DNA of 56,610 bases. Origin: an uncultured bacterium (GTDB lineage Bacteria; Patescibacteriota; Minisyncoccia; Moranbacterales; GWC2-37-73). The notes under the pieces are model-generated. The model searched no databases. It was given only the letters and a program-made list of their open reading frames with translations, and was not told the DNA's origin. Positions 1-56,610 of the stretch are shown in pieces; the stretch's first letter is position 1, and each line of letters starts with the position of its first letter. The stretch covers positions 1 through 56,610 of the forward strand of contig CAISKQ010000015.1 in assembly GCA_903885965.1 (NCBI GenBank). Reading direction: 5' to 3'. A program made the position numbers and the translations under genes.

Positions 1-140
1 AAAAGTGACATTGAAGCTGGTGAAGAAATGAGAAAAGAGAAAATGAAGGTATTTTCTAAAATTAAAGTTAACTAAATTTTTCAAAAATGCCCAATATTGT
101 AGCTTACATTTGAGGTATCATTCCTGTATTGGAATATACT
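1..140. repeat. Left copy of a 140-bp perfect terminal inverted repeat; encodes the last 24 codons (…KSDIEAGEEMRKEKMKVFSKIKVN*) of an ORF entering from outside
   Basis: Exact reverse complement of 56471-56610; identity stops at base 141. Confidence 0.95.
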
Positions 141-241
141 CCAAATTAACATGGTTTGCGAATTGCCTCTTTTCAAATCGCAATAAGTGTTGTAAGATAA
201 CAACTCAGTGTTAATAATCCAAATCAAGCAATATAGAAAAT

Positions 242-1693
242 ATGGCAAAAGACGACGTAGCAATCAGATTTAATAAGGTTACCTTTGAATATTCTCATGA
301 AAAGCCAATCTTAGATGAGGCTTCTTTTGCGCTGCGCCGAGGCACAAAAATGACTTTGATGGGTCAAAATGGGGCAGGCAAAAGTACGATTTTAAACTTG
401 ATTACTGGTGAACTTAAGCCGGAAGATGGCTCAATCTATGTAGATGGAGGCCTTACTATTGCTTATGCTAAGCAGGTTATTCCCCGTGAGCAACTAGAAC
501 TAACTGTAAAAGAATTTTTTGAAAAATGCTTTTCTGAGAAGATATATAATATTGACCCAAAGATTGACGCTGTGCTTGATGCTGTGAATTTGCATGCGCC
601 AAAAGATAAGATTATTAAGTCTTTTTCTGGTGGACAGCAAGCTAGGCTCCTGATGGCTTCAGCTTTGATTCAAAATGCCGAACTTTTGATTTTGGATGAA
701 CCGACAAATAATCTTGATAAGGCTGGAATTGCTCACCTAACTGCTTTTTTGATGAGCTATGACAAAACTTGCATTGTGATTTCACATGATGCTGACTTTC
801 TAAACTGCTTTACTGATGGTGTGCTATATTTAGATGTTTTCACGCATAAGGTTGACCAATATTTGGGGGATTATTATGTAGTGGTGGCCGAAATCGCTGC
901 ACGTATTGAAAAGGAGAAGATGAGAAATGCTCAATATGAAAAGGAAATTATTGCTAACAAGGAAAAGGCCAATTTTTTTGCCAATAAAGGAGGAAAGATG
1001 AGATTAGTAGCTCGTCGAATGCGCGACAAGGCTGCAGAAATGGAAGAAGCTAAGGTTGATGTACGAAAAGAAGATAAGGCAATTAGAGGTTTTTCAATTC
1101 CAGTACAGGAAAATCTAAGCGGCGAAATTCTTAAGATATCATCACTGACTGTAATCAAAAATCACGAGCCACAGGAAAAAGTGGTGAGTGTTTCTCTCAA
1201 GAAGGATACTCATTTGCTGCTTGCCGGGCCAAATGGCATTGGAAAGAGTACCTTGCTTGAATCTTTGGCAGCAGGAACCGCAAAGGGGGCGCAATATGCC
1301 GAAGGTGTTCGAATCGGATATTATCGGCAGGATTTTTCAACACTTAATTTTGAAGACACTGTTTATGAATCCTTAGCCGGCGCAATGCAAACGACAGATG
1401 AGGAAAAACTTCGTTCAGTTGCATCTGGATTTTTGATAGATGGAAAAATTATCAATTCTAAGATAGGTACGCTTTCAGAAGGACAAAAAGGGCTTGTGGC
1501 TTTTGCGCGCTTGGTGCTTGAGCAGCCGGGGCTTTTGGTTCTAGATGAGCCGACAAATCATATTAATTTCCGCCATTTGCCGATTATTGCCGAAGCTCTC
1601 AGTAAATATGAAGGTGCGATGGTTTTAGTAAGTCACGTGGCAGACTTTGTTGAGCAAGTTAGAATAGACGAAATTTTGGATCTTGAAAGATAA
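242..1693 (+). CDS. ABC-F family ATP-binding protein
   Basis: Two ABC domains with GQNGAGKST / GPNGIGKST Walker A, SGGQ / SEGQ signatures, LDEPTN Walker B; no TM segments. Confidence 0.93.
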   Translation: MAKDDVAIRFNKVTFEYSHEKPILDEASFALRRGTKMTLMGQNGAGKSTILNLITGELKPEDGSIYVDGGLTIAYAKQVIPREQLELTVKEFFEKCFSEKIYNIDPKIDAVLDAVNLHAPKDKIIKSFSGGQQARLLMASALIQNAELLILDEPTNNLDKAGIAHLTAFLMSYDKTCIVISHDADFLNCFTDGVLYLDVFTHKVDQYLGDYYVVVAEIAARIEKEKMRNAQYEKEIIANKEKANFFANKGGKMRLVARRMRDKAAEMEEAKVDVRKEDKAIRGFSIPVQENLSGEILKISSLTVIKNHEPQEKVVSVSLKKDTHLLLAGPNGIGKSTLLESLAAGTAKGAQYAEGVRIGYYRQDFSTLNFEDTVYESLAGAMQTTDEEKLRSVASGFLIDGKIINSKIGTLSEGQKGLVAFARLVLEQPGLLVLDEPTNHINFRHLPIIAEALSKYEGAMVLVSHVADFVEQVRIDEILDLER

Positions 1694-1743
1694 AGTTAGC
1701 TTCTTTGGGTTGTATCCGAATCACGTTTTTCAGGAAGTAAGTT

Positions 1744-1864
1744 AAAATTTTTTACTCAGCTCATTTCCTTTTTAGAGCCCGCATTTAGCCCAAGACCATG
1801 GCTAAATGCTTAGACTCATTGTCATTCGTACGGCCAAAAAAGAAAACAAGCTCGTAAAAATTTT
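1744..1864 (+). repeat. ~120-nt structured palindromic element, copy 1
   Basis: Outer imperfect arms (aattttttactcagct… / …aaacaagctcgtaaaaattt) enclosing a perfect 10-bp stem gcatttagcc/ggctaaatgc; homologous to 31336-31457 in reverse orientation. Confidence 0.6.
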
Positions 1865-1903
1865 AAGCCCTGAAGTTCGTTCAGTTTACTTTTCTGAGTC
1901 TCT

Positions 1904-1935
1904 AAACCACAAGCCATTGGCGTTTGTGGTTTTTT
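1904..1935 (+). terminator. Rho-independent terminator-like hairpin
   Basis: aaaccacaa…ttgtggttttttag. Confidence 0.7.
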
Positions 1936-2143
1936 AGAATAAAATTGTCAGTGCGCTCGTACTAGACAGTAGGGTAGTATTTAATAAATCAGGACTTATG
2001 CGCTTGATTGAAAATTACTTACATTTAGTATTTTAGCAAACAAGACTTAAGGTAGACCAGGGAAGACTTTTTTAGAAAAGGAATTGTGCTCTAGGAATTT
2101 GAAAACAAGCGTATAAGTCCTAAGAATAAAAAATAAAGCTAAA

Positions 2144-3322
2144 ATGGATATTAATCGAGAAAGGAAAATTGGAGGTGCGCATATTATCGCAACATTGTTG
2201 GCGATTGCTTTTTTTGCGGTGGGCTGGATAGTTTTCAAAGTAAGGGGATCAGATGAGGTAAAAACTGATGTGATAACTCCAGCAAATGAGAGCGTTTCAG
2301 TTGCAGATAAGCTCCCGATGAAATTAAATGTGGCAAATAGGCCCAAGCCGTTGCCAGTTTCTATGGACAGGTTGAAAGCCCAGGGTTGCGTTACAGACGG
2401 ACTGCTTTCAGAGTACAATCCTGATTGGCAGGAATATGCAAGTTTGATAAATCGATCAAATTGTTACTATCTTCATCGCGCAATTGAAACTTGGCTAACT
2501 CCGCCTGATTTTGAAACCATAAATTTTGAAATGGGTCAGATTACAAAAAAGGATGTTGTTTATGGCATGTTTATTGCTGAGGCGATTAACACTAAGGCTA
2601 AATATTATAATAATAATGAAAGCAGATATTTTGATTTTGAGAAAATGTGTCGAAAGGGTTCAATTGGTGCTTGGGGTGATAATACTTGTAAACCAACTTT
2701 TGCCAGCAAGGAATACAGAGCTTACGTTGCCTACATAACTCATTGGGCGATTGACCTTGGCGTGCAAAGTTTTACTTTCGGTCAAATATATATGCAGGAA
2801 GCATCTGGCAAAAATTATGCCCAAGAGATAATAAATGACATGCGACAATATGCTAAATTGCATGGGGTGAATATTGTTATTGGAGCTCAAACTGGAAACA
2901 TTACTGATGAAAATTATCTTGGATTTTTTGATTATATCGAAGGAGGAGTTGGACTTAGTGACGCTGGTACGGTAGAAGATGGACCATGTCTTTCAACTCG
3001 TGGTGGTTGCTGGGCACTTTTGTGGCATCAAAATTTTGCCAGCAAGGCTAAAAATGTACTGCTCCATCTTGATTGGACTGGGATAAAATCCGATGATCTG
3101 GATATTTTCGCTCGAATGACGCCGGAAAAGAGAAGTGAAACCTTGAAATTTTTGTATGCAAAGTTCAATTCTGGAAAAACTGGTTTTTTGATGCCTATGT
3201 TTGGAGTGCTGGCTAATGACAATGAAGGCTGTCGCGGACCGAAAAGGAAATTTTATTCATCTGATGCGCAATATTCATGTGCAGATGAAACAATCATTAA
3301 TAAAATTTTACTCAAAAAGTAA
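2144..3322 (+). CDS. Membrane-anchored secreted protein, possible glycosidase-like fold
   Basis: N-terminal TM helix then a long extracellular domain; family not firmly recognised. Confidence 0.6.
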   Translation: MDINRERKIGGAHIIATLLAIAFFAVGWIVFKVRGSDEVKTDVITPANESVSVADKLPMKLNVANRPKPLPVSMDRLKAQGCVTDGLLSEYNPDWQEYASLINRSNCYYLHRAIETWLTPPDFETINFEMGQITKKDVVYGMFIAEAINTKAKYYNNNESRYFDFEKMCRKGSIGAWGDNTCKPTFASKEYRAYVAYITHWAIDLGVQSFTFGQIYMQEASGKNYAQEIINDMRQYAKLHGVNIVIGAQTGNITDENYLGFFDYIEGGVGLSDAGTVEDGPCLSTRGGCWALLWHQNFASKAKNVLLHLDWTGIKSDDLDIFARMTPEKRSETLKFLYAKFNSGKTGFLMPMFGVLANDNEGCRGPKRKFYSSDAQYSCADETIINKILLKK

Positions 3323-3350
3323 GGCAATGTTCATGATTTAATAAATTCTA

Positions 3351-3382
3351 AAATCTGCATTTTAAATGTGCAGATTTTTTTA
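3351..3382 (+). terminator. Rho-independent terminator
   Basis: aaatctgcattttaaatgtgcagattttttt. Confidence 0.8.
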
Positions 3383-3463
3383 AATGTGCTATAATTTTAG
3401 GAGATATAATATTTTTCTTTTCTTTAATTTTGAAAGCCAGCTTTTAGAAGAAGAAACAAAAAA

Positions 3464-3889
3464 ATGAAAATAGCAAAAAAACAGTTCCAGCGCTTGTCTT
3501 TTTTATGCGCTGAAAAAAAGGAAGAAATTATTGGAGTAAGTATAATAATCTTTATATTATTATTTCCAATTGCAACATTCGCTCAAAGTATGGGCACAAC
3601 AGGAACTGGGTGGACACTAGTTAACACGTATGGTCTTCCGGAGGGTACTCTTTCTGGAATTATTACAAACATACTTTCTTGGCTCTTAAAAATGTTTTCG
3701 ATATTTGGAGTTATTGGTTTTGTTCTTTCGGGAATTTTTTATTTGATTTCAGCTGGCAATGACGACATGATAACAAAGGCAAAAGAGGGGATGACTTGGT
3801 CAATCGTGGGAATCATCGTAGGGCTTTCTGGCCTTGTAATAATGCAAGCAGTCTTTTCATTGCTCGATGGTGCATCTACTACTTTTTAG
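3464..3889 (+). CDS. VirB2/TrbC-type pilin-like protein, paralog 1
   Basis: Signal peptide plus two hydrophobic helices with FxxSGIFYLxSAGxxD motif. Confidence 0.7.
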   Translation: MKIAKKQFQRLSFLCAEKKEEIIGVSIIIFILLFPIATFAQSMGTTGTGWTLVNTYGLPEGTLSGIITNILSWLLKMFSIFGVIGFVLSGIFYLISAGNDDMITKAKEGMTWSIVGIIVGLSGLVIMQAVFSLLDGASTTF

Positions 3890-3953
3890 GCTTATTGATA
3901 AATTCTTAAGGTAAGATTGATTTATTTTAACGCTACTTATAATCAAAATTTCT

Positions 3954-4529
3954 ATGATAAAAATAAAAAATAAAAATAAGATTCATCTGTTTGTAACGTT
4001 GGTGCTTTTTTCGAGTGTTTTCTTTGTTAAAATTAATGAAGCTTCTGCGGTTACATGCGCAAGCCTGAATGGTACTTGTGACTCTACTTGTCTAGGTACG
4101 GAATCTGTTAATTCCTCTGCGACAGGCTGCTCAAGTCCAGAGAAATGCTGCGTTCCTTCGTCTTCAGGCAGTACGGGTTCAAACAGCACAGCTGCAAGTG
4201 GAACCAGTGCGGCTCTCGATTGTGGTAGTGGTTTTGAAAAAATTGGAGGTGTTTGTTATCCGACAGACACTGGTCTTTCAGATGCAACAATTTCTTCTAT
4301 TCTGACTAACCTCTTTTTTTGGCTAATGGGACTTTTCACAACCCTTGCTGTAATGGCTTTTGTGATTTCTGGTATTCAGTATCTCACCGCTGCCGGTAGT
4401 GAAGATTTAATGGAAACTGCTAAGCGAAACATGATCTATTCTATAATTGGAATTTTGGTTGGGCTTTCTGGTTTTGTGATTGTCAGAGCTATTGCAGCAG
4501 CGCTTTCGGGGACTACCTCAATTTTCTAA
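3954..4529 (+). CDS. VirB2/TrbC-type pilin-like protein with Cys-rich N-terminal region, paralog 2
   Basis: Signal peptide, Cys-rich segment (CASLNGTCDSTCLG…CC), two helices with ISGIQYLTAAGSED. Confidence 0.7.
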   Translation: MIKIKNKNKIHLFVTLVLFSSVFFVKINEASAVTCASLNGTCDSTCLGTESVNSSATGCSSPEKCCVPSSSGSTGSNSTAASGTSAALDCGSGFEKIGGVCYPTDTGLSDATISSILTNLFFWLMGLFTTLAVMAFVISGIQYLTAAGSEDLMETAKRNMIYSIIGILVGLSGFVIVRAIAAALSGTTSIF

Positions 4530-4623
4530 AAGGTTCTAGCTGGGATGGATAGCTGTTCTAATTGTTCTAGTTGTTGTAAATGTTTCATTGATTACTAGTT
4601 ACTGATTACCTATTTATATTATT

Positions 4624-4896
4624 ATGGAATTCATCAATATTGCTCATGCTGGCGTTATCAGTGATGCGCCTTCGCTTGCTTCTGCTGGGATGAAAATCCT
4701 GAATTTTTTGTTGTCAGTGTTTGGAATTGTTGCTATAATTATGTTAGTGGTTTCTGGCGTTACTTATTTTTTCTCAGCCGGCAATGAGGAAATGAATAAA
4801 AAAGCAAAACGCGCAACAACGTATGCTATTGTTGGTATAATATTGGCTATGAGTGGCATGATTATTGTTAGAATGATTAGCCAGTTTTATAAATAA
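4624..4896 (+). CDS. VirB2/TrbC-type pilin-like protein, paralog 3
   Basis: VSGVTYFFSAGNEEMNKKAKRATTYAIVGII matches the paralogs. Confidence 0.7.
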   Translation: MEFINIAHAGVISDAPSLASAGMKILNFLLSVFGIVAIIMLVVSGVTYFFSAGNEEMNKKAKRATTYAIVGIILAMSGMIIVRMISQFYK

Positions 4897-4983
4897 AAAT
4901 AAAAATTTGAAAGTTTCGATATAAATTATAACATTTCATCAAAGTCAAAGATTTTGAGAAATTTAGTGAAAGGAGGTGTGCTT

Positions 4984-5340
4984 ATGAATGTAAAAAAAAT
5001 TGCTTATGGTGTTGTTTCAACTCTTGTTGCAGCTCCAGCCGTAGCATTTGCTCAGCTTGACACAACTGCAGGCGGATCAACAAATCTTCCAGCTGGTTCT
5101 ATTACGAATATCATTACAAACGGAATGAAGTTCCTTTTGATTATGGTTGGAATCTTAGGTGTAATTGGTTTTGTTATTTCCGGAATCATTTATTTGACAG
5201 CAGCTGGAGATGAAGACCGAGTTGGTTTGGGAAAAAAAGCCTTAGTTGCCTCCATTACTGGAGTTATTGTAGCTTTGCTTGGAATCGTAATCCTGCAAGC
5301 TGTGAAGACAGCATTGGACGGAAACAATACGGGAATTTAA
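4984..5340 (+). CDS. VirB2/TrbC-type pilin-like protein, paralog 4
   Basis: ISGIIYLTAAGDEDRVGLGKKALVASITGVIVALLGIVIL; strong SD aaaggaggtg before ATG 4984. Confidence 0.75.
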   Translation: MNVKKIAYGVVSTLVAAPAVAFAQLDTTAGGSTNLPAGSITNIITNGMKFLLIMVGILGVIGFVISGIIYLTAAGDEDRVGLGKKALVASITGVIVALLGIVILQAVKTALDGNNTGI

Positions 5341-5362
5341 GTTTAGTTGTTTTTTATACAAG

Positions 5363-5389
5363 GACGATCCGCAAGGGTCGTTTTTTGTA
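5363..5389 (+). terminator. Rho-independent terminator
   Basis: gacgatccgcaagggtcgtttttt. Confidence 0.75.
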
Positions 5390-5470
5390 TGGAAAAATAT
5401 TTGTGTATTTATAATTGACAAACTAGAAAACAAATAATATACTTAGACTATCTAATAATTAATAAAACTA

Positions 5471-5887
5471 ATGATGTCAGATCGTATCGAACGCATTATT
5501 TCTTTGATTTTTACGACACGCAGAATGCTACATGAGCAGAGGCAAGCACACAGGGGGAGAAATTGTTCCTTTTTGCATTTGATTACGCTCAGCATTGTGC
5601 AAAATAAAATGCCCCTCATGAAGGAACTTGCAGAATATCTTGGGATTACTCCTCCATCAGCTACATCACTTATTAACAAACTTGCGAAAGATGAACTAGT
5701 GTATCGACAAGTTGAGCAGGCTGACAGAAGGATTGTGCGAATTGTGATTTCGAAAAAAGGACAAAATTTTTTAGAAACGCATAAGAAGCTCGTGGCTGAA
5801 AAAATGCGTTTGAATCTTAATCGTCTTTCAGTGGGGGAACAGCAACAACTCGAAAAAATATTGGAAAAAATTTCAGCCGAACAATAA
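5471..5887 (+). CDS. MarR family transcriptional regulator
   Basis: Winged helix: LAEYLGITPPSATSLINKLAKDELVYRQVEQADRRIVRIVISKKG. Confidence 0.9.
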   Translation: MMSDRIERIISLIFTTRRMLHEQRQAHRGRNCSFLHLITLSIVQNKMPLMKELAEYLGITPPSATSLINKLAKDELVYRQVEQADRRIVRIVISKKGQNFLETHKKLVAEKMRLNLNRLSVGEQQQLEKILEKISAEQ

Positions 5888-5931
5888 TTTTCAGTTAACA
5901 AATTTCTTAATTTTAATAATAATAAGCGAAT

Positions 5932-6795
5932 ATGAATAAGAAGATACGAAACGCAGCATTGGCAGTGATGGTTTTAGCAGGTGGTCTTAGTCTGGGATAC
6001 ATTTGGAGCAATTACGGTTTTACTCCAGATGCAAAAGAAGTTTCTGCAGTTTTGACGAAAAATACCGGACAAATCTTGCTTGATGGTAAGGTTGTTCCTG
6101 ATAAAAGCGCGGATTTGGGTTTTATTGTCCCGGCGACAATTAAATCAATAACGAAAAAAGTTGGAGATAAGGTGAAAATTGGGGAAGTTTTAGCCGCGCA
6201 AGACAGTGTTGATTTGCAGGCGCAAGTTAGTTCTGCGCAAGCTTCACTCGCTGGTGCGCAAGCCGAGTTTGATAAAGCCGGCCATGATCTTAAAAAGGAA
6301 AAGTTGACACTGCATGGTCTTTCCGGATATGCGCGCAGACAGCAGCAAGCGCAAATTTCAAGTAACAAGGATAGCGTTATAGTGCAAAAAAGTGCAATTA
6401 CTTCAGCTCAAGATGGTGTGATTAGTGCTAAGGCTCAGCTAGGAAAAACCGTACTTAGGGCACCTTTTGATGGCATTATTACAAGGCAAGACGGTGAGAT
6501 TGGAGAGGTTGGCGGAGCTTCAGCATTGCCTTTTCTGACAATCACATCAAGTGAGCCGCTCAAGAAAATCGAAGCTTTTGCTAGTGATTTAGATGTAGCT
6601 AAGATTAAAATTGGAGACAGCGCTAGGGTTACTTTTGATATTTTAGGTAGTCAAAAAACTGTAATTGCAAAAGTTAGCTACATTAATCCGGCAATAACTG
6701 ACAATCAGGGAAAGTCAGCATACAAAATAACTTTAATGCTCGATGAAGCAGAAGAAACGATTAAAGCTGGAATGCACGCAAGTGTTGCGCTGTAA
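5932..6795 (+). CDS. HlyD-family membrane fusion / efflux adaptor protein
   Basis: N-terminal TM, biotinyl-lipoyl-like segment, coiled coil, APFDGIITR motif. Confidence 0.85.
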   Translation: MNKKIRNAALAVMVLAGGLSLGYIWSNYGFTPDAKEVSAVLTKNTGQILLDGKVVPDKSADLGFIVPATIKSITKKVGDKVKIGEVLAAQDSVDLQAQVSSAQASLAGAQAEFDKAGHDLKKEKLTLHGLSGYARRQQQAQISSNKDSVIVQKSAITSAQDGVISAKAQLGKTVLRAPFDGIITRQDGEIGEVGGASALPFLTITSSEPLKKIEAFASDLDVAKIKIGDSARVTFDILGSQKTVIAKVSYINPAITDNQGKSAYKITLMLDEAEETIKAGMHASVAL

Positions 6796-6898
6796 GGAAT
6801 AATTATTATTTTGAAGTTTAGAATAAATTTAATTTTAAAATTATATATTTCAGGTAAGCACTCAATCAAGTGTGTGAGCTTTAAATAGATTAAATATT

Positions 6899-7540
6899 AT
6901 GGAAGAAAAGAATCAATCACCACAGCAGAGTAAAAGTACAAAATCGGCAGCTATTGTCGGGGGTGGATTGCTCGCTGTTATTGTTATTGTTGGGGCATTT
7001 TATCTTTTTGTTACTCGCAATCAAATCTATACGGACAAGGCTGATATTGAAGCTCCGCTGATTTCAATTGCGCCGACTCAGGGCGGAACCTTGCAAAAGA
7101 TATTAGTGGAAAGCGGACAACAGGTTGAAGCTGGAACTCCGGTTGCACAAGTTGCCAATCAAATACTGCGTAGTGATGAGCAAGCATTAGTTGTTGATGC
7201 TAAAAGCATTGAGGGTAAAACTGTGAGCGCTGGTGAATCTGTCGTAAGTGTTATTCATCAAAATGATTTACGCATCGTGGCGCACATTGATGAGGATAAG
7301 GGCCTCAGTGAAATTAAAATTGGACAGTTGGTGAATTTCACTGTTGATACTTTTGGATCAAAAAAATATACCGGAATTGTGGATGAAATCAGTCCAACAT
7401 CAAGGCAGTCAGGCGTTGTATTTAACATTTCTGATCAACGCGAAGTGCGCCAGTTTGATGTAAAAATAAAGTTTGATGTTCAAAAATACAGCGAACTGAA
7501 AAATGGTATGTCAGCTAAGGTTACGATTTTTAAAAATTAG
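6899..7540 (+). CDS. HlyD/EmrA-like membrane fusion protein
   Basis: N-terminal TM, DKADIEAPLISIAP lipoyl-like segment; directly upstream of an EmrB-like gene. Confidence 0.8.
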   Translation: MEEKNQSPQQSKSTKSAAIVGGGLLAVIVIVGAFYLFVTRNQIYTDKADIEAPLISIAPTQGGTLQKILVESGQQVEAGTPVAQVANQILRSDEQALVVDAKSIEGKTVSAGESVVSVIHQNDLRIVAHIDEDKGLSEIKIGQLVNFTVDTFGSKKYTGIVDEISPTSRQSGVVFNISDQREVRQFDVKIKFDVQKYSELKNGMSAKVTIFKN

Positions 7541-7542
7541 CA

Positions 7543-9031
7543 ATGTTAAAAAAGTTTGTCACTGCGGATAATTTAAAATGGTGGGTGCTTTTCACGGTAA
7601 TTGTGGGAACATTTTTGGGCCGGCTTGATCAGACAATTGTGAACTTAGCGCTGCCAAAAATCATTAGCGATTTTGGCATTACTGTTTCTTCGGCTGGCTG
7701 GATTGCCACGGCCTATATTTTGGCAAACGCTGTTTTTGTGCCGGTCTGGGGAAAGTTGGGGGATGTGTATGGGCAAAAAAGAATCTACATTATTGGTTTT
7801 AGTTTGTTTATTTTTGGTTCGATTTTAGCTGGCATTGCCTGGAGTTTGAGTTCAATGATTGTATTTAGAGTTATTCAAGCAATTGCTGGTAGCGCAGATT
7901 ATCCAACAGCAATGGCAATTATTGCTTATACATTTAAGCCAGGAAAAGAGCGAGCGCAGGCGCTAGGAATTTGGTCTTCTTCATTTGCGGCTGCCTCAGT
8001 TTTTGGACCGCTTCTTGGGGGGACCACTCATTGATAATTTTGGTTGGCGAAGTGTTTTCCTGATTAATTTGCCGATTGGAATTTTGGGTTTGCTGCTGGC
8101 GATGATTTTTGTAAAAGAAGGCGGCAGGAGGTTTAAAGAGCATTCTTTTGATTGGTGGGGAGCGATTTCCCTTGGCGCAGCTCTGAGTTCTTTTGTGCTT
8201 GTGCTAGACAAAGGGTTGGAGTGGGGTTGGCTTTCTTCCAATAGCATGCTGGCTTATGCGGCAACGCTGATTTTTGGTTTGATATTTATTCGCATTGAAC
8301 AAGGTCATCATGACGCAATTGTTGATTTGAAATTTTTCAAAAATAAAATATTCGTTAATGTATTGGCAAATAATTTTCTGGTCTTTATGACCATGATGGG
8401 TAGCGTTTTTTTAATTCCGATTTTCGCTCAGACTTATCTTGGTTATAATGCAACACAAACCGGCTTCTTGTTTATTCCAATGGCCTTTATGATTGTGTTG
8501 GCGGCGCCAATTGGAGGAAGTCTTACGGGAAAAATTGAGCCGCGCTGGGTAATTCTAGCAAGCACGCTTGTAGCCGGCATTGGGCTATATATGTTTTCCG
8601 GACTTGATCCACGCTCAACAGCTCTGTCAATCATTATTCCGCTTGGGGTGATGGCTTTCGGAATGGGTTTTGGGATGGCGCAGAGAACAAATATTATTGC
8701 TTCAGCCGTGCCGCAAAATGAAATCGGAGCCGCTTCTTCAGTGCTCGCACTGGCACGTAATATTGCAGGTGCTTTTGGTATTGCAGTTTTCGGAACCATT
8801 TTACAGAACGTGACCAATAGCAAAGTTTTGGAAATTGGCCGCAATAGTTTGATCAATTCTCACAAATTGGTGGATTTTCAAATTGGAACATCCTTGGTTA
8901 TTCTGAAAGCGCAAGTCGCTGCCTATGATCAGGTATTTATAATTGCCGGCGCGATAGCTATTCTAGGAGCATTCGGATCCTATTGGATAAAAGTAGATAA
9001 AATTTCGACAGAGACGGTTCACGTGGAATAG
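7543..9031 (+). pseudogene. EmrB/QacA (DHA2) MFS transporter split by a 1-nt frameshift in a G6 run
   Basis: N-part 7543-8034 and C-part 7985-9031; removing one G at 8017-8022 gives continuous …FGPLLGGPLIDNFGWRSVFLIN…. Confidence 0.85.
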
Positions 9032-9076
9032 ACAAGAGAACAAAAAGATAATTTGTTGTTTGGCGTATATACATAT

Positions 9077-9679
9077 ATGAATACTTCAGATGAAAAATTG
9101 GTTCAAAATTTTCGCGGTGGCGACGAAATGGCGCTGGAAAAACTGATTGAGAGATATTTGAAACCTTTATATGGTTTTGTTTTTCAACTAGTGAGAGATG
9201 AGCAATCAGCGCAGGACATTGTGCAAGAAGTTTTTGTGAAGATGTGGAAGCATCTTTCTTCTTTTGATCAAAACAAAAAGTTTTCAACTTGGATTTATGC
9301 GATTGCAAAAAATACCGCTTGTGATTGGCTGAAAAAGAAAAAGGCTTTGCCGTTTTCTGTTTTTGAAATTGCCGATGGCAGCAATCTTTTGGAATTTATC
9401 GAAGATCAAAACCCTTTAAACTCAGTTGAGCTTTGGCAAAAAATGGACAACAGTCAAGATGCTCAGCAATTTTTGGACACACTTTCTCCTGAGCACAAAA
9501 CAATTTTGCTTTTGCATTTTCAGCAAGGGTTTTCCTTGGCCGAAATTGCCGAAATTCTCGGAGCTCCAAGCAACACTATCAAAAGCCAATTTCGCCGCAC
9601 CATTCTATTTTTGAAAAATTTGTCTTTTTCGAAAAGCTTGAATTCTAAAAATGCACCCAAACCTTCTTCTGTCTCGTAG
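9077..9679 (+). CDS. ECF-type RNA polymerase sigma factor
   Basis: Sigma-70 region 2 (DEQSAQDIVQEVFVKMWKHLSSFDQNKKFSTWIYAIAKN) and region 4 HTH (LAEIAEILGAPSNTIKSQFRRT). Confidence 0.9.
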   Translation: MNTSDEKLVQNFRGGDEMALEKLIERYLKPLYGFVFQLVRDEQSAQDIVQEVFVKMWKHLSSFDQNKKFSTWIYAIAKNTACDWLKKKKALPFSVFEIADGSNLLEFIEDQNPLNSVELWQKMDNSQDAQQFLDTLSPEHKTILLLHFQQGFSLAEIAEILGAPSNTIKSQFRRTILFLKNLSFSKSLNSKNAPKPSSVS

Positions 9680-9688
9680 TACAAGTAT

Positions 9689-10099
9689 ATGGACAGAAAT
9701 TTAAATGAAATCATGAATAAACTTTCTGAAATTGAGCCGCCAAAATGTTTTAAAGAGGCGGTTTTTCAGCGAATTGAAAGGGAACAAATCAAAGTCGTTT
9801 TGCGTAAAAAAAGATTTTTTCAAATTGGTTTTGCGCTTTGCGGGATTTCCAGTTTAGCAACGGCGGCGATTTTTGGTAGGGAAATTTTGTCTTCAGAATT
9901 TATTAGTCTGGCGATGCTGACTTTTTCTGACCTAAAAACAGTTATAGCGATGTGGCAAGATTATAGTCTTTCACTGCTGGAGACGTTACCAACTTTTTCT
10001 GTCACCGCAACCCTGTTGCCAATTTTTGCTTTCTTGATGCTCCTGCGACAATATGCGAAATTTCAGGAAGGTAATTATGATTATGCATTAAAGGTTTAA
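9689..10099 (+). CDS. Small membrane protein, possible anti-sigma partner
   Basis: Directly follows the ECF sigma; basic N-terminal region plus two TM helices. Confidence 0.45.
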   Translation: MDRNLNEIMNKLSEIEPPKCFKEAVFQRIEREQIKVVLRKKRFFQIGFALCGISSLATAAIFGREILSSEFISLAMLTFSDLKTVIAMWQDYSLSLLETLPTFSVTATLLPIFAFLMLLRQYAKFQEGNYDYALKV

Positions 10100-10120
10100 T
10101 TTTTTTAAAGTAAAAATCAG

Positions 10121-10636
10121 ATGACAGATCTTCAAAAAATAACGCAGTCGAAATATTTCAAAACAATCGTAACTACTTTGGCAATTTTAATCGCCGGAGC
10201 GTTTATTTTTGCGATGGGCGTGCACGTGGGGGAGCGTCGCGCTAGATATTCTTATGCTTGGGGTGCCAACTACGAAAGAAATTTTGTGGGTGGTCCTGGC
10301 AGAATAATGAATGCCAGTCATGGGCAGTTCGAATTTCAACGCGGAACACCTAATGGACCAGTCGGCATGGCGCAAGGTTTTGAAGGGCGAGATTTTCGCA
10401 ATGGCCATGGAGTAGCTGGCACAATAGTTTCAATCACTGGTAATAATATTATTATTAAGGATCGTAGTGGAAAAGAAAATACAGTCACAGTTAGCGATAA
10501 GACTATCATTAAAAATGCTCAAGCTGACATTAAAATTACGGACTTGAAAAATGATGAGAGTCTTGTCGTAATTGGTAATCCGAGTGATAATGGAGTAGTC
10601 AATGCGGATCTTATTCGAGTTTTCAACGTAAAATAG
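10121..10636 (+). CDS. DUF5666-like secreted/membrane-anchored protein
   Basis: N-terminal TM; GTIVSITGNNIIIKDRSGKENTVTV…VVNADLIRV OB-like repeat. Confidence 0.5.
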   Translation: MTDLQKITQSKYFKTIVTTLAILIAGAFIFAMGVHVGERRARYSYAWGANYERNFVGGPGRIMNASHGQFEFQRGTPNGPVGMAQGFEGRDFRNGHGVAGTIVSITGNNIIIKDRSGKENTVTVSDKTIIKNAQADIKITDLKNDESLVVIGNPSDNGVVNADLIRVFNVK

Positions 10637-10778
10637 TCTAAGATATAAATAACATAACAAGCTGATATCCTACAAATCTACAAATCTTTTACAAATCTAC
10701 AAATTTTTTGTTTTATGCCTTTTCTGATATTTGTAAATTTGTAGCTAATTTGTAGATTTGTGGGTAAATTCTAATGTC

Positions 10779-11963
10779 ATGAAAAACTATTGGAAAAAAC
10801 ACAAAACCATAATTGTAATTGCAGCGGTTATTTTTATCGGAGGCGGTTATTATTGGTATCAAAAATCTCATCAGACTACTGCAGTAATCCAATATAAAAC
10901 TACTGCAGCCGAAAAAGGAAGTATTGCAACTTCAGTTTCCGGAAGTGGAAATGTTGTTGTTGACCAACTTGCAACTGTCGATCCAACGATTACCGGAACA
11001 GTTTCAAATTTGGCCGTTAAGATTGGAGACAGTGTAAAAAAGGGAACTATCCTGTTTACGATTGTCAATGATGCACTTTCAGTTAGCAATGATCAATCAA
11101 CTGCTTCGCTTCAGCAATCAAGAAATTCTGTCGATTCTGCCGAGTTAAATATCAAGCAAGCCAAGGCCGATTATAAGGCAGCTAAAAGTAGCAGTAGCAA
11201 TGCGACATCAGATCAAAAGAAAATTTTAAATGATAAAATCAATATAGCCAAAAATGGTCTAATCGCTGCTCAAAAAAGTTATACTGCAACACTGGCTGGC
11301 TATAATAACACCTTATCTAATGGTGCAAAAAGAGCTGTGACATCTCCTATTAATGGAACAGTGAGTGCGATTAATGTTAAAAATGGAGATGATTTAAGCA
11401 GATTGAGTTCAAGCAGTTCAAGCAGTGCTCCAATAATTATCGGAGATTTGACAACGCTTAAAGCTCAAGTTCAAGTTAACGAAGTTGACGTTCCAAATGT
11501 TTCAATTGGACAAAAAGTTATGATGACTTTCGGTGCTGTTGACGGGCTGACAATTTCTGGAAAGGTTGAAAAGATGGATGCACTTGGCACAATCACCCAA
11601 GGTGTCGTTAACTATACCGTAACAATAGGCTTTGACACTATCGATTCACGCATAAAGCCCGGAATGAGTGTTTCATCTAAGATTATTACACAAGTTAAAC
11701 AAGACGTAATCACGGTTTCAAATAGTGCGCTTAAAGTGCAGGGAAATAAGACTTATGTCGAAGTTTTAGCTAAGGGAGCGCAAACTCCGCAGCAACGCAC
11801 AATTGAAATTGGCGTGGCAAATAATACGGAAACTGAAATTGTCAGCGGTGTTAATGTTGGGGACAATGTTGTTACTCAAACAATTGATCCAAATGCAAAA
11901 GCAACCACAACTTCAACAAATAGAAGTGGCGGGATGGGAATTTTGGGCGGCGGCAGGGGATAG
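10779..11963 (+). CDS. MacA-like HlyD-family efflux adaptor
   Basis: Lipoyl and beta-barrel segments; upstream of MacB-type ATPase and permease. Confidence 0.85.
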   Translation: MKNYWKKHKTIIVIAAVIFIGGGYYWYQKSHQTTAVIQYKTTAAEKGSIATSVSGSGNVVVDQLATVDPTITGTVSNLAVKIGDSVKKGTILFTIVNDALSVSNDQSTASLQQSRNSVDSAELNIKQAKADYKAAKSSSSNATSDQKKILNDKINIAKNGLIAAQKSYTATLAGYNNTLSNGAKRAVTSPINGTVSAINVKNGDDLSRLSSSSSSSAPIIIGDLTTLKAQVQVNEVDVPNVSIGQKVMMTFGAVDGLTISGKVEKMDALGTITQGVVNYTVTIGFDTIDSRIKPGMSVSSKIITQVKQDVITVSNSALKVQGNKTYVEVLAKGAQTPQQRTIEIGVANNTETEIVSGVNVGDNVVTQTIDPNAKATTTSTNRSGGMGILGGGRG

Positions 11964-12142
11964 TTTTGCAATCGTGAAATTTCGCTCGCATATGTTTTTC
12001 TTTTTATCCCAGTGAAAAAAGAAAAAATATGCTCACTCAATTTTAAATAATTTTAGTAAAAGTTATCTCGCCAGGAATTTATTTGTAGATTTGCCTGCCT
12101 GTCCGGTAGGCAGGTAATTAATTCGTAGATTTGTAGGGGCTT

Positions 12143-12829
12143 ATGATTGAATGCAGAGATTTGAAAAAAATATACGTCAACGGAGATGTGGAAACTGCTG
12201 CCCTAAAAGGTGTAACTTTCAGCATAGCTAAGGGTGAGTTCGTCGCTATTATTGGTCCTTCTGGATCTGGGAAATCAACCTTAATGCATATTCTCGGAGC
12301 ACTCGATAACCCGACAAGCGGGACATATTTTCTGGATGGAAAAGAAGTTTCCAAATTCAGTGATGATGAGCTCTCCGAACTTAGACGAGAAAAAATCGGT
12401 TTTGTTTTTCAAGCATTTAATCTTTTGCCGCGTACAACAGTTTTACGAAATGTGATGTTGCCACTGCTTTATTCAAACACCACCGAAAAAGAAAGAGAAG
12501 AAAGAGCCCGTCAGTGTTTAAAATATGCCGGCATGGAAGAGAGTAAGTTCTATAATCTTTCTAATCAGCTTTCTGGTGGACAAATGCAACGAGTTGCAAT
12601 TGCCAGATCGCTCATCAATAATCCATCAATTATTTTTGCCGATGAGCCAACTGGAAATCTTGATACTAAGACAAGCCATGTTGTAATGGAAGCATTTCAG
12701 GAATTACATCAGAAAGGACATACGATTATCTTGATTACGCATGAGCCGGAAATTGCAAATTTCGCAGAGCGGATCATTTCCGTGAGAGATGGCGTTATTG
12801 AAAGTGATGTTAAAAACAATAGTCAATAA
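12143..12829 (+). CDS. ABC transporter ATPase, MacB/LolD type
   Basis: GPSGSGKST Walker [16 protein letters not shown] signature, ADEPTGNLD. Confidence 0.95.
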
Positions 12830-12901
12830 TCAATATTTAACAATCAATTAGCATAAATTCTATTGTATTTATTTGTGTATTGATTATTAAAAACAAAATT
12901 T

Positions 12902-14119
12902 ATGGTTGCAATAGACATTTTAAAAGAAACCTTTTGGTCATTGTCTTCTAATAAAGTTAGATCAGGCTTAACTATGCTCGGTATTGTGATTGGCATTGCT
13001 TCGGTAATAACCATGGTTTCAATTGGACAAGGCGCGCAAGCTTCAATCGCAACCAGTATTCAATCAATTGGATCAAATTTGATTATCGTGAGGCCTGGTG
13101 CTCAGCGAAGTGGCGGTGTCAGTGGCGGAGCAGGCAGTAGTGCAAGTCTGACAATGGACGATGCTAGCGCTATCAAGAGTGAGATTCAAAATGTCCAGGC
13201 AGTTGCGCCAGAAGATTCAAAGAGGGCGCAAGTCACAGCAAAGGGCACAAATACAAATACTCAAATAGTAGGAACTGTTGCAGATTATGCCACTGTCAGA
13301 AGCATCACAATGGAGGCTGGCACCTTTATTACGGATCAGGCTGTGAAAAGTTCCACTAAGGTTGCCGTGCTTGGCTCAACTGCTCGTGATGATCTTTTTG
13401 GGGCTGGCTCTGATCCAATTGGGCAAACCATTCGAATTAAAAATGTGGACTTTGATGTTATTGGCGTGACTGTTGCTAAAGGTGGCAGTGGCTTCACGAA
13501 TCCTGATGATAGCATCTATGTTCCTATTTCAAGCGCACAGCACTTTATAACTGGAGATACTTTTATTTCGACCATGAGTGTGCAAGCTTCGGATCAGAGC
13601 TCAATGGTTGCTGTTCAAAATCAAATTTCTGATTTACTGCTCAAGCGTCATAATATAACAGACCCCTTGCAGGCAGATTTTAGCTTGATGAATCAGGCAG
13701 ATATTATTGCAACAGCTTCAAGTATTACCGGTACTTTCACAATTTTGTTAGCATCTATTGCGGGGATTTCACTTTTAGTTGGTGGAATTGGCATTATGAA
13801 CATGATGCTCACAACAGTAACAGAAAGAACTCGCGAAATTGGACTTCGCAAAGCAGTGGGAATCAAAAAGACATATATAAATTTGCAATTTTTATCAGAA
13901 GCGGTAGCCCTAACATTTTTGGGTGGGTTTATCGGGGTTGCGCTTGGGTGGGGGGCATCGATGGCGGTAACTAAATTTGCTTCAATAACAACGCAAATTT
14001 CATCATCATCAATTTTACTTGCCTTTGGTGTTTCTGCTGGAGTCGGAATTCTGTTTGGATTTTATCCAGCCAGACGTGCAGCAAATCTAAGTCCAATGGA
14101 GGCGCTTAGATACGAATAA
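12902..14119 (+). CDS. MacB-type ABC transporter permease
   Basis: MacB_PCD/FtsX architecture: GIGIMNMMLTTVTERTREIGLRKAVGIKK. Confidence 0.95.
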   Translation: MVAIDILKETFWSLSSNKVRSGLTMLGIVIGIASVITMVSIGQGAQASIATSIQSIGSNLIIVRPGAQRSGGVSGGAGSSASLTMDDASAIKSEIQNVQAVAPEDSKRAQVTAKGTNTNTQIVGTVADYATVRSITMEAGTFITDQAVKSSTKVAVLGSTARDDLFGAGSDPIGQTIRIKNVDFDVIGVTVAKGGSGFTNPDDSIYVPISSAQHFITGDTFISTMSVQASDQSSMVAVQNQISDLLLKRHNITDPLQADFSLMNQADIIATASSITGTFTILLASIAGISLLVGGIGIMNMMLTTVTERTREIGLRKAVGIKKTYINLQFLSEAVALTFLGGFIGVALGWGASMAVTKFASITTQISSSSILLAFGVSAGVGILFGFYPARRAANLSPMEALRYE

Positions 14120-14190
14120 CTCTTTGCTGGTAGTTAGTTTCTTAGAAGTTACGTTTAAAATATAGTTAATAATTTTTTTAAAATAAAAAT

Positions 14191-14643
14191 ATGCAAAAGA
14201 AAAACATAGTAGCTGGGATTATTGTAGGTCTGGCTTTACTGGGCGGTTCATTTTACGTTGGTATGCAATATGGGGCAAAAAATGCAGTCAAGGCTCAGTC
14301 GGCGCAAGGTGCTAGGAGTTTCGGTGGGGGAGCAACTGGTGGACGTGGAGGCGCTAGTCAGGGAGGAATGCAAAGCAGTGGTCAGAGAGGAGGAGCCGGT
14401 GGTGGTTTTGCTTCTGGCCAAATCGTAGCTAAAGATGACACTAGTGTTACAATTAAAAGCAATGATGGTAGTTCAAAGATAGTTTTCTTTTCTGGTTCCA
14501 CCGGAGTCGATAAGTCAGTAGCTGGGGCAAGTTCAGATCTCAGTGTTGGTCAGCAAGTTATGGCTAATGGAAAAGCAAATCCTGACGGAAGTATTACCGC
14601 TCAAAGTATTCAAATCAGACCAGCTCAACCTGCGCAGCAATAG
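14191..14643 (+). CDS. DUF5666-like Gly-rich membrane-anchored protein
   Basis: N-terminal TM, GGRGGASQGG region, GQIVAKDDTSVTIKSNDGSSKIVFF. Confidence 0.5.
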   Translation: MQKKNIVAGIIVGLALLGGSFYVGMQYGAKNAVKAQSAQGARSFGGGATGGRGGASQGGMQSSGQRGGAGGGFASGQIVAKDDTSVTIKSNDGSSKIVFFSGSTGVDKSVAGASSDLSVGQQVMANGKANPDGSITAQSIQIRPAQPAQQ

Positions 14644-14658
14644 GCAAGTCATTTTTAA

Positions 14659-14693
14659 ACCACTAAGGATGCTGCTTTCTTGGTGGTTTTTTG
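14659..14693 (+). terminator. Rho-independent terminator
   Basis: aaaccactaag…cttggtggtttttt. Confidence 0.75.
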
Positions 14694-14775
14694 ATAAGAG
14701 TATCATTTAGGATAGATATCAAAATTGGGCGGGAGCCTTGTTGTGTTAGTTAAGATTTAGCAATATAATAGTTAA

Positions 14776-15384
14776 ATGGGTATAGACCTTACTAATTTTC
14801 AACAAGTACTTGAATGGGTGATTGCGCATGGCTACCCATTGATGTTTTTAGTGATGTGCGTTGAGGGTCCAACGGTGACTGCAGCCGCAACGTTTGGGGC
14901 GGTTTTGGGCTATTTTAATCCTTTTATAGTCTTTGGCCTTTCAGTTTTGGGTGATGTACTTCCAGACGTTGGTTATTATATTGCTGGACGCTGGGGAGGG
15001 CTTCCCCTCGTGAAAAAAATTGGAAAAAAATTTGGAATTAGCAAGCAACGAATTGAAGCCATGGAAAAGCATATTAAATTGCATGGCGGAAAGACTGTAG
15101 CTGTTTTGAAATACACGCCGATTTTGGCAACTCCAGGTCTGATGCTGGTAGGTGCGATGCGGATGAATTGGTGGAAATATCTTTGGTTTGTTTTTATCGT
15201 AACTGTACAAAAAACTCTGACCTTTATGGCGATGGGTTATTTTTTCGGGAGCACATATAACATCGGAAAATATATCAAATACGGAGCAGTATTACCTTTT
15301 GTGGTTATAGTTTTGTATGTTGTTTTTGCTTGGATTTATAAGCGTTATTCACAGCGAATTACAAATAAGATCGAGAAACTGTAA
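14776..15384 (+). CDS. DedA/VTT (SNARE-associated) family membrane protein
   Basis: FGAVLGYFNPFIVFGLSVLGDVLPDVGYYIAGRWGG…K(Y)TPILATPGLMLVGAMRMNWWKY. Confidence 0.85.
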   Translation: MGIDLTNFQQVLEWVIAHGYPLMFLVMCVEGPTVTAAATFGAVLGYFNPFIVFGLSVLGDVLPDVGYYIAGRWGGLPLVKKIGKKFGISKQRIEAMEKHIKLHGGKTVAVLKYTPILATPGLMLVGAMRMNWWKYLWFVFIVTVQKTLTFMAMGYFFGSTYNIGKYIKYGAVLPFVVIVLYVVFAWIYKRYSQRITNKIEKL

Positions 15385-15388
15385 GCCT

Positions 15389-17341
15389 ATGAAGATTGCA
15401 ATTTTTTCAGATAATTTTTATCCAGAAATAAGTGGGATTTCAGATTCCATAATTTTGCTTGGTCAAAAAATGCAAGAAATGGGGCATGAGGTTCATTATT
15501 TTGCCCCAAAATATTCAAAAAAGAATTATCAGATAGCAAATGTTGAAAGTGGCGAGTTGGATTTGGGAGAAAACATAAAAATTCATCGCCTAAGGTCACT
15601 TCCTTTTTTTGAATCTCCAACTAAACAAGCACGTTTTGTGATTCCCTTGGGGATGCTTGCTTGGAAATTTCGCAATGAAAAATTTGACCTTGTGCATGTT
15701 CAATCTCCATTTGGGCTTGGCATCGAAGGGTCACTGATGGCTCATCTCCTGCGCATTCCACTAATAGGAACAAACCATACTCCGATTGAGGAGTTTACTT
15801 GCTATATTCCAATTTTCGGCAGAATAATGACCACGATAAGCAAGCGATATTTTTCTTTTTATTATAATCGATGTTCATTTATAACTGCGCCATATCAGGG
15901 TCTGCTTGAAGACATGAAAAGTAATGGCTTAAAAACTTGTAATAACCCCCTCTCGAATCCTATCGATTTGAAAAATTTTGTTCCCGTAGCTGACGAGAAA
16001 AAGACTGCCTTGAAAGCTAAATACGGTTTGTCAGACAAGGTTATTATATATTCCGGACGATTGGCAAGGGAAAAGCACGTGGATGTCATTGTGCAAGCTG
16101 CTGCCGAAATAAAGAAAAAGTTTCCAGATGTCATGCTTGCAATTACTGGAATCGGAAGTGCGCAGAGCGACTTGGAAAGACTTACAAGCAAGCTCGGACT
16201 CAGTGATAGCGTTAAGTTTTTTGGCAGAGTTGATGAGCAAACCCACATAGAGCTATATCAGGCAAGTGAAATCTTTGCTATTATGAGTACAGCTGAAGCT
16301 CAGAGTTTGAGTCTCATGAAAGCTATGGCAGTTGGCATGCCAGTAATTGGAGCAGATGCTCGGGCTTTGCCGAACTACATTAAACCTGATTGCGGATTTG
16401 TCATCAAAGTTGGCGATGTGAAAAGCTTGGTTGAAAAAAATATTTTATTGTTAGATGATATTGGGCGACGAAAAACTTTGGGAGAAAATGGAAAACTGTT
16501 TGTAAGTCAATTTTCTGCCGCAGTTGTCGCCAAGCAGTGGGAAGACATTTACAAAAACGCACAAAAGGCGCACAGTAAAGATATTCTAACAAAACAATCT
16601 ATGAAATTAAGTATCGTTATTCCAGCTTATAATGAAGAAAAATATATAGGCCAATGTCTAAAGGCTATTTTTGGTGAAATTAAAAATTCGCAGCCAGGGC
16701 GCAGCATTGAAATAATCGTTGTTAACAATGCAAGCAATGACAGAACTGAAGAAATCGCAAAATCTTTTGCTGGTGTGAAAGTTGTTAGTGAAAGTGAAAG
16801 AGGTCTTTCTAGGGCGCGGCAGGCAGGCTTTGCAGCCTCTGATGGAAATCTTATCGCTAACATTGATGCAGACACGAAAATCCCTGCAGGCTGGATTGAA
16901 AAAGTTTTTCATGAATTTGAGGCAAACGAGAAATTAGTAGCACTAAGCGGTCCTTTTATCTATTATGATTTGTCAAAGATGGCCAGCGTCTCGGTTGCTA
17001 TTTGGTATCGCATCGGACAACTTACAAATTTTGTGAACCAGTTTATTCTCAGAAAAGGCGCAATGCTTCAAGGTGGAAATTTCATTTTGAAAAGAAGCGC
17101 ATTGCACCAAGTTGGTGGCTATGATACCTCGATTGATTTTTGGGGAGAAGATACGGATATCGCAAGAAGAATCAGTACTATCGGTGAAGTTAAATTTACG
17201 TTTAGTCTTCCGATGTACACTTCATCAAGACGTTTCAAAAAAGATGGTTTTATTTTGTCTGGCTGGAAATATTTTATCAATTATTTTTGGATTATTTTTT
17301 TCAAAAAGCCATTCATGAAGGAGTATGAAAACATCCAGTAA
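15389..17341 (+). CDS. Fused glycosyltransferase: N-terminal GT4 plus C-terminal GT2
   Basis: GT4: MKIAIFSDNFYPEISGISDSI…IYSGRLAREKHVDVIVQA; GT2: MKLSIVIPAYNEEKYIGQCLKAIF…GGNFILKRSALHQVGGYD. Confidence 0.9.
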   Translation: MKIAIFSDNFYPEISGISDSIILLGQKMQEMGHEVHYFAPKYSKKNYQIANVESGELDLGENIKIHRLRSLPFFESPTKQARFVIPLGMLAWKFRNEKFDLVHVQSPFGLGIEGSLMAHLLRIPLIGTNHTPIEEFTCYIPIFGRIMTTISKRYFSFYYNRCSFITAPYQGLLEDMKSNGLKTCNNPLSNPIDLKNFVPVADEKKTALKAKYGLSDKVIIYSGRLAREKHVDVIVQAAAEIKKKFPDVMLAITGIGSAQSDLERLTSKLGLSDSVKFFGRVDEQTHIELYQASEIFAIMSTAEAQSLSLMKAMAVGMPVIGADARALPNYIKPDCGFVIKVGDVKSLVEKNILLLDDIGRRKTLGENGKLFVSQFSAAVVAKQWEDIYKNAQKAHSKDILTKQSMKLSIVIPAYNEEKYIGQCLKAIFGEIKNSQPGRSIEIIVVNNASNDRTEEIAKSFAGVKVVSESERGLSRARQAGFAASDGNLIANIDADTKIPAGWIEKVFHEFEANEKLVALSGPFIYYDLSKMASVSVAIWYRIGQLTNFVNQFILRKGAMLQGGNFILKRSALHQVGGYDTSIDFWGEDTDIARRISTIGEVKFTFSLPMYTSSRRFKKDGFILSGWKYFINYFWIIFFKKPFMKEYENIQ

Positions 17342-17346
17342 TAAGT

Positions 17347-18567
17347 ATGCAAAGAGAGGAAAACCAATCAGTCAAAAATCAATCTCAGCCGCTTGCTGAC
17401 AAAATGCGTCCTCAAAATTTGGAGGATTTTTTTGGCCAGCAAGAATTGGTCGGTGAAAATTCTTTTCTGCGCAAAGCGATTTTGGATGACCAGGTCCCGT
17501 CCATGATTTTATGGGGTCCGCCTGGCTCTGGCAAAACCACCCTGGCAGCTGTAATTGCCAATGTTACTAACGCGGACTTCATCAAGATTAGTGCGGTGAC
17601 TAGCGGCATCAAGGAATTGCGCAAAACAATTGCTAAGGCCGAAGAAAATCAATGGCAAAAAAAGAAAACGATTTTGTTCGTGGATGAAATCCATCGTTGG
17701 AACAAGGCTCAGCAAGATGCCTTGCTGCCTCACGTTGAGCGTGGACTGATGACTCTTATTGGTGCAACTACTGAAAATCCCAGCTTCGAAGTCAATTCGG
17801 CGCTTGTTTCGCGCAGTCGAGTTTTTGTTTTGAATAAATTGGAAACGCCTGACTTGGAAAAAATAATCGAGAAAGCTTTGAGTGACAAAGAGAAAGGTTT
17901 GGGCAAGGAAAAAATTGAAATCACTCCTGAAATTATCAAAGAAGTTGCAATGCTTGCCAATGGTGACGCTCGCATGGCGCTGAACACCTTGGAAGCAGCG
18001 ACGAATCAAAGCAAAACAATCACCAGGGAGTTGCTCAAGCAAATTATTCAAAAATCGCATCTCTATTATGACAAAGGTGGGGAAGAACACTACAATATTA
18101 TTTCCGCCTTGCACAAATCAATGCGCGGCGGCGACCCGGATGCCAGTGTTTATTGGCTGGCCAGGATGATTGAAGGTGGGGAACAGCCGACTTATATTGC
18201 CCGCAGACTTTTGCGTTTTGCCAGCGAAGATGTGGGGCTGGCTGACAATTTTGCCTTAGTACTAGCCAACAACGTTTTCGACGCTTGCCATAAACTCGGC
18301 TATCCAGAATGCTCCGTGCATTTGGCGCAATTGGTCGTTTATCTGGCCAAAGCGCCCAAGAGTGTGAGCAGCTATTTTGCCTATAATAAGGCCAAGAAAG
18401 ACGTCGAAGAATTTGGCAACTTGCCAGTGCCGATGCATATTCGCAATGCCCCAACCAAGCTCATGGAAAAACTTGGCTACGGCAAAGGCTACAAATACAC
18501 GCCAGTTGAAGACAGTTCTGGGCAGGAATACTTACCAGTGAAACTCAAGAATAGAAAGTATCTTTAA
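17347..18567 (+). CDS. rarA: Replication-associated recombination AAA+ ATPase RarA/MgsA
   Basis: [61 protein letters not shown]. Confidence 0.95.
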
Positions 18568-18586
18568 TGGCTAAATTAAGCCAAAG

Positions 18587-18615
18587 TTGACGGCTTTTTC
18601 TGATAGTGATAGAAT
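18587..18615 (+). promoter_or_regulatory. Sigma70-type promoter TTGACG-N17-TAGAAT upstream of DUF1016 gene 1
   Basis: Spacing 17; flanks shared with 26800-26828. Confidence 0.75.
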
Positions 18616-18642
18616 ATCAGCATAAAAACTAAAAACAAGAAT

Positions 18643-19671
18643 ATGAACAAGGAAAAAACGAAAATAATTTCAAGCAAAAAAGATTATCATAATCTAGTTG
18701 TTGGGATTGGTGAAATTTTGTCACAAGGCAGAAAGCTTGCTTTTCAAAAAGTAAACAGCGTTTTGACGGCAACTTATTGGCAAATTGGCAAGCAGATTGT
18801 GGAATTTCAGCAAGGTGGGAAAAGACGGGCTGAGTATGGCGAGGAAATTATCAAACAACTTTCGACCGATTTAGCCAAGCGATTTGGTAAAGGTTTTTCT
18901 GCTGATAACTTAGAAAATATGCGAAGATTCTATTTGAGTTATCAAATTTCCGAAACAATGTCTCGGAAATCTTTCAAACTAAGTTGGTCACATTATTTAA
19001 AGTTGATGAGAATTAGTGATAGCGCTGAGAGAAAGTTTTATGAAATCGAATGTGAAAAGAACAGTTGGTCACTGCGAGAACTTTGTCGTCAGTTTGACAG
19101 CGCTCTTTTCGAAAGGCTGGCTTTAAGCAGGGATAAGCAAGAGGTAAAGAAACTTTCAGAAAAAGGACAGCTCATTGAAAAGCCCCAAGATATTTTCAAA
19201 GAGCCATATGTTTTAGAATTTTTGGGTCTGGATGAAAATCAGCGTTATTCAGAAAATGAATTAGAGTCAGCCCTGATTAGTAATTTAGAAAAGTTTTTAC
19301 TTGAACTCGGAAAAGGTTTTACTTTTGTGGCAAGGCAAAGGCGCATTACTAGCGGGGTGAAACATTTTTATATTGATTTGGTTTTTTATAACCGACTTTT
19401 GCAATGCTTTGTGTTGATTGATTTGAAAATTGGCGAGCTCAAGCATCAGGATCTTGGGCAAATGCAGATGTATGTGAATTATTTTGATCGCGAAGTAAAA
19501 GAAAAAAATGAAAACAGCACGATCGGAATTGTTTTGTGCAAGGAAAATGACAAGTTTGTGGTGGAATATACTTTGCCTGAAAAAAGTAGCCAAATTTTCG
19601 CCAAACAATATCAACTCTATTTACCCAAAAAGGAAGAACTGCTGGCCCAAATCAAAAAAATGGCCGGTTGA
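18643..19671 (+). CDS. DUF1016/YhcG family PDDEXK-type nuclease, paralog 1
   Basis: N-terminal YhcG-like helical region, C-terminal FYIDLVFYNRLLQCFVLIDLKIG nuclease core. Confidence 0.9.
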   Translation: MNKEKTKIISSKKDYHNLVVGIGEILSQGRKLAFQKVNSVLTATYWQIGKQIVEFQQGGKRRAEYGEEIIKQLSTDLAKRFGKGFSADNLENMRRFYLSYQISETMSRKSFKLSWSHYLKLMRISDSAERKFYEIECEKNSWSLRELCRQFDSALFERLALSRDKQEVKKLSEKGQLIEKPQDIFKEPYVLEFLGLDENQRYSENELESALISNLEKFLLELGKGFTFVARQRRITSGVKHFYIDLVFYNRLLQCFVLIDLKIGELKHQDLGQMQMYVNYFDREVKEKNENSTIGIVLCKENDKFVVEYTLPEKSSQIFAKQYQLYLPKKEELLAQIKKMAG

Positions 19672-19743
19672 TTTTGCGGGTCTTTGGTGGTATTTTTAGG
19701 GAGGAAATTAGAAAAATAAATGAATAATTTTTAAAATAATTAT

Positions 19744-20427
19744 ATGAGCAACAAGGAACAATATTATCCGCCAAAACACGCAGAAGGTCAGTTTCATTGT
19801 CCACATTGTGGTGTTTATGCTAAGCAATTTTGGGCTAATATAGAAGCTACCAGAAACAATACTGGCAATTATAACGGCAAGATTGCAAATCTTTCAGGAT
19901 TTTCTGAACCACTTAATACTGCTTGGACAATTTCATCTTGTGAACATTGTGCTAGAAAAATAATTTGGCTAAATGACAGCATGATTTATCCGAATGTAAT
20001 GCTTGTTCAAAATCCAAATCCTGATTTAGATAATGAAATACAAAAAGATTATTTGGAAGCAGCTATTATTCTAAATGACTCTCCAAGATCGTCAGCTGCC
20101 ATATTGAGGTTAGCTCTTCAAAAACTTTGCAAGCAACTTGGAGAAAAAGGAGATAATATAAATAATGATATTGGCGAACTTGTTAAAAAGGGGTTGAACC
20201 CGACTATTCAAAAATCTCTTGATGCATTGAGGATTGCGGGAAATAATGCAGTGCATCCAGGGGAACTTGATTTAAGTGAAGATAAAGAACGAGTTTTGAA
20301 ATTATTTAGTTTGATAAATTTTATTGCTGAGAAGATGATAACAGAACCCAAAGAAGTGGAAAATTTTTATGAGGAACTTCCTGTTGGAGCAAAGGAGGCA
20401 GTAAAAAAACGTGATGTACAAGAATGA
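19744..20427 (+). CDS. DUF4145-like protein with N-terminal zinc-ribbon
   Basis: HCPHCG…CEHC ribbon; DYLEAAIILNDSPRSSAAILRLALQKLC…GNNAVHPGELDL. Confidence 0.75.
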   Translation: MSNKEQYYPPKHAEGQFHCPHCGVYAKQFWANIEATRNNTGNYNGKIANLSGFSEPLNTAWTISSCEHCARKIIWLNDSMIYPNVMLVQNPNPDLDNEIQKDYLEAAIILNDSPRSSAAILRLALQKLCKQLGEKGDNINNDIGELVKKGLNPTIQKSLDALRIAGNNAVHPGELDLSEDKERVLKLFSLINFIAEKMITEPKEVENFYEELPVGAKEAVKKRDVQE

Positions 20428-20462
20428 AAATTCTCCAAGGACCGTCCTCGGAAAAGTTTTAT
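20425..20462 (+). repeat. 38-bp direct repeat, copy 1
   Basis: tgaaaattctccaaggaccgtcctcggaaaagttttat identical to 20608-20645. Confidence 0.95.
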
Positions 20463-20607
20463 TTTTGATTGATGCTTAATTGATAGATACGCTTAATAAA
20501 AGAAATATTGGAGTTGAGTTGTCCTAAAAAGTCGGACAACTGTAAGTTTGGTTAATATAAGAAAACTATGAAAATTCTCAAGGAAATAATTGAAATATTA
20601 TCAGAAT

Positions 20608-20645
20608 TGAAAATTCTCCAAGGACCGTCCTCGGAAAAGTTTTAT
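20608..20645 (+). repeat. 38-bp direct repeat, copy 2
   Basis: Identical to 20425-20462. Confidence 0.95.
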
Positions 20646-20666
20646 AGTAGTGATAAAATATCATTA

Positions 20667-20851
20667 TGAGAACCTGCTGCAAATCTCACCGCTTGAGTGA
20701 AACAATAAATACGCTTGTCGATTGAAATCTGAAAATTCCGGCTGCAAAACCTTCAAATCTCGTCGGGTTATCTCGATAGCCCTTCTCAATTTTCAGGCTT
20801 TTCGCTCGAAATTTTCAAATTTCAACTCGACATGAGATTTGCAGCAGGCTC
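20667..20851. mobile_element. MITE-like ~183-bp inverted-repeat element
   Basis: 16-bp perfect arms cctgctgcaaatctca (20673-20688) / tgagatttgcagcagg (20833-20848), further internal pairing and an apical hairpin at 20765-20782. Confidence 0.6.
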
Positions 20852-20871
20852 TAAAAATTAAAAACAAAAAT

Positions 20872-21882
20872 ATGACAAAAGAATTTTTAGCAACTCAAGA
20901 TTATCGTACCTTTATCTCGCAAATAAAACAAAGCATTAAGCGAGCCAGAAACAAAGCAATTCGGAGTGTAAATAGTGAATTGATTAGCTTATATTATAAT
21001 CTAGGCAGGCAAATTATTGAGAAACAAAAACAAACAGATTGGGGCGAAGATTTGATTGGGCAGATTGAAATGGATCTTAAGCGTGCCTTTCCAGACTCAA
21101 CAGGATTTTCCCGTAGGAATTTGAACTATATGCGCAAGTTTTACAATTTTTTTGGTAACAATGAAAAAGTGCCACAAGCTGTGGCACAAATTCCTTGGGG
21201 TCATATTCGGCTTATTTTAGACAGAATAAAGGATTATGCAGAGGCCGAATTTTATGTTCAAAAAACCATTGAAAATTCTTGGTCGCGAGTTATTTTGGAT
21301 CATCAAATTGATTTAAAATTGTATCAACGCCAAGGGAAAATTATCAGCAATTTTAAAACGACAGTGGACGCTCAGGAAGTTGCTTTAATTCAAGAAGCTT
21401 TTAAAGAAAGTTATGTTTTGGATTTTTTGGAATTAGGCGCAGACGCTAAGGAGCGAGATTTGGAAAAAGCTTTGATTGAGAACATTACCAATTTTATGTT
21501 GGAACTTGGCAAGGGCTTTGCCTTTGCGGGAAAACAATTCAAGCTCATCGTGGGCGGGCAAGAGTTTTTTGTAGATTTACTTTTTTACAATTATCTTTTG
21601 AAAAGATTCGTGGTGGTGGAATTGAAAACTACTGAATTTAAACCGCAGTATGTTGGTCAGTTAGGATTTTATTTAACGGCGATTGATCGGGATTTGAAAA
21701 AGCCGGAAGATGGAGAAACAATTGGCTTGTTGATTTGCAAAAACAAGAATAATATCGTGGTGGAATATGCCCTGGCTGGCAACAACAAACCAGCCGGTGT
21801 GGCTCAATATCAGATCTTCGCTGATTTACCAGCTGAAGTTCAAAAGTATCTGCCAACCGAAGATGAATTAAATCTTCTGTGA
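20872..21882 (+). CDS. DUF1016/YhcG family PDDEXK-type nuclease, paralog 2
   Basis: FFVDLLFYNYLLKRFVVVELKTTEFKPQYVGQLGFYL; the track start at 20839 is a TTG inside the hairpin element, ATG 20872 is more likely. Confidence 0.9.
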   Translation: MTKEFLATQDYRTFISQIKQSIKRARNKAIRSVNSELISLYYNLGRQIIEKQKQTDWGEDLIGQIEMDLKRAFPDSTGFSRRNLNYMRKFYNFFGNNEKVPQAVAQIPWGHIRLILDRIKDYAEAEFYVQKTIENSWSRVILDHQIDLKLYQRQGKIISNFKTTVDAQEVALIQEAFKESYVLDFLELGADAKERDLEKALIENITNFMLELGKGFAFAGKQFKLIVGGQEFFVDLLFYNYLLKRFVVVELKTTEFKPQYVGQLGFYLTAIDRDLKKPEDGETIGLLICKNKNNIVVEYALAGNNKPAGVAQYQIFADLPAEVQKYLPTEDELNLL

Positions 21883-21951
21883 AAAATAACTTGTTAATTT
21901 TGTGGATTTTTGATTGTAATACCGAATTAACTAAATCCATGTTAGTTTCAA

Positions 21952-21985
21952 AGAGGCTAAGCCTCCTATGGGAGGCTTAGCCTCT
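21952..21985. repeat. Perfect 15-bp stem hairpin with TATG loop
   Basis: agaggctaagcctcc-tatg-ggaggcttagcctct; no U-run follows. Confidence 0.9.
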
Positions 21986-22147
21986 AACACCTTTCTACCA
22001 GTAATTAAGTTATCTTGGTATAAGTCCGCTAGGTACTGTCTTTAGAAAAGTTTCCGTTGGTATGAATCTTTTTTAAAATTAGTGCCTTTGCCAAATTTGG
22101 CGAAGGTTTTGTTTCTTTAATAAGCCAAGAATAATGGACATTATTTT

Positions 22148-22176
22148 AAAGCACACCTTGCGGTGTGTTTTAAAGT
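22148..22176. terminator. Hairpin ttaaagcacaccttgcggtgtgttttaa, likely terminator of the minus-strand TrmB gene
   Basis: Near-identical hairpin at 27750-27780, also just 3' of a minus-strand gene. Confidence 0.65.
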
Positions 22177-22200
22177 TGCGAAATATTTTTTGACTTGGAA

Positions 22201-22950
22201 TTAGATATCAACCCCGCTTTCCCAAAGAATATCGAAAAGATTTTGAAAAACTTTGACTAGACTTTTATTTTTCACTTCGATAATTAGAGGCTCAGTGACA
22301 GAATGCAAAACAACACTTTCTGTGCCAAGGATGTTGAAATTTCCTTCTTTGGCCATTGGTCTACTAATAAGTTTACATTCCCAACGCAAGGATGGATATT
22401 TACTGAAGAAAATTTGTTCGTAGTCATTTTTATCAAAGACAATCATTTTTGAGCCGATATTTTTTCTCTTAGCGATTTCAAAATAAGTTTCAACTGCTTT
22501 CTCACCGAGGATCTCTTGCCAAAGTCCACCAATTGAACCAGCCACGTAATCGGTTGATCCCTCTGGCATTCGTTCCATAGCTTCCAGCCAGAAGCGACGG
22601 TATGATTCAGCACCCTCATAGATGGTGATTTCGGAATCATTTGTCTGGGCAAGTTTCTTGAGATCCCCAATTAAGTTTTCAGCAATAGCGGCTTGCCGAT
22701 GGATATTTTGCAAGAGGCGATCCGGTTCAAGGGCTTGGAAGTGGGCAATATGTTGCTTGGTCAGCTTAGTGATGAGTTTTCGTTCCAAAAGTTTGTCAAA
22801 AGTCTCATAAACCACGCTCCTGTGCAGGCACGTTTTTTTGATGATTTCGCCAGCGGAAGTGAGGCCAGTTTCAATCAAGGCTAAATAAACTTTGGCTTCA
22901 TTAGGCGAAAGATTGAGTTGCTGGAGTTGGTTGAGAGTTTGATTTTTCAT
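22201..22950 (-). CDS. TrmB-family transcriptional regulator
   Basis: LNLSPNEAKVYLALIETGLTSAGEIIKKTCLHRSVVYETFDKLLERKLI plus PLD-like C-terminal domain. Confidence 0.85.
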   Translation of the reverse strand: MKNQTLNQLQQLNLSPNEAKVYLALIETGLTSAGEIIKKTCLHRSVVYETFDKLLERKLITKLTKQHIAHFQALEPDRLLQNIHRQAAIAENLIGDLKKLAQTNDSEITIYEGAESYRRFWLEAMERMPEGSTDYVAGSIGGLWQEILGEKAVETYFEIAKRKNIGSKMIVFDKNDYEQIFFSKYPSLRWECKLISRPMAKEGNFNILGTESVVLHSVTEPLIIEVKNKSLVKVFQNLFDILWESGVDI

Positions 22951-23010
22951 ATCTTTAAACCTATCCTAGCACACTTTTTCCAAAAAAGCAAATATTGTCG
23001 TCTAAAATAG

Positions 23011-23039
23011 TTGACAAAATTTAAAGATGGGTGTATGCT
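23011..23039 (+). promoter_or_regulatory. Promoter TTGACA-N17-TATGCT
   Basis: Spacing 17, upstream of the 23181 gene. Confidence 0.65.
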
Positions 23040-23180
23040 ACGAAGTTCTCTCAAATTACAGCTCATTAAAAATTAAATAATGAAAATTTCCGATTGGGAG
23101 ACGACTGGCATTCTGGGTAAAATATTTTTTATAACATACTAGATTTTATTTTAAAAAATCTAGTGCATCTAGGGGGTTGT

Positions 23181-24170
23181 ATGTATATTCGTATCAATGG
23201 AACGGAAGCAGGGGATTCTTTTTTGTCTGGGTTGGCGCAAATGGACGAAGAAGCTCGAAACTCTCGGGAAATTGACCATATAGTAAGATTAATGAGGAAA
23301 TTTTATGGCGGAATAGGAGATCTTTTGCACTGGAAAATAATCTTACTTGGTTTTATTGCTAAAGAGTTGGTTCAACAAGAGTTAGAAGAAATCTACTTCA
23401 ACAAGCCTATTAGTGAAAAAACTATTCTTGGCGGAGAGGAAGATGAATTCATTGAAAGGAAAGTTAAACCCTATGTGTCAGTTTTTTCATTTTCTGATAC
23501 ATGCGTGAATGTATTCGAGAAGGTATTTCAGGAGCTTTCATTTTCAACTCGCTCAATTATACAACAGGCAATTAATTCATTGATTCTCAAAAAAGAATTA
23601 TCCTTATTGGCAAAGGCTATTATTCTGAAATGGAATAGAGGTGATATGCAAAATATTCTCTTGCCTCAAGCACTTGAAGTATTACTTCTCGATACAACGC
23701 TGGATAAAGCTATGCGACTCAGTGTTTTATATGCGTTGGCTGGTAATGGGTCTTTTACCTTCGCAATTAGTGAAGAAAAATTGAAAGATTATTGCGAGAA
23801 AGGTGGATTTTCAAGGTTGACATTTATTCTCTTGTTTCATAGTTTAAGGGACAGTATGGCTTATGAAAATAGATACCTTATGTATTTATTTCCAATAATT
23901 CAAAATGGAGATGTAGAAGAATTAGAGTTGGAACGACTTTGTAATATTTTGGAAAAGATCATTATTGATTGTCCAGAAGCCATCAATCTTTTACGTGAGA
24001 ATTTTTCTCAATATTGCTCCAATGTGCAGGAAGCTATTAGAGAAAAAATAGGAGAAATTTTTCGATGCTCTATTATCGAAAAGAATGAAAAACTTTTTCT
24101 AATGGGAAGACATGGCTTCAGAGAATTATCGGACAAGGAAGCAGAATGGTTAAAAGAAAATCGTAGTTAA
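23181..24170 (+). CDS. Orphan helical protein of unknown function
   Basis: Long ORF with SD (aggggg) and promoter; no family recognised. Confidence 0.7.
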   Translation: MYIRINGTEAGDSFLSGLAQMDEEARNSREIDHIVRLMRKFYGGIGDLLHWKIILLGFIAKELVQQELEEIYFNKPISEKTILGGEEDEFIERKVKPYVSVFSFSDTCVNVFEKVFQELSFSTRSIIQQAINSLILKKELSLLAKAIILKWNRGDMQNILLPQALEVLLLDTTLDKAMRLSVLYALAGNGSFTFAISEEKLKDYCEKGGFSRLTFILLFHSLRDSMAYENRYLMYLFPIIQNGDVEELELERLCNILEKIIIDCPEAINLLRENFSQYCSNVQEAIREKIGEIFRCSIIEKNEKLFLMGRHGFRELSDKEAEWLKENRS

Positions 24171-24173
24171 AAA

Positions 24174-24217
24174 TAAATGGTCTGTCGAATGAAATATTCA
24201 TTTGATAGACCATTTTA
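24174..24217 (+). terminator. Long terminator hairpin of the orphan gene
   Basis: aaatggtctgtcgaatgaaatattcatttgatagaccattttatttt. Confidence 0.8.
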
Positions 24218-24233
24218 TTTTCCCAAAAACCAA

Positions 24234-24596
24234 AGTCGGTTCAGCGTCTTTGTCCTGAATCGAAACTGTTCTGAATTTAAAAGTGAGAACAATCCAGTTC
24301 AAGTCGGAGACATTGAACTGACAATCAACAAAATAAAAATCCAAACATTGCAATCATAGACATATGGACAAAACTGCAATGTTTTTTGTTTTCAGAATAA
24401 GTCCTTTTAACCACATAAGGACATATTTTTTTCATGATAATTAATAACATTCTCACATTCTTGCCTGCCCTCCTTTGGAGGGAGAATGTGAGAATGTTAT
24501 TTATTAGAGAATTGAAAATTTTAGCTATCGCTAAAAATTTCAATTCTTGGTTGTCGAATTTTTGTTCTTTCTACCATTCGACCATATATGGTAGAG
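24234..24596 (+). repeat. Multi-hairpin noncoding array, copy A
   Basis: Shares with copy B a 43-nt identical block (24286-24328) and several hairpin modules. Confidence 0.85.
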
Positions 24597-24701
24597 GGGA
24601 TTTTTCTTTAGTGGGTGAAGATCTCAGGGTAGTTGATTTTGCTGGCTTTTGGTGGTATTTTTAGGTGAGGAAATAATGAGGTAAAATAAGCGATAAAAAC
24701 T

Positions 24702-25304
24702 ATGAACAAAATCAAGGCAATTCTATTGGATGCTGATGGGTTGGTTTTCAAAAAGCAGCGCTATTTTAGTGAGATTTTTGCTGAGCAATATGGCGTTTCA
24801 AAAGATTTGATTTTGCCATTTTTCAAGACCAATTTTAGGCAGTGCCAAGAAGGCACGGTTGATTTGAAAGAAGAATTGAAACCATTTTTGAAGCAGTGGA
24901 ATTGGGAAGGGACAGTGGAAAGCTTTCTTGATTTCTGGTTTTCCTTTTGTGTAGCTGATGAAGAAGTTCTGAAAGTCGTGCGCCAATTGAGAGCAAAAGG
25001 CTATAAATGCTATTTGGTGACCGACCAAGAAAAATATCGCGGGCAGTATATCAAGAAAAATTTGAAACTGGAAAATGAGTTGGATGGATTTTTCTATTCT
25101 TTCGAGCTCAAGTCTTCAAAATCAGAAAAAGAATTTTATGAGAAAATTTTGAAAGAACTTAATCTTGCTCCAGAAGAAGTAATGTTTTTTGATGATGAAG
25201 ATGAGAATGTCGAAATTGCCAGTGAACTTGGAATTCAATCGGTTCTTGTAAGTGGAGCGGCGGATTTTGAGAAAGCTGTACAAAAAAATCTTTATAAATA
25301 TTAA
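24702..25304 (+). CDS. HAD-superfamily hydrolase
   Basis: AILLDADGLVF N-terminal motif; VMFFDDEDENVEIASELGIQSVLV. Confidence 0.85.
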   Translation: MNKIKAILLDADGLVFKKQRYFSEIFAEQYGVSKDLILPFFKTNFRQCQEGTVDLKEELKPFLKQWNWEGTVESFLDFWFSFCVADEEVLKVVRQLRAKGYKCYLVTDQEKYRGQYIKKNLKLENELDGFFYSFELKSSKSEKEFYEKILKELNLAPEEVMFFDDEDENVEIASELGIQSVLVSGAADFEKAVQKNLYKY

Positions 25305-25353
25305 AATATTGAGCTGGCTTGGGTTAATTTATATAAAAATTAGCAATAAAAAT

Positions 25354-26358
25354 ATGATTATAGGTATAATTGGAACTGGTTTTGGAAAAACAATTGCACA
25401 AACCTTTCGAGCTGTCGACAAGGATTGTGGGATATTTTTATGTGGCTCAGATAAGGAAAAAACAAAGAAAATTGCTGCTGAAATCGGCGTTCAAGTCATT
25501 GAAAAATGGCAGGATTTAATTCTGCGACCAGAGATTGATCTTGTGGTAATAGCTACTCCAAGCAGTTTACATAAAAAGATGTTTGAAGCAATCATCAAAC
25601 GAAACAAGCATATTTTACTTGAAAAGCCAGCAGCTACTACGGCTCAAGATGTAAGAGATATGCTTACTTTAACTAGGAATTATCCAAAAATTGTTGTCAT
25701 CAATCACGAAGCTAGATTCAATCCAATTATTGCTTGTATAAAAAATTATATTGAAAGTAATAAACTTGGAGATATATTAACAATTAGAATTGGAGCTTAC
25801 ACTAATCTTTTTTCAGATAAAAATTATAGTGGAAGTTGGTATAATTCCAAGAAACTAGGGGGGGGTCAGCTACTTGCCATGGGCACTCATCAGATAGATT
25901 TAGCGAGATATTTGCTCAATATGCCTGAAATTGAAAAAGGTGCAATTTTTACCTCAAGCTATAATAATCCTAATTTTACGGAAAAAGTTGATGCAGAATC
26001 TCAATTTTCTGGGAACTTAATGACGGCGAGCGGAACTTGTATTGAATTTTTTAATGACGCTTATTGTTTCGGCGGAAAAGATTTTATTATAGAAGTCATA
26101 GGAAGCCGTGGCATAATAAAATACAGTGATACGCAAGGTTTGAAAGTTAGTTTTGCAAATGACCAAGCCCTAACTGAAATCCAGCTGGAGGATTCTATGC
26201 CTGATATCAAACTTGGAAGTTCAATTTTGACAAAATCTTTGAAGTTTTTTGTAAAAGAAATAATAGAATCAATTGAAAAGAATAAGCCTAATCAAAAATT
26301 TTGCAGTCTCCAGGTTGCTAATGACAACCTTGAAATTATTGAGAGATTCAAAATTTAA
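25354..26358 (+). CDS. Gfo/Idh/MocA family oxidoreductase
   Basis: Rossmann GIIGTGFGKTIAQTF; EKPAATTAQDV; GGGQLLAMGTHQIDLARYLL. Confidence 0.9.
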   Translation: MIIGIIGTGFGKTIAQTFRAVDKDCGIFLCGSDKEKTKKIAAEIGVQVIEKWQDLILRPEIDLVVIATPSSLHKKMFEAIIKRNKHILLEKPAATTAQDVRDMLTLTRNYPKIVVINHEARFNPIIACIKNYIESNKLGDILTIRIGAYTNLFSDKNYSGSWYNSKKLGGGQLLAMGTHQIDLARYLLNMPEIEKGAIFTSSYNNPNFTEKVDAESQFSGNLMTASGTCIEFFNDAYCFGGKDFIIEVIGSRGIIKYSDTQGLKVSFANDQALTEIQLEDSMPDIKLGSSILTKSLKFFVKEIIESIEKNKPNQKFCSLQVANDNLEIIERFKI

Positions 26359-26406
26359 ATGTAAAATTTTTTAAAAATAGTTGGTGAGCAATTTCTGAAA
26401 ATTCCC

Positions 26407-26678
26407 AGTCGGTTCAGGGTCTTTGCCATGCCGGTCCGCCTTTGGAGGAAATCGAAACAGTTCTAAATTTTAAAACAAGAACAATCCAGTTCAAGTCGGA
26501 GACATTGAACTGACAATCAAACATTGCAATCATACGCATATGGCTAAAATTGCAATGTTTTTTTTAAAGTTTCTTCGATATAAGTCCATTCAACCACATA
26601 AGGACTTTTTTTATTTTCTCTACAATTCGACCATATAAGATAGAGTTGAAAATTTTAGTTATCGCAATAATTTTCAAC
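26407..26678 (+). repeat. Multi-hairpin noncoding array, copy B
   Basis: Same orientation as copy A; 43-nt identical block at 26478-26520, two hairpin modules in swapped order. Confidence 0.85.
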
Positions 26679-26799
26679 TCTTTTAATTTTTTCGCAGTAA
26701 TCTAGCCAAAAACCTCTCGAAAAAGAGATTGCAAATTCTACCTATGCGACTTTTTGCAATACTTTTTATGGTTGGAAATATCGCCTCTCTGAGCCAAAT

Positions 26800-26828
26800 T
26801 TGACGGTTCTTTATGCTAGTGATAAAAT
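26800..26828 (+). promoter_or_regulatory. Promoter TTGACG-N17-TAAAAT upstream of the antirepressor
   Basis: Near-identical flanks to 18587-18615. Confidence 0.75.
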
Positions 26829-26849
26829 ATCAGTATAAAAAACAAACAT

Positions 26850-27740
26850 ATGATGAACGAACTTATTAATATCAAAGTGATTCAAAAGGATTTCAACGGC
26901 GAGAAAAAAAGATTTGTAAACGCCAGGGAACTTTACAGATGGTTGGGGGTGGGCAGAGACTTTTCTACTTGGATAAAAGATAGAATTATTAAATATGATT
27001 TTGTGGAAGATTTAGATTATTTTACATCCATCCCCAAATTGGGGGATGGAAAAGTTGGCTCAAATAAAGCAAAAGTTAAGGACTCTAAAACTGGCCGAGT
27101 TGTTGCCAAAGACTATATTATTTCTGTGGATATGGCCAAGGAATTGGCGATGATTGAAAATAGCGAGATTGGCAAAAAAGTCAGAAAATATTTTATCAAA
27201 GTGGAAAGCGATTTCAAAAAAGTTATGCAAATTGCCACAAGGGATCCGAAATTCATTAATCAGCTAGCTAGCCAATTTTTCGAGACACGCGAGGAAACAA
27301 AAGAATATCGCCGAGATTTTACGGACTGCGTCAAGGATTTTGTGGAAGTGAAAAATTATGGAACTTATACAGATATGCTGTATAATTTTCTTTTTTTGGA
27401 AAGAGCCAAAGAATATCGCAAGCTTTTAAAGCTGGTGAAAAAAGATTTGACGAGGAATTTTATGTATGAGGAAATTGTTTTGATCGTGGGTGCTTTTGAA
27501 ACTGGCTTGGCTGGGGAAGTGGAAAAAGAATTCAAAAAACTACAAAGAATGTTAACGCAGATTGAGTTTGAGAGAATTTTCAAAGAATTTTCTGCTCAAA
27601 GAAATTGGCTGGTCTATCAAAAAAGAGCCAGAAATATTATGGCAACTTATGACGAAGAACTTCGCCGAATCAAGCATCCAAAACTGATTAATTATAAAAA
27701 AGAATTCAGTCAGGATGATATCCAAAAATTGTTGAGTTAG
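26850..27740 (+). CDS. AntA/AntB-type phage antirepressor-like protein with unknown C-terminal domain
   Basis: VNARELYRWLGVGRDFSTWIKDRI…DYFTSIPK…KDYIISVDMAKELAMIENSEIGKKVRKYFIKVE. Confidence 0.85.
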   Translation: MMNELINIKVIQKDFNGEKKRFVNARELYRWLGVGRDFSTWIKDRIIKYDFVEDLDYFTSIPKLGDGKVGSNKAKVKDSKTGRVVAKDYIISVDMAKELAMIENSEIGKKVRKYFIKVESDFKKVMQIATRDPKFINQLASQFFETREETKEYRRDFTDCVKDFVEVKNYGTYTDMLYNFLFLERAKEYRKLLKLVKKDLTRNFMYEEIVLIVGAFETGLAGEVEKEFKKLQRMLTQIEFERIFKEFSAQRNWLVYQKRARNIMATYDEELRRIKHPKLINYKKEFSQDDIQKLLS

Positions 27741-27749
27741 ATTTTTTTT

Positions 27750-27780
27750 AAAAAGCACACCTTGCAGTGTGCTTTAAAAG
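27750..27780. terminator. Hairpin aaaagcacaccttgcagtgtgctttaaaag
   Basis: Near copy of 22148-22176; followed by a second hairpin tttgctacgt…acgtagcaaa. Confidence 0.65.
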
Positions 27781-27825
27781 TTTCGGAATTTTTTTGCTAC
27801 GTAATTTGCTACGTAGCAAAAGTTT

Positions 27826-30800
27826 TTAGAAACGGTCCTTCTCTTTAATAAAAGTCATATACAAGGTTGGGATGATAAAGAGAGTAAAGAAGGATGAAAT
27901 GGAAAGTCCGAAGATGACGGCGGAGCCGAGGGCGGTCCAGGTGGCGTTGGAAAGGGTGATGGGGATGATGCCGGCGATGGTGACGATAGAAGTTATGAAG
28001 ATTGCTTCCAAGCGAGATTTGCCGGCATCGATGATGGCTTCTTCAAAGGGAATACCGGTTTTGATGTTGAGGTTGATTTTGTCAATCAAGATGATGGCGT
28101 TTTTCACTACGATGCCGAAGAGTGCCAAGATGCCAATCAGTCCTGGGAAGCTCAAGGTGACTCCCAAAAGCGCCATGCCAACAAACACTCCGATCAGGGC
28201 CAAAGGCAACGTGACAAGCACAATAATGGCCTTGCGGAAGGAATTAAATTGAATCACCAACGTTGAAATAATCAGCACGACCGCAATGGCCATGGCTCGA
28301 ATAATGGACATCACTGATTCAGTGTTTTGTTCGTTTTCACCGCCATAACTAATTGCATAACCTTCTGGCAATACATATTGAATAGCAAGTTTATCTTGAA
28401 ATTCTTTGACCACTTGGGTGGCATTAGTTGTGCCAGACACATCAGCTGTTAGCAGCACTGTTCTTTTTTGGTCAATGCGATTAATGGCATCCACGGAAGG
28501 GTTTAGTTTGATTTCCGCCACGTCCTTGATGAACACAGGCTGCTTTTTGTTGCTCAAAATTTGCAAATTTCCAATGCTTTCCAGATTTGGAATTTTTGTT
28601 TTGTCAAAACGAGCTAGCACGTCAATATTTTTGTTTTCTCGAATAACGGTGGTCACCGTGGTGCCGGAAATTGCACTGCGCAGGGCCAAGCCGACAGTGG
28701 TGGCGTTTAAATCATAAAGTTCCAGCTTGGCATGATCTAAGGAAAAGGTGTATTCAGCTGGTGCATCTTTCAGAGAAATGTCAGCGTTGATGGTGCCAGG
28801 AATGGAATTTAAAATCGGCTTCAAATCATTGGCAATCTTGTCCAACGTTTGCAAATTTTCTCCCGCAATCTGCGCTTGAAAAGCACTGCCAGAAGGCGGT
28901 CCACCTCTTGGCGCCGAAACCGTGATAGTGGCGTCTTGAATGTTGGCAACTGCATCGCGGATTTCTTGCGCAATGTCATAGGCCTTGATGTTGCGGCTTT
29001 CTTGAGGACTGAGCTTGATAGTGATGGAAGCAGTGTTTGATTTGTTGGAACCTCCACCACCAAGAGAAGAACCACCAGAGCCAGGGTTGCCAACAATGGT
29101 TGAAAAATTCACAATATTTGAAATTTTCAAAACTCTCTTTTCAACTTCTTGGGTGATTTGATCAGTCTGGTTGAGATTAAGCCCCACTGGTCCTTCAATG
29201 TTCAAATAAAGAGCATCGCCATCAGCAGGCGGAAAAAATTCAGACTTGACCACGCCCGTGATTGGCAGAGCAATGGCAAAAACAAACAAAGCTAAAGTTG
29301 AAAATAAAGTCACCAGGCGACGTTTTTTGCTTGAAGTTGCCAGACGCAAATATTTTTCATAGACAGGTAAAACCTTGTCAAAATGCACAATTCCGTGAAT
29401 AAGTTTGCTGCCAAAAGTTGCATCTTCATGCTTGCCTTGCAAGAGCAATTTTTCTTTGATCAGTTCATCACTAGCCCATTCTTTTTCGGAAAGCTCAAAA
29501 TTGGCTTGCAGAGTTTGTTTGCCTTTTTCAAAATACCAAACAAGCAGCCAACAAATTATCACAAAAGAAACTGTCGCAAGAACGTAGCCAAAAATTGAAT
29601 GTTGGGTCACGCCAATTAAGCCTACTAATAAAGTAGAGATTAAAATCAGGGCGAAGAATTTTTTGGTCAAACGAATTCTTTCGAGCACGGCTGCCAATGG
29701 GTGATTAATCATCAGCGCAATCAGCAGTGAGGAAACCAAGGTCACTGAAACCGTGATCGGAATTGATTTGATGAATTGTCCCATGATGCCAGAAGCCAGC
29801 AACAGCGGTAAAAAAGCCCAGACCGTGGCAAAGGTGGTGGAAACAAGCACAATTTTGAAATCATTAAGCACCAACAGCACCGCTTCTTCGGGGGTGTATT
29901 TGCCAGTCTTCATATATTGCTTGGTAGCTGAAACCACCACAATGGCGTCATCCACCAAAAGTCCCAAGGAAAGTAGTAAGGCAAAAATCGAAAGGAAATT
30001 GAGGGAAGTTCCGGTGACTTGCATCACTCCGAAAGTAGTAAAGAACACTAATGGAATTGCCAAGCCTGCCACGAAAGCTTCTTTAAGCCCCACAATCAAA
30101 AACAAAATTCCCACCACTAAAATCAAAGTGAGCAAAAAGTCATGAGTGAGTTGGTTGAAATCTTTTTCGATGCGATCAGCTTGATTGACCGTGTCGGAGA
30201 AAGTGATGCCTTCTGGAAAAGTTTTTAGCAGTTCATTGATTTTTGCCTGCGAGTTTTTCACAGTGTTGATGATGCTGCCACCAGTTCTTTTGACCACTTG
30301 CAAGGTGACGGCATTTTGCGGAGCTTTGCCGTCCATTGAAAAACGAGAATAAATGGTTTTTTCGATGGATTTTTCGGAAACTGTTGCAATATCTTTCAGA
30401 TAAACAATAGCGCCTTGCTGAGTGTGGGAAATTGGAATTTCGCCCAGGGTTTTGGCGTCATAAAATCTTCCATCAGAGCGGACGGGATAGTTAAACTGAC
30501 TGCCTTCAAAATTGCCAGCTGGAATTGCGCGATTGGTGGCAGCAATAGCTCCGTTAGCTTGATCAGTGCTGATGCCAAAAAGCGCAAGTTTGCCAGGATC
30601 ATAGGCTACTTCAAACTGACTTTGATCGCCGCCGGAAATCTTCACTTCTCGAACGCCAGGAATTTTTTCCAATTCATCTTGAATTTTTTCGCCATAAGTT
30701 CGCAGCGTGAAACCATCATAGGGCCCAACCAGGGCAAAAGTCACAATTGGCGTGTCATCCAAGGAAATTTCTTGCACCTGGGGATCATTAGCGTCTGCTG

Positions 30801-31245
30801 GAATGTCTTTTCGAATGGTTGTCAATTTGTCTCGCAATTTCCTGACGGCATCGTCCACATTTTGATTGGCATCGAATTCAACCACCACGCTGGAAAAAGA
30901 ATTAGCAGAAGTAGAAGTGATTTTGTTGATGCCACTGACTCCAGAAATGTCTGTCTCAATTTTTTTGGTTACCAACTCTTCCATGTCAGAAGGGGACACG
31001 CCGGGATAGGAAGCGCTAACAATGGCCATCGCAATTTTGACTTCCGGATTTGATTCGCGAGGAAGTTGCGAGAAAGCATAAATTCCCCAGCCAGAAATCA
31101 ACACGATTAGCAAGATGACCACGCGAAAATTTGCCACAAAAAAATTCAGCCAAGTCTTACGAAGTTCAGGATTAAATTTCAATTTATCAAGATAGGCACT
31201 GTCGGTGGATTGAAAAGTTTTCTTTGGTTGTTCTTGATTTTCCAT
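27826..31245 (-). CDS. RND efflux transporter (AcrB/HAE1-like)
   Basis: 1139 aa; LSLGLLVDDAIVVVSATKQYMKTG, SAPRGGPP, GLIGILALFGIVVKNAIILID. Confidence 0.95.
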   Translation of the reverse strand: MENQEQPKKTFQSTDSAYLDKLKFNPELRKTWLNFFVANFRVVILLIVLISGWGIYAFSQLPRESNPEVKIAMAIVSASYPGVSPSDMEELVTKKIETDISGVSGINKITSTSANSFSSVVVEFDANQNVDDAVRKLRDKLTTIRKDIPADANDPQVQEISLDDTPIVTFALVGPYDGFTLRTYGEKIQDELEKIPGVREVKISGGDQSQFEVAYDPGKLALFGISTDQANGAIAATNRAIPAGNFEGSQFNYPVRSDGRFYDAKTLGEIPISHTQQGAIVYLKDIATVSEKSIEKTIYSRFSMDGKAPQNAVTLQVVKRTGGSIINTVKNSQAKINELLKTFPEGITFSDTVNQADRIEKDFNQLTHDFLLTLILVVGILFLIVGLKEAFVAGLAIPLVFFTTFGVMQVTGTSLNFLSIFALLLSLGLLVDDAIVVVSATKQYMKTGKYTPEEAVLLVLNDFKIVLVSTTFATVWAFLPLLLASGIMGQFIKSIPITVSVTLVSSLLIALMINHPLAAVLERIRLTKKFFALILISTLLVGLIGVTQHSIFGYVLATVSFVIICWLLVWYFEKGKQTLQANFELSEKEWASDELIKEKLLLQGKHEDATFGSKLIHGIVHFDKVLPVYEKYLRLATSSKKRRLVTLFSTLALFVFAIALPITGVVKSEFFPPADGDALYLNIEGPVGLNLNQTDQITQEVEKRVLKISNIVNFSTIVGNPGSGGSSLGGGGSNKSNTASITIKLSPQESRNIKAYDIAQEIRDAVANIQDATITVSAPRGGPPSGSAFQAQIAGENLQTLDKIANDLKPILNSIPGTINADISLKDAPAEYTFSLDHAKLELYDLNATTVGLALRSAISGTTVTTVIRENKNIDVLARFDKTKIPNLESIGNLQILSNKKQPVFIKDVAEIKLNPSVDAINRIDQKRTVLLTADVSGTTNATQVVKEFQDKLAIQYVLPEGYAISYGGENEQNTESVMSIIRAMAIAVVLIISTLVIQFNSFRKAIIVLVTLPLALIGVFVGMALLGVTLSFPGLIGILALFGIVVKNAIILIDKINLNIKTGIPFEEAIIDAGKSRLEAIFITSIVTIAGIIPITLSNATWTALGSAVIFGLSISSFFTLFIIPTLYMTFIKEKDRF

Positions 31246-31335
31246 ATACCTACATAATTACAAAAAATTACAAAAATACAAAAATACGAAATTTTGGTCA
31301 CACTCAATTCATGTCTCTAGCTAAACAATATCTCT

Positions 31336-31457
31336 AAATTTTTACGAGCTTGTTTGCTTTTTAGACCATTATGAACGACAGAGAATTCTGAGCGATTGGT
31401 CATAGTTCCTGACCAAAGGAGCGCGCCCCAAAAAGTAAACAAGCGAAGTAAAAATTG
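31336..31457 (-). repeat. ~120-nt structured palindromic element, copy 2 (inside the efflux operon)
   Basis: Homologous to 1744-1864; inner stem ttggtca/tgaccaa. Confidence 0.6.
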
Positions 31458-31513
31458 CTGACTTAGTTTTCGAAAGCCATAATTTACATATGACCTAAGA
31501 TGCGATAGCAAAA

Positions 31514-32650
31514 TTAATTTTGCACGGCCACGGCTTCTCCATCATGAACCAGTTTATTGCCGGCTGTGATAATGCGACTTTCAGTTGCAAGGTCAGTGGC
31601 AACTTCAGCAATTTCACCGGTCACATTAACAATGGTCACTGGCACCTTTTTGGCAAGATTATTTTCAACAATAAAGAGATAGCTTCCATTTTGACCCACA
31701 CTGATTGCAGATAAAGGCAAAATCAAATTGCCTGCGGTTTGTGGCAAAAGTTCTTTTTCGATTGAAACGGTCAAGATTGTCCCGCTGAGCAGACCGGTCA
31801 AACCTTGTTTCTTGGGATAAGCTTCAATCAAGAAACGTTTGGAACTTGAATCGGCGGTCGCGGCAATGTTGCGCACAATCAATTGGAAAGAGTTTCCATT
31901 GTCACTGGTGGCTGAAATTTCTTGTCCGCGTTTAAAGTTTGGTTGCTGCTCGGCTGTGACATAAAATTGAATTTTAATATTAGCGGATTTGCTAACAATG
32001 GCTAGCACTTGTCCAGCTGAAACAGAATCTCCCACGGAAACATTTTTTTGCACAATTGTGCCGGAGATAGGACTGGTTATCAAGTGGTTATCCACTGAGC
32101 CTGTCAGGCCAAGCAAGGAATTTTCATAAGTTAGTTTTGCAACATCCCTTCTGCTTTTGGCGGTGTTTTTTTCTGAGCTAGTGGCAGAGCTGGAATCTTT
32201 TAGTTTGTCGTAGTCATGCTTGGCCAGGTCGTAGGCTTTCTTGGCTTGCTCTGAAGCAATTTGACTCTGCTGTACTTGCAAGCTTTTCAAGCCTTGATCA
32301 CCTGCATCAATTGTTCCACTGTCATCAATTTTGGTTAGCAAAGTTCCAACAGCCACTGCAGAGCCGATATTTCCTGGCGCAGTGACAATTGTGCCAGCTG
32401 ACTTGGCGGTGATTTGAATTTCCTGGTCGCCAACCACATTGGCGGGATATTGGTTTTTTTGAGAAAGTTTTTTGCTATCAGCAGCCGATTGGGTTGAAAC
32501 TGCAATCGTTTTTTTGACTTCTTCTTTTTGAACGACTGCTTTTTTGGTGCTAAGTCTTTCAACTGCCACAAAAATAATCAGCAGAGTTATAACAGATAGA
32601 ATAATTTTTTTCTTGTTCATATTGGTACTTAAACTAATTGATTTATTCAT
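31514..32650 (-). CDS. HlyD-family membrane fusion protein of the RND system
   Basis: N-terminal TM; coiled coil; LITSPISGTIVQKNVSVGDSVSAGQ. Confidence 0.88.
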   Translation of the reverse strand: MNKSISLSTNMNKKKIILSVITLLIIFVAVERLSTKKAVVQKEEVKKTIAVSTQSAADSKKLSQKNQYPANVVGDQEIQITAKSAGTIVTAPGNIGSAVAVGTLLTKIDDSGTIDAGDQGLKSLQVQQSQIASEQAKKAYDLAKHDYDKLKDSSSATSSEKNTAKSRRDVAKLTYENSLLGLTGSVDNHLITSPISGTIVQKNVSVGDSVSAGQVLAIVSKSANIKIQFYVTAEQQPNFKRGQEISATSDNGNSFQLIVRNIAATADSSSKRFLIEAYPKKQGLTGLLSGTILTVSIEKELLPQTAGNLILPLSAISVGQNGSYLFIVENNLAKKVPVTIVNVTGEIAEVATDLATESRIITAGNKLVHDGEAVAVQN

Positions 32651-32669
32651 CGTATTTTTATATGGGAAC

Positions 32670-33140
32670 TTAAAATTTAAATATCTTTGCCAGCTCATGT
32701 TCTCCGCTGTCAAGAATCTTATTTAATTTTTTGACAAAAGCCTTGTGGGCGGAAATTTCTTTTTCAGTGAACTTTTTTTCAAAAGAAATCTGAGCTTTTT
32801 TGAACCTTTTCTCCAAATCATTGATTTTCTCTTTGCCAGTCGGGGTGAGCTGGATGGTTATTTTTCTTTTATCGCAGCAACTTTCGCAGCCCAATCTGCA
32901 CACATATTTTTCTTTTTCCAAAAAACTTAATCTTTGACTCATGTTGGACTTGGTAGCGTTGGTCATTTTAATCAGATCGCTGGCAGTCATTTGGCCATTG
33001 CGCTTCAGCAGTTTCAAAATCTGCATACTGATGGCTGAAAAACCCATCGGCTGAAAAACATATTTGTTGGCGATGGCCTCAAACCGATGAGCCAGGCAAA
33101 TAATGGGCTCAACAGGGGAGTCATGGGTGACTTTCTTCAT
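32670..33140 (-). CDS. MarR family transcriptional regulator
   Basis: MTASDLIKMTNATKSNMSQRLSFLEKEKYVCR; first gene of the RND operon. Confidence 0.85.
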   Translation of the reverse strand: MKKVTHDSPVEPIICLAHRFEAIANKYVFQPMGFSAISMQILKLLKRNGQMTASDLIKMTNATKSNMSQRLSFLEKEKYVCRLGCESCCDKRKITIQLTPTGKEKINDLEKRFKKAQISFEKKFTEKEISAHKAFVKKLNKILDSGEHELAKIFKF

Positions 33141-33286
33141 ATTAAGGAGGCTTAAGGCTTAGTTTAATTAGTTTAGCAGTAAACTAGTTTTTGTCAAGCC
33201 TGGCAAGAATTTTTGAGAATAAAATTTTCATGGTAAAATAAAATTACAAAAGACAACTTTTAATACAAAATCCAAAAACATTTTTT

Positions 33287-33315
33287 GTTACCTTTTCTTT
33301 TCCGGCTCGTTGTAA
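33287..33315 (+). promoter_or_regulatory. Putative ECF-sigma promoter GTTACC-N15-CGTTGTAA (sigma gene)
   Basis: Same motif and spacing at 33993-34021. Confidence 0.65.
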
Positions 33316-33348
33316 GTTTATAACAAGCATTAAGAGGTGATATAGGAT

Positions 33349-33936
33349 ATGGAAAATATGACTGAAGACCTGGTGGTTGAAATTATCGATGACGTCGAAT
33401 TGGTGGCGAGTTTTCAAGCTGGAAGAACTGAAGATTTTGGCTTGCTCTATGACAAATATGTTCGTAAAATTTACGACTATATCTATTTTAAAACCCATCA
33501 TCGGGAAATTGCCGAAGATTTGTGCAGTAAGACTTTTGTTAAATGTCTGGAGAAGCTTGGAACTTACCAGCCATCCAAAGGTTCCTTTTCTTCTTGGCTT
33601 TATCGAATTGCCACCAACACGGTTATTGATCATTATCGCACCCAAAAAAACCATGCCAACATTGAGGATGCTTGGGATTTGGATAGTGGCGATGATCTGC
33701 TCAAAGATGTTGAAAATAAAGACAAATTTGCGGAAGTTGAAAAACTGCTCAAACAACTCAAGCCTGAGCAGCGTGACATCGTGATGCTGCGAATTTGGAG
33801 TGGGCTCAGTTACAAGGAAATTGCCGAGATTTCTGGCAAAAGTGAGGATAATTGCAAAATGATTTTTTCGCGGGCCATTGGAAGCTTGCGAAGCGAGTTA
33901 GTTTTAGCCTTTTTGCTGTTGTTTTTTGGGAGATAA
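33349..33936 (+). CDS. ECF-type RNA polymerase sigma factor
   Basis: HREIAEDLCSKTFVKCLEKLGTYQPSKGSFSSWLYRIATNTVIDHYR; YKEIAEISGKSEDNCKMIFSRA. Confidence 0.93.
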   Translation: MENMTEDLVVEIIDDVELVASFQAGRTEDFGLLYDKYVRKIYDYIYFKTHHREIAEDLCSKTFVKCLEKLGTYQPSKGSFSSWLYRIATNTVIDHYRTQKNHANIEDAWDLDSGDDLLKDVENKDKFAEVEKLLKQLKPEQRDIVMLRIWSGLSYKEIAEISGKSEDNCKMIFSRAIGSLRSELVLAFLLLFFGR

Positions 33937-33963
33937 AGGGTTGTTGCCTATATAAGTCATTGA

Positions 33964-33993
33964 ATCAGTGTTTAAATACGCTGATTTTTTTTG
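33964..33993 (+). terminator. Rho-independent terminator after the sigma gene
   Basis: aatcagtgtttaaatacgctgatttttttt. Confidence 0.75.
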
Positions 33994-34021
33994 TTACCTT
34001 TTATTGCCTGGTTCGTTGTAA
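33993..34021 (+). promoter_or_regulatory. Putative ECF-sigma promoter GTTACC-N15-CGTTGTAA (A2M gene)
   Basis: Matches 33287-33315 in motif and spacing. Confidence 0.65.
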
Positions 34022-34104
34022 TTATTGCAGGAAATGCATAAGAATAAGGGGTGCGGTTTCGTGGTATAATATAGGTAAGCAATATAATTTTTTAGCTAAT
34101 TAAA

Positions 34105-37100
34105 ATGGAAAAAATAATTGAAGAAATATTGGGCGATCTTTATGCGTTGGATAAAGATTTGATTCAATATGATAAAGCCTTGAGAAAAGCCATTGAAAAA
34201 ATAATTGAATCGAAACCAGATACCAAGTTTGATGAAAATTTCAAACTCAGGCTTCGGGGTGAATTGATGGAAAAAGTTAGACAGCTAAAAAATTCTGGCG
34301 AGAAAAAAACTTTTCAAAAAAGATTCAGCATTGTCTTGGAACATTTTTCAGTTTTCCTTGGTCAATTTTCACAAAGTCGCTGGGCGCTTGCTTTGCCAAT
34401 GTTGATTTTGGTTGTCGGGGTGGCCTTTTTTGTGCAAAGACAATACAGTCAAAATGGGGGAGTTTATTTGACCAAGCAAAATGTCAGCTTTGCTCTTTCG
34501 CCAACGAAAGTTGACCCTGCCGGCATTGAGCCGGACACCAGTTTCGTGCTTAAAAGTTCCAAAGATTTGCCGGAAGCGACCATTAAAAAAACTTTAAGCT
34601 TCAAACCCGAGACTGATTTTTCGGTTACCAAGGTCAAAAAAACGGCAATGCTAGCACTGCCAGCTTTGGCAGCCGAGCAAACAAATGCTCAGGATTTGCC
34701 TTATCAATATGAAATCAAAACTACGGGCGAATTGGAAAAGGGCAAGGTTTATCAAATTGCCATCAAAAATGATCAAATTGCTGATCGCAATTATCAGTGG
34801 GCTTTCCAAGTCAAGGCACCTTTTGGGGCAGTAGAATCTTTTCCAGCTAGTCATACCACAAACGTGCTCCTTAACACAGGGATTGAAGTTCAACTTAATC
34901 GCAGCTTACCAGAAGGAGCTGAAAAATATTTTGAAATTTCACCGAAAGTGGAAGGGACTTTTGAAATCAAAATGGACAAACTTTATTTCCATCCGAAAGG
35001 ATTAACTGAAAAGAAAATTTATACCGTGACACTTAAAAAGGGTTTAACTTCGAAAGATGATGGGGAAGTTTTAAATGAAGATTATGTTTTTGCTTTTGAA
35101 ACTGACACCAAGGATAATCAATCTGCCAAGAATGGAGTTTCATTTTGGACTAACAAAAAAGTTATTGAAGCAACTTCAGATATTCATCCAATGATTGATG
35201 TTTTCGACAATGCTGAAAATGCTAAGAGCGAGCTTGAAGTAAAATTATATGCCCTCAATGGTGAAGATGAATTCATGCAATCATATCAGGCAAGTAAAAA
35301 TTGGGATTTTGCTTGGTCGCAATATGCCAAAGAAAAGGAAGTGAATTCTTTTAAGCCTGGTGAAGACAGGAAAACCTTTTCGGCCAAAGGAAAATTGGTA
35401 ACTGGTAGTCCGGTTGCGAATCAGTATTTCGAAGTGCCAGAAAATCTTAAGGATGGTTATTATTTCTTTGAGCTTAGCAGGGGAAAAGACAGCGATTATG
35501 GTTGGATTGTGGTTTCTAAGATTGCGCAATACACTTCTTTGGCTGGAAACTCCGGTTTGATGTGGGCCTATGATTTTCCTGCTCAAAAACCTTTGCAAGA
35601 GGCTGAGATTTTCTTTGTAGAACAAAATAAAAATGAGCAAAAAATTGGAAAGCTTGATGGCGGCGGACTTTTGAATTTTTCTTTGCCAGAAGCGCTAAAG
35701 ACTAATAGTAAAAATAGCGCTAATTATGGTCCGCAATTTTTCAAAATCTCTGCACCAGGTTTTCAATCAAAGGTGATAATTGCCAATGAAAATGCTGATC
35801 AAGTTGAACAGGGAAAACGTTTCTGGGAAAAACTTTCCACAGACAAAAATAAATATCGACCGAATGACACAATCAATTTTTGGGGTGTGTTGAAAGGACG
35901 CAATAAAAATATTCAAAATGAAAAAGTCACAGTGGAGCTGAATGAATGTGTTTGGGGTGGAGCAGTCTCCAAGAAATTGCCACTTGTGTCTCAGCAACTT
36001 TCAATTTCAAAATTCGACACAGTTAGCGGCAGCTTGAAGCTTCCCGAAGTTGGCGTGGGAAATTATTGTCTGTTGATTGTTAGTGAAGATAAAAAAGAAA
36101 CTTATAGCTCAACTTCGCTTGAGGTGGCTACTTATGAGAAACCAGCTTATCAGCTTTCAGTTGAAACCTTTCCTAAGGCGGTTTTCACAGGGCAAGAAGT
36201 AATTCTAAAAGTGAAGGCTAGTTTCTATGACGGAACGCCAGTTTCAAAGCTAAAATTGAAATATGATTCAGAGGGTCAAATATTGAACAATCGAAATATT
36301 TCACCAGAAAATGAATTTAACGATAAAACTTCTGGCGTTCTTACTTTGGATGAAAATGGAAGCGGCGAAGTTAAAATCACGCCCAAGAAAAATGAAAAAA
36401 GCACAGTTGTGAAAGATTACAGCGAGATATCTTTCGTGCCAGTGATGGCCGAGGAAGGTGATATTTCTCAACAATTGACTGTCGATGTTTTCAACTCTGC
36501 AATGGCGCTGGACGCTCAAGTCGAGGAAGGTGAAAAAGGAAAATTTGAAGTGACTGCCAAAGTCAATAAAATCGATCTTGCTAAGGGTCAGGCCGAGCAA
36601 GCAAAAAATTCCGCAAGTTTTCCTTGGATGGGTGATTTGACTGCCTATCTTAGTGATCCAGTTGCTGATTATAAAATCGAAGGTCAATTGGTCAAAATAA
36701 CTCAGGAAAAAATTGAATTTGGGGAGCACTATGACTATATCACCAAAACCCAAATTAAAGATTATAACTATAAGCAGAAAGAAGAAAACGTGGAAAAGTT
36801 TGATGGCAAAACCGACCAGCAGGGGCAATGGAAGTTCACGAAAAAAATTGAAAACAATGATCCGATGGTTTCTTATAAAATTATTTTTAGTGCAGTCGAC
36901 CAGCAAGGCAGGAAATTTTCTCAAGAAGTTTATCTGTATAGCGGACCAAGTCTTTATGGCCAGGTTGAACTTTCAATTAATCAGGATTATTTTTCTGTCG
37001 GAGACAAAGTCAAACTTCAATTGAAAGAAGCTTCTCAAGAGGATAAATCACTGGACAATAAAACTCTTTTTTATCGTTATCAAAATGATATTGACCAAGC

Positions 37101-39396
37101 TGTGGTCAAGGATGGAAAAGATTTTGAAGAGATTTTTGAGGAACAATTTGCCCCCTCAACAAAATATATGGGTGTGATCTTAACAGCCTATGGTTTTCAA
37201 GAAAGTTCTTGGGCAATAGCCCAGCAAAAAGAAGAAGATAAGGAGCTTTCCATTGAAATCAAACCGGAAAAAGAGCAATATCGTCCTGGAGAGCAGGTCC
37301 AAGCTCAAATAGCAATCAAGGACAAGGCAGGTAAGCCAGTTTCAACGCAAGTAAATGTGGCAGTGGTTGATGAGGCACTTTTCCAAAATGATGATCAATC
37401 TTCGGACAAGGATTTATTGGAAAATCTTTATGCCCCAATTTATAGTGTCTCTCCAATCTCTGCTTACACTCAATATATGGATCGCAGGCCAGGTGGCGGT
37501 GCTGGAGGCGGTGGCGAACCTCGCAGTGTTTTCTTGGATGTGCCATATTTCCAAAACCTGGAAACTGATGCTAATGGGAAGGCGATGGCTTCGTTTACAT
37601 TGCCAGATAATTTGACTGGTTGGAGAATTACGGCCAAAGCTTTTGATACCAAAGCGATGACTGCTGGTCAAACGCATGAAATAATTTCAACCGGTTTGCC
37701 ATTTTTTGTAGACGTAACACTGAATCCAATTTATCTGACAGGGGACAGTCCTCAATTGAAGCTACGTTTCTTCGGTAAAGACTATGATCCAAATCAACCA
37801 GTTGAATTTTCAATTGCTTCAAAAGATTTTGTGATCAGGCAAACTGGAAGCACTAAAGATTCAACGCAATATCTTTCACTTGGAGCTTTGCCAAAAGGTG
37901 AATATGAAATCAAAATCAGTGCCAAGCAAGGAGAAAAAAATGATTCCCTGATCAGAAAAATTGTAGTTAAAGATAGTTATTTTGAAAAAACAGAAAGTCG
38001 CTCCTATCAAGTTTCGCAAGACTTGAAAAACCTTAAAGCCAATGATTCAGGTTTCACGAAAATTGTTTTTGCCGACAAGGGCAAGGGAAAATATTTTTCA
38101 ACCTTGGTTAATAATGTTGAAGATGGCGGTGCTCGCTTGGATCAAATGGTTGCGGCCTATGTATCAAAAAAACTCTTAGCGCAAGAATACTATGGAAGCA
38201 AATTTAATGAGGATTTGGACACAGAAAGTTTTAATAAAGATTATTTGGGACTTAGCTTGTTTACCTATGGCGACGCAAATTTGGAAGTTTCAGCCAAGGT
38301 CGCTGATGCTTCAGTAAACTCAATCAACAAGGATGCCCTGAAGAGCTATTTTAATCAATCTTTGTATGATTCAAAGGCCGACATTCATCGCATTTCCAAA
38401 TCCTTATATGGTCTGGCTTCAATTGGTCAGCCAGTGCTTAACAAGATTAATATCGTGAAAGAAAACAAAAATGAGTTAGCCATTGATGATAAAATTTATC
38501 TTGGGTTGGCTCTGGCAAAAAGCGGCGACCTGGAAGGAGCTAGACAATATTATGAAAATGAAATCAAAGGAGCAACCAAAGTGGATGGACAGCAAGCTTG
38601 GCTTGAAAGTGGTAACATTCCAATTGAACCAGAAAAATTAACCGCCACGCTTGGGATGTTGGCTGCCGATGTTAGTGATCAAGCTATGCTAGAAAAGATT
38701 TGGAACTATCTCGATAGCCACAATCCCAAAAGAGATTTGATAGTTTTGGAAAAAGCTATTATCGTCGAGTCTCAACTTGCTCAAATTCCAAAGCAACAAG
38801 CAAGTTTCAATCTCAAAACCAACAAGAGGAATGAAAAAATTTCTCTTGATGGGCAAGGAGTTGCTATTGTCATGCTTGCACGTGAGGAAATGGATTCTCT
38901 CAGCTTCAGTGATGTCAAAGGTAATATTGAAGCAGTTAGTGTCTTTGAAAATGATGCCAAGGATAAGCTTCAAAATGATGCTAGTCTGAAATTGACTCGC
39001 GCTTATAAACTAGGTGAGACTCAGACTGCAAAGTTTGCAGAGGGCGATGTGGTTAAAATCACTTTAAGCGCACAATTTTTGCCAGGCACTCCGAAAGGCG
39101 AATATCAAATCAAAGACATTTTGCCTAGCGGGCTTAAGCCAATCGTAAACAGTCAATTTGATGTTTTTGATTTTGCTGAAAGAGAAAAGCAATGCGAAGT
39201 GGTTCGCAATCCTGACAAAGTTGATGGCAATCAGATTTATTTCAGTTTCCAAAATCAGTGTGCCAATTTCACAGTTAGTTTTTATGCCAGGGTTATTTCC
39301 AAGGGAACCTTTAAAGCAGATTCAGCAACGCTCCAATCAATTGAAAACTTGGAAAAATATTTTGTAACCCCGACTGAACAAATCGAAATTAGATAA
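34105..39396 (+). CDS. Membrane-anchored alpha-2-macroglobulin family protein with cytosolic N-terminal domain
   Basis: ~90-aa cytosolic part, one TM (WALALPMLILVVGVAFFV), MG-type repeats, SVFLDVPYFQNLETDANGKAMASFTLPDNLTGWRITAKAFD A2M domain. Confidence 0.88.
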   Translation: MEKIIEEILGDLYALDKDLIQYDKALRKAIEKIIESKPDTKFDENFKLRLRGELMEKVRQLKNSGEKKTFQKRFSIVLEHFSVFLGQFSQSRWALALPMLILVVGVAFFVQRQYSQNGGVYLTKQNVSFALSPTKVDPAGIEPDTSFVLKSSKDLPEATIKKTLSFKPETDFSVTKVKKTAMLALPALAAEQTNAQDLPYQYEIKTTGELEKGKVYQIAIKNDQIADRNYQWAFQVKAPFGAVESFPASHTTNVLLNTGIEVQLNRSLPEGAEKYFEISPKVEGTFEIKMDKLYFHPKGLTEKKIYTVTLKKGLTSKDDGEVLNEDYVFAFETDTKDNQSAKNGVSFWTNKKVIEATSDIHPMIDVFDNAENAKSELEVKLYALNGEDEFMQSYQASKNWDFAWSQYAKEKEVNSFKPGEDRKTFSAKGKLVTGSPVANQYFEVPENLKDGYYFFELSRGKDSDYGWIVVSKIAQYTSLAGNSGLMWAYDFPAQKPLQEAEIFFVEQNKNEQKIGKLDGGGLLNFSLPEALKTNSKNSANYGPQFFKISAPGFQSKVIIANENADQVEQGKRFWEKLSTDKNKYRPNDTINFWGVLKGRNKNIQNEKVTVELNECVWGGAVSKKLPLVSQQLSISKFDTVSGSLKLPEVGVGNYCLLIVSEDKKETYSSTSLEVATYEKPAYQLSVETFPKAVFTGQEVILKVKASFYDGTPVSKLKLKYDSEGQILNNRNISPENEFNDKTSGVLTLDENGSGEVKITPKKNEKSTVVKDYSEISFVPVMAEEGDISQQLTVDVFNSAMALDAQVEEGEKGKFEVTAKVNKIDLAKGQAEQAKNSASFPWMGDLTAYLSDPVADYKIEGQLVKITQEKIEFGEHYDYITKTQIKDYNYKQKEENVEKFDGKTDQQGQWKFTKKIENNDPMVSYKIIFSAVDQQGRKFSQEVYLYSGPSLYGQVELSINQDYFSVGDKVKLQLKEASQEDKSLDNKTLFYRYQNDIDQAVVKDGKDFEEIFEEQFAPSTKYMGVILTAYGFQESSWAIAQQKEEDKELSIEIKPEKEQYRPGEQVQAQIAIKDKAGKPVSTQVNVAVVDEALFQNDDQSSDKDLLENLYAPIYSVSPISAYTQYMDRRPGGGAGGGGEPRSVFLDVPYFQNLETDANGKAMASFTLPDNLTGWRITAKAFDTKAMTAGQTHEIISTGLPFFVDVTLNPIYLTGDSPQLKLRFFGKDYDPNQPVEFSIASKDFVIRQTGSTKDSTQYLSLGALPKGEYEIKISAKQGEKNDSLIRKIVVKDSYFEKTESRSYQVSQDLKNLKANDSGFTKIVFADKGKGKYFSTLVNNVEDGGARLDQMVAAYVSKKLLAQEYYGSKFNEDLDTESFNKDYLGLSLFTYGDANLEVSAKVADASVNSINKDALKSYFNQSLYDSKADIHRISKSLYGLASIGQPVLNKINIVKENKNELAIDDKIYLGLALAKSGDLEGARQYYENEIKGATKVDGQQAWLESGNIPIEPEKLTATLGMLAADVSDQAMLEKIWNYLDSHNPKRDLIVLEKAIIVESQLAQIPKQQASFNLKTNKRNEKISLDGQGVAIVMLAREEMDSLSFSDVKGNIEAVSVFENDAKDKLQNDASLKLTRAYKLGETQTAKFAEGDVVKITLSAQFLPGTPKGEYQIKDILPSGLKPIVNSQFDVFDFAEREKQCEVVRNPDKVDGNQIYFSFQNQCANFTVSFYARVISKGTFKADSATLQSIENLEKYFVTPTEQIEIR

Positions 39397-39430
39397 AAAG
39401 CTTTCAAGAGTTGCATCTTTTAGTTCGTTA

Positions 39431-39515
39431 ATTTGCCCAAAGATTATCTTTTTACTTGCCTTACATTCGCTGCTGCTCATACGCAGGCCTGCAAAAAGAT
39501 AATCTTTGGGCAAAT
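39431..39515. repeat. Perfect 23-bp inverted repeat with 39-nt loop
   Basis: atttgcccaaagattatcttttt (39431-39453) / aaaaagataatctttgggcaaat (39493-39515). Confidence 0.95.
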
Positions 39516-39565
39516 GTTTCTAAAACGTGCTGGTTATGACTTTAAAGTATTTCTGTTTGCAGCCA

Positions 39566-39594
39566 TTGACTTTTTCCTTTTTTGGGTGTATAAT
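39566..39594 (+). promoter_or_regulatory. Promoter TTGACT-N17-TATAAT
   Basis: Near-consensus boxes, optimal spacing. Confidence 0.85.
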
Positions 39595-39609
39595 GCCAAT
39601 ATTGAAATA

Positions 39610-39650
39610 GAAAAAGCAAAAACGGGTGAAAGTCCGTTTTTGCTTTTTTT
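39610..39650 (+). terminator. Strong intrinsic terminator between promoter and start codon (possible attenuator)
   Basis: aaaagcaaaaacgg-gtgaaagt-ccgtttttgcttttttttg. Confidence 0.85.
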
Positions 39651-39660
39651 TGAGAAAAAT

Positions 39661-40317
39661 ATGAAAAAAATAATCCAAAAAACAACTAAAAAAGCCCAGC
39701 AACTAAGTAAAAAAGCCAAAAATGGCATTTTTACCCTTGGCAATGTGGACCCATCAAAGGGAAGGATTCTTCTGCTTATTGTGGCTATAATTTTTGCAAC
39801 TACTGGGGCAATTGTTTCAAATCTTGCCTATAAAGAAGAACCAATCCCAGTAAGAGTGCAAATTAATAGTCATATAGCGAAAATTGAATCGCCTTTTGAC
39901 CGAAAAGTAACTCAGCTGGTAGAAGGTTATCCAATTGCTGAAATGACACCCTACATCCTCTCTAAAGATCCAAGGGTCGCCGCTTTCATGATAGCGATTG
40001 CTAAAAAAGAAAGTGCATGGGGCAAGCGACATCCAGTTTTGGACGGAAGAAATTGTTATAATTATTGGGGTTTTCGATTGAAAACATCTAGTATGGGTAG
40101 CGGAGGACATACCTGTTTTGATACTCCTGAGCAAGCAGTTGATATGGTAGCAAGTCGTATTGATGAAATGGTTAATGAAGAAAATATGAATTCCCCAACA
40201 GATATGATTATTTGGAAATGCGGATATGGATGTCAGGACTCAATCAAGACTGTATCTGAGAAGAAATGGATTAGTGATGTGGATATGTATTATAGTAAAC
40301 TGAAAGATTATTTATAA
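39661..40317 (+). CDS. Membrane-anchored glucosaminidase/lysozyme-like protein
   Basis: N-terminal TM; FMIAIAKKESAWGKRHPVLDGRNCYNYWGFR…GGHTCFDTPEQAVDMVASRI. Confidence 0.7.
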   Translation: MKKIIQKTTKKAQQLSKKAKNGIFTLGNVDPSKGRILLLIVAIIFATTGAIVSNLAYKEEPIPVRVQINSHIAKIESPFDRKVTQLVEGYPIAEMTPYILSKDPRVAAFMIAIAKKESAWGKRHPVLDGRNCYNYWGFRLKTSSMGSGGHTCFDTPEQAVDMVASRIDEMVNEENMNSPTDMIIWKCGYGCQDSIKTVSEKKWISDVDMYYSKLKDYL

Positions 40318-40488
40318 AAAAGGAATTTTAAATAGAAAAAAACCTGCCTACCGGCAGGCAGGCAAAAACAAAACAAAAACAAATAAATGGTGCGTGCGAA
40401 AATTACGCAGCACCTTTTTTGTTTTTGTATGGACATTTATGAAAAAAAATTGTAGTATAATAAATCGAAAGTTAAAGGAATAATTTTT

Positions 40489-42447
40489 ATGCAATTTGAA
40501 ATAATTTCAGGTCATAATCCAGCCGGAGATCAGCCTAAGGCCATTGCGGATTTGGTTGATGGCATCAAGAGTCGGGAAAAATTCCAGACGCTTTTGGGCG
40601 TGACTGGGTCAGGAAAAACTTTTACAATTGCTAATGTAATAGCGCAGGTTCAAAGGCCTACCTTGGTGATTGCGCCGAACAAAACCTTAGCGGCACAATT
40701 AGTACAGGAATTTCGCAGTTTTTTCCCAAAGAATGCTGTGGAATATTTCGTGTCGTATTACGATTATTATCAGCCGGAAGCGTATATTGCTTCAACGGAT
40801 ACTTTTATTGAAAAGGAAACACAAATTAACGAAGAAATTGACAGGCTTCGTCACGCTGCGACCAGTGCTTTGCTTTCGCGAAGAGATGTGATTATTGTAG
40901 CTTCAGTTTCCTGCATCTACGGTTTAGGCAGCCCAGATTATTATCGCGAGGGAACTGTTGAAGTTGGAGTTGGGAAGAAAATGAAAAGGGAGGAAATCAT
41001 GCAAGGCATGGTTGATATGCAATATCAGCGAAGTGATGTGTTGGCACGTGGAAAGTTCAGAGTCACCGGGGACACAATTGAGGTGATGACTCCGGGGCGA
41101 GAAGTTATTGTTAGGATTGAACTTGGCGGAGGTGAAGTAAAAAAAATAGTCGAGTTTGATTTTTTGACTGGTGAAAAATTGTCTGAGCTTGAAGAAACCT
41201 TGATTTTTCCAGCCAAGCATTTTGTAGTTCCGCAAGTGGTGATGGAGGAAGCTCTGGATGAAATTCAAAATGAAATGGAGGCTCGTGTGAAGGAGCTAAA
41301 GGAGAATAATAAGTTAATCGAAGCTGAAAGGATTTTGCGGCGAACTCGTCAAGATCTTGAAATGATGAGAGAGGTTGGTTTTTGCAATGGGATTGAAAAT
41401 TATTCTCGCTTTTTGACTGCGCGTCGAGATGGTGAAGCACCCTATACCCTGATTGATTATTTTCCAAAAGATTTTTTGATGGTGGTTGATGAATCACATG
41501 TGACGATTCCCCAAGTTAGGGCGATGTATGCCGGAGATCAAGCCAGGAAAACTTCGTTGATTGAAAATGGTTTTCGATTGCCAAGTGCCCTGGACAATCG
41601 ACCGCTTAAATTTGAGGAATTTGAAGAAAGGATTAATCAAATGATTTTCACTTCTGCTACGCCCTCGGTTTATGAAAAGGAACACTCAACTAAAATAACG
41701 CAGCAAATTATTCGTCCAACTGGCTTGCTTGATCCGCAGCTAGAAATCAAGCCGGCTAAGGGGCAAGTAAAAGATGTCTTTTTTGAAATTGAAAAGATTG
41801 TTGCCAAAAAAGAACGCGTGCTCATAACAACGCTCACAAAAAAAATGGCTGAAGACTTGTCGGAGTTTTTGAAAGAGCAGGGGATTGCTACGGAATATTT
41901 GCATTCAGATGTGGACACATTAGATCGCGTGAGAATTTTGGAGGGATTGCGACGGGGAGATTTTGATGTGCTGGTGGGTGTAAATCTTTTGCGGGAAGGT
42001 TTGGATTTACCAGAAGTTTCACTGGTGGCGATTATGGATGCTGACAAAGAGGGATTTTTGCGAAGCGAAACATCACTGATTCAAACTATCGGACGCGCTG
42101 CACGAAACATTAGTGGCCGAGTGATTATGTATGCCGATAAATTGACAGGCTCAATGACGAGGGCAATTGATGAAACCAATCGTCGTCGGGAAATTCAGGC
42201 GGCTTATAATAAGAAGCATCATATTACGCCTCAGACGATTAAGAAAAATATTAAATCAATTGTTGACCATGAGATTAATCCACTGCCGACACCGGATTTT
42301 GCTAAGCTGGAATCGCTGGAAGATATTGCTGGGTATATTAAGCTGAAAGAAAAGGAAATGAAAGACGCTGCGCGAGGACTTCAGTTTGAGAGGGCGGCGC
42401 TTATTCGCGATGAGATTTCGCAGCTTCGGAAAATACAAATGCGATAG
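40489..42447 (+). CDS. uvrB: Excinuclease ABC subunit B
   Basis: [28 protein letters not shown]-type motif, [20 protein letters not shown]-terminal UVR domain. Confidence 0.98.
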
Positions 42448-42617
42448 TTGTAAATTATGAAGCGTAGAAAACGGAATAAATATATGAATCTAAAATATAA
42501 ACCTAAGTCTGGGTTTATATTTTCGGAGCTTGCGCAAATTTGCGAGGGCGTGTAAAATATGAAAAGTGCTATAAAAGCACAGCTTTTAAGAATATAATTT
42601 ATAAGTAAATATAACTT

Positions 42618-43715
42618 ATGGAAAAGGAACAAAAAGAAATAGTTTCTGAGGTTTCAGGAGCAAAAATTGAAAAAGTGGAAGAGACAAATGTTTCTTCAAA
42701 AAAAGAAGGTAATAAATTAGGCTGCAACCTGGGGAAAATTTGTGGTGGTAATGGCGTAACGGTTATTGCAGTTGTTATCTTAGTACTGCTCGTTGCAGGG
42801 AGTTTTGGTTATGTGAAGTATTCACAAAATGCCAAGAAGAATGATATCGGTGTTGATGGAATCAAGGGAAAAGTAGAGCAATTCATTAAAGATAATTCTC
42901 CACAAGGAGGAGCTGGAATTACGATCAAAGACGTAGCTAAGGATAAGCAGCTAAGTCTCTATAAAGTTACGATTGATGCTAACAAGCAAGAAATGGTCAC
43001 TTATGTTACAACTGATGGTGGTAAATTTTTTCCACAAGCTATTGACTTAAACGCAAAGGCTGCTGATTCAGCAAGTAATACTCCTGCTGTTCCTGAAAAA
43101 ACAGAAGCTGAAAATAAAGTTGACGTGCCAGTTGTTGATTTGTTTGTGATGAGTTATTGCCCATACGGACTTCAAATGGAAAGAGGCGTCCTTCCTGCAA
43201 TCGAATCACTTGGAAGCAAAATTAAATTTAATCTGAAGTTTGTGAGTTACACTTTGCATGGACAAAAAGAGGTTACTGAAAACGTAAATCAATATTGCAT
43301 TGGAAAAACTCAGCCAACCAAATTGGACAACTACCTGAAATGCTTCTGGAAGGATAGTACTGGGAAGAGTGATGCTTGCATGAAATCTGTTGGCATTAAT
43401 GCTGCTCAAATTGCAACTTGCGTAGCTGATACCAACAAGCAGTTTAATCCTACCGAAAAAGCTTTTGACATTAATAAGGAAGAAAATGTTAAATTCGGAG
43501 TTCAGGGTTCTCCAACATTTGTGGTTAATGGAACAACTGTTTCTGCTGGTCGCGATAGCGCCAGTGTCTTGAAGGCTATTTGCTCAGGATTTAAAACTGC
43601 TCCAAAGGAGTGTCAGGCAAAGTTGTCAGCCACTTCTCCAGTTGCAGGATTTGATGATCAAGCTGCTGCTTCAGCATCTGCAGGGTCAGCCCCAGCTTCT
43701 TGCGCAACTAACTAG
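42618..43715 (+). CDS. Membrane-anchored DsbA/thioredoxin-like protein
   Basis: N-terminal TM; VDLFVMSYCPYGLQMERGVLP…VQGSPTFVVNGTTVSAGRDSASVLKAIC. Confidence 0.8.
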   Translation: MEKEQKEIVSEVSGAKIEKVEETNVSSKKEGNKLGCNLGKICGGNGVTVIAVVILVLLVAGSFGYVKYSQNAKKNDIGVDGIKGKVEQFIKDNSPQGGAGITIKDVAKDKQLSLYKVTIDANKQEMVTYVTTDGGKFFPQAIDLNAKAADSASNTPAVPEKTEAENKVDVPVVDLFVMSYCPYGLQMERGVLPAIESLGSKIKFNLKFVSYTLHGQKEVTENVNQYCIGKTQPTKLDNYLKCFWKDSTGKSDACMKSVGINAAQIATCVADTNKQFNPTEKAFDINKEENVKFGVQGSPTFVVNGTTVSAGRDSASVLKAICSGFKTAPKECQAKLSATSPVAGFDDQAAASASAGSAPASCATN

Positions 43716-43740
43716 CATTGGTTATAGCAAAATATATCAA

Positions 43741-43772
43741 AAAAGAGGAGCCATCGGGCTCCTTTTTTTCTA
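43741..43772 (+). terminator. Rho-independent terminator
   Basis: aggagccatcgggctccttttttt. Confidence 0.88.
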
Positions 43773-43854
43773 TTGATTTTTCTCTTTCTTTAGAGTATTA
43801 TGTGTTAACCTGTAGGGTTGGAAATTTAAAATATTCATTGGCGTATTATCACAT

Positions 43855-46773
43855 ATGGCAGATAAAATAATCATCAAGGGAGCGCGAGAGCATAACCTAA
43901 AAAATATCGATTTAGAGCTTCCCCGGAACAAGTTTATTGTTTTTACGGGTCTTTCAGGCAGTGGAAAATCGACCTTGGCTTTTGATACGATTTTTGCGGA
44001 GGGTCAGCGGCGGTATCTGGAAAGCTTATCTAGTTATGCTCGCCAATTTTTGGGGCAGATGGACAAGCCAGATGTGGACTATATCGAAGGACTTTCGCCG
44101 GCCATTTCTATTGATCAGAAATCAACTTCCCACAATCCTCGTTCAACAGTTGGAACAGTCACAGAGATTCATGATTATCTGAGACTTTTGTATGCAAAGA
44201 TTGGAATCCCGCATTGCCCAGTTTGCGGTCGAGAAATTTCAAAGTTATCAATTGATGAAATTGTGGATAGAATTTTAGAATTGGGGGAAAAAAATAAATC
44301 GAAAACTGTGGAAATTCTTTCTCCGGTTGTGCGAGAGAGAAAAGGAGAATATTTAGCAATGTTGGATGATATGTATAAGCGGGGATTCTCCGAGGCAATT
44401 GTTGATGGGCAGCGTTATCGGTTGGATGACTTTAAAGATGTTAAACTGGCAAAATACAAAAAACACAGCATTGATATTATTGTTGATAAAATTGAAATCA
44501 ACGGCGAAAACTTGAGTCGTCTTTTCGAGGCTGTTGAAAAGGCACTGCGTCTTTCGGAAGGATTGGTGAAAGTGAGAGTCACAGAAAATGCAGCACAAAA
44601 AATGGAACATGAAACAAAAAGTGCTAAAACTCTAAAAGCTAAAAGCCATAAGCTAAAAGCTGATTTTATCGAGCAGATTTATAACCAGAAACTTTCTTGT
44701 CCGATTCATGATGTTGAATTTCCCGAAATGGAGCCGCGGCTATTTTCATTTAATTCTCCCTATGGAGCATGCCCGTCTTGTGAAGGCTTGGGTCTCAAAA
44801 AAGAAATCGACCCAAAGCGGATTATGCCTGATGAAAACAAGACAATTGCCGAAGGCGGGATTATGCCCTGGAGCTACAAGCCTAACAACTATCAGGGTAC
44901 AATTTTAAAAGCGGTTTGTCAGTATTATCATATTGAGGACAACAAGCGTTTGCGAGATTTGCCGAAAAGTAAGATTGAAATTCTTTTGCATGGCACAGAG
45001 GATGAAGATTTAATAAAGGTTAAATATCATTTTCGCTCCGGCTCTGGAACTTACAACATACGTTGGAACGGGGTCATTGATTGGCTCCAAGAAAGATATA
45101 AGACAACAACTTCCGATGCGGTCAGAACCGACATTGAGAAATACATGTCGCAAAAGCCTTGTTCGACCTGCAAGGGCTCTCGTTACAAAAGCGAAGTTCT
45201 CTTGGTGACGGTTGGTGGGAAAAATATTTATGAATCTTCAATGGTGAGCATTAAAGAGAGTGTGAACTTTTTCGAAAATTTGAAACTTTCACATCGCGAC
45301 GAACTGATTGCGGGGAGAATTTTGAAAGAAATTGTTGTGCGTTTAGTTTTTCTCAATAATGTCGGATTAGATTATCTTACTCTGGCTCGGGCAGCCTATT
45401 CTCTTTCTGGAGGTGAATCGCAGCGCATTCGCTTGGCTTCGCAAGTTGGTTCTCAGCTGGTGGGAGTGCTGTATATTCTTGATGAACCTTCCATCGGTCT
45501 TCATGCACGCGACAATTCAAAGCTAATTGAAACGCTTCGTCATTTGCAACAAATTGGAAACACTTTAATCGTGATTGAACATGATGAAGAAATGATGCGT
45601 AGCGCAGATTGGTTGGTGGACATCGGACCCAGGGCAGGTAAGCATGGGGGAGAGGTTGTGGCGCAAGGTACACCGGAGCAAGTGATTAATAATCCAAAAT
45701 CTTTGACAGGTCAATATTTAAGAGGTGAGCTTGAAATTGAAATTCCAAAAATGCGTCGATCTGCTGCCAAGAAAAAAAGAATCGTAGTGCGTGGCGCCAA
45801 TGAGCATAATCTTAAAAGTGTGACGGCGGAATTTCCACTTAAAGTTTTTACTTGCGTGACCGGCGTTTCCGGAAGTGGAAAGTCGACTTTAGTTGAAGAT
45901 ACGCTTTATAAAGCTTTGGCAAACAAGCTGCATCGTGCTTTGGATGTGCCCGGTAAACATCAAGAGCTTGTGGGGATTGAAAATATCGACAAGGTTATTA
46001 TGATTGATCAATCGCCAATTGGACGCACGCCGCGCTCAAATCCAGCGACTTATACTGGACTTTTTACGCACATTCGAGAACTCTTTGCGCAAACAAAAGA
46101 CGCAAAACTGCGAGGTTATGGGCCTGGAAGATTTTCATTTAATGTTGCTGGCGGACGCTGTGAGAATTGCAGTGGCGAAGGCTATTTGAAAATTGAAATG
46201 CAGTTTATGCCTGATGTCTACTTACCTTGCGACGTTTGCAAAGGTAAAAGATACAACAGTGAGACCTTACAAGTTAAATATAAGGATAAAAATATTTCGC
46301 AGGTTTTGGCTATGACAGTTTCTGAAGGCGCGCAATTTTTTGAAGCTTTTCCAAAAATTGCCAGCGCCTTGATTGTATTGGAAGAAGTTGGCTTGGGCTA
46401 CATCGAACTTGGGCAAAGCGCCACAACACTTTCTGGTGGCGAAGCTCAGCGCATTAAGCTGGCCTCAGAACTATCTCGTCGCAGCACTGGCGACACACTA
46501 TATATTCTCGATGAACCGACGACCGGTCTCCATTTTGATGATATTAAAAAATTGCTCCATGTTCTTAATCGTTTGGTAGACGGTGGCAACACCGTGGTGG
46601 TCATTGAACACAATATGGATGTGATTAAAACGGCAGACTGGATTATCGACATGGGCCCCGAAGGCGGAGATGGCGGCGGTCGTATCATTGTCACTGGCGC
46701 GCCAGAAGAAATTATAAAATATCATGAGGAAAGTTATACAGCGAAGTATCTAAGGGATATTTTGAGAAAATAA
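43855..46773 (+). CDS. uvrA: Excinuclease ABC subunit A
   Basis: [36 protein letters not shown]; CxxC zinc modules; [19 protein letters not shown]. Confidence 0.99.
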
Positions 46774-46775
46774 AA

Positions 46776-46811
46776 AACCGGCTGCATCATTGATTGACGC
46801 TAGCCGGCTTA
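46776..46811 (-). terminator. GCCGGC-type hairpin terminator for the 46824 gene
   Basis: accggctgcatcattgattgacgctagccggct; U-run on minus strand. Confidence 0.7.
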
Positions 46812-46823
46812 CTCACAAGGGTG

Positions 46824-47270
46824 TTACCTTGACCTTGGTTCATGATAAATAATTATGCCGTGATATCCGGGTAGCTTATTCCCTTCCCGTAGTTCTGAGT
46901 ATACATTCCATGAGAGTACGTGAATTCTAGGATTAGCTTTTTCAAATTTTTCTTCAGCCAACATCATTTGGTAAACTTTTCCTTCTTGACCTAGGCCTCT
47001 TAAATTTACGTACCTATCTTCGATAAATTCTAAGTACGAACTATTTCCAACTGTTATTGGGGAATGGAAAAAAGGTGTGAAATACGTTGCTTCCTCTTTT
47101 TTTGCATGAGACTTTTTTTCGGCATCTAATCTGCTGAAAAAGGGAATCGCCACGTATTTTGAGAGCAATCCAACCATTAGAAGGCAAAGGATAATTGTTC
47201 CAACGGGCACAATCCCATTAAGCCATGGTTGTTTTTGATTCTGAGTTAGAATAGGCATCGAGTACTCCAT
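46824..47270 (-). CDS. Small membrane protein of unknown function
   Basis: N-terminal TM plus soluble domain; conserved leader gccatctggcaaaaaa. Confidence 0.6.
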   Translation of the reverse strand: MEYSMPILTQNQKQPWLNGIVPVGTIILCLLMVGLLSKYVAIPFFSRLDAEKKSHAKKEEATYFTPFFHSPITVGNSSYLEFIEDRYVNLRGLGQEGKVYQMMLAEEKFEKANPRIHVLSWNVYSELREGNKLPGYHGIIIYHEPRSR

Positions 47271-47295
47271 TTTTTTGCCAGATGGCAGGTTGAAA

Positions 47296-47598
47296 TCAAT
47301 TTTTTAATTTAAGTCGAATGTTGAAAAAAATCGTACCAGCTAGGGAAAGAATATAATATATTCCTATTGTGCATTTAATTTCAAATGAATCATTCGTCAG
47401 CAAAGGCCACGATAGAAATGTCCAAAAGATAAGAATGATATAGACGGATAATGCTTGAATGAATTGATAGGGGATATATCTAGCTGAAACGTTTTCTTTG
47501 TATGATTTTACCTGAATAGTGCGGATGATGATATTGGCTATCAATGCTGTTGTTGTCGTTGCAAAGCAAGCTACAGCTAAAGTTATCAGCATGTCCAT
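47296..47598 (-). CDS. Small multi-TM membrane protein
   Basis: Three predicted TM helices; SD aaggagc; co-oriented with 46824. Confidence 0.55.
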   Translation of the reverse strand: MDMLITLAVACFATTTTALIANIIIRTIQVKSYKENVSARYIPYQFIQALSVYIILIFWTFLSWPLLTNDSFEIKCTIGIYYILSLAGTIFFNIRLKLKN

Positions 47599-47659
47599 TT
47601 TTTTGCTCCTTTTATTTTGGATGGTTGTGTGGTATTTAATTGTTTAGGTACGACACTAA

Positions 47660-47688
47660 ATTAAAATCCTATTTTATGAATTTGTCAA
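47660..47688 (-). promoter_or_regulatory. Minus-strand promoter TTGACA-N17-TTTAAT
   Basis: Near-identical to 48287-48315. Confidence 0.7.
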
Positions 47689-47746
47689 GATTAAATCAAA
47701 TGGGTGCGTCTCCCTGAGAGACTGGAGCGTAAATTCCTTGCAAAGA

Positions 47747-47778
47747 AAAAAGCCGGACGCATCATGAAGATGCGAGCC
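47747..47778 (-). terminator. GCCGGC-type hairpin terminator for the 47806 gene
   Basis: gccggacgcatcatgaagatgcgagccggc; U-run on minus strand. Confidence 0.75.
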
Positions 47779-47805
47779 GGCTCGGTTAATGAGAGAATGC
47801 AAGAA

Positions 47806-48177
47806 CTATTTTTTTGGATGGTGTACAACAAGAATCCTTTGCGTGTGATAGTGATTGCTAGCATATTGACCTTCTATTGGTACAGCACTATCAACCTTGA
47901 GCTCTGGATGTCTTTTGTTTTCGAACTCATCTAAAGCTTTCATCACCTCCATGTTCATTTCTTCCCATGATCTTTCTTCTGGGATCCTGATGGTCATGGT
48001 CGTGCAATTACCAACGGTTTGCTCCTCATAAATCAAGTTTACCGTTACCCCAGCCTTTTCTGCTGGTGCGTAACTCTTTTGAAAACTGTAAGCAGCAAAA
48101 AATAATAAAAGTATTAAAGCCCCAAGACCTATCCCCATTAAAAGAGGTGATTTCCTTGAAGGATATTTTTCAACCAT
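47806..48177 (-). CDS. Small membrane-anchored protein of unknown function
   Basis: N-terminal TM; leader gccatctggcaaaaaa shared with the 47270 gene. Confidence 0.6.
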   Translation of the reverse strand: MVEKYPSRKSPLLMGIGLGALILLLFFAAYSFQKSYAPAEKAGVTVNLIYEEQTVGNCTTMTIRIPEERSWEEMNMEVMKALDEFENKRHPELKVDSAVPIEGQYASNHYHTQRILVVHHPKK

Positions 48178-48286
48178 TGTGTTCTCCGATTTTTTGCCAG
48201 ATGGCGTTTTTAAGACTAAGATTAAGCTAAAATATAAACTTGAAAAAGCTGTTTTTTGGATTAAAAAATTGTTAAGGCGATTTTAT

Positions 48287-48315
48287 ATTATACTCCTAAT
48301 TTATGAATTTGTCAA
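48287..48315 (-). promoter_or_regulatory. Minus-strand promoter TTGACA-N17-TATAAT overlapping the uvrC start codon
   Basis: -35 lies inside uvrC codons 3-5. Confidence 0.7.
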
Positions 48316-49652
48316 TATTAAAGCAAAAAGTGGCGCAGTTACCACAAGAACCGGGGGTATATTTTTTTCGTGGGAACAAAGGCGAAATCTTATATATTGG
48401 TAAGGCAACGAACCTAAGAAGTCGAGTTACCTCGTATTTTAGGGATAATGTTATTGGTGTGGCTGGGCGGAGTGAGTGGATTGGGTCGATGATGCCATTG
48501 GTGGAAAAAATTGAATTTGAGCAAACTGATTCCGTGCTGGAGGCTTTGATTTTAGAAAGCAATCTTATTAAGAAGCATCAGCCGAAATATAACACGCTGG
48601 AAAAAGACGACAAAAGTTTTGCTTATTTTATAATTACCAAGGAAGAGTTTCCAAGGGTTTTGATCTTGAGGAAAACAGATCTACTGAAAATTTCGAATTT
48701 CAAATTTAAAAATATAAATGAATTTAAAATATCAAATAGTGAAATAAAAGATACTAATTTTAAATATAAGGGAATCTTAATCGATAAATATTATGGTCCT
48801 TATACCTCAAAGCATCAGATGGAAATTGTGTTGAAAATCATCAGGCGGATTTTTCCGTTTCACGCGGGCAAGCAAAAAACTGAAAAAGGTTGTTTAGATT
48901 TTCAATTGGGAACTTGTCCTGGACCATATGCTGGAGCTGTTTCAAAGGAGCAGTATAAAAAGAATATTGATGGAATTAAGATGATTTTAAATGGAAAAAA
49001 GAAGAGACTGCTTTCTGGTTTGGAAAAGGAGATGAAAGCTCTAGCCAAGCAAAATGAATTTGAGCGAGCTGCTGAAATTAGAAATAAGATTTTTGCATTG
49101 CAGCACATTAGAGACGTTGCGCTCATTGCAAAAGATTTCGAAACTAGATTTGACCTATGGAATTCAGGGCAAGATGGTTTGACGTCTGCCAGAATTGAAG
49201 CTTATGACATTTCAAATATTTCTGGCACGGATGCGGTTGGTTCGATGGTGGTTTTTAACGGTAATCATCCGGACAAATCTCAATATCGAAAATTTAAAAT
49301 AAAAACTGTCCAAGGCAGCAATGATGTAGCGATGATGCGGGAAGTTTTGCTACGACGCTTCAAGAACGATTGGGCAATGCCCGCTTTGATTTTACTTGAC
49401 GGTGGGATGGGACACGTAAATATGGCGCAAAAACTGTTACATCATGATTTAGGATTGGACGTTACAATTGCGGGTGTAGCGAAAGGACCAACTCGAAAAA
49501 ATCTAAAACTCGAAATTCGAAATTTAAAATCAGATCAAGAAATTCAAGCTTTTTTGGATGATAAGAATTTAGTAAAAAGTATCATGGACGAAGCCCATCG
49601 TTTCGCGATTACTTTTCATCGGAAATTACGGGGCAAAAATGCGTTAAAATAA
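48303..49652 (+). CDS. uvrC: Excinuclease ABC subunit C, short form
   Basis: GIY-YIG domain (PGVYFFRGNKGEILYIGKATNLRSRV), UVR motif, IEAYDISNISGTDAVGSMVVF; ends before the usual HhH domain. Confidence 0.93.
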   Translation: MNLSILKQKVAQLPQEPGVYFFRGNKGEILYIGKATNLRSRVTSYFRDNVIGVAGRSEWIGSMMPLVEKIEFEQTDSVLEALILESNLIKKHQPKYNTLEKDDKSFAYFIITKEEFPRVLILRKTDLLKISNFKFKNINEFKISNSEIKDTNFKYKGILIDKYYGPYTSKHQMEIVLKIIRRIFPFHAGKQKTEKGCLDFQLGTCPGPYAGAVSKEQYKKNIDGIKMILNGKKKRLLSGLEKEMKALAKQNEFERAAEIRNKIFALQHIRDVALIAKDFETRFDLWNSGQDGLTSARIEAYDISNISGTDAVGSMVVFNGNHPDKSQYRKFKIKTVQGSNDVAMMREVLLRRFKNDWAMPALILLDGGMGHVNMAQKLLHHDLGLDVTIAGVAKGPTRKNLKLEIRNLKSDQEIQAFLDDKNLVKSIMDEAHRFAITFHRKLRGKNALK

Positions 49653-49667
49653 TATTTTTGGAAATTT

Positions 49668-49697
49668 TAAAAGGCATCGCGAGAGATGCCTTTTGTT
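49668..49697 (+). terminator. Rho-independent terminator
   Basis: aaaggcatcgcgagagatgccttttgtttt. Confidence 0.75.
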
Positions 49698-49717
49698 TTC
49701 AATGTTAGAATGCGTAA

Positions 49718-49930
49718 TCACGGTGCATTCGCCAATTTTATTATTGCAAAGCCTAACATGACAATGTCGGCTAGCATTATTATTAAGCCACATATTTGGA
49801 GTTTCTTCTTGTTTTCTTCATAGTTTTTGTATTTATTTGGAAAGTTGTAAAAACTGAAACCAAGATAGCCAATTACGATAAAGAATAGTAAAAAAACAAA
49901 AAATAATCCAGTAGGGGAGATGGGATGCAT
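49718..49930 (-). CDS. Small two-TM membrane protein
   Basis: Short ORF with two hydrophobic helices. Confidence 0.4.
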   Translation of the reverse strand: MHPISPTGLFFVFLLFFIVIGYLGFSFYNFPNKYKNYEENKKKLQICGLIIMLADIVMLGFAIIKLANAP

Positions 49931-50077
49931 TGTTTTTTCTTAAATTGTTGTAAAATAACTGCTTTTTTTGCTATTTACTTCTATCGCTTAACTGAAGAAT
50001 AGTCAAGGACGTTTTATGTTTTATGAAGGTCGGATGAATAGTTTGCGTATTTAAATAGGAAAGGTATAATAGTGCAT

Positions 50078-50473
50078 ATGAAGAAGATAATTAAAAAAAT
50101 CTTGGCTGGAGTTATTCTTTCGACAATCATGTTGGTTGTTGGGGGTTTTTGCAGCGGAACTATGGCGCAAGCTTCTTCGCATAAAAATCAGGATATGCCA
50201 GAAATTATGGATGCTCACTGCGGAGGAAATAATCAGGTAGAGCTCTCAACTAATATTCCTACTCATGATAGTGTGATGCCTTGCTGCGTGGGCAAGCATG
50301 ATAATTCCGAAATTGTTACACCTTCAGTTTTGATTGAGCGTTTGAAATTTTATCAAATTTCAGTTTCTCAGCGGGAAATTTGTGCTTTGCAATCAACAGA
50401 TCAAAAAACATACGCATCTTCGCCGTCTCCTCCGGAGCCGGATATACTTTCTTCCAGTATTCGCTTGGAATGA
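50078..50473 (+). CDS. Small secreted protein, possibly metal-binding (Cys/His-containing)
   Basis: Signal peptide; DAHCGG…MPCCVGKHD; next to copper-type genes. Confidence 0.5.
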   Translation: MKKIIKKILAGVILSTIMLVVGGFCSGTMAQASSHKNQDMPEIMDAHCGGNNQVELSTNIPTHDSVMPCCVGKHDNSEIVTPSVLIERLKFYQISVSQREICALQSTDQKTYASSPSPPEPDILSSSIRLE

Positions 50474-50517
50474 AAAAACTTTAACCTTATTTTTTAATAA
50501 GGTTGTTTGTGGTGAAA

Positions 50518-50559
50518 GGGTTAACTTTTCTTTTTAGGAAAGAAAAGTTACAAAAGAAA
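50518..50559. repeat. Dispersed stem-loop element, copy 1
   Basis: gggttaacttttctttttaggaaagaaaagttacaaaagaaa; inverted counterpart at 52518-52556. Confidence 0.85.
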
Positions 50560-50809
50560 ATCGCGCCTACCTCGCGCTGTCAAAATTGCTACGCTGCTTC
50601 GCTAAAAATTCCCGCTGCACTTTTTCTACTGAAAAAGCTCGCTTGAAATTTTTTACGCTCATTCGCTTCAATTTTGAAACGCGCTTCGTAATGGCGCAAA
50701 TTGAAATGCAAAAATGCAGAGATGCAAAATTCTAGAATCTAAAATCAAGAATCTAAAATCTGCTCTCGTGTATTCGTAGGTTTATTAAAAAATATAAAAA
50801 CTTATAAAT

Positions 50810-52264
50810 ATGAACAATAAAATAATCGTTCCGATTGCTGGCATGCATTGCAGAAGCTGCGAACTTTTGGTTGAGGACAGTTTGTCAGAAGTTACAAGCG
50901 TTCGGCGCAGTGTGGTTAATTTCAAAAAGGGCACTGCTGAAATTCATTTCGATCAGCAAAAACCTGAGGATAGTGAAATTGAAAAAGCAATTCGCGGTGC
51001 TGGGTATAGCCTTGGCAGTGACAAACCAAAAACTTGGCTGAGCAAAAATCCGCAGGATTATCAGGATTTGGCAGTGGCTGGAATTTTTTTGGTTGGTTTG
51101 TTTATTGTTGCGAAAAATCTCGGGCTGACAAATGTCAATCTTGGTGGCGTTTCAAATCCATCTAGTTTGGGCGTGGTTTTTTTGGTGGGAATCACAGCTG
51201 GGCTTTCAACTTGTATGGCATTGGTTGGTGGGCTGATTTTGGGAATTGCGGCCAGGCATAATGAGAAACATCCTGAGGCGAGCGCAATGCAAAAATTCAG
51301 GCCGCATTTGTTTTTTAATCTCGGCAGGATTGGTGGCTATGCATTTTTCGGAGCAATTCTTGGCTCACTTGGCTCAGCCTTGCAAATGTCAGGTTTGGTT
51401 TTGGGAATTTTGACTATTGCAGTTGGGCTGGTGATGTTGGCGCTGGGAGTTAAATTGTTGGGAATTTTTCCGCGTTTGGAAAATGCTGCCATTTCTTTGC
51501 CAACAAGTGTGGCTAAATTCTTTGGAATCAAAAAAGAAGTTAAAGAATATAGTCATCGCGGTTCAATGCTCACAGGCGCGCTGACATTTTTTCTGCCTTG
51601 CGGTTTCACCCAGGCGATGCAACTTTTTGCAGTGAGCTCTGGTAGTCCTGTTCAGGGGGGTTTGATTATGGGCATTTTTGCTCTTGGAACGGCGCCAGGG
51701 TTGCTTGGGGTGGGCGCTATCATTTCGGTAGTGAAGGGAATTTTTGCCAAACGTTTTTTCAAGTTTGCAGGAATCCTGGTGATCATCTTGGCATTTTTTA
51801 ATATCACCAATGGCTTTAATTTGGCAGGTTGGCAGAATCCAACAGTTAATAGTTCACAGTCAACAGTTCATAGCCAAAGTGTTGATCCAAATGTGAAGAT
51901 GGAAAATGGGGTGCAAATAATAAATATGGTTGAAACTTCAAGTGGATATTCACCGAACAAGTTTACTATCAAAAAAGGTGTGCCAGTGCGCTGGGTGATT
52001 GATGCTCAGGCTCCAAATTCTTGTGCTAGCAGTATTTTGGTTTCAAGTTTGAATATTCGAAAAACTTTAACAGCAGGACAAAATGTGATTGAATTTACTC
52101 CAAAAGAGGTTGGTAAAATTCCATTTTCTTGCGGCATGGGGATGTATACTGGTGTTTTCAATGTGGTGGATGACCAAGGCAATGGCGCCACAGCAGTTGA
52201 CGAAAAAACTCCGAGCGCTAGTATTCCCAAGGGAGTCTGCACGATGCAAGGATGCGGGAATTAG
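50810..52264 (+). CDS. HMA domain + TauE/SafE-like membrane domain + C-terminal cupredoxin-like domain
   Basis: GMHCRSCELLVEDSL HMA; VGITAGLSTCMALVGGLILG…LPCGFTQAMQLFAVSSGS; C-terminal PFSCGMGMYTGVF. Confidence 0.88.
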   Translation: MNNKIIVPIAGMHCRSCELLVEDSLSEVTSVRRSVVNFKKGTAEIHFDQQKPEDSEIEKAIRGAGYSLGSDKPKTWLSKNPQDYQDLAVAGIFLVGLFIVAKNLGLTNVNLGGVSNPSSLGVVFLVGITAGLSTCMALVGGLILGIAARHNEKHPEASAMQKFRPHLFFNLGRIGGYAFFGAILGSLGSALQMSGLVLGILTIAVGLVMLALGVKLLGIFPRLENAAISLPTSVAKFFGIKKEVKEYSHRGSMLTGALTFFLPCGFTQAMQLFAVSSGSPVQGGLIMGIFALGTAPGLLGVGAIISVVKGIFAKRFFKFAGILVIILAFFNITNGFNLAGWQNPTVNSSQSTVHSQSVDPNVKMENGVQIINMVETSSGYSPNKFTIKKGVPVRWVIDAQAPNSCASSILVSSLNIRKTLTAGQNVIEFTPKEVGKIPFSCGMGMYTGVFNVVDDQGNGATAVDEKTPSASIPKGVCTMQGCGN

Positions 52265-52517
52265 GTTTTTCTCTATGAATTACAAATTTGTATGAATGTA
52301 CGAAAACCCATAAATCTACAAATAAATATAGAAATTATAACATCTGTATTTTATATTCCGTATTTTACATTGCTCTCCGCACATTGCGCAGTGCGTAGGC
52401 AAAAGACAAATGATGAGCGTTAAGAAATTTTGAAACGCAGTGAGGTCAGCAGGCCGAACGGAGTGTAAATTTTAGTGAAGAGTGAAGTCCTTGCCACAGC
52501 AACAAGCACGTGCGGGA

Positions 52518-52556
52518 TTTCTTTTGTAACTTTTCTATTAAAAGAAAAGTTAACCC
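52518..52556. repeat. Dispersed stem-loop element, copy 2 (inverted)
   Basis: tttcttttgtaacttttctattaaaagaaaagttaaccc. Confidence 0.85.
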
Positions 52557-52608
52557 CTGAATCAATTTATTAATAAATGTAATATTAAATTCGTAGGTAT
52601 AATATAAT

Positions 52609-54966
52609 ATGAAAAGAATAAACTTATCTCTTTCTGGCATGCATTGCACTTCGTGCGCAATGTTGGTCGAGAGAACGCTTGGAAAAACACCTGGTGTTCA
52701 AAAAGCTAGTGTGAATTTTGCAGCCGAAAAAGTGTTGGTTGATTTTGATGAGCAGACAACTGATGTGCAAAAAATCATCGCAGCCATTGGGCGGGGTGGT
52801 TATGGTGCACAAGAAGTTGATGCTAAAGATAGTGAGTTTGAAGGCAAGAAAATAGCCAAAGAAGTTTCTGATTATTTCAGTAGGTTTATTTTCAGTGCAA
52901 TTTTGAGCTCTCCAATGCTGTATTTCATGCTGCTGGATTTTTTCAAGTGGCTGCCTGGTGAAAAAGGCCTGGCACCATACGTGGGAATTTTCTCGCTGCT
53001 GCTGACGATTCCGGTGCAGTTTGTGGTTGGCAAAGATTTTTATAAAGGCATGTGGGCGGCACTGAAAATGAAAACTTTCAACATGGATAGCTTGATTGCA
53101 ATTGGGACTTCGACGGCTTTTTTCTATAGTTCGTATAATTTTGCAACTTATGCAATTGCCAACAAGTCTGTGATTGGAGCGGGCGGAGCGAAAATTCCAG
53201 ATCTCTATTTCGAAACCGCTGCCTATTTGATAACCTTCGTTATTTTGGGAAAGTGGTTGGAAATTCGCACTAAGGGAAAAACTTCTGATGCTATCAAAAA
53301 GTTGATGGGAATGCAGGCTAAGACTGCACGTGTCCTTCGGCAGGCTCAAGATAAAATTATCGAGATTGATATTCCGATTGAAGAAGTTGTGCATGGTGAC
53401 ATTATTCTTGTGCGTCCGGGAGAAAAAGTTCCAGTGGATGGAAAAATGACCAAAGGCGCATCTTCAGTGGATGAGTCCATGCTTACTGGGGAAAGTTTAC
53501 CGGTAGAAAAAAGTGTCGGTAGCTTCGTGGTTGGAGGAACAATCAACAAGACTGGAAGTTTTGAATTTGAGGCCACAAAAATTGGCTCAGAAACGACGTT
53601 GGCTCAGATTATCCGCCTGATTGAAGAGGCTCAGGGATCAAAAGCACCGATTCAAAAGTTTGCTGACAAAATTGCAGCTTGGTTTGTGCCGGCTGTGATT
53701 GGAATTGCAATAGTAACTTTTCTATTGTGGTATTTTATTTTCGGTGCAACACTAGCTTTTTCTTTGATGGCTTTTGTGTCAGTGATTGTCATCGCATGTC
53801 CTTGCGCGCTAGGTTTGGCGACTCCGACATCTCTCATGGTTGGAACTGGCAAGGGCGCGCAATATGGAATCTTGGTGAAGGGTGGCGAAGCTTTGGAATC
53901 TGCCAGTAATATTTCAGCGGTTGTTTTTGATAAAACCGGAACGCTCACGCATGGAAAACCAAAAGTCACTGATGTTTTGATTTTTGGAGAAAATAATGAA
54001 AATGATGTTTTGGCAATTGCGGCGAGTCTGGAAAAACTTTCCGAGCATCCACTGGCTGAAGCGATTTATACCTATGCTCAAGAAAAAAATATCAACTTAA
54101 AAAATGTTGATGATTTCAATTCGATTCCTGGCCATGGTGTCAAAGGTAGTATTGGCGGGGTTGTTTATCATTTTGGCAATCGCAAGTTGGCGAGTGATTT
54201 GAAAATTAGTTTTGAGCATGTTAATGCTGAGCTGGAAAAGTTGGAGAATGAAGGCAAGACAGCGATGATTTTGACCGATGAAAAAAATGTTTTGGCCATC
54301 ATTGCAGTGGCGGACACTGTTAAAGAAACTTCGCGCGAAGCTGTGGCAAAATTAAAAATGATGGGCATTGAAGTTTTCATGATTACTGGTGATAATTTGC
54401 GAACTGCCAAAGCGATTGCAAAACTTGTTGGCATTGATGAGCAGCATGTTTTGGCTGAGGTTTTACCTGAGGACAAAGCTAATGAAGTGAAGAAACTTCA
54501 AGCGTTTGGGAAAAAGGTTGCTATGGTTGGTGATGGTATTAATGATGCTCCGGCTTTGACGCAAGCTAATGTTGGCATTGCCATGGGCACAGGAACTGAC
54601 GTGGCTATGGAGGCAGGCGATATTGTGATTATGAAAAGTGATTTGAATGACGTGGTGACATCACTGCAACTTTCCAAAGAAACCATGGGTAAGATTCGGC
54701 AAAATATGTTCTTTGCTTTGTTTTATAATGTGATTGGCATTCCGATTGCGGCTAGGGTTTTCTTTGCGTTTGGATTGATTTTAAAGCCGGAATTGGCAGG
54801 CCTGGCTATGGCGATGAGTTCGATTTCGGTGGTGGCTAATTCGCTTCTCCTGCGTTTTTTCAAGCCCGGCAAGAAAAATTATTTTTCCCTTGTTGCTCCT
54901 GTGATAATGATAGTCGTTTTTACTTTTGGGTTTATTTTGTTTGCTAAATTGAGTAGTAACATGTAA
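52609..54966 (+). CDS. copA: Copper-translocating P1B-type ATPase
   Basis: [49 protein letters not shown]. Confidence 0.97.
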
Positions 54967-55033
54967 TAAAAGATTATGCTAGAATGGGCGTAGTAGTTGA
55001 TAGTAGTTAATTTTTAATTAATTCAAAAAACAT

Positions 55034-55318
55034 ATGATGTATGGATATAGAGTGGGTCATGGGTTTGGGCTTTTTGGCGAATTGTTTTCGCTGATTTTTT
55101 GGGTTTTGGTTATTTGGCTGATTGTTTCTTTGATTCGTCACAAGCACAGCGGGAAAGGTGCCTGTTGCGGTTCAGCAGCTTTGGAAAATTCCTGCTGTGG
55201 AAAAAAAGTTGACAACGCCACTGACATCTTGCGTGAGCGTTTTGCCAAAGGCGAAATTTCCAAGGAGGAATTCGAAGAAAAAATCCAAGTTTTGGAAGGC
55301 AAAAAGACAATCGGTTGA
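55034..55318 (+). CDS. SHOCT-domain small membrane protein
   Basis: TM helix, paired Cys motifs, DILRERFAKGEISKEEFEEKIQVL. Confidence 0.8.
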   Translation: MMYGYRVGHGFGLFGELFSLIFWVLVIWLIVSLIRHKHSGKGACCGSAALENSCCGKKVDNATDILRERFAKGEISKEEFEEKIQVLEGKKTIG

Positions 55319-55337
55319 AAAATTTCTTGTTTGTGTT

Positions 55338-55371
55338 TAAAAAAGTGAACATTTGCATGTTCACTTTTTTT
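55338..55371 (+). terminator. Rho-independent terminator
   Basis: aaaaaagtgaacatttgcatgttcacttttttta. Confidence 0.85.
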
Positions 55372-55385
55372 ATATTCTATTTTTG

Positions 55386-55423
55386 AATATGCTATTTCCC
55401 GCATATGCGGGAAATAGCATATT
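55386..55423. repeat. 38-bp perfect palindrome 1
   Basis: AATATGCTATTTCCCGCATATGCGGGAAATAGCATATT. Confidence 0.97.
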
Positions 55424-55489
55424 AGATAAATAGGTAAAAAGAAAATATAGAATTGCATGTCCGCATAGTAAGCTTTCGTGCATATTAGT

Positions 55490-55527
55490 AATATGTTAAT
55501 TCTGGCATATGCGGGAATTAACATATT
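55490..55527. repeat. 38-bp palindrome 2 (two mismatched pairs)
   Basis: AATATGTTAATTCTGGCATATGCGGGAATTAACATATT. Confidence 0.95.
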
Positions 55528-55637
55528 GTCTGATTTTGGAAAATACAATATAATTAAGGAAAAAAGAGTGAGGAAAAAATAAAAAAGCGAAGGAAATAAA
55601 AAGAATAAGCAAGCTAGAAAAAATAAAATAAAAATGT

Positions 55638-56294
55638 ATGGCTGAAAAAAAGAAAAAGAAAATTCATAAAAAAGAAGTTTCAAATAAAATACCAATAAAA
55701 GAACGGTTGGAGAATTTTTTCTATTCTGACACCCCAACCGCTACTGCCACAAAGTTCTTATTGATGTTTGTTGGCATTGGTGTAATTGTTTGTGGCGGGG
55801 CAATTGTGCCAGGCATTTTAAAGGTGATTGATGAATTTGGGATGCCTGAAGAAAAATCAAAAAAATATTCTCGCAAGCAACTTGATAATGCCTTTGCTCA
55901 CTTAAAGCGACAAAAACTGGTGGAAATAATCAAGGAAAAAGATGGTAAGATGCATGTGAAGCTTACCAATAAAGGTAAAAAGAGAATGGTCGAATTTTCA
56001 ATTGATACTTTGAAAATAAAAAAACCAAAGAAATGGGATAAAAAGTGGCGGGTGCTTATGTTTGATATTCCTACTAAGCCGAAAATATACAATCAAGCTC
56101 GCGAAGCTTTGAGATCAAAAATAAAGGAACTCGGATTTTTTCAAATGCAAAAGAGTGTTTGGGTTTGTCCCTTTGAATGTGAAGACGAGCTTTTGTTTGT
56201 GGCTGAGTTATACCATGTGGAAAAATATATTGAAGTTCTCACCGTGGAAAAACTTTTGCATGAAAGTATCCTTAAAAGAAAATTTAGACTTTAG
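55638..56294 (+). CDS. Cas2/PaaX-C-like protein with N-terminal TM and winged-helix region
   Basis: FLLMFVGIGVIVCGGAIVPGIL TM; RKQLDNAFAHLKRQKLVEII wHTH; KWRVLMFDIPTKPKIYNQAREALRSKIKELGFFQMQKSVWVCPFECEDEL Cas2-like fold. Confidence 0.8.
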   Translation: MAEKKKKKIHKKEVSNKIPIKERLENFFYSDTPTATATKFLLMFVGIGVIVCGGAIVPGILKVIDEFGMPEEKSKKYSRKQLDNAFAHLKRQKLVEIIKEKDGKMHVKLTNKGKKRMVEFSIDTLKIKKPKKWDKKWRVLMFDIPTKPKIYNQAREALRSKIKELGFFQMQKSVWVCPFECEDELLFVAELYHVEKYIEVLTVEKLLHESILKRKFRL

Positions 56295-56337
56295 TTTGAA
56301 TTGCGAAATTTTTTTATTTGTATTTTTTTTATTCATA

Positions 56338-56375
56338 AATATGCTAAATCCCGCATATGCGGGATTTAGCATATT
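56338..56375. repeat. 38-bp perfect palindrome 3
   Basis: AATATGCTAAATCCCGCATATGCGGGATTTAGCATATT. Confidence 0.97.
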
Positions 56376-56405
56376 ACTCAAAGTGTGATTTGAAGGGAAT
56401 TTGGG

Positions 56406-56456
56406 TGTCATTTTAGATGATGTATCAGGGAGGCTCTTGGTGTCATTTTAGATGAT
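56406..56456. repeat. Two direct copies of TGTCATTTTAGATGAT, 35 bp apart
   Basis: 56406-56421 and 56441-56456 identical; resembles an insertion-sequence end. Confidence 0.85.
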
Positions 56457-56470
56457 TTGACGCGTCCGCA

Positions 56471-56610
56471 AGTATATTCCAATACAGGAATGATACCTCA
56501 AATGTAAGCTACAATATTGGGCATTTTTGAAAAATTTAGTTAACTTTAATTTTAGAAAATACCTTCATTTTCTCTTTTCTCATTTCTTCACCAGCTTCAA
56601 TGTCACTTTT
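56471..56610. repeat. Right copy of the 140-bp terminal inverted repeat
   Basis: Exact reverse complement of 1-140. Confidence 0.95.

Follow-up and report, generated by a model that had tools for sequence, protein, structure and literature searches.

Background

Short palindromes that are dispersed and clustered between genes, and that are tied to a gene with the same palindromes on both of its sides, have been described as the REP and REPIN sequences and their RAYT genes (PMC3116915, PMC3733652). The palindromes analysed here resemble that system in being extragenic, dispersed and clustered, and in their link to a palindrome-flanked gene, but the linked genes encode PaaX_M or TrpR-like proteins instead of Y1 transposases (PF01797), each genome contains many palindrome families with different cores, and the hosts are Patescibacteria. 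These bacteria have small genomes, the repeats and mobile elements of which have, to our knowledge, been little described.

Integrons share with the present loci an arrangement in which genes are separated by imperfect palindromes beside the gene of a DNA-acting protein, as well as a turnover of gene content, but most of the PaaX loci hold no extra gene, and the palindromes also occur upstream of the linked gene. MITEs are comparable in that they too are gene-less palindromes with relatives at the ends of an element that bears a gene; here, in contrast, there is no recognised transposase, and target-site duplications are not defined. A search of the open-access literature, which retrieved the work on REP and RAYT, found no published link of PaaX, Cas2-like or TrpR-like genes with palindromes, and the kind of element considered in this work, in which mobile palindromes gather where genes come and go, looks undescribed.

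Results

The two arrays and the genes between them

The window, by which is meant the whole analysed stretch of 56,610 nucleotides, is contig C15 of G000, a genome of 1.27 Mb in 67 contigs for which Candidatus Moranbacteria (phylum Patescibacteria) are the nearest relatives with a name, and it contains two arrays of hairpins, A and B, in the same orientation on the plus strand. The identical block of 43 nt that an initial annotation had seen in both was located at 24286-24328 in array A and 26478-26520 in array B, with a chance expectation of 0 matches when up to 3 mismatches are allowed. The six hairpin modules which that annotation described as shared, the swapping of the last two and the extra hairpin of array A were all confirmed.

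M1 is a REPIN-like inverted pair of GTCGGTTCA..TGAATCG and CAGTTCAA..TTGAACTGAC units (the cggttca...tgaatcg and cagttcaa...ttgaactg hairpins) and occupies 24233-24322 in array A and 26407-26514 in array B, where a CCTCC-type palindrome is inserted in it. M2, a hairpin with arms CATTGCAA...TTGCAATG and a core of the CATATG type, lies at 24342-24387 and 26517-26564, and M3, a GTCC...GGAC palindrome (AAGTCCATTCAACCACATAAGGACTT in array B), at 24395-24432 and 26576-26612. The order of the other two shared modules is reversed between the arrays: M5 (TTGAAAATTTTAG[CT]TATCGC, core GCTATCGC in array A) precedes M6 (TCTAC...ATTCGACCATAT...GTAGA, TCTACCATTCGACCATATATGGTAGA in array A) at 24507-24548 and 24567-24597 in array A, and follows it, at 26640-26683 and 26616-26646, in array B. 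Array A alone has M4, the extra AACATTCTCACATTC hairpin at 24445-24499, in the loop of which a second small palindrome is nested at about 24462-24481, and array B is longer than first described, with a seventh palindrome, M7 (ATTGCAAATTC..CTATGCGACTTTTTGCAAT), at 26720-26766. Arrays A and B comprise at least six independent palindrome families. The genes between the arrays are, as originally annotated, those of a HAD-like hydrolase (24702-25304, plus strand) and a Gfo/Idh/MocA oxidoreductase (25354-26358, plus strand), the latter of which also adjoins the HAD gene in G004.

Dispersal and nesting of the palindrome families

Five genomes of the same genus (G001 to G005) were searched beside G000, all of them metagenome assemblies in many contigs, and in these fragmented assemblies palindromes coincide with contig ends in some places. 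Array sequence has 13 to 24 matching places per genome in G001 to G005 and occurs in 15 of the 57 genomes searched (G000 counted), reaching as far as other families in the order, so that one local duplication does not account for the arrays. In the part of G000 that was sampled, the modules and palindromes related to them account for 52 located copies, and further clusters of palindromes besides A and B are found on contigs C57 (two), C59 and C45. Arrays in the relatives reuse the modules in other orders, such as M5-M7-M1-M2-M3-M4 in G003 and M6-M5-M7-M1-M2-M3-M5-M7 in G004, with a remnant of M6 visible by eye ahead of the second M5 of the G004 array.

Single families differ in their range. 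M1 copies are dispersed in G000 and all five relatives of the genus, and M4 is dispersed in G000, G003, G023 and G029, the loop insert being missing in G003. Copies of M5 were counted with a model built from M5 copies, which was used for sequence only because its consensus has no base pairs; about 18 were found in G004 and about 6 in G003, both of which have an M5-type PaaX gene, and 2 to 5 in each of the other four genomes. Palindromes are also nested in one another: the CCTCC type lies in the M4 loop as well as within M1 of array B, and G001:C67 has copies of an eighth family, M8, inside its M1 doublets.

A sequence of 140 nt which stands at both contig ends of the window (1-140 and 56470-56610) also ends about 10 other contigs of G000, and is a long, assembly-breaking repeat, probably an insertion sequence.

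Genes paired with the palindromes

Five of the seven modules elsewhere flank small genes, which encode PaaX_M proteins in the case of M2, M5 and M7 and Trp-repressor-like proteins in that of M3 and M6. M2 flanks a gene for a 213-aa PaaX_M protein in G000:C66, and runs of M5 (4 + 3 copies) flank a 208-aa PaaX_M gene in G004:C40, the related PaaX_M genes of G003:C14 and G012:C5 being likewise flanked by M5. M7 resembles the palindromes that flank PaaX-like genes in G003:C18, G004:C38 and G005:C68, with an 83-90% match over 31-36 nt. The palindrome flanking a TrpR-like gene (PF01371) in G020:C31 is identical to M6 of array A over 27/27 nt, and that flanking a TrpR-like gene in G009:C6, a relative of M3 of array A, is identical to M3 of array B over 26/26 nt. 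M8 is paired with a PaaX_M gene inside the window (element 55386-56375, plus strand): the gene, at 55638-56294, encodes 218 aa (PF20803, E 8e-20) and has M8 palindromes upstream at 55386-55423, over its likely promoter at 55490-55527, and downstream at 56338-56375. A linked gene was found for neither M1 nor M4. The four genes assigned to the Trp_repressor family PF01371 score 44-62 bits against a gathering score of 27, and it is on these four only that the TrpR-like pairing rests.

Contig C66 of G000 also encodes a 194-aa protein of unknown function (L109 10888-11591) with identical CACCCTGGTAGTTGGTAACTGCCAGGGTC palindromes on both sides; this may be a palindrome-linked gene of a third kind.

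The PaaX-like proteins score 63.6-74.7 bits with PaaX_M (PF20803), for which the gathering score is 24, and only 22-30.5 bits with the PaaX equivalog model TIGR02277, for which the cut-off is 264.55. An AlphaFold2 model of the window protein has a mean pLDDT of 80.7, the values exceeding 90 in the Cas2-like part and being low near the N-terminus. In a fold comparison it matches E. coli PaaX best (E 3e-5) and Cas2 structures next, these with weak E-values. The protein has the winged helix and Cas2-like domain of the PaaX phenylacetate repressor, but it differs from that repressor in its length of about 200 aa, in being encoded by multi-copy genes with palindromes on both sides, and in falling far below the NCBIfam PaaX cut-off. 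It has in common with Cas2 the fold and the invariant FD.. R.. Q.S residues, but its Cas2-like part is fused to an N-terminal winged-helix region, and palindrome pairs instead of CRISPR arrays stand in the flanks examined. In the alignments G113, W133, D134, R138, D143, R155, Q171 and S173 (numbered as in the window protein) are invariant, and a catalytic role is possible. An origin from a phage or plasmid was rejected as far as phage and plasmid records go, in which nothing matches the window PaaX protein.

Generality of the pairing

PF20803 genes are multi-copy, the roughly 80 matches being spread over 25 of 39 genomes, and the pairing was evaluated by comparing the 500 nt on each side of a gene. 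By this measure, which also picks up non-palindromic repeats, a few of them resembling duplicated coding sequence, 60 of 71 PaaX_M genes from Moranbacteria and related Patescibacteria share a repeat between their two flanks with a score above 18, the 95% quantile of 94 control ORFs (mean 12.6), and in a second set a score of 20 was reached by 48 of 74 PaaX genes and by 1 of 74 control ORFs (Fisher P ~2e-18), the control ORFs being matched neither in gene family nor in intergenic length. The second set spans Parcubacteria and one Microgenomates genome, and it overlaps the first in some of the Moranbacteria loci. Within G000, a survey of 469 kb of sampled stretches found a shared flank repeat at 24 of 422 ORFs. 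Every PaaX gene (4) and TrpR-like gene (2) of these stretches is among the 24, and a fifth PaaX gene, which G000 has on C47, is likewise flanked.

The identity of the palindrome follows the relatedness of the protein. The palindrome centre, which may be CATATG, CGRTCG, CTATAG, CCATGG or CGGCCG among other motifs, is the same as that of the nearest protein relative of less than 80% identity in 59 of 80 cases, compared with a fraction of 0.26 (maximum 0.46 in 2000 shuffles) when the labels are shuffled. Just two palindromes are present at 66 of 89 PaaX loci, few of which enclose other genes, and the median distance is 39 nt from the upstream copy to the start codon and 35 nt from the gene to the downstream copy.

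Presence, absence and exchange at orthologous sites

M1 is absent from the window near position 10100, single at the orthologous site in G005 and in tandem there in G004. At the site of the PaaX element of G000:C47, G005:C74 carries a PaaX element whose clade and palindrome are both different, and no PaaX element is present at the matching site in G003:C8. In G000:C58, where a gene is followed by palindrome, PaaX, palindrome, MurI and palindrome, the element is one that was not found at the matching sites of G003 and G005, and the order in G004:C37 is PaaX, palindrome, CDPS, palindrome, MurI, palindrome. The CDPS of G004:C37 (L245 959-2386), in which a cyclodipeptide synthase is joined to a solute-binding-protein domain, lies between P58 palindromes. 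A methyltransferase gene between M2 copies beside the PaaX gene of that family is found only in G000. Different genes between copies of one palindrome, as in the MurI/CDPS and methyltransferase cases, are rare overall.

Several PaaX elements, that of M8 in the window included, stay in place across sister species. RAYT genes are mostly single-copy while their repeats spread, and the PaaX loci resemble them in mixing position-stable elements with elements that differ among genomes. No target-site duplication or clean excision product could be defined at the presence/absence sites, and at the single M5/M8 site of G000:C59 the surroundings are too diverged for the insertion ends to be defined.

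A hotspot of gene turnover between rarA and an RND pump gene

Arrays A and B lie in a region of 9.3 kb in G000 which is bordered by rarA, encoding a MgsA-like ATPase (17347-18567, plus strand), and by the gene of an AcrB-type RND pump (27826-31245, minus strand), with an AntA-type antirepressor gene (26850-27740, plus strand) directly 3' of array B. The contents of the corresponding region differ among the relatives: it consists of nothing but an M4-M5-M6 array of about 0.4 kb in G005 and of a single YhcG gene in G002, while G004 has another gene set and several pieces of array on the right-hand side of rarA, and the region is divided among contigs in G003. Neither G004 nor G001 yielded the RND pump gene. 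Of the five relatives, only G003 and G004 have homologues of the HAD gene. The AntA gene adjoins the pump gene in G000 and G003 and in G002 lies elsewhere, again behind an array; its G001 orthologue is at the same alternative place, at a contig end. A promoter leader is common to AntA and one YhcG gene.

Because the modules recur in the genome and in its relatives, and because the gene content varies at the arrays, the alternative of two sole copies around genes that are syntenic in all relatives fails. The suggestion that the arrays are recombination-prone boundaries is partly supported, because they lie in a turnover hotspot and one relative has one short array there: gene content does change at the arrays between close relatives, and it is the driver of the exchange that we infer.

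Between rarA and array A are two genes for YhcG/DUF1016 PDDEXK nucleases (18643-19671 and 20839-21882) together with DUF4145 and TrmB-like genes, a content resembling that of a defence island. Elsewhere in the window, 34105-39396 encodes an alpha-2-macroglobulin-like protein of 1763 aa with a Big_5 domain.

Discussion

We consider it rather probable that arrays A and B are gene-less copies of dispersed palindromes which have piled up at a turnover locus, and that most of the families have their mother gene elsewhere. A mother element consists of a small gene with the same palindrome on both sides, and its protein, either PaaX_M (winged helix with a Cas2-like domain) or Trp-repressor-like, would probably bind its own palindrome and may mobilise the palindromes. 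Gene-less copies would pile up between rarA and the RND pump gene, where recombination between array copies, if it is array homology that drives the exchange, would exchange, delete or insert the HAD, Gfo, AntA and YhcG genes. The palindromes may be moved by the protein linked to them, by another transposase or through homologous recombination, and if the mover is something else, the PaaX-like and TrpR-like proteins may do no more than bind them as operators. Against a reading as mobile palindromes it must be said that neither PaaX_M nor TrpR-like proteins are known transposases, that M1 and M4 have no linked gene, that positional stability in sister species fits a domesticated regulator, and that the upstream palindrome is, by inspection, often placed over the promoter in the manner of an operator.

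A serious rival, which we nevertheless judge somewhat unlikely, is a regulon model in which PaaX-like and TrpR-like repressors act at the palindromes as operators, and in which the dispersed copies are immobile sites of the regulon. Both families include known repressors with winged-helix or HTH domains, several loci are syntenic, and the median distance of 39 nt from the upstream palindrome, which often lies over a promoter, to the start codon would fit an operator; but palindromes also stand directly downstream of the gene, and E. coli paaX is without such repeat flanks. Also against the model are the head-to-tail runs of palindromes (7 copies in G004:C40), the copies inside M1 doublets (G001:C67), the clustering with other families, and the elements that are present, absent or swapped at orthologous sites.

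A second rival, which we regard as unlikely, is that the repeats are of the REP/REPIN type and moved by Y1 (RAYT or IS200-like) transposases, with the link to PaaX and TrpR secondary. M1 is like a REPIN in being an inverted doublet that ends in (T)GTC (its stem and loop are other than those of the published CGTC families of REP), Y1_Tnp genes are present in all six genomes of the genus, and one M1 copy abuts an IS200-like remnant in G000:C38; but M1 flanks none of the Y1 genes of the genus, and M2, M3, M5, M6, M7 and M8 instead flank PaaX-like or TrpR-like genes. As owners of the modules the Y1 genes were rejected, those of the six genomes being without any of M1 to M8 on both sides. As a separate matter, both full-length Y1-transposase-like genes of G000 (L073 1337-2035 on C19 and L074 175-894 on C30) contain an in-frame GGGACTAAGTCCCCAATTGGGGACTTAGTCCC palindrome in the coding sequence, and a further GGGACTAAGTCCCCAATTGGGGACTTAGTCCC copy follows the gene on C19.

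It is a doubtful extension of the mobile-palindrome reading that Patescibacteria have a so far undescribed class of mobile element, in which the Cas2-like PaaX_M protein would recognise its palindrome, move it and enclose neighbouring genes between the copies, as an integron-like system built on a Cas2 relative without Cas1. That the palindromes are recombination sites proper and the PaaX/Cas2-like protein a cassette-inserting recombinase seems to us quite improbable. The alternation of genes and palindromes beside PaaX in G000:C58 (MurI) and G004:C37 (CDPS, MurI), the methyltransferase gene peculiar to G000 and the Cas2-like fold are what such a recombinase would account for, and genes flanked by one palindrome family beside a PaaX/Cas2-like gene do exist, so that the initial comparison of the arrays with attC sites, made in spirit, was a fair functional guess. 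Homologous recombination between repeats gives the same pattern, however, and the predominance of loci with two copies and the scarcity of enclosed genes speak against cassettes. We know of no integrase activity of Cas2 by itself. Among the annotated hotspot genes there is no IntI-type integrase, and no attC core was noticed by eye.

The remaining proposal of the initial annotation, a structured RNA of 250-350 nt or a series of terminators, is very improbable in spite of the T-runs after M2 and M3 and of folding better than that of shuffled sequences (z -9.3 for array A and -4.4 for array B), as the palindromes are independent of one another and found singly and reordered, the window has 0 Rfam matches at gathering thresholds, and terminator-like sites number 2 compared with 1.8 in shuffles, in a scan limited to loops of 3-8 nt that would miss long-loop hairpins.

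Conclusions

The pairing of palindromes with DNA-binding proteins is a testable candidate for a means of gene gain and loss in Patescibacteria. It suggests that the Cas2 fold may also work without Cas1, and it yields a family-wide set of predicted pairs of proteins and DNA sites.
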